A stretch of 40,179 bases of DNA from Daejeonella sp. (lineage in GTDB: Bacteria > Bacteroidota > Bacteroidia > Sphingobacteriales > Sphingobacteriaceae). The notes beneath the pieces were generated by a model, which was not told where the DNA came from, ran no database searches, and saw nothing but the letters and a program-made list of their open reading frames with translations. The stretch spans positions 1 to 40,179 of the forward strand of contig NZ_JAUXXZ010000044.1 in assembly GCF_030684675.1 (NCBI RefSeq). Direction: 5' to 3'. The position numbers and the translations under genes were made by a program. Numbering within the stretch: position 1 is the first letter of the stretch; the number at the start of each line of letters is the position of its first letter. This document shows, one piece after another, positions 1 to 40,179 of the stretch.

Positions 1-150
1 AGCGGCAGCTTTGCCGCTATGGAAATAGAATCTAACCACTAGTTTTCTGCGGCAAACTAAAGCGCCCGCCCGGCTGAAGCCATTCGGACGGGAAGAGCCC
101 GGCTAGCGGGACCGATAGTACAAGGAACCTGCTTTTCAAAAAAACCTGAT
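1..150. repeat. Hairpin-rich intergenic repeat, copy 1 (R1)
   Basis: This stretch is closely similar to 1201-1325. It opens with the hairpin AGCGGCA/TGCCGCT (1-18), has a second gcggcaaact block near 50-59 and a CCCG-gctag-CGGG hairpin near 98-110, and ends in a shared 'cctgcttttcaaaa' block. Unlike copy 2 it holds an extra 29-base stem-loop at 64-92 (an 8-bp stem with one mismatch). The repeat starts at base 1, so it probably runs off the contig. It contains no coding sequence. The rest of the gap (151-361) shows only a small hairpin, CCTGAT-gcaa-ATCAGG, at 285-300. Confidence 0.75.
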
Positions 151-361
151 TACTCTTATTGACCATATATAACACCCCTTATTTAGTATTAGCCTGGTCC
201 TTACCCATAGGCTAGTCATAATTCACTGGAAAATCAATTTATTGAGCTCGCAAAGAGGCAGAATCCCAGAAAACTGAATGTCATCCTGATGCAAATCAGG
301 AAACAATTTATTAGGTTTGATAAATAAATTGAATCTTGCCAATTCCAATTAATTACAATTC

Positions 362-1078
362 ATGTTTCTATCCTATTTGTTTCATGGAATATCTAACATC
401 TTTCATAGAAGAAGAACAAATAGAATATACCTTTCATTTGGTGAAAACTGTTTAACGGATAATATTTTAAGCAGGTACGGACTTAAGTCGTTCACAACAC
501 CATTTTCGCATTGCAGATCTAATATTGAGTATATTTTGGATCTGGAAAGAAACAATTATAAAAATTTTGTAAGCGTCGAATTTCTCAAATACGGAGACTT
601 AAACGGAAAACCTGTCCCCCGACTTAAAACTGATTTAATCCTTAAAAATAGTTATCATCATTTACATGAAAATGGTATTGAATTCCCAAGTCAGGATGTT
701 ATTAAAAATCAGAAGTATTGGCAAAAGGTGGTTGAGCGGGCAATCAAATTAAAGACCTTTTTAGGTAAACGAAAGTACATCCTTCTATATCACCATAGAG
801 TTTGTGAAGACAGTGATCTTGAATTACTTTTAATGCATTTGTCTGAATTGAAAAAGTATTATTCAACTGAAGAATATGAATGTCAGGTTGTTCTGTTTAA
901 ACAAATTATAGTTAGCAAAGAATCAGAGAAAAAGCTGATCTACCAAAAAGATAAGGATATCCATATTTTTGATTTTCATAGTCATTATACCTGGACTGGA
1001 CGTGATCAAAGAAAGTATTGGGCATTTATAGATGATTCCCTGATTAGCAAAATGTTGAAAGCAGTAAAAACTATATAA
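362..1078 (+). CDS. DUF1796-like putative papain-like cysteine peptidase
   Basis: A 238-residue protein without a signal peptide, presumably cytosolic. Residues 23-60 (YLSFGENC, then Leu/Tyr-rich sequence, then TTPFSH) resemble the N-terminal signature of the DUF1796 family: 'SLG..C', a short helix, then 'PFDW'. Cys30 would be the candidate nucleophile. The YHHLHENGIEFP stretch (99-110) and KRKYILLYHHR (136-146) sit where the family has its conserved His and a beta strand after a basic helix. The PFDW motif is altered to PFSH, so activity is uncertain. The family's role is poorly known; members occur in glycan and accessory loci. The gene is AT-rich, stands alone between two repeat copies (1-150 and 1201-1325), and has no obvious terminator. 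The family call rests on recalled motifs, not on a search. Confidence 0.55.
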   Translation: MFLSYLFHGISNIFHRRRTNRIYLSFGENCLTDNILSRYGLKSFTTPFSHCRSNIEYILDLERNNYKNFVSVEFLKYGDLNGKPVPRLKTDLILKNSYHHLHENGIEFPSQDVIKNQKYWQKVVERAIKLKTFLGKRKYILLYHHRVCEDSDLELLLMHLSELKKYYSTEEYECQVVLFKQIIVSKESEKKLIYQKDKDIHIFDFHSHYTWTGRDQRKYWAFIDDSLISKMLKAVKTI

Positions 1079-1200
1079 TTTAATTCAGTCCTTAACTTCT
1101 CAAAGTCTCCAAAATATTGCCCAAATCTTTTGTTATTTTGATTTTCTTATCTGTGCTCCATAAATAGCAGCAATTTCTTTGCAAATTCAAACGGGATCGC

Positions 1201-1325
1201 AGCGGCAGCTTTGCCGCGATGTAAATATGATCTTAACGTAAATTTCTGCGGCAAACTACAGCGTAGAGCCCGGCTAGCGGGACCTATAAGACACAGTGCC
1301 TGCTTTTCAAAATAGCCTGATTAAA
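1201..1325. repeat. Hairpin-rich intergenic repeat, copy 2 (R2)
   Basis: Direct-repeat partner of 1-150, beginning exactly 1200 bases later. It shares the AGCGGCAGCTTTGCCGC opening, the ctgcggcaaacta block, the agcccggctagcgggacc hairpin and the tgcttttcaaaa block, but lacks the extra stem-loop of copy 1. The surrounding gap (1079-1581) also holds a perfect GATTTCTC-ctat-GAGAAATC hairpin at 1375-1394. Nothing else recognisable is present there. Confidence 0.75.
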
Positions 1326-1581
1326 GTTTTAGTGCTTTATTTTCAATTATTTCTCCTCTTGGACTGAATATTAAGATTTCTCCTATGAGAAATCCGGAGA
1401 ACTATTATTTATTTGTATTTCATCAACCTCAGGTGTACTTTTTACGTACTTTATAGAGATAATCTTTCGAATACTTCTTTCCAGAAGATTTTTTGTATTA
1501 TTTTAGCTTGATTAGCCTTATCATAACATTAGGCACAATATTTCGTTATCTTGAACATAGAATTTTAATTTATAGGGAAAA

Positions 1582-3219
1582 ATGAATTCATTAAATAAAA
1601 TATTATATACACTTGCGGTACTCGCATTGCCCCTTATATCATTTGCTCAAAGTGCGGAGGATGAATCTCCTGTCGCAAACTGGCAAAATCTCGACTTAAA
1701 ATCTGACGGTGTTTTTGGTATCAGTACAGAGAGAGCTTATACCGAAATTCTGAAAGGTAAAAGATCATCTCCAATTATTGTGGCAGTTATTGATGGTGGA
1801 ATTGATACTGAACACGAAGATCTCAAAAAGGTATTGTGGACTAACCAGAAAGAAATTCCGGACAATGGTATTGACGACGATAAAAATGGCTATATCGATG
1901 ATATACACGGTTGGAATTTTATAGGTTCTCCTAAAGCCAACATCCATTATGATAATATGGAAGTTATCCGTCTCATCAATAAACTGCAGCCGAAATATGC
2001 CTCTGCTTTGAATTCTACCCCTTTTACTGAAGCAGAAAGAAAGGAATTTCAGACCTATAAAAAATTGGTGACTGATTACATGGCAAAACTGCAATCTGCT
2101 CAAATCGGACTTCAGAATACAACGATGATCAAGAAATATCTGGATGAAATCCTGGCCAAGATGGGTAAGGATAATCCTACTGCAGATGATTTTGGAGATT
2201 ATAAGACTGCAAATGATGTAGAATCACAAGTGATTAAGTTCATTAAGCCTGAATTGAAGAAACGTAATTTCAAAAAATTCTACGATGAGCTTAAAGATGG
2301 TATTAAGTATTATGACACTCAGGTAAAATACCACCTGAATGTTGATTATGACCCAAGAAAGGATTCAGTTGGCGATGATTATGCCAATAGCAATGAGCGC
2401 TATTATGGAAATAATAATGTCAAAGGACCGGATGCTGAACATGGTACTCATGTTGCCGGTATAGTTGGGGCAATACGTAATAATGATTTAGGTATTAAGG
2501 GAGTTGCTGATAATGTGAAAATTATGGCTATCCGTACAGTTCCTGATGGTGATGAACGTGATAAGGATGTTGCTAATTCTATCCGCTATGCGGTTGACAA
2601 TGGAGCGAAGATTCTCAATATGAGCTTCGGAAAGGCTTATGCCTGGGATAAGAAAGTAGTTGATGATGCTGTCAGGCACGCGATCTCCAAAGGTGTTCTT
2701 CTTGTACATGCAGCCGGAAATGATGGTAAGAATACTGAAAAGGAAGATAATTTCCCTAATCGTTTGTTCAGCGACAGTACCGGGGTTACAATGGGTACTG
2801 CTCAGGGCTGGATTGAGGTTGGGGCCTCGGGATGGAAGAATGATGAAGAGCTTGTTGCCTCTTTTTCTAATTATGGTGGTAAAACAGTTGATGTATTTGC
2901 TCCGGGTGTCAAAATCAATTCTACTATGCCTGGTTCAACTTATAAAGAGAATGATGGTACCAGTATGGCCGCACCGGTTGTTTCAGGTCTTGCTGCAATG
3001 ATCTGGTCACACTACCCCCACTTTACTGCGGTGCAGATAAAGGATATCATAATGAATTCTGTTGTAAAAGTAGATCAGAAAGTTAAAATTAAAGAAGAAG
3101 GAGATAGCAAAAAAGTATTGCTGAGTGAGATTTCTGTATCGGGTGGAATTGTAAACGCTTATAGTGCATTGCAACTAGCCGAGAAGACTAACTCTACTGC
3201 AAGGCTAAAGTCAAAATAG
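1582..3219 (+). CDS. Secreted S8 (subtilisin-like) serine peptidase
   Basis: A 545-residue exported protease. Residues 1-23 form a signal peptide ending ISFAQ. The catalytic triad is visible: Asp71 in VAVIDGGID, His287 in HGTHVAG and Ser461 in GTSMAAP, with the oxyanion Asn380 in AAGND. The Asp-to-His gap is about 215 residues instead of the roughly 30 of subtilisin. The extra segment (about 115-280) is charged and looks largely helical, as in some Bacteroidota S8 proteases. It carries no clear C-terminal sorting domain, so it probably acts in the periplasm or is anchored by other means. The gene is monocistronic and followed by a hairpin terminator at 3247-3278. A relic of the C-terminus of a close paralogue lies at 10213-10338. 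Confidence 0.93.
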   Translation: MNSLNKILYTLAVLALPLISFAQSAEDESPVANWQNLDLKSDGVFGISTERAYTEILKGKRSSPIIVAVIDGGIDTEHEDLKKVLWTNQKEIPDNGIDDDKNGYIDDIHGWNFIGSPKANIHYDNMEVIRLINKLQPKYASALNSTPFTEAERKEFQTYKKLVTDYMAKLQSAQIGLQNTTMIKKYLDEILAKMGKDNPTADDFGDYKTANDVESQVIKFIKPELKKRNFKKFYDELKDGIKYYDTQVKYHLNVDYDPRKDSVGDDYANSNERYYGNNNVKGPDAEHGTHVAGIVGAIRNNDLGIKGVADNVKIMAIRTVPDGDERDKDVANSIRYAVDNGAKILNMSFGKAYAWDKKVVDDAVRHAISKGVLLVHAAGNDGKNTEKEDNFPNRLFSDSTGVTMGTAQGWIEVGASGWKNDEELVASFSNYGGKTVDVFAPGVKINSTMPGSTYKENDGTSMAAPVVSGLAAMIWSHYPHFTAVQIKDIIMNSVVKVDQKVKIKEEGDSKKVLLSEISVSGGIVNAYSALQLAEKTNSTARLKSK

Positions 3220-3246
3220 AATATCAGAATATATTAGCCCATTAAT

Positions 3247-3278
3247 AAAAAATGCACTATGAAAATGGTGCATTTTTT
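3247..3278. terminator. Bidirectional hairpin terminator
   Basis: Perfect 11-bp stem AAAAAATGCAC / GTGCATTTTTT around a 10-base loop. It is A-rich on one side and T-rich on the other, so it can end transcription of the S8 protease (+) and of the convergent phosphoesterase operon (-), whose stop codon is 21 bases away. Confidence 0.8.
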
Positions 3279-3298
3279 ATGGTCTTGTCTTAATTAGT

Positions 3299-6200
3299 TT
3301 AGAATGACAGCCCGGTTTTAAGAGTAAGGTAATGTCCTTCCTTTGAGAAACCATATCCGCTTGATACCAAAATCTTGTTATAGAAGTTAAGCCAAACTCC
3401 CGGGCCATATCCTTTGTGCCATGTGCTGCCATCAGGAAGATCGGAATATACCCTGCCTGAGTCGAAAAATCCGAACAGTCCCATATCTCCCGTAAAAACA
3501 TAGTTTCTGAAATGGGCAACTTTAAACCGTACTTCGGTGTTTTGATAAAGATATGACCTCCCTGAAAAACGATTATTCCGGAAGCCTCTTAAATTTGTAT
3601 TACTGCCTAATGAATTCGCCTGGAAGAATTTATAATCTCCGATATTTGCAGATGCCCCGATTCTTATTGCTGCAGTCACCGGAAAATTAAAATTGGGTGT
3701 AGCATAAAATGACAGATCGGTTTTTAATTGTATGTAACGGTTCTTAGTGTTTTCAAATTCATTGAAAAAATTGATTTCGTTTTTCCAGCGAACACCAGAA
3801 GTAGGAAACAATTTATCGTTTACAAAGTCGATGTTAGCATAGCTACGAATTGTGCCATACCGGGAAGGCCTTTCAATGTCTAACCTGTCGGGAAAAGAGA
3901 GCGTGCTGACATACCGGTCGGCGGGCTTTTCAACCCTGAAGAATTCATAGCCGGGACCAATCCCCACTTTGAATGCATTTGTAAACCGGTATTGAAGAAA
4001 TGCTGAAATGCTTAGGTTTTTAGTTCGAACCCTGTAGTAATCGATATTGTCATCAATATTTACTGTAGAATTGCCCTCACCATAATAATTGGAAGTATAT
4101 TTTGGGGCATTTAAATGAGCCTTTAAAACCACATCCATGTCTCTTATAAACAATGAATAAAAATTTGCATCATAACGCAGGGAATAGGCTCTTGTCTTAG
4201 GTGCGTAATTTCCGGTCAGGCTCTGGTCATAGCTGTATGGAAATTTTCTGAACCCATAATGTTTCATTCCATATCCTCCCCCAAGGAAAAGTCCATCTTC
4301 AGCATTATAATCCAAAGAGGGCTTTATTCCGCTTTTATCATAGTAAAAAGTGTTTTCTTTGTACTCATTTACATAATTTTCGTCAGACAGGCGTAGTGCG
4401 GTGTTTGGACCTGTTTTTATTGTGTTGTCTTCAGTCTTCAGATCATAGAAAAATGTTCTGCCACCGATTGAATTATCAATGAATGCATCATTTTTTTCTC
4501 CTCCAACCACACGTACCTTAATGCCTCCTTTTCCGGTGGATCCAATGATCAATATGCTATCACGTCCGTTTAAAGCAAATAGATTAAGTTCACTGGTTTC
4601 AGAATTTTCGAAAGTTCTGAAATATAATGGACGGCTCACATGATCATTTGAATCAATCTTATGAATAGTAAGTCTGGTTGTTGTTTCAAAACGTTCGATC
4701 TTAAAGAACTCTTTTTTATCTGAGCCAATCACAGTTACCTCCTTAGCAAGTACTTTATAGTATTCGTTCGCGACTGAAAGCAATTGCCCGCGTCTGGATT
4801 TAAGCTTGGCTATAATTTCTGCACCTGCTTCTTTAAATACTTCTGCAGGCATTTTTTTCACTGCTTTTTCAATAATTTCATCACTAAGATCAGTCTGTAA
4901 CTGAATAGTAATTCTGTTCCAGTCCTCAAGAGATAATTCATTGAGCAGATTTCTGTCAAGATTTCTTGCCGCAATAGAAAGTTCAGCCGGATCACCAATT
5001 TTGCTTTCAAAGGATTGAATATCAGGTAATACCTTTGTAATCAGACCAGGAATCAGTCCGTCAAATTTGGTGAATGCCTGATCGCGGTCTCTTGGAATAG
5101 GGCGGTAAAGAACACCATTTTCTTTTTCGAATTCACCCCATCTCCACTGATCCTCGTGCCTGTCCCAATCGCCGATCAGAATGTCAAAAAGCCTTGATTT
5201 GAGGAACATAATCTGATCAATTTCATTATCGTTGTCTTTCCTCAGTTTTTCATACATTTTTGGGGTGCCCACAGCATTTTTTGCATTACCGAACGAATTG
5301 AAGTCAGAAAGGTCTTCATCAGGTCTTGCTTCAATAATCCCCAGTTTGCCTCCAACTTGCTGTATATAGGGACCAAGTAAGGTAGAGTAGGGCATATAAA
5401 CCAATTCCGGGTTAGTATGATATATTCCAATCGCTTTTGCCATATCCGGTATCATTAAAGCTCCGTATGGATGAGCTGAAGAGATCTGATCCTGTATCAG
5501 ATCTTCGGCAAATGTTTTTAGAAATCCTTCGGGCAACAATGCAGCAGGGTTTTTGGCTATAGTACGAAATTGATACACATTTTTGTCTGCACCCTGTAAC
5601 TGAAGGCTTGTGGTTTGCTTGCCACCCCCAAGTTTAATAGGAGTTAAACCGCCCCCGAATGTCTTCAAATCAAGATATTTAACATTAATTGGGATTGCCC
5701 AGGTATCCCTGTAATGTTCTCCAAAGAGATATCTCTTAAACTTCCCGGCTTTAAAGGCATCGCCAGCTATAATTGTTTTGCTGCTGTCGGCATAGCTGAT
5801 TATTTTTTCCTCTGCACTTTTTTCTTCCGCCTTTGCTGGTATGGCATATAGTGGGGTCCTGTAGGCTATTTTACCAGTAGATCCATCCCCAACAGGTTCC
5901 CAGAATTCGAGCCATGCCTGGCCATTATTATAATAATTTAACCTGGCAAAACCCTTCATTCCTCCTCCGCCATATGAAAATAATGCATTATTCCCCTTTG
6001 TCATTGACGATGATTTTGCCCCTGCACCGCTTATGATATGATTAATGTCCTTATACTTATTGAACTGTAAGGCATGTTCGTGTCCGCTCGCAATTACTAT
6101 GTTATGCTCTTCTTCCAAAATAGATAAAAGTCCCCTTTTGAGTTGCTGATAATCTTTGTTTGACAGGTCCTGCCTTGATACCCCATACTGTCGCATGAGC

Positions 6201-7072
6201 GGATAGATAGCACCAATTATGGGCAATGGAATATAATAATTGTCTCTCACCAGTGTCAAAGGAAACAGATAGTCTTTCAGGGTATAATAACCGCCGTGCC
6301 GTCCATTACTAAACAAAGGATGATGCTGTGCCAGAATAATATTCTTTCCCTTGTTGCGCAAAATAATATCCTGAATCTGTTGTATTACTTCAAGGCGGCT
6401 TGAGGTGGTGCAGCCATTGTCGGGCGCTAGTGATTTATCATGCTTTGTGAGCCACCATTCGGAGTCGATTGCAATAACAACCAGATCATTATTCAACTGG
6501 ATTTCAACCGGGCCCCCACAGCCATTGCTGGGCATCAATACATCACCAGAATTCAGATATTGTTCAATATACTCCTCCTGACGGTTTATTGCCGCAAGAC
6601 CACCGATCCGGCTTTCGTTCCAGTCGTGGTTCCCAGGTACAAATATTTTGCGCCCCCTGAAATCTTTTACTACGTTCATCTGCTCTTTGATCCTGCGCTC
6701 TTTTTCCTCGCGGTCAGGGGCATCAGCTTCAGGCAATCCGGTCTCATAAATATTATCACCAAGAAAGATGACAACATCTTCCGGATGAGAATTATTTACT
6801 ATTCCTGTATCTGAAACAAAATGGATCCGTGTGGTATCTTTATGAAATATCTGGGTTTGCAAAAGCTTTAATACGGGTTCCTGTCTGTCCTTTTCAGGAA
6901 TACCACCATCCCCGATAAGGAAAACAGAATATTTTAGCTTTAAAGTGTCGGGACTGTTTGCAGTTTCCCAACCCAGCTGTGTTTTATCGTAAAAGGGCTT
7001 TAAGCTGGTACATGCATTCAGAAGGATTGTACTTGCCAGAAAAAGGATAGCAATTGGATATTTAGTTCTCAT
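3299..7072 (-). CDS. Metallophosphatase / kinase-like / outer-membrane barrel fusion lipoprotein
   Basis: The open frame extends to 7210, but the ATG at 7072 gives a proper lipoprotein signal (MRTKYPIAILFL..LLNAC, lipid Cys21), so a start there (1257 residues) is preferred. Residues 48-395 form a calcineurin-like metallophosphatase: GDGG (Asp55), GDN (Asp106, Asn107), GNHD (147-150), QHH (249-251) and GHEH (330-333). Residues about 440-700 have a glycine-rich GGGKQTT (482-488), YQFRTIAK (500-507), GDWDRHEDQW (634-643) and RDRDQAF (661-667), an order recalling HipA/FAM20-type kinases. The C-terminal 300 or so residues read as a BamA/surface-antigen-type beta barrel ending in Phe. It overlaps the upstream lipoprotein gene by 11 bases, implying translational coupling. 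The phosphatase and barrel calls are firm; the kinase-like call is inference. Confidence 0.85.
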   Translation of the reverse strand: MRTKYPIAILFLASTILLNACTSLKPFYDKTQLGWETANSPDTLKLKYSVFLIGDGGIPEKDRQEPVLKLLQTQIFHKDTTRIHFVSDTGIVNNSHPEDVVIFLGDNIYETGLPEADAPDREEKERRIKEQMNVVKDFRGRKIFVPGNHDWNESRIGGLAAINRQEEYIEQYLNSGDVLMPSNGCGGPVEIQLNNDLVVIAIDSEWWLTKHDKSLAPDNGCTTSSRLEVIQQIQDIILRNKGKNIILAQHHPLFSNGRHGGYYTLKDYLFPLTLVRDNYYIPLPIIGAIYPLMRQYGVSRQDLSNKDYQQLKRGLLSILEEEHNIVIASGHEHALQFNKYKDINHIISGAGAKSSSMTKGNNALFSYGGGGMKGFARLNYYNNGQAWLEFWEPVGDGSTGKIAYRTPLYAIPAKAEEKSAEEKIISYADSSKTIIAGDAFKAGKFKRYLFGEHYRDTWAIPINVKYLDLKTFGGGLTPIKLGGGKQTTSLQLQGADKNVYQFRTIAKNPAALLPEGFLKTFAEDLIQDQISSAHPYGALMIPDMAKAIGIYHTNPELVYMPYSTLLGPYIQQVGGKLGIIEARPDEDLSDFNSFGNAKNAVGTPKMYEKLRKDNDNEIDQIMFLKSRLFDILIGDWDRHEDQWRWGEFEKENGVLYRPIPRDRDQAFTKFDGLIPGLITKVLPDIQSFESKIGDPAELSIAARNLDRNLLNELSLEDWNRITIQLQTDLSDEIIEKAVKKMPAEVFKEAGAEIIAKLKSRRGQLLSVANEYYKVLAKEVTVIGSDKKEFFKIERFETTTRLTIHKIDSNDHVSRPLYFRTFENSETSELNLFALNGRDSILIIGSTGKGGIKVRVVGGEKNDAFIDNSIGGRTFFYDLKTEDNTIKTGPNTALRLSDENYVNEYKENTFYYDKSGIKPSLDYNAEDGLFLGGGYGMKHYGFRKFPYSYDQSLTGNYAPKTRAYSLRYDANFYSLFIRDMDVVLKAHLNAPKYTSNYYGEGNSTVNIDDNIDYYRVRTKNLSISAFLQYRFTNAFKVGIGPGYEFFRVEKPADRYVSTLSFPDRLDIERPSRYGTIRSYANIDFVNDKLFPTSGVRWKNEINFFNEFENTKNRYIQLKTDLSFYATPNFNFPVTAAIRIGASANIGDYKFFQANSLGSNTNLRGFRNNRFSGRSYLYQNTEVRFKVAHFRNYVFTGDMGLFGFFDSGRVYSDLPDGSTWHKGYGPGVWLNFYNKILVSSGYGFSKEGHYLTLKTGLSF

Positions 7073-7967
7073 GTTGAAGCTCGATGATATTTCCGATTCC
7101 TGACTTTCCTCCTTCATTGGAAATGTAAAGCTTACCCATAGGTGAAAAAGCAATCCCTTCAGGTTGCTTATACTCAGGGCCGGAAAGTTGAATAAGCTTT
7201 TTAAGGACACCTTCAGGAGTTAAAACAAGTATAAGTCCGTTAATTACCGAAAGAATATATGTTTCTCCTGTTTTTTCATTTACTGTAAGTGCAGAAGAGC
7301 GAAAAACCTGGTTCATGTTGTGATTGCCCAGTGCTTTCAGGAATTTCTTTGAGCTTTCCTCAAGGGCATCTCCCTTAAACTGTGATTCTATTTCCGCGAG
7401 ATGAATAGTATAAACCGGAGCAGATTGCAGGGTCATTGTTTTGAGATCAAAACCATAGATCTCTTTGGTTGTTTTGTCCTTATCCAGTCCGGCGTTCTTT
7501 GGTGCAATAAGCAAACGATGTTTATCAGAATCATAGGCTAGTCCTTCAATATCATTTTTTGCAGAAAATGGTGTCTTAAATGATTTGATAACCGGTTTTG
7601 AAGATTCAAAATCTTTGATCTGATGAATAAGTCCCTTGCTGGTAATCGTATATATGTCATTACCTGCTATTACGAGGTCTTCATAATCATCATTATCTGC
7701 AAAGGGTTGTTTTTTTATGATTTTGTTCTGGTTTATATTATAATAGAAAAGTATTCCTTCTTCATCCTGTATGGCTAACAATACAGAATCGTTCAGAAAT
7801 GTAATCCCCGAAATTTCATTCAGATCTTTAGGCAGATCATGAACTGTACTTTCTTCCGGACTCATAACTTTTTTATTAGATTTTTCTCTATCCGCTATTT
7901 TATCCTTAATAGGATTATTACATGAAATAAGGGCTAATGCTAGTAAAAGAGTAAAAAGTCTGATCAT
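7062..7967 (-). CDS. SdiA-regulated-domain (beta-propeller-like) lipoprotein
   Basis: A 301-residue protein with a lipoprotein signal (MIRLFTLLLALALISC, lipid Cys16). The body shows the repeated motifs of SdiA-regulated/YjiK-type proteins: LNEISGITFLNDSVLLAIQDEEG near residues 50-72, DNDDYEDLVIAGNDIYTI near 90-110, DIEGLAYDSDKHRLLIA near 140-156, and QPEGIAFSPMGKLYISNEGG near 268-287. These read as blades of a surface-exposed propeller. YjiK-type proteins have no well-established biochemical role. It is the first gene of an operon whose second gene starts within its last codons (11-base overlap), so the propeller and the phosphatase/barrel protein are probably made together and may form one envelope assembly. 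That pairing is inferred from gene order. Confidence 0.8.
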   Translation of the reverse strand: MIRLFTLLLALALISCNNPIKDKIADREKSNKKVMSPEESTVHDLPKDLNEISGITFLNDSVLLAIQDEEGILFYYNINQNKIIKKQPFADNDDYEDLVIAGNDIYTITSKGLIHQIKDFESSKPVIKSFKTPFSAKNDIEGLAYDSDKHRLLIAPKNAGLDKDKTTKEIYGFDLKTMTLQSAPVYTIHLAEIESQFKGDALEESSKKFLKALGNHNMNQVFRSSALTVNEKTGETYILSVINGLILVLTPEGVLKKLIQLSGPEYKQPEGIAFSPMGKLYISNEGGKSGIGNIIELQHEN

Positions 7968-8172
7968 TTTTAAAAAGTTAAGTATTGATTATTTGCTATA
8001 ATCATACCAAACTGAGTAAGAAAAGATATTATTAACATATGATGGCATAGTTTTTTCTTATTGGTAATTATTTATTTGATTTTTTTTCAAGCCGGAATGA
8101 ACTTAACACGATACAACAAAATCAGTATATGTCCATTAGGGTTGCATTGCCCGAAAAATTAAACTACAACAC

Positions 8173-9357
8173 ATGAAGAACAATACAGTTGTTAAAGACG
8201 CTGAGGAGTATGTTTTCAACCTGTTCAGGGATAAACTTCCAAGTGATTATGTTTATCATAATTTTAATCATACCAGCACTACCGTAAAGGCATGTAAAAA
8301 GCTGTCAAAGTCATATAATATGACAAGTCGTGATTATGAGGTACTCATGCTGGCGGCCTGGTTTCATGATACCGGATACATAAATACCTATCTGGGGCAC
8401 GAAGAAGAAAGTGTGAAATTAATGAAGGCTTATCTGAGTGGAAACTATCCGGATGAAAGTATAAATGAGATAGAGGCCCTGATTTTATCTACCAAATTTC
8501 AGACTGTTCCTGACGGTTCTATGCAGGAAATTCTTCACGATGCTGATTATATTAGTTTGGGCAGTAAGAATTTTAACCTCCGTGCCGAACTGTTACAGAT
8601 AGAGTGGGAGCGTATCCTCGATAAAACTTATACAGAAGACGAATGGGCCCAGATCCAGCTCAAATTTCTTATTGATACTAGTTTCAAAACGGAGGATGCT
8701 GTATTAAAATATAATGAGCAGAGATTAGAGAATATCATAGAGCAGCGTAATAAAATAGAAGAGAAACAATCCAGATTGCTCAAAGAGGCAGAAAAGGCAC
8801 AAGCAAAGCCTGTAAAAGAAGGGCGAGGCATTGAAACCCTTTACCGTTCTGTGTATGATTATCATATTAATCTGACCTCAATAGCGGATAACAAGGCGAA
8901 TATGATGATCAGTATTAATACGATCATTATGTCCATTGTGATCACTCTTTTTGGTACTGGATTTACTTTTTCAACACAGAGTGAGTTCAGTAGTGTAAGA
9001 TTTGTTTTTCCAATGGCATTCCTGCTCTTAACCAGTTTGCTTACGGTGGTTTTTGCAATTTTGTCAGCCAGGCCCAATGTTACCAATAAAGAAAAATACG
9101 AACTAAGCAAAAAAGATAGCAGTATATTATTCTTTGGAAATTTTGCCCAGTTACAGCTGAAGGAATTCGTTGACCGTATTGAAGAGCTTAAGAAAGAGAA
9201 GGATGAACTATATAACAGCATGTCTGTGGACATATACTATCTGGGTAGTGTTCTGGTTAAGAAATACAGATACCTGAGCTGGTCTTATAACATATTCATG
9301 TTTGGAATGGTGATCTGTGCCGTAGGATTTGTAGTTATTATGATGTTTTCTTATTAG
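8173..9357 (+). CDS. HD-domain phosphohydrolase fused to Pycsar-effector (DUF5706/PycTM) membrane domain
   Basis: A 394-residue inner-membrane protein. Residues 1-150 form an HD domain with ligands His33, His65-Asp66 (WFHDTG), His76 and Asp123/Asp125 (LHDAD). Residues 170-215 are a charged coiled coil. Residues 222-394 match the Pycsar effector (DUF5706) pattern: SIADNKANMMISINTIIMS (236-254) leads into membrane helices at about 247-267, 279-298 and 371-392, with FFGNF at 320-324 between them. In Pycsar antiphage defence, cCMP or cUMP made by a PycC cyclase activates a membrane effector. HD domains often cleave phosphates or cyclic nucleotides, so this protein could both sense and turn over a signal. 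Its 3' end overlaps that of the convergent cyclase-like gene by 20 bases. Domain calls are strong; a defence role is inferred. Confidence 0.85.
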   Translation: MKNNTVVKDAEEYVFNLFRDKLPSDYVYHNFNHTSTTVKACKKLSKSYNMTSRDYEVLMLAAWFHDTGYINTYLGHEEESVKLMKAYLSGNYPDESINEIEALILSTKFQTVPDGSMQEILHDADYISLGSKNFNLRAELLQIEWERILDKTYTEDEWAQIQLKFLIDTSFKTEDAVLKYNEQRLENIIEQRNKIEEKQSRLLKEAEKAQAKPVKEGRGIETLYRSVYDYHINLTSIADNKANMMISINTIIMSIVITLFGTGFTFSTQSEFSSVRFVFPMAFLLLTSLLTVVFAILSARPNVTNKEKYELSKKDSSILFFGNFAQLQLKEFVDRIEELKKEKDELYNSMSVDIYYLGSVLVKKYRYLSWSYNIFMFGMVICAVGFVVIMMFSY

Positions 9358-10003
9358 ACATTAATTCTGTTGCAGATTTGACATCAGGTATAAAACTCAT
9401 TTCGTCAAGTGTAATATAACGATATCCCACTTCGCCCATAAATTCATAAACTTCAATACCTGTGCGAAGTTTTTCCCAATTGAACCATTGTTCAAGATTT
9501 TGCCTGTCCTTTATTTTGGACAGGTATTTATCTGTTAAAAGGATATAGTTGTAATCTACAATGGTATTCTTAAGAAGTTTGTGGGCAATAATTACATCCG
9601 TTCCAAGCAATTTGATACGGCCTTTAATATTGGCAGTACTGATATAACCATAATGGATTATTATTTTCAGGCCCAACTGGCCATCTGCCAGGTATAAACT
9701 ATAATTATCCGGATCAGATTGTTCTACTGAACTTATAAAATCTGAAAATGTCTGATAAATTACCTTGCATTGTTCTGCAACTTTACCTACAGAAGGCAAT
9801 CTGCCGGTTTTATAGAAAAATACCGCATCCCCTTCTATTTCCCCAATCTTCATTTTCAGAATATTTGCATCAATAAGTTTGCGAAGTAATGCCGGGATAA
9901 GGTTTTTGGTGAAGCTTATATCAGCAGTAGCGATGAATTTTGTGAAACCTGTAATATCCGGCACACAAAAGAATGCTGGTTCAAGTCCGTTTTTGTCTTC
10001 CAT
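9338..10003 (-). CDS. DUF2652 protein with class III nucleotide-cyclase fold
   Basis: A 221-residue soluble protein. FCVPDITGFTKFI (residues 12-24) and EIEGDAVFFY (55-64) match the two metal-binding Asp strands of class III adenylate/guanylate cyclases (Asp16 and Asp59). The DUF2652 family is related to these cyclases. The usual transition-state Asn and Arg (G..VN.AAR) fall at Ile138 and Lys142 in GTDVIIAHK (134-142), and the base-reading Lys of adenylate cyclases aligns with Glu55. The protein may therefore make an unusual nucleotide or only bind one. It lies tail to tail with the HD/Pycsar-effector gene, with a 20-base overlap of their ends, so the two may be functionally linked or antisense-coupled. 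Fold is confident; activity is unknown. Confidence 0.75.
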   Translation of the reverse strand: MEDKNGLEPAFFCVPDITGFTKFIATADISFTKNLIPALLRKLIDANILKMKIGEIEGDAVFFYKTGRLPSVGKVAEQCKVIYQTFSDFISSVEQSDPDNYSLYLADGQLGLKIIIHYGYISTANIKGRIKLLGTDVIIAHKLLKNTIVDYNYILLTDKYLSKIKDRQNLEQWFNWEKLRTGIEVYEFMGEVGYRYITLDEMSFIPDVKSATELMSNKKTS

Positions 10004-10212
10004 ATCAGATTTTTCTTGAAATAGTAGTACAATTTATATACCAATAAAATCAATTGTTTTTGCGAACAGCCAAATGTAGTAAGCACCTTGCATTTACCAA
10101 GTAATCGAATAATCTATATGATTATGCTTAATCTCATTTCAATGGGAATTTTGTTTAACAGTCAAATTGTTGCGATTAATCGAATATTGTCTTAATTATT
10201 AAACAGTATTGA

Positions 10213-10338
10213 CAGATCAAAAAAGAGGAAGATAGCAAAAAGGTTTTGCTATCTTAGATTTCTGTTTCGGGAGGAATTGGGAATGCTTATTTAACTGGAC
10301 TAAAAGACCCTTCCCAGGTGAGAGTTAAATCCAGATAA
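10213..10338 (+). pseudogene. Relic of the C-terminus of an S8 peptidase
   Basis: Read in one frame, this stretch gives QIKKEEDSKKVLLS, a stop, then ISVSGGIGNAY and a divergent tail ending VKSR plus stop. The intact S8 protease at 1582-3219 ends IKEEGDSKKVLLSEISVSGGIVNAY..LKSK. The match is clear at DNA level as well, and the stop replaces the Glu codon. No upstream part of the gene remains in 10004-10212. It is a leftover of a paralogue, not a gene. The rest of the 10004-10411 gap holds only the terminator at 10363-10397. Confidence 0.8.
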
Positions 10339-10362
10339 GCTCAAATTTATGGTCTATAAATG

Positions 10363-10397
10363 CAAATGGGCTTGTCTGATATAGACAAGCCCATTTG
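10363..10397. terminator. Strong hairpin, likely bidirectional terminator
   Basis: Perfect 15-bp stem CAAATGGGCTTGTCT / AGACAAGCCCATTTG around the loop gatat. It lies between the S8 relic (+) and the stop of the convergent barrel gene (-), whose terminator it most likely is. It may once have served the lost protease gene too. Confidence 0.75.
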
Positions 10398-10411
10398 GTT
10401 TAAAGTTATTT

Positions 10412-11044
10412 TTAAAATAAGAACTTAAACCCGAATGAAAGCGGGGTTGTAAGTGAAGAACTGCTGCCGCCCAGAGCTGAATTGTAGGCTGATTCAACAT
10501 TTGCAACATGTGCCAGTGAGAAATCGGTTGTTGTAGTCTTATCTCCTGTTTTAGGCTTCAGGGTTGTTACTGAAAGATTTGCCAGATTGTACGAGAATTC
10601 AACGCTGAAATGCTTGCCAAGTACCATGTCTAAGCCTCCCGATGCTGCCAGTCCGGTCTGATTAACTTTAAGGTCACTTTGTTTCTCCTTGCCACTAATT
10701 ACCGGGAGTGCCAGCTGTCCAAAGAAGAACATACTTCCAGCCACATTCCAGTACTTTCTAACTAAAGGCTCAACTACCAATAAGCCTGTATTTGCATTTG
10801 TGACCGAACCTGATTTAGATTTAATATTAGAATATCCTACTGCAGCCCCTATCGCTACCGAGGGCGAAATAAAGTTCCCAAGGATTGGCAACACCATAAA
10901 GCTCGTGTTGAGGTCATTACCTTTCTTTGTTTCCTGGTAGCCAAACTGTGAAGTTGCAAACCATGTGCCCTGTAAACCTTTGTCTTGTGCGCTGGCTGAA
11001 AGTGTCATAACCGCCAGAATTGCCATTGTTATTATTTTTTTCAT
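10412..11044 (-). CDS. Small outer-membrane beta-barrel protein
   Basis: A 210-residue protein with a classic signal peptide (residues 1-19, cleaved after ASA before QDKG). The mature part alternates short hydrophobic and aromatic strands with turns (QGTWFATSQFGYQ, SVAIGAAVGYSNI, HFSVEFSYNLANL) and ends SFGFKFLF with the terminal Phe expected of proteins inserted by the BAM complex. It has the size and pattern of an OmpX/OmpW-like eight-stranded barrel (porin family, PF13505-like). No ligand or enzymatic motif is visible. It is monocistronic, with a strong hairpin 15 bases after its stop. A specific function cannot be assigned. Confidence 0.75.
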   Translation of the reverse strand: MKKIITMAILAVMTLSASAQDKGLQGTWFATSQFGYQETKKGNDLNTSFMVLPILGNFISPSVAIGAAVGYSNIKSKSGSVTNANTGLLVVEPLVRKYWNVAGSMFFFGQLALPVISGKEKQSDLKVNQTGLAASGGLDMVLGKHFSVEFSYNLANLSVTTLKPKTGDKTTTTDFSLAHVANVESAYNSALGGSSSSLTTPLSFGFKFLF

Positions 11045-11422
11045 ATCTATTTATTTTTCAATAGATGTATTGGCTACAGATGGACCCAACTATGATATGA
11101 AATATGCTATTTTATGATTTTTTGCAAAGTTTTTATTTTAATAATATTTAAATTTGCTTAGCGTTATTTGCGCCAAATCCAAGCCCAAAATATGCTTCCC
11201 GAGCTTTCAAAGGCAGAATTTTAAATATTCCGGTCATTTCTTCCTGTTTTATTTTTTGTTAAAAAATGTACCGAATTTGGTCGCGTAAATAGTTTCTTTT
11301 AGATGATGAACAAATGTCTTTAATATCAGCCCCTTTTTGCACTGATTTCCTGATATTTCATCACGCATTATGTAAGGTCAAGGTAAGGGGGTACCAATTG
11401 TCTGGAACCCCTTTAACGAAAA
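11045..11422. other. Intergenic region between barrel gene and PEP synthase
   Basis: An AT-rich 378-base gap between two minus-strand genes. It must hold the promoter of the barrel gene, but no clear TAnnTTTG element was found. A partly paired stem at 11385-11414 (AAGGGGGTACCA against TGGAACCCCTTT) lies just downstream of the PEP synthase stop and may act as its terminator, although it lacks a T-run. No open frame or repeat is seen. Confidence 0.5.
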
Positions 11423-13897
11423 TTAAACAACACTTAACCAACGATCTTTAATTTGAGGCAATTCCCTTTCTATGGAGAGTTTGGTTTCAATTTCATATAT
11501 AGCCTGAACAGTCTTGAAAAAGGAGTCGGGTGTAACGGATATCGTATCAATCCCTTCTTCCACCAGGAATTTTGCAAAATCAGGAAAGTCGGATGGGCCT
11601 TGTCCGCAGATACCAACTTTGACACCCATTTTTTTTGCTGTCCGTATCAGTGAACTGATCATAGATTTTACCGCTTCATTCCGTTCATCATATAAATGGG
11701 CAACCAGGGAAGAATCCCTGTCGAGTCCGAGTACCAGTTGAGTAAGATCATTCGAGCCTATAGAAAAGCCATCGATATGGGCTGCAAATTGTTCTGCCAG
11801 AATAATGTTTGAAGGGAGTTCTGCCATAAGGTAGACTTCAAGGCCATTTTCTCCCCTTTTCAATCCGTATTCTTCCATCACTTCGTACACCCTTTCCAAT
11901 TCCTTTGGTGTTCTGCAGAAGGGGATCATTACAATGATATTATCGAGACCCATTTCTTCCCGCACCTTTTTAATTGCCTTGCATTCAAGTCCGAATGCCT
12001 CTTTATATTCTGCCGAATAATACCTGGATGCTCCCCGCCATCCGATCATCGGATTTTCTTCCTGAGGTTCAAAATATTTACCTCCAAGGAGGTTCATGTA
12101 TTCGTTACTTTTAAAATCAGAGAACCTAACAATCACCTTATTGGGATAAAATGCTGCACCGATACGGGCAATACCATAGGAGAGTTTATCAATAAAAAAT
12201 GCTTCCTCACTCTTAAACCCCCGGATCATCGAATGGATTTTACTACTCAGTTCAGGATCATTCAATTGCCTGTGCCTCAATAGTGCCATTGGATGCACAT
12301 TAATATAATTATTGATAATGAACTCTTCACGTGCAAGTCCAACTCCTTTGTTAGGGAAATGGGAGTAATGAAATGCTGTATCAGGTGAGGCAACATTGAG
12401 CATAAGTGGCGTAATTGTTTCCGGCAATTCCGATAAATCAAATTCTTGCTTTTCAAAGGGTATCAATCCCCCGTAAACGATGCCGGCATCCCCTTCGGCA
12501 CATGAGGCCGTAATCAGCTGCCCATTCTGAAGAATAGCAGTTGCATTGCCGCAACCTACTATTGCCGGTACGCCCATTTCCCGGGCTACGATAGCGGCAT
12601 GGCATGTCCTGCCTCCCTTATTCGTTATGATGGCCGCAGAATGTTTCATGATCGGTTCCCAGTCGGGATCGGTCATGTCGGCAACCAGGATATCTCCCTT
12701 ACGGAAATCAGCCAGGTGAATTTCTCCAGCCTTCAGATCCTTAAGAATATGAACCTTTCCTCCTGCAATCTTATCGCCAACAGCTATTCCTTTCAGAATT
12801 ACTTTTTCTTTGCGGTTCTTGTCTGAAATGCTGTATTCAGTAATCATTCCTGTTTTCTTACGGGAGTGTACAGTTTCGGGTCTGGCCTGTACGATAAATA
12901 ACTCTCCGCTGATACCATCAATAGCCCATTCTATATCCATTGGACACCATGCTCCTTTTTTTGCTGAGTAATGATCTTCAATTAAAAGAATCCATTTCGA
13001 GAGTTGCAGAGCCATCTCGTCGCTTATGCAGAAGATTTCCTGTGCTGCGGCTTCTACTGTAATGGTTTTAACACGCTCCTCTTTGGTCTTGCCATAAACC
13101 ATTTTCCTGTTTTTATTGCCCAGTTTTTTTTCAATCAGGGCATGGAATCCCTTTTTCAGCGCCGGCTTGAATACAATGAATTCATCAGGTGACACCGCTC
13201 CCTGTACAATTAATTCTCCAAGTCCGTAGGAGGCATTGATGATAATAGCCTCCCTGAACCCACTTTCGGTATCAAGAGAAAATGCAACACCTGAAGCCGC
13301 CAGATCGGAGCGTACCATTTTCTGGATACAAACAGACAGGCCAATCTGAAAATGATCGAAGTTCAGGTTTTCGCGATAACTCAAAGCCCGGTCGGTGAAG
13401 AGGGAAGCAAAGCAATTGCGGATCGCAACAAGTAATGACGCCTGACCACAAATATTGAGATAGGTTTCCTGCTGGCCGGCAAATGAAGCATCCGGCAGGT
13501 CTTCTGCTGTAGCAGAAGACCGTACAGCTACATCGACATTAAATTGCCCATGGTGATCAGAAAGTGCCTGATAAGCATGAGCAATTTGTTGAGATAATTC
13601 AGCAGGGAAGGAGCCATTTTCAATCAGAGTCCTGATTTTTTTCCCTGTCAGTCCGAGTGATTCTATATCATCCTCTTTCATTTCTGCAATAAGCTCCGGA
13701 ATTATCTGATCGAGTTTATTGTAACTGATAAAATCCCGGTAAGCTTTAACAGTAATAATAAAGCCACCAGGAATGGCTATCCCCAATTTCGACAGGTTTT
13801 GGATCATTTCACCCAGAGAGGCGTTTTTGCCGCCAACAATTTCAAGGTCCTGCATTCCTACCTCGTTTAAATTGAGGATCAGACTAGTTGATTTCAT
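11423..13897 (-). CDS. ppsA: Phosphoenolpyruvate synthase (pyruvate, water dikinase)
   Basis: An 824-residue cytosolic enzyme that converts pyruvate, ATP and water to PEP, AMP and phosphate, the entry step of gluconeogenesis from pyruvate. It is slightly longer than the E. coli enzyme (792). The N-terminal ATP-binding domain shows GGKNASLGEMI (22-32), RSSATAEDLPDASFAGQQET (126-145) and the domain end FIVQARPETV (334-343). The central swivelling domain carries the phosphorylated His433 in TNKGGRTCHAAIVAREMGVP. The C-terminal pyruvate-binding barrel shows GSNDLTQLVLGLDRDS and GICGQGPSDFP. All key residues are present. It stands alone and is divergent from an AraC-type regulator with 130 bases between them, so that regulator is a candidate controller. 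Confidence 0.96.
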   Translation of the reverse strand: MKSTSLILNLNEVGMQDLEIVGGKNASLGEMIQNLSKLGIAIPGGFIITVKAYRDFISYNKLDQIIPELIAEMKEDDIESLGLTGKKIRTLIENGSFPAELSQQIAHAYQALSDHHGQFNVDVAVRSSATAEDLPDASFAGQQETYLNICGQASLLVAIRNCFASLFTDRALSYRENLNFDHFQIGLSVCIQKMVRSDLAASGVAFSLDTESGFREAIIINASYGLGELIVQGAVSPDEFIVFKPALKKGFHALIEKKLGNKNRKMVYGKTKEERVKTITVEAAAQEIFCISDEMALQLSKWILLIEDHYSAKKGAWCPMDIEWAIDGISGELFIVQARPETVHSRKKTGMITEYSISDKNRKEKVILKGIAVGDKIAGGKVHILKDLKAGEIHLADFRKGDILVADMTDPDWEPIMKHSAAIITNKGGRTCHAAIVAREMGVPAIVGCGNATAILQNGQLITASCAEGDAGIVYGGLIPFEKQEFDLSELPETITPLMLNVASPDTAFHYSHFPNKGVGLAREEFIINNYINVHPMALLRHRQLNDPELSSKIHSMIRGFKSEEAFFIDKLSYGIARIGAAFYPNKVIVRFSDFKSNEYMNLLGGKYFEPQEENPMIGWRGASRYYSAEYKEAFGLECKAIKKVREEMGLDNIIVMIPFCRTPKELERVYEVMEEYGLKRGENGLEVYLMAELPSNIILAEQFAAHIDGFSIGSNDLTQLVLGLDRDSSLVAHLYDERNEAVKSMISSLIRTAKKMGVKVGICGQGPSDFPDFAKFLVEEGIDTISVTPDSFFKTVQAIYEIETKLSIERELPQIKDRWLSVV

Positions 13898-14027
13898 ACG
13901 ATTATTGAATTATGTCAGCAAATCTATATTGAATCTTCCATCATACTTAGTGTATAATTATCAATTATTAATACTATCTTAACCAGATATTAGTAAAATT
14001 GATATTTAATATGTTATTTTAGTATTA

Positions 14028-14903
14028 ATGGATCCGCATCTACTCGCCATACCCTTAAGTAGCCAGGAATCTTTCAGTGTTAAACTGGAGATTGGATGGA
14101 ATTTCTATAAGCAATGGCATTATCACAGGGAGATCGAGATCATTTATATCATTAAGGGCTCGGGTACGCGCTTTATTGGCGATCGTATTGATAATTTCAA
14201 GGAAGACGAATTGTTATTGATTGGTTCTAATCTGCCACATATGCTGCGGACTCAGGGCGATCTGAGTAAAGAAAATCCTGATACAGAGGCAATTGTGGTT
14301 CATTTCCTGCCGGATATTCTGAGTTCTTTCCTGAATCTGCCTGAAAATGCAGCGATTGCAGATTTACTGCAGCAGGCAGGTCATGGTTTAGAAATCAGTG
14401 GTGAAACTCTCCTCTCTGCGAAACGAATTCTGCATTCAATAAGGTATGCCCGGAATACCGAGAAGGTGATTTTATTAATTCAGCTTTTGCATCTTATAGC
14501 TTCTTCAAAAGAAAAAGAGACATTATCGCAATTCATGTTTAAGAATACCTTCAATAAATCGGATGATGACCGTCTGAACAGGATTTATAATTATACAATG
14601 AATAATTTTCTGAGGCAGATCACATTGCAGGAAATTGCTGATATAGTTCACATGAGCCCGAATTCTTTCTGCCGTTATTTCAAGTCAAGAACCAAAAAGC
14701 GTTACTCCTCTTTTCTGCTTGAGATCCGGGTGAGCCATGCCTGTAAATTGCTTTCCGAGTCGACCTACAGTATGGCCGTTATTGCCTATGAAAGTGGTTT
14801 TATGAATGTTTCCAATTTTAACAGGCATTTTAAGCTGATAATTGGTAAAACGCCATTTCAGTACAGGATTCAGTTACGTGTAAGCAAGTCGGGCAATTAC
14901 TAA
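14028..14903 (+). CDS. AraC-family transcriptional regulator
   Basis: A 291-residue regulator. The N-terminal half (about 15-100) is a cupin-like sensor with HYHREIEIIYIIKGSGT and a second strand pattern ending LIGSNLPHMLR, typical of AraC proteins that sense small metabolites. The C-terminal part (about 190-285) has two helix-turn-helix motifs: LQEIADIVHMSPNSFCRYFK and the conserved second motif AVIAYESGFMNVSNFNRHFK, followed by GKTPFQYR. It is transcribed divergently from ppsA across 130 bases, so regulation of ppsA, of itself, or both is plausible but unproven. No clear operator could be picked out in the shared AT-rich intergenic DNA. The gene that follows is convergent and separated by about 215 bases. 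Confidence 0.9.
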   Translation: MDPHLLAIPLSSQESFSVKLEIGWNFYKQWHYHREIEIIYIIKGSGTRFIGDRIDNFKEDELLLIGSNLPHMLRTQGDLSKENPDTEAIVVHFLPDILSSFLNLPENAAIADLLQQAGHGLEISGETLLSAKRILHSIRYARNTEKVILLIQLLHLIASSKEKETLSQFMFKNTFNKSDDDRLNRIYNYTMNNFLRQITLQEIADIVHMSPNSFCRYFKSRTKKRYSSFLLEIRVSHACKLLSESTYSMAVIAYESGFMNVSNFNRHFKLIIGKTPFQYRIQLRVSKSGNY

Positions 14904-15058
14904 TGATGACGAATTCAATTCAGTCTGTTTTATAAAATAATGTTGCTTTTTAGCAGAAAAAATATGCCAGAACACGAAGGCTGTCCTCTTAAGTAAACTT
15001 TAAACTTGTGTAAAAGATAAAATCCAAAGAAAAGGTTTTATTTAAGAATTAATCAGGG

Positions 15059-15095
15059 TAAAAAGACTGCCCCAATTTATGGGACAGCCTCTTTT
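15059..15095 (-). terminator. Rho-independent terminator after the haloperoxidase-like gene
   Basis: On the minus strand a 10-bp stem (AGGCTGTCCC with GGGGCAGTCT, two G-T pairs) around ATAAATT is followed directly by TTTTTACC. It lies 29 bases downstream of the stop of the 518-residue lipoprotein gene. Confidence 0.75.
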
Positions 15096-15118
15096 CATTT
15101 TAAAGGTATTTTGAAAGA

Positions 15119-16675
15119 TCAGTTTGCGCCATCATTTTGAGCTCGCTGAATTGCGTAGTTGCCTACTTTCTTTCCCATTTCAAGGCCTACTTCACAATCA
15201 CTTCTGTAATGGATTGCTCCATAAATACGTGACATTGAGGCCTCTAAAGCCATATCATTAAATAAATTAGCCTTTTCGGGAATAAGGTGAGCTAAAATGG
15301 TGGCTGCTGCTCCGCTGAATGTTGAATGCCCTGAGGTATAGGCAGGAAAATTTGGCAGCCCTGTGTGGGTCTTGATTTTCGGATCAACCTGTGATGGTCT
15401 TGGATTGTAATAGGTGTATTTCGCATCCCAACAGACAATTGCAGCATCCATTAATGACATGTTTAGCAAGGCGAGATTTCTTGCCCAGCGTATCTCACTT
15501 AGATTTAATGGGATCATATGCTCAGCTGCAATGGCATTCCAGTGCCCTGGAGGAGTATAAGTTCCGACACCATCTCCCCAGCGATGAACAATTTTTACTC
15601 TTTCTCTGGTTGGATTTTGGCTAAAGTACAGAACCTCTTCCAGTTCCTTTTTAAAAGCTTCTGATTTGACGGAAGGTGGAGCAGGGGGTCTGATTTTTGT
15701 CACTACTGTAAGCTCGTCGAATAAGAACGGACGAACTCTGCCAAAATATGGGAGCATAGGGGGGCGTCTTGGGCTGTCCTGGCTGATCCACGGTGTTTCT
15801 CCTTTTTGAATAGCGCCTGTTTCCAATTCTTTCCAAATGTCTACTCCGTTCGTTATCCCCAGTGCAGCTCCTGTTCTATCCGTCCGTGCTCTTTGTACGT
15901 ACTTCAGTGCTACAGCTCTACCCAGTGCTTCTCCGGCTTCCATTTCATCACGTACATTGGCTCCAGCAATCAGACGGGCTCTCCGATGTTCTTCTGCTTT
16001 TTTCTGAATATAGGCCTGTTCACCAGGGAAAAGCAATTTTAATAATTCAACGCTTGCACCTATCACTGCTGCATCTTCTGAAGGGTAAGAATACAGACTA
16101 CTTTTAGAAACTAATACATTAATATTCAGGTCCGCCAAATATGGAGCTTCCCGTTTGTATACAGTCTTATAATGATATGCAGCGACTAAGGCATCATATT
16201 GAGCGGCACTAACGTAGGCATATGCCCTGGCGGCATAAGGAGGATTTGAAAACGGGAAAAATGGATAAGCAAGCGGATTATTGGCGTTAGGAATTGGGTA
16301 AGTTCCGCTTACATCCTGTACCGGAGGTAAATTATATTTTGCGACTAGTTCACGCATAATTTCATTCCATCTTAATACCCCTCCAGCACTCCAGTATTTG
16401 ACCAGTTTACGGTCATCGTCACTCATGTTTTTCTGCCACCCTTTAATTTCATTGATCTGTGCAGTATAATCAGGAGCTGTTTTAGCAATCGGAGGTAGTA
16501 CTGTTATTTCAGATGCCGTACTCAAATGGATTGGCACCCAGTTTCCTCCATTGGCATCATTAATTGTTGGATTAAGAGTAGGGGTAAGAACATTTTGTTC
16601 TATAAAATCTTTATTGCATGCTGATAGAAGTAATATGAATACTGCTATCGGATATCGTGTAAAAAATTGTTTCAT
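15119..16675 (-). CDS. Vanadium haloperoxidase / PAP2-type phosphatase lipoprotein
   Basis: A 518-residue lipoprotein (signal ending LLLLSAC, lipid Cys20). The C-terminal half has the complete vanadate/phosphate-binding signature shared by vanadium haloperoxidases and PAP2 phosphatases: K..6..RP at Lys419-Arg426-Pro427, SGH at 448-450, and SR..5..H..3..D at Ser482-Arg483, His489 and Asp493. It could oxidise halides with peroxide or hydrolyse phosphate esters; sequence alone does not separate these. Bacteroidota lipoproteins of this size are usually annotated as vanadium-dependent haloperoxidase family. It follows the outer-membrane protein gene with only 2 bases between them, so the two form an operon and probably work together at the outer membrane. 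A terminator follows at 15059-15095. Confidence 0.87.
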   Translation of the reverse strand: MKQFFTRYPIAVFILLLSACNKDFIEQNVLTPTLNPTINDANGGNWVPIHLSTASEITVLPPIAKTAPDYTAQINEIKGWQKNMSDDDRKLVKYWSAGGVLRWNEIMRELVAKYNLPPVQDVSGTYPIPNANNPLAYPFFPFSNPPYAARAYAYVSAAQYDALVAAYHYKTVYKREAPYLADLNINVLVSKSSLYSYPSEDAAVIGASVELLKLLFPGEQAYIQKKAEEHRRARLIAGANVRDEMEAGEALGRAVALKYVQRARTDRTGAALGITNGVDIWKELETGAIQKGETPWISQDSPRRPPMLPYFGRVRPFLFDELTVVTKIRPPAPPSVKSEAFKKELEEVLYFSQNPTRERVKIVHRWGDGVGTYTPPGHWNAIAAEHMIPLNLSEIRWARNLALLNMSLMDAAIVCWDAKYTYYNPRPSQVDPKIKTHTGLPNFPAYTSGHSTFSGAAATILAHLIPEKANLFNDMALEASMSRIYGAIHYRSDCEVGLEMGKKVGNYAIQRAQNDGAN

Positions 16676-16677
16676 AA

Positions 16678-17658
16678 TTATCTGTTTTGAGTTTTTTCCG
16701 GAGTTTTTTCTGAAAAATTGAAGATGTAAAATAAACCTGCCTGAATACCTGTTGATTTACCAACATTTCGCCCGGCAACTGTGGTGTTTGCACCACCGAT
16801 TAGAGTAAGCCCCTTAATATAAGCGGGCTCATATTTCATGCTTAAACCCATTTTAGTCATGTTCATTTTGTTTGAAGGGAATGGCATATTGTTTCTTGTG
16901 ATATCAAAACCTCCCAATGTTGTCCAATTATCTGCTACGGCCTCAAGAACCCATTCCTTACCTCTGTAGCCCATGCGGAGATTAAATTGTGCAGCATCTG
17001 GCATATATACTTTATTGGAATAATGCATTTCTGTCGTATAGTATGAAGGCCTGTCAATCTCAATATTGCTTCGGCGAACGTATGTGCCGCTTACTGTTGC
17101 TGTCCATACACCTCTCTGATAATCAGCCATTCCCCGTAGTGAAATGTTACGACTACCAAGGCCGACTGAGAGGGGCAGATAATCGGCAACATAATCAGAT
17201 GCCGGTAAGGAATAACCACCAATAGTGAACAATGACATTGTTCCCTTACCAATTTGTTTTTTCACGGCCTTCCATTTCAGCCATAATGACAAATCTTGTA
17301 CCCCTTTAAATCCTTTTAACTGGCCTGCTGAGGCATTAGTTTTCACATACGGTAAATTGAAAATTAGGTTTAGTTTGGAACTTATTCCGAGACTGCCCAT
17401 CGGTCCGATCATGTTGGTGCTGACGGTACCTAAATTCAGATTCTCACGCTTTAAGGTGCCCTCCCAGTATTCATTCCAGTTACTTCCACTGTACATAACA
17501 CCGGCACAAAAAAGATTCTTACCCATCATGATTGCGTCGATATCCGTCTGGGCAGAAAGAGGTACGGAAGAACCTAAAAACAGGTAAATAATTAATTTGA
17601 TCTTACGGCAAAAAGCAATAGGCTTTTGCTGGTAAGCTTGTTTTATTTTCAGAAACAT
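16678..17658 (-). CDS. Outer-membrane barrel protein (transporter-like), partner of haloperoxidase-like lipoprotein
   Basis: A 326-residue protein with a long N-terminal region and a signal peptide ending SVPLSAQ (about residue 37). The mature part is rich in amphipathic strands ending in turns (LGISSKLNLIFNLPYVKTN, DLSLWLKWKAVKK, GTMSLFTIGGYSLP, WTATVSGTYVRR, EWVLEAVADNW) and reads as a 12-14-strand barrel, similar in style to 'MetA-pathway of phenol degradation' channel proteins. The last strand ends IQAGLFYIFNFSEK, followed by a short charged tail. Its stop lies 2 bases before the start of the haloperoxidase-like lipoprotein, so they are co-transcribed. Substrate unknown; a channel or scaffold for the lipoprotein's substrate is an inference. 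Confidence 0.7.
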   Translation of the reverse strand: MFLKIKQAYQQKPIAFCRKIKLIIYLFLGSSVPLSAQTDIDAIMMGKNLFCAGVMYSGSNWNEYWEGTLKRENLNLGTVSTNMIGPMGSLGISSKLNLIFNLPYVKTNASAGQLKGFKGVQDLSLWLKWKAVKKQIGKGTMSLFTIGGYSLPASDYVADYLPLSVGLGSRNISLRGMADYQRGVWTATVSGTYVRRSNIEIDRPSYYTTEMHYSNKVYMPDAAQFNLRMGYRGKEWVLEAVADNWTTLGGFDITRNNMPFPSNKMNMTKMGLSMKYEPAYIKGLTLIGGANTTVAGRNVGKSTGIQAGLFYIFNFSEKTPEKTQNR

Positions 17659-17830
17659 AGTAAAATTAGAGTGAAAAATTGTTTAAAAATTTGACTTTCG
17701 CTAAAGGTGTATCTAAAGCAATATTCTTGCAATATCACATAACAACTTGCCCGGTAAAGGGTGTTGATTTCAGGAAAGACATCGATAGACAGCTGCCCTT
17801 TGATTTGGAGGGTGTCCCGTCATTCTAATT

Positions 17831-18388
17831 TTAAACGTATTCAGGGGGAGGGGAACTGATACAATCGAAGGCATCAGAGGTATTCGGTGAAAAATTATTA
17901 CGGCCTCTGGCAACGAGTTCACAGATACTGTATTTTAACTCAGGGCTTCGTTGCAATTCATATTCTGAAATGGTCTTTTTTACATTTATTTGCTTGGAAC
18001 CCTTCTTTTGCGGTACCGGGGAATCCTGAATCTCATTCATCAGCTGGTAAAAAATCGAACGGGCATGATGAAGCTTAATCTTATTAGTGTTTGGGATACA
18101 GCGATAAATAATGTGGCCGTTCTCATATTTCCGTTCAACGAATTTATAATAGACTCCATCAATCATGACTTCACCATCAACACGCTCAAAGTCGGCCATG
18201 TCGGTTACGTAAGGAAGTACGATTTCAGAATCCAGCTCGATGATCCGGGAAGTATCATAATCCTTATTATCCAGAGCTATTTCCATCTGCTCATCGTAAT
18301 GAGTTTCAAGAATTTTTATCAATAAGTCATAGCCATACCAGTTGAAACTAAGTACACTTATTATAAATATGACTGCCAGACTTTTCAA
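17831..18388 (-). CDS. Unknown membrane-anchored or exported protein
   Basis: A 185-residue protein not assigned to a family. Residues 3-24 are hydrophobic (an uncleaved anchor or signal). The next part (25-65) is charged and helical with Tyr/Asp-rich repeats (ETHYDEQMEIALDNKDYD). Residues 68-105 look like beta strands (VDGEVMIDGVYYKFVERKYENGHIIYRCIPN), and the basic tail carries Cys154 and Cys176. It lies 172 bases upstream of the two-gene barrel/haloperoxidase operon on the same strand, so it may belong to the same unit, though the gap has room for another promoter. The length and anchor suggest a small periplasmic accessory protein. No enzymatic motif is visible. Confidence 0.6.
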   Translation of the reverse strand: MKSLAVIFIISVLSFNWYGYDLLIKILETHYDEQMEIALDNKDYDTSRIIELDSEIVLPYVTDMADFERVDGEVMIDGVYYKFVERKYENGHIIYRCIPNTNKIKLHHARSIFYQLMNEIQDSPVPQKKGSKQINVKKTISEYELQRSPELKYSICELVARGRNNFSPNTSDAFDCISSPPPEYV

Positions 18389-18659
18389 TATTGCATACCC
18401 TTTATAGAATTCAATAAAAATTATTTAAATCATCTTTCTGATACAATATAATGAATGATTTTAAAATAAATTCAAAAATATTGATCAGTATTTTTTTAAA
18501 TGTGGAATTTATCCTATTTTTTTACTTGAAATTCAGATTTTCTATCAGAATTTTGAAGGATAGTTAGCTTTTAGAATAATTCTACTCTTTGCAAATCAAT
18601 CTGTGCGGATAATATGCAGGAAACTTGTAATTTAAAACTTCCGTTTGATTAACCACAGT

Positions 18660-20735
18660 ATGAAAAACAATCGCAGAAACTTTCTCAAAATGGCCGGGAT
18701 AGCCGGAATTAGTATAACAGGGGCGGGTAATTTGCCTGCTATTGCCGCAGATACTCAATCTTTAGGCGAAACAGCTCAGGCGGCTGAGCTGCAGGCATAT
18801 AATCGCTTCCCGCGGATGATGCAGGATTATTTTTTAGATCGTGTTGCTGAATCCCTGGCCAAATCCCGCAAACGCCGCGCATCCCTGAAAACTAAACAGG
18901 ATGCCGAAGCTTATGTAAAGGATGTGCGTGCTAAGATTACCCAATGTTTTGGAAAATGGCCAGAGAAGACTCCATTGAATTCACGCACAACAGGAACAAT
19001 TGAACGCGATACCTATAAAATTGAGAAAGTGATTTTCGACAGTCGCCCCGGTTTTCCGGTTACGGCTAATTTATACCTTCCGAAGGGGCAAAACCGTCCC
19101 TTACCTGCTGTGATTGGCACCTGCGGGCATGGTGATCCGGCGAAAGCCACCCCAATCTATCAATCATTTGCCCAGGGACTTGCCCGGCAGGGGTATGTGG
19201 TATTGATCTTCGATCCAATCGGTCAGGGTGAACGGGTGCAAATGCTGAGCAAGGATTTAAAGCCACTCCATGGAATTGGAGTGCCAGAACATAATTATAC
19301 CGGTAAGCAAATGTTGCTGAATGGGGAGCATTTAAGTTCATGGTTTACATGGGATTGTATCCGCTGTGTGGATTATCTGCTGAGCAGACCTGAAGTAGAT
19401 CCTAAACATATTGGGGTAACCGGAAATTCAGGTGGGGGCACCCAGGCTACCTGGTTTTGTGGAGTTGAATCGCGTTTGACTATGGCAGCTCCGAGTTGTT
19501 TTGTAGTCGGATTTGAGACCAATCTGAAGAATGAGCTTCCTGCCGACATTGAACAGTGCCCTCCGGGAGCAATTAGCCTCGGGCTGGATCATCTTGATTT
19601 TATCGCTGCTATGGCTCCTAAGCCGGTCATTTTAATGGGTCAGGAAAAAGATTTTTTTGATGTCCGGGGAACGGACCATGCGGTTAAAGAACTTAAAAAG
19701 ATCTACAAATTGCTTGGTGCAGAGCAAAATATTCAGTTTTTTGCCGGGCCGGAGTATCACGGTTTTTCGAAACATAACCGTGAGGCAATGTATTCCTGGT
19801 TTAATAATGTGACTAAGATTTCAAATGCCAAATCAGAACCTGCGCTAAGTCTGGAAGAAATTGATTTGCTATCCTGTACATCAAATGGGCAGGTTGGAGA
19901 AAGTAATCCCCACACTTTGACGAGTTATACCCGGGAGTATTCTCAAAATTATAAATCCCAAAGAGGAACACCAGCCGGGGAGGATCTGAAAATGAAGATC
20001 AGAACCGTACTTAAACTACCACAGCTTTCCGGCATTCCTGAATACCGCATTTTAAGGCCCTTGCCTGGCAGGCAGTTCCCTAAAAAATTCTCGGCATGTT
20101 ATGCGCTTGAAACAGAAGCCGGAATTACAATTCCTGTTTACCGCTTGTCGGATACTGAATTATATTCACGACCACCGGCAGGTGTAAAGCGTGCTATATT
20201 GTATGTATCCCATCTTTCTGCAGATGAGGAATTGAGGAAAGAAGCTTTGATCAAAGAACTCATCGGTGCTGAACCCGGATCGGCAGTGTATGCCTGTGAT
20301 GTGAGAGGGGTAGGAGAGTCGAAACCCAATACCTGTGCGGATGATTTCTTTGGCGCATATGGCAATGATTATTTCTATTCGGCACATAGTATCATGCTGA
20401 ACTCTACCTATACCGGACAAAAAACATACGATCTTTTACGAATTATTGACTGGCTGAGATCATGCGGTCATGAAGAGATCCACTTAGTTGCAAAAGGCTG
20501 GGGAGCTCTTCCTGCAACATTTGCGGCAGTGCTTTCAGAGAAAATTACGCAGGTGACACTTAAACAAGCATTGACAAGCTATGCAGATATTGCTGAAAAT
20601 GCTGAATTCAACTGGCCTTTATCAACCCTGGTACCTGGAGTATTAAAACATTTTGATCTTCCGGACTGTTACAGGGAACTTGGCCGGAAAAAGTTGGTGC
20701 AAATTGAATCCAGGGGAGCAGAAGGAGTATCTTAA
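18660..20735 (+). CDS. Tat-exported double alpha/beta-hydrolase (acetyl-xylan-esterase-like)
   Basis: The open frame begins at a TTG (18645), but the ATG at 18660 puts the twin-arginine signal NNRRNFLK directly at the N-terminus, so a 691-residue start there is chosen. Residues 120-385 form an alpha/beta hydrolase: GTCGHGDP (153-160) as the oxyanion region, nucleophile Ser257 in GNSGGG, an acid near Asp331/Asp334 (EKDFFDVRGTD) and His367 in PEYHGFSKH. This resembles the acetyl-xylan-esterase/Abhydrolase_7-type enzymes that act on plant polysaccharides. A second hydrolase-like domain (about 465-680, CDVRGVGES at 546-554) has AKGWGA (611-616) at the nucleophile elbow and no Ser there, so it looks inactive. 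The gene appears monocistronic. The substrate is unknown. Confidence 0.82.
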   Translation: MKNNRRNFLKMAGIAGISITGAGNLPAIAADTQSLGETAQAAELQAYNRFPRMMQDYFLDRVAESLAKSRKRRASLKTKQDAEAYVKDVRAKITQCFGKWPEKTPLNSRTTGTIERDTYKIEKVIFDSRPGFPVTANLYLPKGQNRPLPAVIGTCGHGDPAKATPIYQSFAQGLARQGYVVLIFDPIGQGERVQMLSKDLKPLHGIGVPEHNYTGKQMLLNGEHLSSWFTWDCIRCVDYLLSRPEVDPKHIGVTGNSGGGTQATWFCGVESRLTMAAPSCFVVGFETNLKNELPADIEQCPPGAISLGLDHLDFIAAMAPKPVILMGQEKDFFDVRGTDHAVKELKKIYKLLGAEQNIQFFAGPEYHGFSKHNREAMYSWFNNVTKISNAKSEPALSLEEIDLLSCTSNGQVGESNPHTLTSYTREYSQNYKSQRGTPAGEDLKMKIRTVLKLPQLSGIPEYRILRPLPGRQFPKKFSACYALETEAGITIPVYRLSDTELYSRPPAGVKRAILYVSHLSADEELRKEALIKELIGAEPGSAVYACDVRGVGESKPNTCADDFFGAYGNDYFYSAHSIMLNSTYTGQKTYDLLRIIDWLRSCGHEEIHLVAKGWGALPATFAAVLSEKITQVTLKQALTSYADIAENAEFNWPLSTLVPGVLKHFDLPDCYRELGRKKLVQIESRGAEGVS

Positions 20736-20948
20736 TCGTTTCACTATTTCATAGTCAGGAGGTTTAATACACATCCTGTTAAATTTTATGCTAAGATTAA
20801 ATTTTGATTATTCTATTGACGTTCTGATTTTCAAATTTTTAATTTCATAACATTTATCTGCTGAATGAATATAATAGATAAAACATTTGCTAAATTTAAA
20901 AATACCGTGTTTCTTTAAAAATTGAACATTTGTTAAATTATAGAATTT

Positions 20949-22256
20949 ATGAAACATCTATACCTAATTCTTCTATTCCTTTTTTTAACCGGTCAAGTCC
21001 GGGCAGATAAAAGCCTCACAATTATTTGCAGCCCTAGTGAGGCAACTATTTATAAAGTAGGTCCTGATAAAAAGGAAATAAATATAGGAACGGGAAGTGC
21101 GATGATTAAGATTGATAAAGATGAGCCGATTACAATTGTGGTTCGTCTGGATGGATATAAGCCATTTTCCAAGACCTATGTAAACTCTAAAAGTGTCACT
21201 CTGCCGAAGGAAGACCGCATTGTTCTGGATACCAGGCTCGTGCGGGTCAATGCACAGCCTTATGATGCTAAGATATATATCGAGGGGGCTGTTCAGTCGG
21301 CCAGTACAGCCTGGGTTGAGGTAAGAAAAGATGCTACAGTAACTGTAGAAGTGAAAAAGCCTGGTTTTTTTACAAAGTTTAAGACCTACCATAACAGACA
21401 GGGCATGGATGTGCCACCGATAGATGAAGTAATTGCGCTTACAGACCGGTCTATGTTTGTCAAGACTGTTCCGTCTGATGTTCAGGTAATTGTGAATGGC
21501 AAGGCAATTGGGGATGGTAATGCTGAAGTTGTTATTCCGGTACAGACCTGCATAACAGTGCAATATGTAAAGGAAGGGTTTGTCACTGTGGAGAAGCAAT
21601 ATTGTGCCAAGGATGGCCAGCCTTTACCGCCTTTAACTGAGAATATAATCCTTAAAGACCGTCTTGTTGCGGTTAGAACAACACCAGAGGATGCTACTGT
21701 AAAAATAGATGGCCGCGTGATGGGTACGGGAGAATACAAAGTTAGGATACCTTTCGGGCAGTGTGTGGAGGTAATTGTTGAAAAGGCAGGATTTGTTCCA
21801 TCAAAAAAGAACTATTGTAATGAAGATGGAGTTCAGCCTCCACCCGTTTCAGAACATTTGATTCTAGCTGTTGATGAGGCATTTACCAGCTCAGTCCAAA
21901 GCGACCAGGCCAATATTAACTTTACAATTGAAACCGGCAGACCGGAAGAGGAAGCCTGGAAGATCCTAAGTCAGATTACCATGAACTATTTTGATAATAT
22001 TGAACTTGCGGACAGAGAGACAGGGTATGTTCGTACCAGTTGGAATGTAAAGAATTTCCAGAACAATACAATCAGAACCAGAATAATAGTGAAGCAGGCG
22101 GATATATTACCATTAAAATACACGATTAAATTAGTCAGCGAATACAGTGGGGAAGCAAAAACAAGTGTGAAGGAAGATGAATCTTTTGTGCCATGGGACA
22201 GAATCCTGAATACATATAAAGATGTGATTTCTGAATATCAGTCGAGACTGAAGTAA
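20949..22256 (+). CDS. Secreted PEGA-repeat protein
   Basis: A 435-residue exported protein (signal peptide 1-19, ending GQVRA). Residues 22-310 contain four PEGA-type repeats of about 70 residues, each with 'P.DA.v.i.G...G....v.v......v.V.k.GF' (for example PEDATVKIDGRVMGTG at 246-261). Repeats 3 and 4 each carry a Cys pair 18 residues apart (Cys201/Cys219 and Cys272/Cys290), likely disulfides in the periplasm. Residues 325-435 form a separate C-terminal domain (EEAWKILSQITMNYFDNIE..GYVRTSW) resembling a helix-grip envelope domain such as those in BamC-type lipoproteins; that resemblance is tentative. PEGA domains usually serve as binding modules on the cell surface. A strong hairpin at 22291-22317 ends the gene. 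Confidence 0.78.
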   Translation: MKHLYLILLFLFLTGQVRADKSLTIICSPSEATIYKVGPDKKEINIGTGSAMIKIDKDEPITIVVRLDGYKPFSKTYVNSKSVTLPKEDRIVLDTRLVRVNAQPYDAKIYIEGAVQSASTAWVEVRKDATVTVEVKKPGFFTKFKTYHNRQGMDVPPIDEVIALTDRSMFVKTVPSDVQVIVNGKAIGDGNAEVVIPVQTCITVQYVKEGFVTVEKQYCAKDGQPLPPLTENIILKDRLVAVRTTPEDATVKIDGRVMGTGEYKVRIPFGQCVEVIVEKAGFVPSKKNYCNEDGVQPPPVSEHLILAVDEAFTSSVQSDQANINFTIETGRPEEEAWKILSQITMNYFDNIELADRETGYVRTSWNVKNFQNNTIRTRIIVKQADILPLKYTIKLVSEYSGEAKTSVKEDESFVPWDRILNTYKDVISEYQSRLK

Positions 22257-22290
22257 TTGAATTTATTTATAGCAAAATGAAATTATTTTG

Positions 22291-22317
22291 ATGGCATGAG
22301 TTTCAAACTCATGCCAT
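22291..22317. terminator. Hairpin terminator after the PEGA gene
   Basis: Perfect 13-bp inverted repeat, ATGGCATGAGTTT with its complement, around a single central base, 35 bases after the PEGA-protein stop. The rest of the 22257-22583 gap (to the beta-helix gene) shows no gene or repeat. Confidence 0.75.
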
Positions 22318-22583
22318 TGTTGTGTTATCTATATTGTAGGAATATGTACGGGTTTTAGACTTCATAGTTAGAGTCCCGGAAATAATTCTCATTGAACATA
22401 CTTAGTAAGTTAAAAACTAAGAGCAGGGGGATATATATAAAATATTTTAATCTTACTGTATGATCGCTTCATAAAAACTGGTGCGGTAGGATTGTGAGGA
22501 AGGGATTTTATATGAGTTTTAAAACGCTATAGAACTTAATTATAATTTCTAAAACAATTAATAACCTATTTTATTTATGTAAA

Positions 22584-24590
22584 ATGCAAAAGTGTTATTT
22601 TCAAAAGAAAGGCTTGAGAAAAGTATACCACCTTCATGGAAGTGTATTCCAAATCCTGATTGGGAGTTTTTTTATCCTGCTTTTTCTTCTCCCAGATCTT
22701 TCAAAAGCCCAGAACAAGGTTGTGGTTGGAAAATTTATTGTTGAACCACCCACACTTGAAAACCTGGGATTCGAATGGTATATTGAAGGTGATGTAAACC
22801 GTAATGCCACGGTGAAGGTCGAGTATCGAATCGCAGCATCGGCTAAGGAATGGAAGAAGGGAATGCCTCTTCTTAGAATTGGGGGCGAGCATATTTCAAG
22901 AGCAGGAATCGATTACACAACTCCCCACATGTTTGCCGGAAGTATTTTGGATCTTAATTCCAATACCAGTTATGAAGCGCGTTTTACATTAGAAGACCCC
23001 GACGGGGTTGAAGGGGAAGCAGTTAAGCTAGTTAATGTTTCCACACGTGCTGAGCCTAAGGCTGCGAGCGGAGGAAGAATAAGACATGTATATTCCCAAT
23101 ACTATACAGGCGAGAAATTAGAGCCGAATTATCCGGGTCTAGTTTCTGCTTATAACGGTTCAAAAGACACAAAGGGTGATTGGTATGTGGTAAGTGAAGA
23201 TAAAGTTCAACCAGGAGATATTATTAAAATACATGGCGGACTCTATCAGGGAGTTCTTCTTAATTATCCTGATTGGAATAATATTCCATTCGATGGGACT
23301 TATTTTTTCACCGCAAAAGGGACTGCGGAGCGCCCAATTGTAATCGAGGCAGCGGGGGATGGTGAGGTTATCTTTGATGGAGCGGGAGCCGCTAACCTAT
23401 TTAATGTAATGGCGACCGAACATCATATTTTTCAGGGGCTCACTTTTAGGAATGCAGGCAGAGTTTTTGACGCGGGTCGTAAACATTTGGCGGGTGCCAG
23501 CGATCTGACCATACGGAATTGTCGTTTTGAGCATGTTGGTGAAGGCATTCGGACAGAATATGCCGGTTCAAAGAACTTTCTTATTCAGGATAATGTCATG
23601 ATTGGCCGCGATGATCGTTATAGGATGTACGGGTGGGCCGCTCACCGTGAAGGTTTGATTCCTTACGGAACTCATCTAATGGATTCTTACTACGGGATCA
23701 TGATATATGGCCCCGGGCATGTCATTGCTAATAATTCCATTGCCTTCTTCCACGATGCAATTGGTATATCAACTTATGGTACCCCTGAGAAAGAGCAGGA
23801 CTTAAAAGCAGTTTCGATCGATATTTATAACAATGATTTACACCTGATGGTCGATGACTTTATTGAAACGGATGGTGGTGTACACAATATTCGTGTCATG
23901 AGGAATCGTGGAATAAATGCTGCAGAGAGTGGAATCAGTGCACAACCTGTATTTGGAGGCCCTGCCTACTACATTAGAAATGTACTCTATAATATAGGAC
24001 AGGGAGGTGCGCTTAAAATTCACGGAGGGGTACCGGGCCTTATAGCTTATCATAATACCTTCATTGCAGAGAACAACGCAGGAGGCGGACATCCGAATTC
24101 GAACTACCGGAATAATTTGTTTCTTGGCTCAGATGGACCAACAATTGTTGCTGCTTTTCCTTATACAACTCCCTATTCTACAGCTGATTATAACGGGTAT
24201 CGGCCAAATCGTGGTGCTGAAAGTCCGGAGAATCAATATGTATGGTTATCTCCCAAAGGGGAGCGGGAAGGATTTAAGACATTAAATAGCCTTAGCCAGG
24301 CGAGTGGTCTAGAAGCTCATGGTATAACAATTGATTATGATGTTTTTGAAAACCTTCAGAAACCGATTCAGGCAGCTAAATCAGATAAACCCAGTCCTGT
24401 TTATTATGCAGTAGATCTTAGTTTTAAACTTAATCCTAATGGGAAGGCTGTGGATGCCGGTGTTATTATTCCAAACATAAATGATAGTTTCAGCCGGAAA
24501 GCACCGGATTTGGGGGCACTGGAAGTCGGAAGTCCTGCTGTGATCTATGGAGTGCGTGGCCTTAAACAGGATCAGGAGTTCTGGCGATGA
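22584..24590 (+). CDS. Secreted right-handed parallel beta-helix protein
   Basis: A 668-residue protein with a long basic N-terminus and a signal peptide core at about 22-43 (ILIGSFFILLFLLPDLSKA). Residues about 50-155 resemble a fibronectin-III-like module. Residues 190-600 are a right-handed parallel beta helix with repeated short strands and Asn/Gly turns: GDIIKIHGGLYQG, HIFQGLTFRNAG, DLTIRNCRFEHVGEGI, FLIQDNVMIGRD, HVIANNSIAFF. This is the architecture of pectate, alginate and chondroitin lyases and of bacterial surface adhesins. The repeat family is secure, but no catalytic lyase residues could be identified, so an enzymatic role in polysaccharide cleavage is only a possibility. Both flanks are longer than 200 bases, so it is probably a single-gene unit. 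Confidence 0.78.
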   Translation: MQKCYFQKKGLRKVYHLHGSVFQILIGSFFILLFLLPDLSKAQNKVVVGKFIVEPPTLENLGFEWYIEGDVNRNATVKVEYRIAASAKEWKKGMPLLRIGGEHISRAGIDYTTPHMFAGSILDLNSNTSYEARFTLEDPDGVEGEAVKLVNVSTRAEPKAASGGRIRHVYSQYYTGEKLEPNYPGLVSAYNGSKDTKGDWYVVSEDKVQPGDIIKIHGGLYQGVLLNYPDWNNIPFDGTYFFTAKGTAERPIVIEAAGDGEVIFDGAGAANLFNVMATEHHIFQGLTFRNAGRVFDAGRKHLAGASDLTIRNCRFEHVGEGIRTEYAGSKNFLIQDNVMIGRDDRYRMYGWAAHREGLIPYGTHLMDSYYGIMIYGPGHVIANNSIAFFHDAIGISTYGTPEKEQDLKAVSIDIYNNDLHLMVDDFIETDGGVHNIRVMRNRGINAAESGISAQPVFGGPAYYIRNVLYNIGQGGALKIHGGVPGLIAYHNTFIAENNAGGGHPNSNYRNNLFLGSDGPTIVAAFPYTTPYSTADYNGYRPNRGAESPENQYVWLSPKGEREGFKTLNSLSQASGLEAHGITIDYDVFENLQKPIQAAKSDKPSPVYYAVDLSFKLNPNGKAVDAGVIIPNINDSFSRKAPDLGALEVGSPAVIYGVRGLKQDQEFWR

Positions 24591-24805
24591 TCAGGGAATT
24601 TACAATTGAATCTTTTGGTAGCTTATTCTTTAGAATTTGCTGCTGAGCATTGCTGATCTCAGAAGTGAATGCTATACAGGCAAATAGCATGATGATTTTT
24701 TTTCATAATTTTTAGTTGTGAACATATCAAAATAATGAAAATTCGGTATTCATTGATACTTATATGTTTCCCGGGGGTTTCCTTTATGAATTTAGATAAC
24801 AGGCA

Positions 24806-27223
24806 TTAATTTTGAGGACGGGATCCACCCGACACATCATCATTATTAATACCTCTTTTATTTTTAACGATCTGGCCTTTTAATTTTCCAAATTTGTAAT
24901 TAAGGCTGTAAGAGAATGATCTGAAATATCCCCGGCCACCATTTTCGATCTCATAATTTATCCCTCTAATGTAATTGGGGAAACGCATGTATTTTGTAAA
25001 GGGATTATTCACTGAAGCAGAAAGTGACAGTTTTTCTTTAAGAAGATCTTTGTTTACACTTAATCCCAAAGTGAATATAGAAATTCCGCTCCCCTGAAGC
25101 AATATTTCGGGATAAAGCATATAGTTCATATTCGAATTAATCCGCCAGCCATTCTCAAAACGATAACCAGTAGATGCAGAGAAATTTCCTTTCATACCAT
25201 CATTCTCTGTAAATGCACCATCTATATACCCCTTTACAAATACATAATTCAGGTTAGTAGTGAAGTTAAAATTCCACCTGGGAGTGATTGGATGGCCAAT
25301 GTTCACATTTATTCCTGTTGAGTTATTACTTCCTGTATTACTCATGGTGAGCTTATTGATGTTAGTCGCTTGATCCAGCAACACTATATATTGTACGGCA
25401 TTGTTCGAAAAACTCTGACTTAAACCTATACTGAATGATGTCTTTTTTGAACTGTTGAAATTAACCTGAAAGTTGTTTGAAACAACTGGTCGCAGATTCG
25501 GATTTCCTGTACGTTCAAGATTGGGGTTTGAACGGTCTACGTAAGGATTAAGGTCCCAGATTCCCGGGCGCTGAATTCGTTGTGAGAATCCGAAGCTCAG
25601 ACTGCTTTTATCCTTTAATGTGCGGCTTACCGACAGGGATGGTAGTAAGTTGAGATAATCCTGATCTATCTGGCTGGCAGAAGAAATAAAGTCAGCTTTG
25701 ATTACCGTCTGTTCAAGACGTATCCCGGCTTTTAGTCCCCAGTTTTTCACATTCAGCTGCCATGAATTATAAAAGCTGAATACATTCTGTAGATTATTGT
25801 ACTGGTTACTTAACAGGGGATTTAGAATGTACTGTCCGGAGAGATCTTTAGGACTGTACCTGAAATCACTGTTGTTATTCCGAAAGATTCCTTTTACACC
25901 ACTTTCCATTGTTATTTTTTTGATAGGCTGTACGTAGTCGATCTGGAAGGTCTGTTCCCTTGACCCTCCTTCATTAAACTGTAAATAATCAGGAAGTGAA
26001 TAATTGAATCGTTCGCTTAATCCAACCATCATATCCCGCTCATCAAAATATTTCAGATACCGGTATGAAAATGTTACGAGGTTTATTTTATTGCGTTTAA
26101 AACCCAACTGATAATTTAGGGAAACATCCGTTCCATTCCGGCTTCCCTCATTATCATTCGCAACACGGTAAGCTTCAAGGAGACCTGATGGATTATTAAA
26201 TTTTGAAATTAGATAACCTGTTAGCCCAAAAGCCCCCAGATTATATGCGAACTGTCCGCTGATCAGGTTCAGGCTGTCAATCTCGTAGCTAATCTGAGTG
26301 CTGGAATATGCATTCCTTGAATCAAATGTTCGGGCACCATCCTGACGCAGTTCAGAAGGTTCGGGTCCTGTTATTCGTCTTATGTTAGAGTTTATACTCA
26401 GGGGATCATGAAAAAAACTACTTCCAAGATTTGCCGATACGCCCCATTTACCCTGTTTTAAATTAAAGGAACTTCCTAAACCCGGGCCTCCGGAAGGGAA
26501 GCGCTGATTAATATTTATACTTCCGCTATACCCATTGTCAATTTTTTTTACCGTAACGATGTTAATGATTCCGCTTAACCCCTCACCGTCATATTTAGCA
26601 GGCGGGCTGGTAATAACCTCGATACTTTGTATTGTAGATGCCGGCATGCTCCTCAAAATATCTTTAGGATTCTTTTCAAGCATTGCTGAGGGCCTTCCGT
26701 TAATCAATATTCTGTAATTCCCGCTTCCTTTTAGCTGAATATTGTCTTCGTAATCCAGGGAAAGCAGTGGAACCCTGCGCATCATTTCAAGTACACTGTT
26801 TACCTTACTTTCGGGATCCGACTGGAGGTCATAACTGATCTTGTCTATATCCATTTTTACAATAGGTCTGTCAGCAGTAACTATCACAGCATTGAGGCTG
26901 GTTGTCTGCTGACCTATGTAAACAGTTCCGAGATCCTTATTTTCATTCAGTTCTATGCTGATGTTCCTGGTTTTATATCCCATGGCAATTATCGATAAGT
27001 TGTATTTCCCCTGTGCAATACCGCTGAATGAAAAAGATCCATCTGCTTTTGTGAGTCCGGTTTTTAGCAATTCATTCTTATCGTTCTTCAAACCAAGGGT
27101 AATATAATCAAGGCTTTTTTGAGATGCTGAATCAGCAACCATGCCTTTGATTCCATAGGAAGATTGTGCAGTTAATGGCAGGCTTACCGCCATTAACAAT
27201 AAACAGATTACGAGTTGTTTCAT
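24806..27223 (-). CDS. TonB-dependent-receptor-like outer-membrane barrel protein (OMP_b-brl_3 type)
   Basis: The open frame extends to 27250, but the ATG at 27223 gives a clean signal peptide (MKQLVICLLLMAVSLPLTAQ), so 805 residues is preferred. Residues 22-105 are a carboxypeptidase-regulatory-like domain. Residues about 120-230 are a plug-like domain (SVLEMMRRVPLLSLD; YRILINGRP; GLSGIINIVT). The rest is a large barrel with many aromatic strand ends, as in OMP_b-brl_3 proteins. No TonB box was identified. It is the last gene of the blaI - M56 peptidase - receptor operon, separated from the M56 gene by 79 bases holding a perfect hairpin. The order suggests that envelope signalling controls this receptor. 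Substrate unknown. Confidence 0.88.
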   Translation of the reverse strand: MKQLVICLLLMAVSLPLTAQSSYGIKGMVADSASQKSLDYITLGLKNDKNELLKTGLTKADGSFSFSGIAQGKYNLSIIAMGYKTRNISIELNENKDLGTVYIGQQTTSLNAVIVTADRPIVKMDIDKISYDLQSDPESKVNSVLEMMRRVPLLSLDYEDNIQLKGSGNYRILINGRPSAMLEKNPKDILRSMPASTIQSIEVITSPPAKYDGEGLSGIINIVTVKKIDNGYSGSININQRFPSGGPGLGSSFNLKQGKWGVSANLGSSFFHDPLSINSNIRRITGPEPSELRQDGARTFDSRNAYSSTQISYEIDSLNLISGQFAYNLGAFGLTGYLISKFNNPSGLLEAYRVANDNEGSRNGTDVSLNYQLGFKRNKINLVTFSYRYLKYFDERDMMVGLSERFNYSLPDYLQFNEGGSREQTFQIDYVQPIKKITMESGVKGIFRNNNSDFRYSPKDLSGQYILNPLLSNQYNNLQNVFSFYNSWQLNVKNWGLKAGIRLEQTVIKADFISSASQIDQDYLNLLPSLSVSRTLKDKSSLSFGFSQRIQRPGIWDLNPYVDRSNPNLERTGNPNLRPVVSNNFQVNFNSSKKTSFSIGLSQSFSNNAVQYIVLLDQATNINKLTMSNTGSNNSTGINVNIGHPITPRWNFNFTTNLNYVFVKGYIDGAFTENDGMKGNFSASTGYRFENGWRINSNMNYMLYPEILLQGSGISIFTLGLSVNKDLLKEKLSLSASVNNPFTKYMRFPNYIRGINYEIENGGRGYFRSFSYSLNYKFGKLKGQIVKNKRGINNDDVSGGSRPQN

Positions 27224-27250
27224 AATTAATTTTAGGCAAAGGGTTAGCAA

Positions 27251-27271
27251 TAAGGCTGAAAATCAGCCTTA
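27251..27271 (-). terminator. Intercistronic hairpin between M56 and receptor genes
   Basis: Perfect 9-bp stem TAAGGCTGA / TCAGCCTTA around a 3-base loop, in the 79 bases between the M56 peptidase stop and the receptor start. It has no strong T-run, so it may attenuate or process the transcript rather than end it. Confidence 0.55.
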
Positions 27272-27302
27272 CAATTTGGTTCAGATATGTAATTTTGAGA
27301 AT

Positions 27303-28628
27303 TTAAGGGCTGGAAGCCTTTTTATTTGTATAGTGTTTTACCTTAGCCCATGGGTCGACCGCATAGACCATTACCTGCATCCCGCCTGAGGGCGTTCTGC
27401 TGATTACCGTTCCTTCACTGGATTTTTTTTGTACGGGTTTGTATTTCTGTACTTTCCGCCACCTATCCTCTCCGAATGCTACGAGGCCAGTGACCTTGCC
27501 ATCCCAGTTTTTCTGAAACTTAAGGCGGATACCTGTTTGCATATCGACGAAATTACTTTCAGATTGCTTCCGGAAATAGATTTTCCCATTATTCCACATG
27601 GTTTTCATTACCAGGTCATCATCTTTCATTAGAACCTGAACAAAGCTTCCTTTGTCATTTTCAAATTCATAATATCCCAGATAATCACGGTATTCATGCT
27701 CATCAATCAGACGCATCGCATATATTTTGTTCAGAGCCGAAGTTTGAAGAGGTGCAATAGCAAGATTGACCCAAACAATTATTGGAATCAGAAAGGCATA
27801 TTTATACAGCTTAATGAATGAACTCCTTGTTGAATTCATTTTTTCAATTCTCAGCTTAGGAATAGAACCGAAATTATTAGTCAGTGGAATAGCATGCTGT
27901 CTGAGATAGGGCCTGAGGATACTCCACTGGTATTCTTTCTTGTCGAAGCCCTGACTGAGTACTTTATGGTCTGCCAGATACTCCAGATTCATCCTGATAC
28001 TTCTTTTCAGGGATTTCATCAGAGGATTGCCCCATAAAATAGCATTAGCCAGTCCAGCGATTAGAATATCTATGCTATGCCACTGTCTGGAATGGGCATT
28101 TTCATGCGCAAGAATCTGTTGGAGTTCCTCATTTCCATGCTGTTCAGGATTGATCACGATCGAATTGAAGAAAGAGAATGGAGCTATTTCATTATAATGA
28201 ACCCGGTATTTGATATTCTGCTCAAAAGCTTGGTTCGAGTTTTCAATTACAGTAAGTACATTTAGAATCTGGCTTATAAAATTTAGCAGGAAAAAGCCTA
28301 CGCCGCATAAGTAGAATGCAAGCAGACTTGTAATTACACCATAAAGGCGTTTAATCTGGATCTCATCCTCAAACACACCGACTTCTTTTCCTCTGATCAG
28401 ATCGTTGCCGGCAACATTTGTAAAAATTGTCCCGACACTATCCTCCCCACTCGTGTTAATACTAAAAGAAGGAAGCAAAGGCAGGCTGAAAGAAATTAAC
28501 AGTATCCCGAGCAAAATGAAACGATTCAGTCGGAAGAAAAGTTCATTTCTTACCGTCATGTAATACAAGCCATAAAGCAGGGAAACCGCCAGATGCACTT
28601 TGAACAGATATAAGGCTAATGCTTCCAT
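27303..28628 (-). CDS. BlaR1/MecR1-like M56 membrane metallopeptidase
   Basis: A 441-residue inner-membrane protein. Hydrophobic helices lie at about 5-25, 36-55, 98-125 and 270-290. The zinc-peptidase motif is complete: HENAH at 175-179 and third ligand Glu216 in NLEYLADHKV. After the last helix a periplasmic C-terminal part (about 310-410) resembles a lipocalin-like DUF3471 domain (GYYEFENDKG..VLMKDDDLVMK) instead of the penicillin-binding domain of true BlaR1, so it need not sense beta-lactams. In this family, activation cleaves the partner BlaI repressor. Here BlaI lies immediately upstream with a 4-base gap, and a receptor gene follows. Family and partnership are well supported; the signal is unknown. 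Confidence 0.9.
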   Translation of the reverse strand: MEALALYLFKVHLAVSLLYGLYYMTVRNELFFRLNRFILLGILLISFSLPLLPSFSINTSGEDSVGTIFTNVAGNDLIRGKEVGVFEDEIQIKRLYGVITSLLAFYLCGVGFFLLNFISQILNVLTVIENSNQAFEQNIKYRVHYNEIAPFSFFNSIVINPEQHGNEELQQILAHENAHSRQWHSIDILIAGLANAILWGNPLMKSLKRSIRMNLEYLADHKVLSQGFDKKEYQWSILRPYLRQHAIPLTNNFGSIPKLRIEKMNSTRSSFIKLYKYAFLIPIIVWVNLAIAPLQTSALNKIYAMRLIDEHEYRDYLGYYEFENDKGSFVQVLMKDDDLVMKTMWNNGKIYFRKQSESNFVDMQTGIRLKFQKNWDGKVTGLVAFGEDRWRKVQKYKPVQKKSSEGTVISRTPSGGMQVMVYAVDPWAKVKHYTNKKASSP

Positions 28629-28632
28629 CGCT

Positions 28633-28995
28633 TTATTTTTCTTTATCTTCGATCATCTTAATTACTTCCTTTAGTTCCTCGACTGAGATTTCTTCTTCTT
28701 CAGCAAAGAATGCCACAACATCCTTGATTGAGCCGCCAAACAATTTAGAAAGGAATGGTCTGATATACAAGGTTGTATATTCCTTTTTTGTCAAGGCGGC
28801 ATAATACCTGTAAGTTGCTCCAAAGTCCTCAAATTTTAAAAAACCTTTATCAACCAATCTTTTCATCATCGTGGCGATGGTGTTTATATGAGGTTTAGGT
28901 TCAGGCATTTCTTCCCTGACTTCTTTTGCAAAGGCTTTATCCAGCTTCCAGACAGCCCTCATCACGGCTTCTTCTTTTTCGCTTAGTCGTTTCAT
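28633..28995 (-). CDS. BlaI/MecI/CopY-family transcriptional repressor
   Basis: A 120-residue repressor with an N-terminal winged helix (LSEKEEAVMRAVWKLDKAF..; HINTIATMMKRLVDKGFLKF with recognition helix at about 37-53; the wing GATYRYYAAL) and a C-terminal dimerisation helix region (about 75-120). Repressors of this family bind TACA..TGTA palindromes and are inactivated by a partner M56 peptidase. Both features are present: the peptidase gene follows with 4 bases between, and a palindrome is found 34 bases upstream at 29029-29044. It heads an operon with the M56 peptidase and a TonB-receptor-like gene and probably represses that operon, and perhaps the divergent lipoprotein gene at 29077. 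Confidence 0.93.
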   Translation of the reverse strand: MKRLSEKEEAVMRAVWKLDKAFAKEVREEMPEPKPHINTIATMMKRLVDKGFLKFEDFGATYRYYAALTKKEYTTLYIRPFLSKLFGGSIKDVVAFFAEEEEISVEELKEVIKMIEDKEK

Positions 28996-29016
28996 AAAAC
29001 AAGTATAAAACTATTT

Positions 29017-29044
29017 TTGTAATTATACAACTACAATTGTAGTT
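29017..29044. promoter_or_regulatory. BlaI-type operator (two palindromes)
   Basis: AACTACAATTGTAGTT at 29029-29044 is a perfect 16-bp palindrome containing the TACA/TGTA core of BlaI/MecI operators. Directly beside it lies TTGTA-ATTA-TACAA (29017-29030), a second palindromic site. Both sit between blaI (-) and the divergent lipoprotein gene at 29077 (+), so one repressor could shut both promoters. The assignment rests on the motif and its position. Confidence 0.75.
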
Positions 29045-29076
29045 TAGTAAAAATAATTTAATCTAATTCGAATTAT

Positions 29077-29997
29077 ATGAAGACAATATTTCCCGGACTC
29101 CTCCTCTTATTGTGCTGCTCATCCTGTTATTATATAGCAAGCGTTAATAAAGAACCAGACCCCTCATTCGAAAATGTTATACAAATCAGGTATTCAGAGG
29201 TACGCAGAGAGTTCGCATCCGGCTTGTCTGTAGATAGGAACGGTTTTCAGCTTGAACCCGAATGGCATATTTATTTTACAGGAAACGATTCTGTGATGAT
29301 ATTCAGTTCAGAGAAACAGAAATTCATGCCATACCGGATATTTCACAGCCATGATGATTTATTTCAATTTGCCAGAAAATGGTACCGGGTTAAGCATGTA
29401 AGTCCTGATAGTATTGTATTGAAGGCCATTGAAGTTTATGGCCGGCAGATCAGTGAGGGGGATTCAGATGTATACATGACTTTATATGCCGATGATTACA
29501 TTAGAAACAAGATTAAGACCACAGTAGAGTTATTGAGGCGGCCTGATTCCATGGATAGTCTATATGTAAAATACCGGGCTATTCAGGCAGGGACTCATCC
29601 TGACAGTGCATTTTCTGCCCGAAACCCGGTTAGCTTTATAAGCAAAAGCAGTATTATCCGAACTGTGAAAATTGAACCTCACGGTGATCCGAACTTAGGG
29701 GAGATCGATCGCTTCGAATCGTACCTCAATCCGGAATATAAAATTTACATCGATAAGGCATACCGGGATTTCACCTATTCATTCTATGCCATCGTTGATC
29801 ATCAGGGAAAAATCACTTTTAAAAGGTTCAACGCACGCCACATGCCGGAATTTATTGAAACTAAAACCAGGGTAGCAAAAGGTATAATCGATGTGTACCT
29901 GAAAAATTTATTATATGTCAAGCCGGGAAGCACCCTGGGTTATCCTCATTCAAGTGTAGTGTTGTTGCATGTTATTGGCAGGACAAATAAATTGTGA
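29077..29997 (+). CDS. Unknown lipoprotein
   Basis: A 306-residue exported lipoprotein (signal MKTIFPGLLLLLCCSSC, lipid Cys17). No known family was recognised. The C-terminal third (about 235-305: FTYSFYAIVDHQGKITFKRF, then a helix VAKGIIDVYLKNLLYVK and a final strand SVVLLHVIGR) has an alternating strand-helix-strand look faintly like a TonB C-terminal domain, but this is tentative. It is divergent from blaI and shares the region with the BlaI-type operator, so repression by BlaI is plausible; it may belong to the same envelope response as the M56/receptor operon. The following 306-base gap separates it from the patatin gene. Confidence 0.6.
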   Translation: MKTIFPGLLLLLCCSSCYYIASVNKEPDPSFENVIQIRYSEVRREFASGLSVDRNGFQLEPEWHIYFTGNDSVMIFSSEKQKFMPYRIFHSHDDLFQFARKWYRVKHVSPDSIVLKAIEVYGRQISEGDSDVYMTLYADDYIRNKIKTTVELLRRPDSMDSLYVKYRAIQAGTHPDSAFSARNPVSFISKSSIIRTVKIEPHGDPNLGEIDRFESYLNPEYKIYIDKAYRDFTYSFYAIVDHQGKITFKRFNARHMPEFIETKTRVAKGIIDVYLKNLLYVKPGSTLGYPHSSVVLLHVIGRTNKL

Positions 29998-30303
29998 AAG
30001 GGTGTATTGATTTATAAGGGCAATGGTATATCAGTTTACACCAATCTAATCATTGTCTGAAAAACAGAATATCTGTCTCCAAAGATCTTCTTTGTCCCAC
30101 TCTTCTTAGCGGTGTACTTAAAATCTATTGTGTGTTGGATGAAATCGAAGGGTGCCGAAAAAACATACGGATCATTAAGTTTAAAATTTACCTTTAGGTA
30201 TAATGTATGTTAGAATTTATGTATTAATCCTACACCAGCTAACTGAAATTACTAGTAATGAAAATTTTTTATTAGTTTCAGTTTTATCCAAAGAATTGTT
30301 TCA
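29998..30303. other. Gap with a leader hairpin before the patatin gene
   Basis: No gene or repeat is seen. Two weak features: an 8-bp stem AACTGAAA (30241-30248) / TTTCAGTT (30276-30283), which ends about 20 bases before the patatin start and could lie in its leader; and GGTGTA/TACACC arms about 30 bases apart near 30001-30042. Confidence 0.4.
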
Positions 30304-31326
30304 ATGAAAACTATTTTATCTATTGATGGCGGTGGTATAAAAGGGATTATCCCCGGAATGGTTTTGGTTGAACTTGAAGAGCGTCTGAAACAAAAAACGG
30401 GTAACCCAAAAGCGTTTTTGGCTGATTATTTCGATTTGTTTGCAGGAACAAGTACTGGAGGCATTTTAATCTGTTTGCTACTTTGCCCATCAAAAGATGA
30501 TCCCAATTATCCTCGTTACTCTGCCCGCGAAGCTTTGGATTTATACGTTAAACACGGTTCAGAAATATTTGAAATTACAGGCTTAAAAAAAATCTTATCA
30601 AAGTTTGGATGGGTGAAGGAACGATATGACGGAAAGGTTTTAGAAGGGATTTTACTAAACTATTTTGAGGATGTCAAACTGAGTGAACTCATTAAGCCTT
30701 GTATATTAACCGCTTATAATATCGAGCTGAGAAAAGCCCATTTATTCAGACAGAAGGTTGCCAAAATTCGGGGAAACAGCAGAGACTTTTATATCAGAGA
30801 TGTTTGCCGGGCGACCTCAGCGGCACCGACATTTTTCAGCGTTGCCGAAATTTATTCCCTGGCAGGGATAAGATATCCTCTCCTCGATGGGGGCATCTTT
30901 GCCACTAACCCATCCTTAAGTGCTTTTGTTGAGATTAAAAAGGAGCCGGAAGAGTTGATTCCTAAAGATATCTACATCATGTCTTTGGGAACGGGAAATT
31001 CTAAAAAATCGTATGACAGTGATGTATTGAGAGATACCAAGGCCTTGTTTGTTGTACCTGCATTGCTGGATATGATTATGAGTGGTGCAACAGAAACATC
31101 CCACTTTTACATGAAGCAGATATTCAACTTTTTGGGTTTACCCGATCATTATGTCAGGTTAGAACCTTACGATTTGCAAAGTATTGATGAGGAGATGGAT
31201 GCTGCAAGTCCCAAAAACATTAAAAAAATAATTGCTTTAGCTGACCGAATGATTAGCCAAAGAGGTAAGTTAATTGATGTTTTGGTTGATAATTTAATTA
31301 AGCTTAAAGAATCAGGAAGCATTTAA
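30304..31326 (+). CDS. Patatin-like phospholipase
   Basis: A 340-residue cytosolic (no signal peptide) acyl hydrolase. The Ser-Asp dyad is clear: oxyanion loop DGGGIKG (8-14), nucleophile Ser50 in GTSTGG, and Asp195 in LLDGGIFATNP. Patatins cleave acyl chains from phospholipids. Proteins of this single-domain length include CapV-type effectors of CBASS antiphage systems. No cyclic-dinucleotide synthase or sensor gene is nearby, so that role is not supported; a housekeeping or toxin-like lipase is equally possible. It is followed by a small DUF6266-like gene 208 bases on. Confidence 0.85.
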   Translation: MKTILSIDGGGIKGIIPGMVLVELEERLKQKTGNPKAFLADYFDLFAGTSTGGILICLLLCPSKDDPNYPRYSAREALDLYVKHGSEIFEITGLKKILSKFGWVKERYDGKVLEGILLNYFEDVKLSELIKPCILTAYNIELRKAHLFRQKVAKIRGNSRDFYIRDVCRATSAAPTFFSVAEIYSLAGIRYPLLDGGIFATNPSLSAFVEIKKEPEELIPKDIYIMSLGTGNSKKSYDSDVLRDTKALFVVPALLDMIMSGATETSHFYMKQIFNFLGLPDHYVRLEPYDLQSIDEEMDAASPKNIKKIIALADRMISQRGKLIDVLVDNLIKLKESGSI

Positions 31327-31534
31327 GCGGTTTGATTCAAGCTTTCTTTTTTAACTATCCCAGCTTTTAGTTCAATAAGCCCTTGAGTAATGAGGCCTTT
31401 AGTTCCTCTAATGGTTTCCTTCTTGTGACAATGATGTGTCTATTTTTCATATTAGATGTCTGATAGATGAATATATAAGGTCTTGTATGGTATTTTGGGA
31501 ATGATTATATTTATACTATTCATTAACAGGGAAT

Positions 31535-31780
31535 ATGGCAATATTATCAGGCGGACCCAATAGCGGCTTCAGCGGAAAGGCCGGAAGTGTGGTAGGATAT
31601 TATCGTATGGGTAAGTGGGTCATCAGAGGATCAGACTGCCGTGAGGTTTTGAAATATCAGGCAGAGATGCCAAAAGAGGAGTGGCATGCCTGGATCTCAT
31701 TTATTTCGGATGATCGGGCGAGGATATCGAACAGTGAGTATCTGGGTATTGTGCAGGGAAATTCTGAGGAGGGAGCTTAA
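31535..31780 (+). CDS. Short DUF6266-like protein
   Basis: An 81-residue protein. Residues 1-32 (SGGPNSGFSGKAGSVVGYY and GKWVIRG) resemble the N-terminal signature of DUF6266 proteins ('GGFSGKvG.vvG...G..y.R'), a Bacteroidota family usually about 200 residues long. The rest (CREVLKYQAEMPKEEWHAWISFI..) does not follow that family, so this is a truncated or shortened version. The start is supported by an upstream purine stretch (aacaggga). Function unknown. Confidence 0.55.
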   Translation: MAILSGGPNSGFSGKAGSVVGYYRMGKWVIRGSDCREVLKYQAEMPKEEWHAWISFISDDRARISNSEYLGIVQGNSEEGA

Positions 31781-31822
31781 AGGGATAGATAGGTCTTTAC
31801 AAATCCACTTTATATTCTCTGC

Positions 31823-31857
31823 AAAAAAAGGCCGCTAAAAAATAAATTTCAGCGGCC
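31823..31857 (-). terminator. Rho-independent terminator of the susCD operon
   Basis: On the minus strand GGCCGCT...AGCGGCC (7-bp GC-rich stem, 14-base loop) is followed by seven T residues. It lies 22 bases after the SusD stop codon. Confidence 0.85.
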
Positions 31858-31878
31858 AATTTTCAACAGGATATAATA

Positions 31879-33783
31879 CTATTTCTTAGCCCACCAGAGT
31901 GGAGTAAGTACGCCATCTTCGCCTCCTAAAAATCCTACTGCCTGATTATATCCGGCAGCATTACTGTCTTTCAAACCAGAAGGATATCTCAAGCGTTGCG
32001 GGAAATTTTTCACGCTATTGGTCATAAAATTACCTGAAGTTAAATTAGGTAAGGTAACTAATGGATTTTCAACAGCCGGGTTCTCAAAAAACGGAAGTCC
32101 AAGTCTGCGGTGATCACTCCATGTTTCTAAAGGTAACCATGGTGTTTGCGCAATAAATTTCTGTGTAATGATTTTAGTTAATAAATCATTCTTTACTGCA
32201 CCGGCTTTATAGATCGTATTGTCCGGATATTTAATCTGTACTGTACCATCCACATTTGTATAACCATCTTTATAGCTCATTGTATGCGTTGCCGGTGGCT
32301 CAGCAATGTGATCCCAGCTTACAGAAGTCCCATTGTTGTTATAGGCTGTAGAAGCCAGATACGCTGTGCCTTGCGCACCAACTCCCCAATGATCCAAATT
32401 GGCTTTTACGCCAGCCTCATAAGCAGCTTTTGCCGACATAGGTGTGGCCCAGCCTCTCACTGCACCTTCAGCTAAAAGGAAATATGTTTCCCAGTTAGCA
32501 AAGAATATTCTTGAACTAGCACTTGTCCTGAATTCGTTCGATGTACGTGGCATAGTACCATTAAAAGCCCTCACGTTATTTTTGGATCCCGGAACTCCCC
32601 AATCCCCGCTTGTAAACGCATTCCAGGTATATTTCGCGTCGATCGTTTTTATAGCAGTTGTTCCATTAGTTAGGGTGTTGGTAGTAGTTTTTGCAGAATT
32701 ATCCCAGGATGGATAACTGTTAAAATTTGGATTAGTTACATCACCAGGAATAATAAATGCTTTAAACGCCCTTGGGTCAATCTTGTTTGGCAAGCCATCT
32801 AACCAATATCCTGCAAAAGGATCGTTGGTCTTCATTGTAAAATGATCCTGAAGACGCAGGCCGATATAATCATCTGGTTTTACAGATGCTTGTAAAGCAG
32901 TACTTACCTGATTAGCAGTTGGTATACCGCCCAAATTCATAGTTAAGTTGCGATAAGCTGTACTCATAATTTGAGCATTCCACTCTCTGCTCATCACGCC
33001 GGTTAGAGCATCCCACCCGCCACGCTCTGCAACTTTGAAAGTCTGATCAGTAGCTAGTAATAACTCTCCACTGGCAGCCTCTTCAAAAGCAGCTTTAGCT
33101 TTCGCAGCATCCACTTCTGATAAGCGCATGGCTAACCTCAAACGCAGGGAGTTCGCATATCTTTTCCATTTATTGTAGTCATACTGATAAGCGGGGTCTT
33201 GTTTTTTAACAATATCCGGATTAACAACTGCCATATCTAATTTCGAACTGGCGTCTTTCAACTCATCAAGCAAATGATAGTACACATCTTTCACACTGGC
33301 AAATTCAGGATTGGTGCCCTGAAAGCTATTGATTGGAATAGGCCCGAAATTGTCAGACAACTCGCTCATTAAATATGCACGCCATATCCTTGCAACCTGT
33401 ATTAAGTTTTTTGTATATAGCTTATTAGTGCCCTTTGCGATTTGATCATTCCCAACTTGTATAGCCGAATTAGCAGCGTTTAACCAACCAGACATATAAC
33501 TGCTATAATAATCAGACGACCAACCATCGTTGTAGCCCCCGCTCGAAATACCTCCACCCATTTGCTGCCGACCTGCTGTTTTCCAGTAAAGTATAAAAAC
33601 ACGTTCCGCAATATGTGGATCCATTTGTGCACTTATGATACTGTTATTGATGAAATAATCTACCTGTACCTGATCGGCACTTGCCGCCAGTGGATTGGTA
33701 TTGATTTCATCGAATTTTTTACATGATGTGGCCATTACTAATACTGTTATCAGCAGGCTCATTCCTTTATATCTTGTTTTCAT
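31879..33783 (-). CDS. susD: SusD/RagB-like outer-membrane lipoprotein (SusD_2 type)
   Basis: A 634-residue surface lipoprotein (signal ending VMATSC, lipid Cys21, then KKFDEINTNP, the hallmark start of SusD_2-type proteins). The body is rich in helices with TPR-like patterns (LYTKNLIQVARIWRAYLMSELSDNFGPIPI near 122-151; the YYHLLDELKDASSKL helix). It binds the substrate imported by the SusC partner, encoded 17 bases upstream on the same strand. The length is normal or slightly long. The gene ends the operon at a strong terminator (31823-31857). The substrate cannot be read from sequence, and no glycoside hydrolase gene lies nearby. Confidence 0.93.
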   Translation of the reverse strand: MKTRYKGMSLLITVLVMATSCKKFDEINTNPLAASADQVQVDYFINNSIISAQMDPHIAERVFILYWKTAGRQQMGGGISSGGYNDGWSSDYYSSYMSGWLNAANSAIQVGNDQIAKGTNKLYTKNLIQVARIWRAYLMSELSDNFGPIPINSFQGTNPEFASVKDVYYHLLDELKDASSKLDMAVVNPDIVKKQDPAYQYDYNKWKRYANSLRLRLAMRLSEVDAAKAKAAFEEAASGELLLATDQTFKVAERGGWDALTGVMSREWNAQIMSTAYRNLTMNLGGIPTANQVSTALQASVKPDDYIGLRLQDHFTMKTNDPFAGYWLDGLPNKIDPRAFKAFIIPGDVTNPNFNSYPSWDNSAKTTTNTLTNGTTAIKTIDAKYTWNAFTSGDWGVPGSKNNVRAFNGTMPRTSNEFRTSASSRIFFANWETYFLLAEGAVRGWATPMSAKAAYEAGVKANLDHWGVGAQGTAYLASTAYNNNGTSVSWDHIAEPPATHTMSYKDGYTNVDGTVQIKYPDNTIYKAGAVKNDLLTKIITQKFIAQTPWLPLETWSDHRRLGLPFFENPAVENPLVTLPNLTSGNFMTNSVKNFPQRLRYPSGLKDSNAAGYNQAVGFLGGEDGVLTPLWWAKK

Positions 33784-33800
33784 TTTCTTGTTTTTGAATG

Positions 33801-36800
33801 TTAAAATCCTAATGCCAGGTTAATTAAGATAGTACGCATAGTTGGTAAACCTGCATTTTCGAATCCGGTTGCATTGCTATTGGTTGCATAAACCGACTCG
33901 GGGTCGATACCATTCATGTGACTTTTGATTAACCATACGTTGTTGGCTGAAACTCCAAACTTGGCGCTTTTAATCGGAGAATTAGCCAAAAGCTTACGTG
34001 ATAGTGTATAATTTAATTGGACATTTCTAAGTCGCACATTACTTGCGTCATAAATATTTGCTTCTGATATTCCTAAGTTATTAGCAGTAGCAACTGCTAA
34101 CCAGTATTCCTGTGGAGTTACAGCTTTGGTGTTTACTGTATAGCCGCCGGTACCGTTGCTTACTACCCCTTGGGGAACAAAACTCTCTCTCAAGCCATTC
34201 GGAGCAGTAACTTTTCCTGCACCCCTGGCTTGCAGGGCAACATGGGTAGCAGAGAATATTTCTCCACCAATTCTGGCATCAATAAGGAAAGACAGGCCAA
34301 CACCTTTATACTCAAAGCTGTTTGTAAAGCCAATTAGTGCCTTTGCCTGTTGGTTCCCAAGCCTTACAATTTCAGGATCGCGGGTTGGTACTCCATTTGC
34401 ATTTAACAGGACCTGACCAAAAAACGGACTAGTCTGGTCTTTTACTCTTGAGTACCTTGTGCCATAAATTTCGCCATACTTCTGACCAACTACGGCTAAA
34501 ACAGCCACATCATCGAAGCCACCAAGGTTGTATCGGGTAACACCAGCAGATAATTCTTCTACTGTATTGTTGTTACGGGAGTAGTTAAATGAGGTATTCC
34601 AATTTAAGCCGCCCGGTTTGCCAAATACCCTGCCATCAACCACCAACTCAAAACCTGTGTTTTGTATATCACCTGCATTTACTTTCCTGGCAGTATAACC
34701 ACTCAAGGCATCCATAGGCAAATTGATCAACTGGCGGGTAGCATTTGTTTTGTAATAAGAAAAGTCTAAACCGATACGACCCTGCAAAAACCTCATTTCA
34801 GTTCCGAGTTCGAGTGATTTGATAAGCTCACTCCGTACGTTTGGATCTAACAATACACTGTTTCTTCCTGCAGTTGTGTTTCCATTAGGATCTTTACCAA
34901 TGTTAAACGTGTTGTATAATTGATAAGGAGCAAGGTCATTTCCAACTTGTGCATAGGATGCTCTTAACTTACCGAAACTGAACCAGTTCGGCAATTGTGC
35001 ACCCATCGTAGTTAACATATCAGAGAAGACATAGGATAAACTAACTGAAGGGTAGAAAAAGGAACGGTTTTCCGGACTTAATGTCGACGACCAGTCATTT
35101 CTGAAAGTAGCATCCAGGAAAAGATAATCATCATAACTAATTTGAGCACTGCTGTAAACGGAGTTAATTCTGCGTCTTGAAACACCTTCACTTACTCCGG
35201 CAGGACTAACTCCATTATTAAGTGAAAAGAGGTTTGGCACAACCAATAAACCTACACTTGAACTTAAAGAAGTAAAGTCCGATTGCATTAAGTTGCCTCC
35301 CACAGAAAGCATACCGCCGAATTTGCCAATAAGATTATCCTTTCTGGCTGAGATCAATGTGCTAAAGTTTGTTTCCGAAAAAGTTTGTTTCCCCATTCCA
35401 TAACGGCCTGTAGCAGCAATTGGACTTCCTGCAAATACATTGGATTGGGTATTCGTTGTATATAAATCGGCTCCACCCTTAACCTCTGCATTTAACCAGC
35501 TGTTGAAATTATATTTCACTGAACCATTCACAATGAATCGATCCCTCGAGTCTTGATTTAAATTATATTGGTTGCTCCAATAGGGGTTAACCTGACTTCC
35601 TGCACCCTGAAACCAGAGCATATTACCTGCATTATTTGTTGCATTCTGGAACTCAGTAATATTCATCGAGCGGGGCAATAAATAAAGTGTGTAAGCGCTG
35701 CTATTGTCCCTGCCTCCGATTGGTCTGTTATTCGCTTTTGTATTACTATACTGGATTTTGGTATCCGTTACCCAACGATCATTTGAACCAAATTTACTTA
35801 CTGCCCTTGCAGTTAAATTATTACGCAAAAGCTTGGTTCCCGGTACAATACCTTCATCTTCCAAACGGTTGTATGAAGTATAAATAGACGCACCTTTGTA
35901 CATCTGCTGAAAGGATATGCTATTGTTGATATTGGTACCTTGCTGCATATAATTATCGACATTATTATATGTTGCTAAACCAACTTGCTGTCCATTCCAA
36001 TTGGTTACCATTTGCCCATCAGCTTTTGGTCCCCAGCTTGCTGTAGAAGTAGCGTTATAAACACCAGTATTACCCTGTCCAAATGTGTTTTGAAGCTCCG
36101 GATTGGTGAAAATGTTTGACATACCATAAGAGGTTGATGTCGTGATGCCTAACCCGTCTTGTGCGCGCCCTGATTTGGTCGTGATCAGTATTACCCCGTT
36201 ACCAGCTCTTGAACCGTATAATGCAGCAGCCGAAGGTCCCTTTAATACAGAAAGTGTCTCAATATCGTCAGGATTAATATCAGCTATCCCATTTCCCATA
36301 TCCAAGGATCTATTCCAATAGCCATTGTCAGGTGCACCGGTAAAGTTGTCAATAGGCACACCATCCACTACAATTAGTGGCTGGTTGCTTCCAGTAAGTG
36401 AATTACTTCCCCGAAGTAAGATTTTAGACGATCCGGCTGGACCATCACTGGATCTGATAACCTGTAATCCGGCGACTTTTCCTGTAAGTGTATTAGCCAA
36501 ATTAGACTCTTTAGCCGAAACCAGGGTCTCTCCTTTAACTTCCTGTACCCCATAACCCAGGGATTTTTTCTCCCGTTTAATACCGAGTGCGGTAATAACT
36601 ACTTCTCCAAGTTCACTTTCATCTGCAGTGAGTGTTACGTCAATTGTTTGTTGGTTTCCAACTGTGATCTCCTGTCTTGCAGATCCTATCATAGTAAATA
36701 CAAGAATATCAGCGGGGTTAGCCGAGATCGAAAATTTTCCTGCTGCATCTGTCTGGGTCGCTCTTGTTGTGCCTTTTACAGTAACGCTTACACCGGGCAC

Positions 36801-36911
36801 TGGCGCCGAATTTTCCCTTACCGTTCCGGTAATGGTTTTTTGTGCAAATGCACTAATGCTCAACAAAGTGAACATTAGTACACCTAAACACCTTAAGTAG
36901 TTGTTTTTCAT
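33801..36911 (-). CDS. susC: SusC/RagA-family TonB-linked outer-membrane transporter
   Basis: The open frame extends to 36977, but the ATG at 36911 gives a signal peptide (MKNNYLRCLGVLMFTLLSIS..FAQ), so 1036 residues is preferred. After the signal come a carboxypeptidase-D-regulatory-like domain (KTITGTVRE..), the SusC signature ELGEVVITALGIKREKKSLGY (about 106-126), a plug domain (LAGLQV-type ATP..RGSNSLTG, VVDGVPI) and a 22-strand barrel with a C-terminal TonB-receptor tail ending NLALGF. It imports substrate captured by the SusD partner, energised by TonB. It is preceded by an A/C-rich leader with a triple 18-bp repeat and follows a ROK-family regulator gene. Confidence 0.93.
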   Translation of the reverse strand: MKNNYLRCLGVLMFTLLSISAFAQKTITGTVRENSAPVPGVSVTVKGTTRATQTDAAGKFSISANPADILVFTMIGSARQEITVGNQQTIDVTLTADESELGEVVITALGIKREKKSLGYGVQEVKGETLVSAKESNLANTLTGKVAGLQVIRSSDGPAGSSKILLRGSNSLTGSNQPLIVVDGVPIDNFTGAPDNGYWNRSLDMGNGIADINPDDIETLSVLKGPSAAALYGSRAGNGVILITTKSGRAQDGLGITTSTSYGMSNIFTNPELQNTFGQGNTGVYNATSTASWGPKADGQMVTNWNGQQVGLATYNNVDNYMQQGTNINNSISFQQMYKGASIYTSYNRLEDEGIVPGTKLLRNNLTARAVSKFGSNDRWVTDTKIQYSNTKANNRPIGGRDNSSAYTLYLLPRSMNITEFQNATNNAGNMLWFQGAGSQVNPYWSNQYNLNQDSRDRFIVNGSVKYNFNSWLNAEVKGGADLYTTNTQSNVFAGSPIAATGRYGMGKQTFSETNFSTLISARKDNLIGKFGGMLSVGGNLMQSDFTSLSSSVGLLVVPNLFSLNNGVSPAGVSEGVSRRRINSVYSSAQISYDDYLFLDATFRNDWSSTLSPENRSFFYPSVSLSYVFSDMLTTMGAQLPNWFSFGKLRASYAQVGNDLAPYQLYNTFNIGKDPNGNTTAGRNSVLLDPNVRSELIKSLELGTEMRFLQGRIGLDFSYYKTNATRQLINLPMDALSGYTARKVNAGDIQNTGFELVVDGRVFGKPGGLNWNTSFNYSRNNNTVEELSAGVTRYNLGGFDDVAVLAVVGQKYGEIYGTRYSRVKDQTSPFFGQVLLNANGVPTRDPEIVRLGNQQAKALIGFTNSFEYKGVGLSFLIDARIGGEIFSATHVALQARGAGKVTAPNGLRESFVPQGVVSNGTGGYTVNTKAVTPQEYWLAVATANNLGISEANIYDASNVRLRNVQLNYTLSRKLLANSPIKSAKFGVSANNVWLIKSHMNGIDPESVYATNSNATGFENAGLPTMRTILINLALGF

Positions 36912-36955
36912 AGTGTTGTTTTTTGGTTTTTGTTGTTTTTGATTAGTAGGTTCAT
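36908..36955 (-). CDS. Possible 15-codon leader peptide overlapping susC
   Basis: A minimal frame, MNLLIKNNKNQKTTL, starts at the ATG inside leader-repeat copy 1 (36955) and stops at TGA, which overlaps the susC start codon as ATGA. Such an overlap is typical of translational coupling. It is a chance-compatible short frame, and its AT-rich Lys/Asn content is not informative. Confidence 0.25.
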   Translation of the reverse strand: MNLLIKNNKNQKTTL

Positions 36956-37007
36956 TTTTGGTTAGTTTTTGGTTCATTTTTGGTTAGTTGGTTTATTTTT
37001 GGTTAGT
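36949..37007. repeat. Three 18-bp repeats in the susC leader
   Basis: GGTTCATTTTTGGTTAGT occurs at 36949-36966 and 36971-36988, and as GGTTTATTTTTGGTTAGT at 36990-37007. On the susC mRNA this reads as A/C-rich, probably unstructured. Copies 1 and 2 each contain an ATG on the minus strand, one of which starts the possible leader peptide. The repeat lies 38-96 bases upstream of the chosen susC start. Confidence 0.85.
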
Positions 37008-37067
37008 AGTTGTTTCTTGAGAATCTGTAAATCTTAAGCTGGTTATTTTTAATTTTTTGATAGAATT

Positions 37068-38258
37068 TTATTCAAATTGGCTGTTTTCTACGACTAAACT
37101 GGCAGCAGCTAATAACTCTGCATTATCTGCCAGGGTAGATAACGCAATAGTTGTTTGGTCTGAAATACGGGGTATACAAAATTCATTAATGGCTTGCTGT
37201 ATTGCAGGAAGTAACATTTTACCTGCCCTTGCACCTCGTCCGCTGAGTACGATACATTCCGGATTCAGGATATGAATTAATGTGGACAAGCCTTTTCCTA
37301 GTTGAAAGCATCCGGCAGACAAAATTGATATTGCCAAAGGATCCTGTTGAATAACTGCATCTAAAAAATGATCGCCGTAGTGTTTTGATTTATCCTTAAA
37401 AAGCTTTTTCATGCTCGATTCGGCACCCTCTGCCAATGCCGCTTTTGCTTTTTCAACCATCACCCACAATGAAGTATCAACTTCCAGGCAACCTCTTTTA
37501 CCGCATGAACATAGATTATCGGTTTTTGAAAGCGGAATATGACTAAATTCCCCAGCATAGCCGGTACTGCCCCGGTACAAACTCCCTTTCAAAATTATTC
37601 CCAAACCAGTTCCCCATCCTACATTCACCACTAAGGCATCCTGCATCCCTTCTGCCTTTCCGAAATGAAGCTCGGCCAGGGTGATTAAGCTGGAATCGTT
37701 ATCGATAAAAACCGGTAAGGATAATTCTTCTGTCAGATAAGTACCTAAATTAGTTCCATTAGGTGTGGGTAAATGAGAATTATTAATCCCTTTTTCGGCA
37801 TTTACGAGTCCGGGCATGCCAATTCCGATTCCCATTAAAGATTTTCTATCTAAACCGGATTTTTGAATACTGGAATTTATAAAAGTGATGAGTTTACCAA
37901 CGGCCTGTTCATCTTCACTGATATTCAAATCGAGCAGCTGAATCGGCAATACAATCTCATTAGCCAGATTGAAAATCACCAGTCGGGTGATCAACTGGTC
38001 CATAGCCACAGCAACGATATATTTTTGCTTAGCCGGATTGATTAAATACATCAAGGGCCTGCGTCCGCCTGTTGAAGGAGCTAAGCCCTTTTTTTTAATG
38101 TATTTATCAGCAATTAATGTATTTACAGTAGAAGTAACCAGGGGCAAACTCCGTTGAGTAAGCTTACTCAAATCGGGTAAAGAAAGTGTCTTTTTGTAAT
38201 AAAGATATTTAATTATATCAGCTCTTAGCCGCTGATTATTTCCAATTTTTACTGACAT
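37068..38258 (-). CDS. ROK-family transcriptional regulator (NagC/XylR type)
   Basis: A 396-residue protein. The N-terminal winged helix (about 10-58) has a recognition-helix pattern SLPDLSKLTQRSLPLVTSTVNTL. The C-terminal ROK sugar-kinase-like domain has the phosphate-binding and catalytic region IDNDSSLITLAE (Asp188), the glycine loop NVGWGTGLG (212-220) and the ROK zinc site His240 and CSCGKRGC (Cys250, Cys252, Cys257). NagC-type regulators bind a sugar or sugar phosphate. It lies on the same strand directly upstream of susC (157 bases), so it is a strong candidate to control the transporter pair, perhaps as a repressor relieved by an imported sugar. Whether it retains kinase activity is unclear. 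Confidence 0.88.
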   Translation of the reverse strand: MSVKIGNNQRLRADIIKYLYYKKTLSLPDLSKLTQRSLPLVTSTVNTLIADKYIKKKGLAPSTGGRRPLMYLINPAKQKYIVAVAMDQLITRLVIFNLANEIVLPIQLLDLNISEDEQAVGKLITFINSSIQKSGLDRKSLMGIGIGMPGLVNAEKGINNSHLPTPNGTNLGTYLTEELSLPVFIDNDSSLITLAELHFGKAEGMQDALVVNVGWGTGLGIILKGSLYRGSTGYAGEFSHIPLSKTDNLCSCGKRGCLEVDTSLWVMVEKAKAALAEGAESSMKKLFKDKSKHYGDHFLDAVIQQDPLAISILSAGCFQLGKGLSTLIHILNPECIVLSGRGARAGKMLLPAIQQAINEFCIPRISDQTTIALSTLADNAELLAAASLVVENSQFE

Positions 38259-38850
38259 TCTGTGTTCTTCTTAAACAAACTTAATAAAATAAAATAAAAG
38301 AAAGCAAATCTTTATAATAATTTTATAAAGTAGGCTTAAGGGCCTTTAATGCATAATAAAGCAATATTAATTTTGCTTTGTTGTGTATTTGTAGAATAAA
38401 CAAGAGGTTTTTTGCGCCAATATAGCTTCAGCAATTTTTACTTGCTGCAGGTATTTAGGTTTGCTTACGATCTAAAATCTTATCGGGATTAAAGGACCGG
38501 CTAATGTAATTTCTAAATAAATGCCCTGCTCTTTGTTTGAATTCCGGGCCTTAAATTACCGTTAATCCATTTGTTAAAGAGTCAGGGCAATGCCTTAAAT
38601 AAATCACTGCTGCCAAATCTGAATTTTCTATAAGCTTCTTTGGTATTTAAATATTATTTGTTTTATAAAATGCGTGTAAAGCAAATGTGTCTGAACGAAT
38701 AGAGAGTTTTGGGAGGCTTGTTTATGATTTATTGATTAATAGTACTATGTCATGCATGGTATTATAAAATTTATATATTTATACCGGGGTATTAATCGGT
38801 CAGTAAGTTTGAAACCCTTATAAATTTTAAACAAGCAGAAAATTTAAAAT
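38259..38850. other. Long intergenic region between ROK gene and secreted protein
   Basis: A 592-base AT-rich gap between divergent genes. It must carry both promoters. No open frame longer than a few dozen codons, repeat, tRNA or clear hairpin terminator was recognised, and no match to the Bacteroidota -7/-33 promoter pattern could be settled by eye. Confidence 0.4.
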
Positions 38851-39261
38851 ATGAAAAGTATAATAATCACCTTATTTATTTCCCTTGCTGGGACATTAAG
38901 TACTTTCGCGCAATGCGAAGAGAATGCAGTGCTAAGCACATCAAAAACAAATCTGGCAGATCCATCCGGCAACCCGGTGGGGGTGAAGGACGAAAAAACC
39001 GTACTCAGATTTTCTAAGACAGTTATTCTACTCAATATAGACGGTGAGGACAGGGCTGAACTGAAGATCGTTTCTCAGAACTGCAATTGGACGGTACCTT
39101 ATAAAGAAGGAAAAAGTGTCATTAATGCGAAATTGAATGAAAGCGATTATACACTTACGATTGAGGGAAAAGATGGTAAGGTTAATCTACACGTTGTAAA
39201 AAATGAGTCGGATGACAGTATTCTTACGATGATGGTGGATAAATTCGAAAAAACAAATTAA
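38851..39261 (+). CDS. Small secreted hypothetical protein
   Basis: A 136-residue protein with a signal peptide (MKSIIITLFISLAGTLSTFAQ, cleaved after FAQ). The mature part has Cys22 and Cys75, alternating strands (VLRFSKTVILLNIDGEDRAELKIVSQ; YTLTIEGKDGKVNLHVVKN), suggesting a small periplasmic or secreted beta fold, and no known motif. It is a single gene ahead of the GIY-YIG/tRNA region. Confidence 0.6.
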   Translation: MKSIIITLFISLAGTLSTFAQCEENAVLSTSKTNLADPSGNPVGVKDEKTVLRFSKTVILLNIDGEDRAELKIVSQNCNWTVPYKEGKSVINAKLNESDYTLTIEGKDGKVNLHVVKNESDDSILTMMVDKFEKTN

Positions 39262-39302
39262 GATCTGCTGGTTGATTATTTAATAAGGGTTCGCTGTGCC
39301 TT

Positions 39303-39436
39303 TATGGCTCCTGGTTGGTGGCAAGATTAGCTTAATTATAAAAAGTGCTAAAAAGGGTCTTCAACAGTAGCGAGGAGCAGTCCCGATATCTACCGGGAGA
39401 AAGCCGTCCGCCCAGGGCGGATATGAATCGTGGGAT
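39303..39436 (-). repeat. tRNA-Met-derived hairpin repeat, copy A
   Basis: Reading from 39366, the + strand gives AGTAGCGAGGAGCAG (the 3' acceptor and T-stem edge of the tRNA at 39985), a hairpin TCCCGATA-tc-TACCGGGA (39381-39398), GAAAGCC, a hairpin TCCGCCC-a-GGGCGGA (39407-39421), then TATGAATC (anticodon loop). The flank 39303-39365 resembles the flank of copy B. It cannot fold as a normal tRNA. It lies directly downstream of the GIY-YIG gene. Confidence 0.7.
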
Positions 39437-39437
39437 T

Positions 39438-39695
39438 TTAATTGTCTTTCCGCAACTTAATCATATCCCAAATCTCAGCTCGTCCTTTTGCACCCTTTAA
39501 GTTTTTTTCTCTTTTCATCGCTTCAGCTTTACTTGTGTATTCTTCAGTGTAAATCAAGACCCATGGCCTGAACTGTATAGTCCATCCTTTGGAAGCAAAT
39601 ATATTATGTGATTTCAATCTGTTCTCGAGGTCAGAGGTAAATCCTATATAGATTTTATTATACGATGGAGAATGCAGAACATAAACAGTGAACAT
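39438..39695 (-). CDS. GIY-YIG nuclease (UPF0213/URI type)
   Basis: An 85-residue single-domain nuclease. The GIY motif appears as YVL (Tyr5), YIG at 16-18, catalytic Arg26 in DLENRLKSH with His30, and the metal-binding Glu63 in MKREKNLKG. All core residues of the YhbQ/URI branch are present and the length is normal for it. The family includes nucleases of unclear role and small mobile nuclease genes that are often multicopy in Bacteroidota. Its setting is unusual: it is flanked by two tRNA-Met-derived hairpin repeats (39303-39436 and 39755-39910) and sits close to an intact tRNA-Met gene. A role in spreading or rearranging these repeats is an inference. Confidence 0.88.
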   Translation of the reverse strand: MFTVYVLHSPSYNKIYIGFTSDLENRLKSHNIFASKGWTIQFRPWVLIYTEEYTSKAEAMKREKNLKGAKGRAEIWDMIKLRKDN

Positions 39696-39754
39696 AAATT
39701 AAATCTAACACTGCAAACTGTAATATAATTATAGTAGAATACTGTAATATTAAC

Positions 39755-39910
39755 TTTGGCGCATGGTTGGCGCACAAGATTGATAGAAATTAAGAAAGGC
39801 CCTAAAAGTGCCTTTCTACGTAGCGGGGAGCAGTCCCGATAGTTATCGGGAGAACTGCCTTCCGCCCCGGGCGGATATGAATCCTGCGCTCTAACCATTT
39901 GAGTTGTCCT
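39755..39910 (-). repeat. tRNA-Met-derived hairpin repeat, copy B
   Basis: GTAGCGGGGAGCAG (39820-39833) matches the tRNA 3' half, then TCCCGATA-gt-TATCGGGA (39834-39851), GAACTGCC (the tRNA T-loop block), TCCGCCC-c-GGGCGGA (39861-39875), and TATGAATCCTGCGCTCTAAC with ccat (39876-39899), identical to the tRNA anticodon and D-arm region. The far end has decayed (ttgagttgtcc). Upstream it has an AGAAAGGC/GCCTTTCT hairpin (39793-39817) where the real tRNA has its terminator, and a flank resembling that of copy A. Confidence 0.75.
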
Positions 39911-39949
39911 GTATATATAATTTAAATAATAAGTTTTGTAGATCAGTAG

Positions 39950-39982
39950 AAACAAAAAAAGCCACCCGAAGGTGGCTTTAAA
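39950..39982 (-). terminator. Terminator of tRNA-Met
   Basis: On the minus strand GCCACC-ttcg-GGTGGC followed by seven T residues, starting just after the tRNA 3' end. A textbook rho-independent terminator with a stable tetraloop. Confidence 0.88.
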
Positions 39983-39984
39983 AG

Positions 39985-40058
39985 TAGCGGGGAGCAGGAT
40001 CGAACTGCCGACCTCAGGGTTATGAATCCTGCGCTCTAACCATCTGAGCTACCCCGCC
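39985..40058 (-). tRNA. tRNA-Met (anticodon CAT)
   Basis: The minus strand folds as a complete cloverleaf: acceptor GGCGGGG/CCCCGCT, D-arm GCTC..GAGC, anticodon stem CAGGA/CCCTG (one A-C mismatch) with loop TTCATAA, variable AGGTC, and T-arm GGCAG-TTCGATC-CTGCT, with discriminator A. CCA is not encoded. The anticodon CAT allows elongator Met or, if lysidine-modified, Ile; the fold resembles elongator Met. It is followed by a strong terminator and preceded by repeat DNA. Confidence 0.88.
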
Positions 40059-40179
40059 ATACTATTTTATTTTACATTAAGTATCGAACTACCGTCCGCC
40101 CCGGGCGGATATGAATCCTGCTCCGCCTTCGGGCGGATACCCCGCCATACTATTTTATTTTACATTAAGTATCGAACTA
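40050..40179. repeat. 42-bp direct repeat, 88-bp period, at the window end
   Basis: The 42 bases at 40050-40091 (the tRNA's 5' end plus 33 bases of upstream DNA) recur exactly at 40138-40179, where the window ends. The 46 bases between them are the core of tRNA-like element C. The end of the window in an exact repeat copy suggests an assembly break in a longer tandem array. Confidence 0.85.
40079..40147 (-). pseudogene. tRNA-Met-like element C with arms replaced by hairpins
   Basis: Aligned to the neighbouring tRNA: the T-arm block ATCGAACTACC is kept; the variable arm and the 3' side of the anticodon stem are replaced by TCCGCCC-c-GGGCGGA (40095-40109); the anticodon block TATGAATCCTGC is kept (40110-40121); the D-arm is replaced by TCCGCC-ttcg-GGCGGA (40122-40137); and the 5' acceptor block TACCCCGCC is kept. 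It lacks the 3' acceptor strand, so it cannot be a normal tRNA. Confidence 0.75.

Follow-up and report, generated by a model that had tools for sequence, protein, structure and literature searches.

SegB is a free-standing GIY-YIG homing endonuclease of T-even phages whose gene lies beside tRNA genes; for phage T6, amplification of a tRNA-Tyr/segB segment has been proposed, with recombination of the 5′ tRNA region with the 3′ segB region as the likely route (PMC13096335). The locus described here resembles SegB in that a GIY-YIG gene lies beside tRNA genes of many isotypes, tandem segmental units occur, and the tRNA 5′ region and the nuclease-gene 3′ region have sequence in common. Unlike the phage-borne SegB, the present family is chromosomal and found in Bacteroidota and a few neighbouring groups, and the protein of 85 aa is nearest to UPF0213 and SLX1. 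Its loci also differ from the SegB arrangement in that hairpins occupy fixed positions of the tRNA, an intact tRNA is accompanied by broken pieces, and the clades are isotype-specific. Searches of open-licence PMC papers returned no account of GIY-YIG elements linked to tRNA genes in cells, phage SegB being the closest, and nothing on the isotype clades and hairpin-marked tRNA pieces of this chromosomal family.

Other known systems share single features with the locus. UPF0213 proteins (1zg2 and 1ywl) and SLX1, which acts on branched DNA with a partner, have the same GIY-YIG domain and are the closest solved relatives by profile; we know of no tRNA linkage for either. REP palindromes and RAYT transposases are similar in that palindromes both adjoin a nuclease gene and are scattered over the genome, but RAYT transposases are Y1 HUH enzymes, whereas the present enzyme is of the GIY-YIG type and its pieces are tRNA-derived and mostly local. 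Tyrosine-integrase elements likewise occupy tRNA genes and keep one intact tRNA; unlike them, the window locus has no integrase domain, and its pieces break near the anticodon and carry hairpins. Engineered cleave-and-rescue drives combine a nuclease against an essential gene with a working copy of that gene. A comparable combination may be present here, but it would be natural, and its working copy is not visibly recoded.

The window, that is, the whole 40,179-nt stretch of Daejeonella sp. DNA that was analyzed, carries the locus near its end (Table 1). An earlier note on this DNA had described two copies, A and B, on either side of a complete GIY-YIG gene next to an intact tRNA-Met. This layout is present as described, and both copies hold tRNA-Met parts, as the note had claimed, to the extents given in Table 1. 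Read on the tRNA strand, copy B consists of tRNA 11–38, the palindrome TCCGCCCGGGGCGGA, GGCAGTTC, the palindrome TCCCGATAACTATCGGGA, tRNA 62–75 and a terminator-like hairpin; its two palindromic hairpins lie at 39834–39851 (T-loop region) and 39861–39875 (3′ of the anticodon). Copy A follows the same plan, starting just past the ORF, with hairpins at 39381–39398 (T-loop region) and 39407–39421 (just 3′ of the anticodon), and its layout resembles that of 38 named loci in the alignment described below. The 75 bases of the intact tRNA-Met are identical at 13 loci in 12 other genomes of the genus, and this gene may be the element's own working copy.

Table 1. Features of the tRNA-Met locus, in window positions
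Feature	Position	Strand	Basis
Tail of copy A, decayed terminator, resembling tail of copy B	39310..39366	-	Aligns with B as a direct repeat over 80 nt at 70% identity
Copy A, right-hand tRNA-Met piece immediately following the GIY-YIG ORF	39367..39434	-	Sequence; tRNA 62-75 at 93%
GIY-YIG endonuclease gene, 85 aa, single domain	39438..39695	-	PF01541 E=5.4e-17; no second Pfam domain
Sequence like an integrase-gene leader (CTTGTGCGCCAACCATGCGCC), possible relic	39757..39778	-	By eye
Terminator-like hairpin of copy B	39793..39819	-	Sequence, by eye; similar hairpin after tRNA piece in L148
Copy B, tRNA-Met piece	39820..39903	-	tRNA 11-38 at 96% (BLAST E 2.6e-10), 62-75 exact; palindromes
Terminator-like hairpin of intact tRNA-Met	39955..39983	-	Sequence, by eye
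Intact tRNA-Met (CAT), proposed working copy	39984..40058	-	ARAGORN; Rfam RF00005 61.9 bits
Copy C, left-hand unit, final complete 88-nt array unit	40059..40146	-	Same unit at C32:12340-12836
3′ tail of next array unit, cut by contig end	40147..40179	-	42-nt exact repeat

Pfam analysis of the ORFs of at least 60 aa at 38259–40179 gave no integrase domain, the leader-like sequence being the only trace of one, and no Y1 HUH transposase beside the palindromes: the gene is GIY-YIG and the other ORFs had no Pfam match. By eye, sequences like CTTGTGCGCCAACCATGCGCC also stand ahead of an integrase gene (PF00589) in locus L147 and after the copies in L148. A group I intron in the tRNA gene was searched for with Rfam gathering scores, which gave only the tRNA in the window, and at seven linked loci only tRNAs and one DUF805b match. 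The latter (L045:1273-1304) is barely over threshold and lies downstream of the nuclease unit.

On the other side of the intact tRNA-Met, copy C has hairpins at 40122–40137 (in place of the D-arm) and 40095–40109 (3′ of the anticodon), and an exact 42-nt repeat occurs at 40050–40091 and 40138–40179. The array on contig C32 comprises 5.6 copies, five complete units and one cut. C32 and the window contig (C75) are probably two sides of one tRNA-Met locus, since the gene beside the C32 array precedes tRNA-Met by 95–277 nt in 15 further genomes of the genus, namely those in which that gene and tRNA-Met could be read in one locus. If the contigs join in this way, at least seven units would stand ahead of the intact tRNA.

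In 26 aligned sequences, R26, H30, E63 and K67 are invariant and Y5, Y16 and G18 are at least 90% conserved; the catalytic residues are presumably among these. When the profile of the 26 relatives was searched against PDB, only UPF0213 and SLX1 chains were retrieved at E ≤ 0.01 (seven sequences), with E values of 6.3e-15 for 1zg2 and 5.4e-13 for 1ywl. Because these are the nearest solved relatives, recognition of DNA structure, including hairpins, is a serious alternative; SLX1 is deposited as structure-specific. The protein shares with SegB the GIY-YIG domain (PF01541) and the position of its gene at the presumed target, the tRNA genes. The SegB/I-TevI branch has a separate DNA-binding domain. 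A single Pfam domain and a PDB profile limited to UPF0213 and SLX1 do not place the present protein in that branch, SegB itself lying outside the alignment. The nuclease ORF is under purifying selection, with a median dN/dS of 0.22 and values below 0.5 in all 62 comparable pairs, which are not independent. Carriage by phages was rejected, as no close relative was found in viral contigs; phage records gave matches of 31–39% in 11 cases, 10 of them Rhizobium phages. Carriage by plasmids was rejected as well, with no plasmid match at E ≤ 1e-8.

To place the gene among its relatives, 60 genomes, including its own, were searched with the window protein, and matches were obtained in 40. A total of 117 GIY-YIG places were scored (9 in its own genome, Pfam matches included, and 108 from relatives), and a tree was built from 106 short proteins after 11 had been dropped (3 long, 6 with internal stops and 2 short). 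The tree contains two clades. A tRNA or tmRNA gene lies within 500 nt on the same strand in 46 of 57 clade II rows vs. none of 49 clade I rows (Fisher p = 7e-20, rows not being independent), and the co-occurrence with tRNA genes that the earlier note had suggested looking for in related genomes is thus borne out for clade II. In the clade I row L003, a tRNA-Leu lies at 351 nt on the opposite strand. Clade II is present in 34 of the 60 genomes; its nearest tRNA is upstream in 34 rows (median 52.5 nt), overlapping in six and downstream in six. Five further clade II rows carry tRNA pieces, and neither a linked tRNA nor tRNA pieces were found in the remaining six (L085, L061, L058, L066, L069 and L036). 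Judged by these genome comparisons, the window pattern is one case of a larger pattern that recurs with many different tRNAs in related bacteria.

The clade II labels comprise Met, Val, Ala, Leu, Asp, Asn, Arg, Pro, Ser, Phe, Thr and tmRNA. The isotype label changes 18 times on the tree, compared with 32–39 times in 200 shuffles and a minimum of 16 for 17 labels, so that a given nuclease subclade is mostly found at a single tRNA isotype. A bias of the tree from tRNA-coded C-termini was excluded, since proteins trimmed to 72 aa gave the same signal (17 changes vs. 31–39 in shuffles). Two GIY-YIG genes, L006 (C7:90346) and L052, follow same-strand tmRNA genes at distances of 123 and 112 nt; they group in a single clade with two rows in which no linked tmRNA was seen.

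Pieces of the neighbouring tRNA are a frequent feature of the linked loci, across many isotypes and more than one bacterial family. By a strict test, a partial copy of the same tRNA was present at 31 of 47 GIY-linked tRNA loci vs. 2 of 25 loci without the gene, the latter being what was left of 30 loci among the best-scoring tRNAs of seven genomes, not random and several of them orthologous, after five with a GIY-YIG gene within 700 nt had been set aside. The same test gave no partial copy at 16 of the 47 linked loci. Both control positives, L271 and L272, are tRNA-Lys(ctt) genes with no GIY-YIG gene within 700 nt, and L271 has two partial tRNA copies, at -86 and -172. A second count covered 47 linked rows, two of which fall in one locus: 20 had a piece on the left, 24 on the right and nine on both sides. 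A hairpin of at least five pairs could be parsed between two tRNA blocks on the left in 17 cases and on the right in 12.

Inspection of part of the linked loci revealed a plan of one or more optional left units, the intact tRNA with its terminator, the ORF and a right unit. The left unit lies between the promoter and the intact tRNA and is composed of a tRNA 5′ part, a hairpin, a T-arm piece and a spacer. The right unit is composed of a tRNA piece up to the anticodon region, a hairpin, the tRNA 3′ part and a terminator, and its tRNA part starts inside the end of the ORF or just past it; at many inspected loci, the ORF 3′ end overlaps tRNA 5′ sequence. As exceptions, Arg, Ser, Leu and Thr loci have the intact tRNA on the downstream side of the ORF. 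Left and right units have the same junction in Asp (L045, 38|51), Asn (L132, 25|36) and Met (38|49). The Met and Asp junction, one base 3′ of the anticodon, falls at what we take to be the canonical tRNA intron position. Junctions vary between isotypes, and in the Leu(caa) locus L133 the hairpin falls in the D-loop on the left side and in the T-loop on the right.

The pattern was also observed in named genomes. Bacteria and archaea were scanned with four Met-type protein queries, and the best 80 of 141 confirmed loci were used, three of which appear to come from genomes already in the first set. These best 80 belong to Bacteroidota, with a few Balneolaceae and Cloacimonadota. A tRNA-Met was found within 500 nt on the same strand in 54 of them (53 upstream and one downstream) and another tRNA in five; the other 21 had none, three of these having less than 300 nt of upstream sequence. 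Among the 57 of the best 80 with an upstream same-strand tRNA, 49 had a tRNA piece at the ORF end, and a stem of at least five pairs between two tRNA blocks was parsed in 35. A left piece was present in 20 of the 57 and pieces on both sides in 14, six of the 57 having less than 100 nt before the tRNA. The insert replaces about tRNA positions 37–48, some ten bases 3′ of the anticodon, in most parsed cases.

An anchor of CATA plus the following bases was matched in 43 of these best 80 of 141 named loci, and 41 of the 43 have a TCCG- or TTCG-type insert, some imperfect as palindromes. Covariation was analyzed in 40 copies, 38 from named loci and two from the window; the 37 loci without the anchor were left out, as were five anchored ones (L173 and L230, mis-anchored; L180, L183 and L212, duplicates). 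In this set, 97.6% of the insert-stem cells were paired, 17 cells carried double changes (mainly CG to TA), and the covariation score was 0.26; for each of these three measures, none of 500 shuffles was as high. Slid-stem controls paired at 32–58%. The other two of the five measures did not beat the shuffles, namely the number of pairs showing a double change (3, equalled or exceeded in 57 of 500 shuffles) and that of pair types (4, in 499 of 500). Tandem tRNA genes decaying at random were rejected as the chief source of the pieces because the position of the Met palindrome is common to several families and its stem covaries.

The palindrome TCCGCCC-(1 to 7 bases)-GGGCGGA occurs three times in the window vs. 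none in 100 shuffles, and at 20 sites in the whole genome vs. none for the reversed control pattern, so the window palindromes are not due to chance. Twelve of the 20 genomic sites lie away from tRNA-Met, and tRNA pieces also occur without an adjacent gene; both observations speak against a strict pairing of repeat and nuclease.

Clean and occupied versions of the tRNA-Met locus, the filled and empty sites that the note had proposed to look for, both exist within the genus. In a survey of 20 genomes, tRNA-Met was found in 18, with a clean locus in 10 and an occupied or scarred one in eight. The 10 clean genomes showed no further piece beyond chance matches of 10–11 bases, and the upstream gene was also read in nine of them. 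The nuclease is at tRNA-Met in the window's own genome and in G019, where the match contains TAG. Hairpin-bearing tRNA-Met pieces without an adjacent GIY-YIG gene were present in G002, G003, G007, G010 (two) and G017, and G008 has a piece 1.2 kb downstream with neither hairpin nor nuclease. G003 has a left unit ahead of the intact tRNA-Met, with an integrase gene after it (PF00589, L147), and a nuclease with tRNA-Met pieces on another contig, beside a RadC gene (PF04002, L158). In G007, tRNA-Met pieces on another contig lie beside a RadC-like ORF (L160, by eye).

Across the family, 12 orthologous loci were fetched, 11 of them with a readable tRNA-Met. The nuclease is present at seven of the 11, and the other four have hairpin pieces with no adjacent nuclease. 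Tandem nuclease units occur at three loci, one with three units and two with a second, of which one is partial. Left hairpin units were found at 10 of the 11 loci, a set enriched for such units because the query itself contained them. Three Niabella copies were considered as a possible jump, but this was rejected: their flanks are near-identical, perhaps through an assembly duplicate, and therefore uninformative on jumping, and no jump with differing flanks was caught among the loci compared. Clade linkage, pieces of the same tRNA, and clean and occupied sites together give strong support to the part of the earlier note that proposed a tRNA-associated nuclease unit.

The explanation that we favour, tentatively and with a probability of roughly 0.45, is that the window harbors a chromosomal member of a family of selfish elements of the homing type, which occupy tRNA genes and keep or carry a working tRNA. 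The nuclease would cut near the anticodon of a tRNA gene that is still unoccupied, and an occupied allele would serve as the repair template, so that the nuclease gene is copied in with its flanking tRNA pieces. The native tRNA gene would be split or duplicated in the process, one copy staying or being supplied intact, which would make the invasion survivable. The hairpins would mark the former cut site and the ends of the element, and shared repeats could then allow the locus to expand and contract, as the window array and the tandem nuclease units in Mucilaginibacter may illustrate. The main difficulty for such homing is that the working tRNA is identical to the naive one: a sequence difference protecting it was sought, and there is none in the genus. 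Cutting guided by tRNA sequence only would be suicidal, since the intact tRNA beside the nuclease is the same as that of nuclease-free genomes. A like question is raised by the SegB authors for their phage (PMC13096335). A further difficulty is that left units are in the minority (20 of 47 among relatives and 20 of 57 among the best 80 of 141 named loci), so insertion from hairpin to hairpin would not be established as the general case.

A more specific form of the proposal is a natural cleave-and-rescue element, in which the nuclease destroys an essential tRNA gene, insertion takes place between hairpin scars next to the anticodon, the element brings an intact copy of that tRNA with it, and clades are specialised by isotype across the phylum. 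We regard this as possible but doubtful. Host and element would be mutually dependent if the element carried the intact tRNA.

Nuclease breaks might instead serve copy number rather than spread, driving expansion and contraction of tRNA segments through shared repeats as proposed for the tRNA-Tyr/segB segment of T6 (PMC13096335). Repeats that the tRNA gene has in common with the nuclease gene's 3′ end exist here too, given the overlap of the ORF end with tRNA 5′ sequence at many loci, and so do tandem units, both of tRNA pieces (the array) and of the nuclease (3 of 11 family loci, one partial). Yet amplification alone explains neither the covarying hairpins nor the clean sites, and functional tRNA dosage would not rise because the amplified units are hairpin-broken tRNAs; we consider this account unlikely. 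The hairpins would find a direct role if the single-domain enzyme recognised the palindromes as element ends and moved hairpin-bounded units, with tRNA genes as targets. Enzymes of the IS200/IS605 and RAYT groups recognise DNA hairpins at element ends. The palindromes hold conserved tRNA positions and covary, on inspection their sequence is alike on the left and right within several loci and differs between genomes, similar ones are dispersed in the genome, and structure-specific SLX1 is among the nearest solved relatives. Nevertheless, an unsystematic look met no hairpin-bounded copy at a new non-tRNA place, and host repair would still be needed, since GIY-YIG enzymes, to our knowledge, form no covalent DNA intermediate. 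Transposition of this kind seems to us rather improbable.

Two further accounts do without an active role of the nuclease at the tRNA gene or place it at the RNA level. Tyrosine-integrase islands entering repeatedly at the tRNA-Met 3′ end could have left displaced 3′ fragments, the GIY-YIG gene being a passenger. The integrase gene after tRNA-Met in G003 indicates that an integrase-bearing element also uses this tRNA in the genus, similar leader-like sequence follows copies A and B and those of G010, and RadC or a RadC-like ORF adjoins the displaced pieces of G003 and G007. Such scars, however, do not predict 5′ tRNA pieces, fixed internal hairpins or isotype-specific nuclease clades, and the stretch 38259–40179 has no integrase domain, which leaves this origin very unlikely. 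Scarcely more can be said for the idea that hairpin-bearing pieces, particularly the ones that separate promoter and tRNA, give transcripts serving as decoys or as signals for processing, and that the nuclease acts on RNA or tRNA biology, which we rate as the most improbable of all. Left units do lie inside the predicted pre-tRNA transcript (promoter by eye), and compensatory stem conservation fits RNA as well as DNA, but the patchy occurrence of the pieces, their decay and their tandem repetition resemble selfish DNA.

If homing with a retained or carried working tRNA is correct, a large family of cellular selfish elements invading essential tRNA genes has gone unnoticed, although clade II occurs in 34 of the 60 genomes. 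The family would then be nature's equivalent of designed rescue-type gene drives and a chromosomal parallel to phage SegB. It would also give UPF0213-like GIY-YIG genes a role and explain the hairpin-broken tRNA pieces and arrays beside bacterial tRNA genes. The proposal directly predicts where the enzyme should cut, that the intact tRNA should be needed, and that empty alleles should be converted.

Elsewhere in the window's own genome, TCCGCCC-N-GGGCGGA also lies, by eye, inside two apparent families of dispersed repeats (L012, L021 and L022; L014, L020, L023 and L026). At L024:1501-1649, the same palindrome stands 59 nt from the end of a tRNA-Pro(tgg) gene, where the genome Pfam search shows no GIY-YIG gene; it is possibly a relic of another element. 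The clade I GIY-YIG genes of this genome (L001, L002, L003 and L005) have repeats all around them, of the GTCATT or GTCATC type at L001–L003 and of the CCGTCATTTCGAACACGG type at L005, and a REP-like pairing of clade I nuclease and surrounding repeats is possible.
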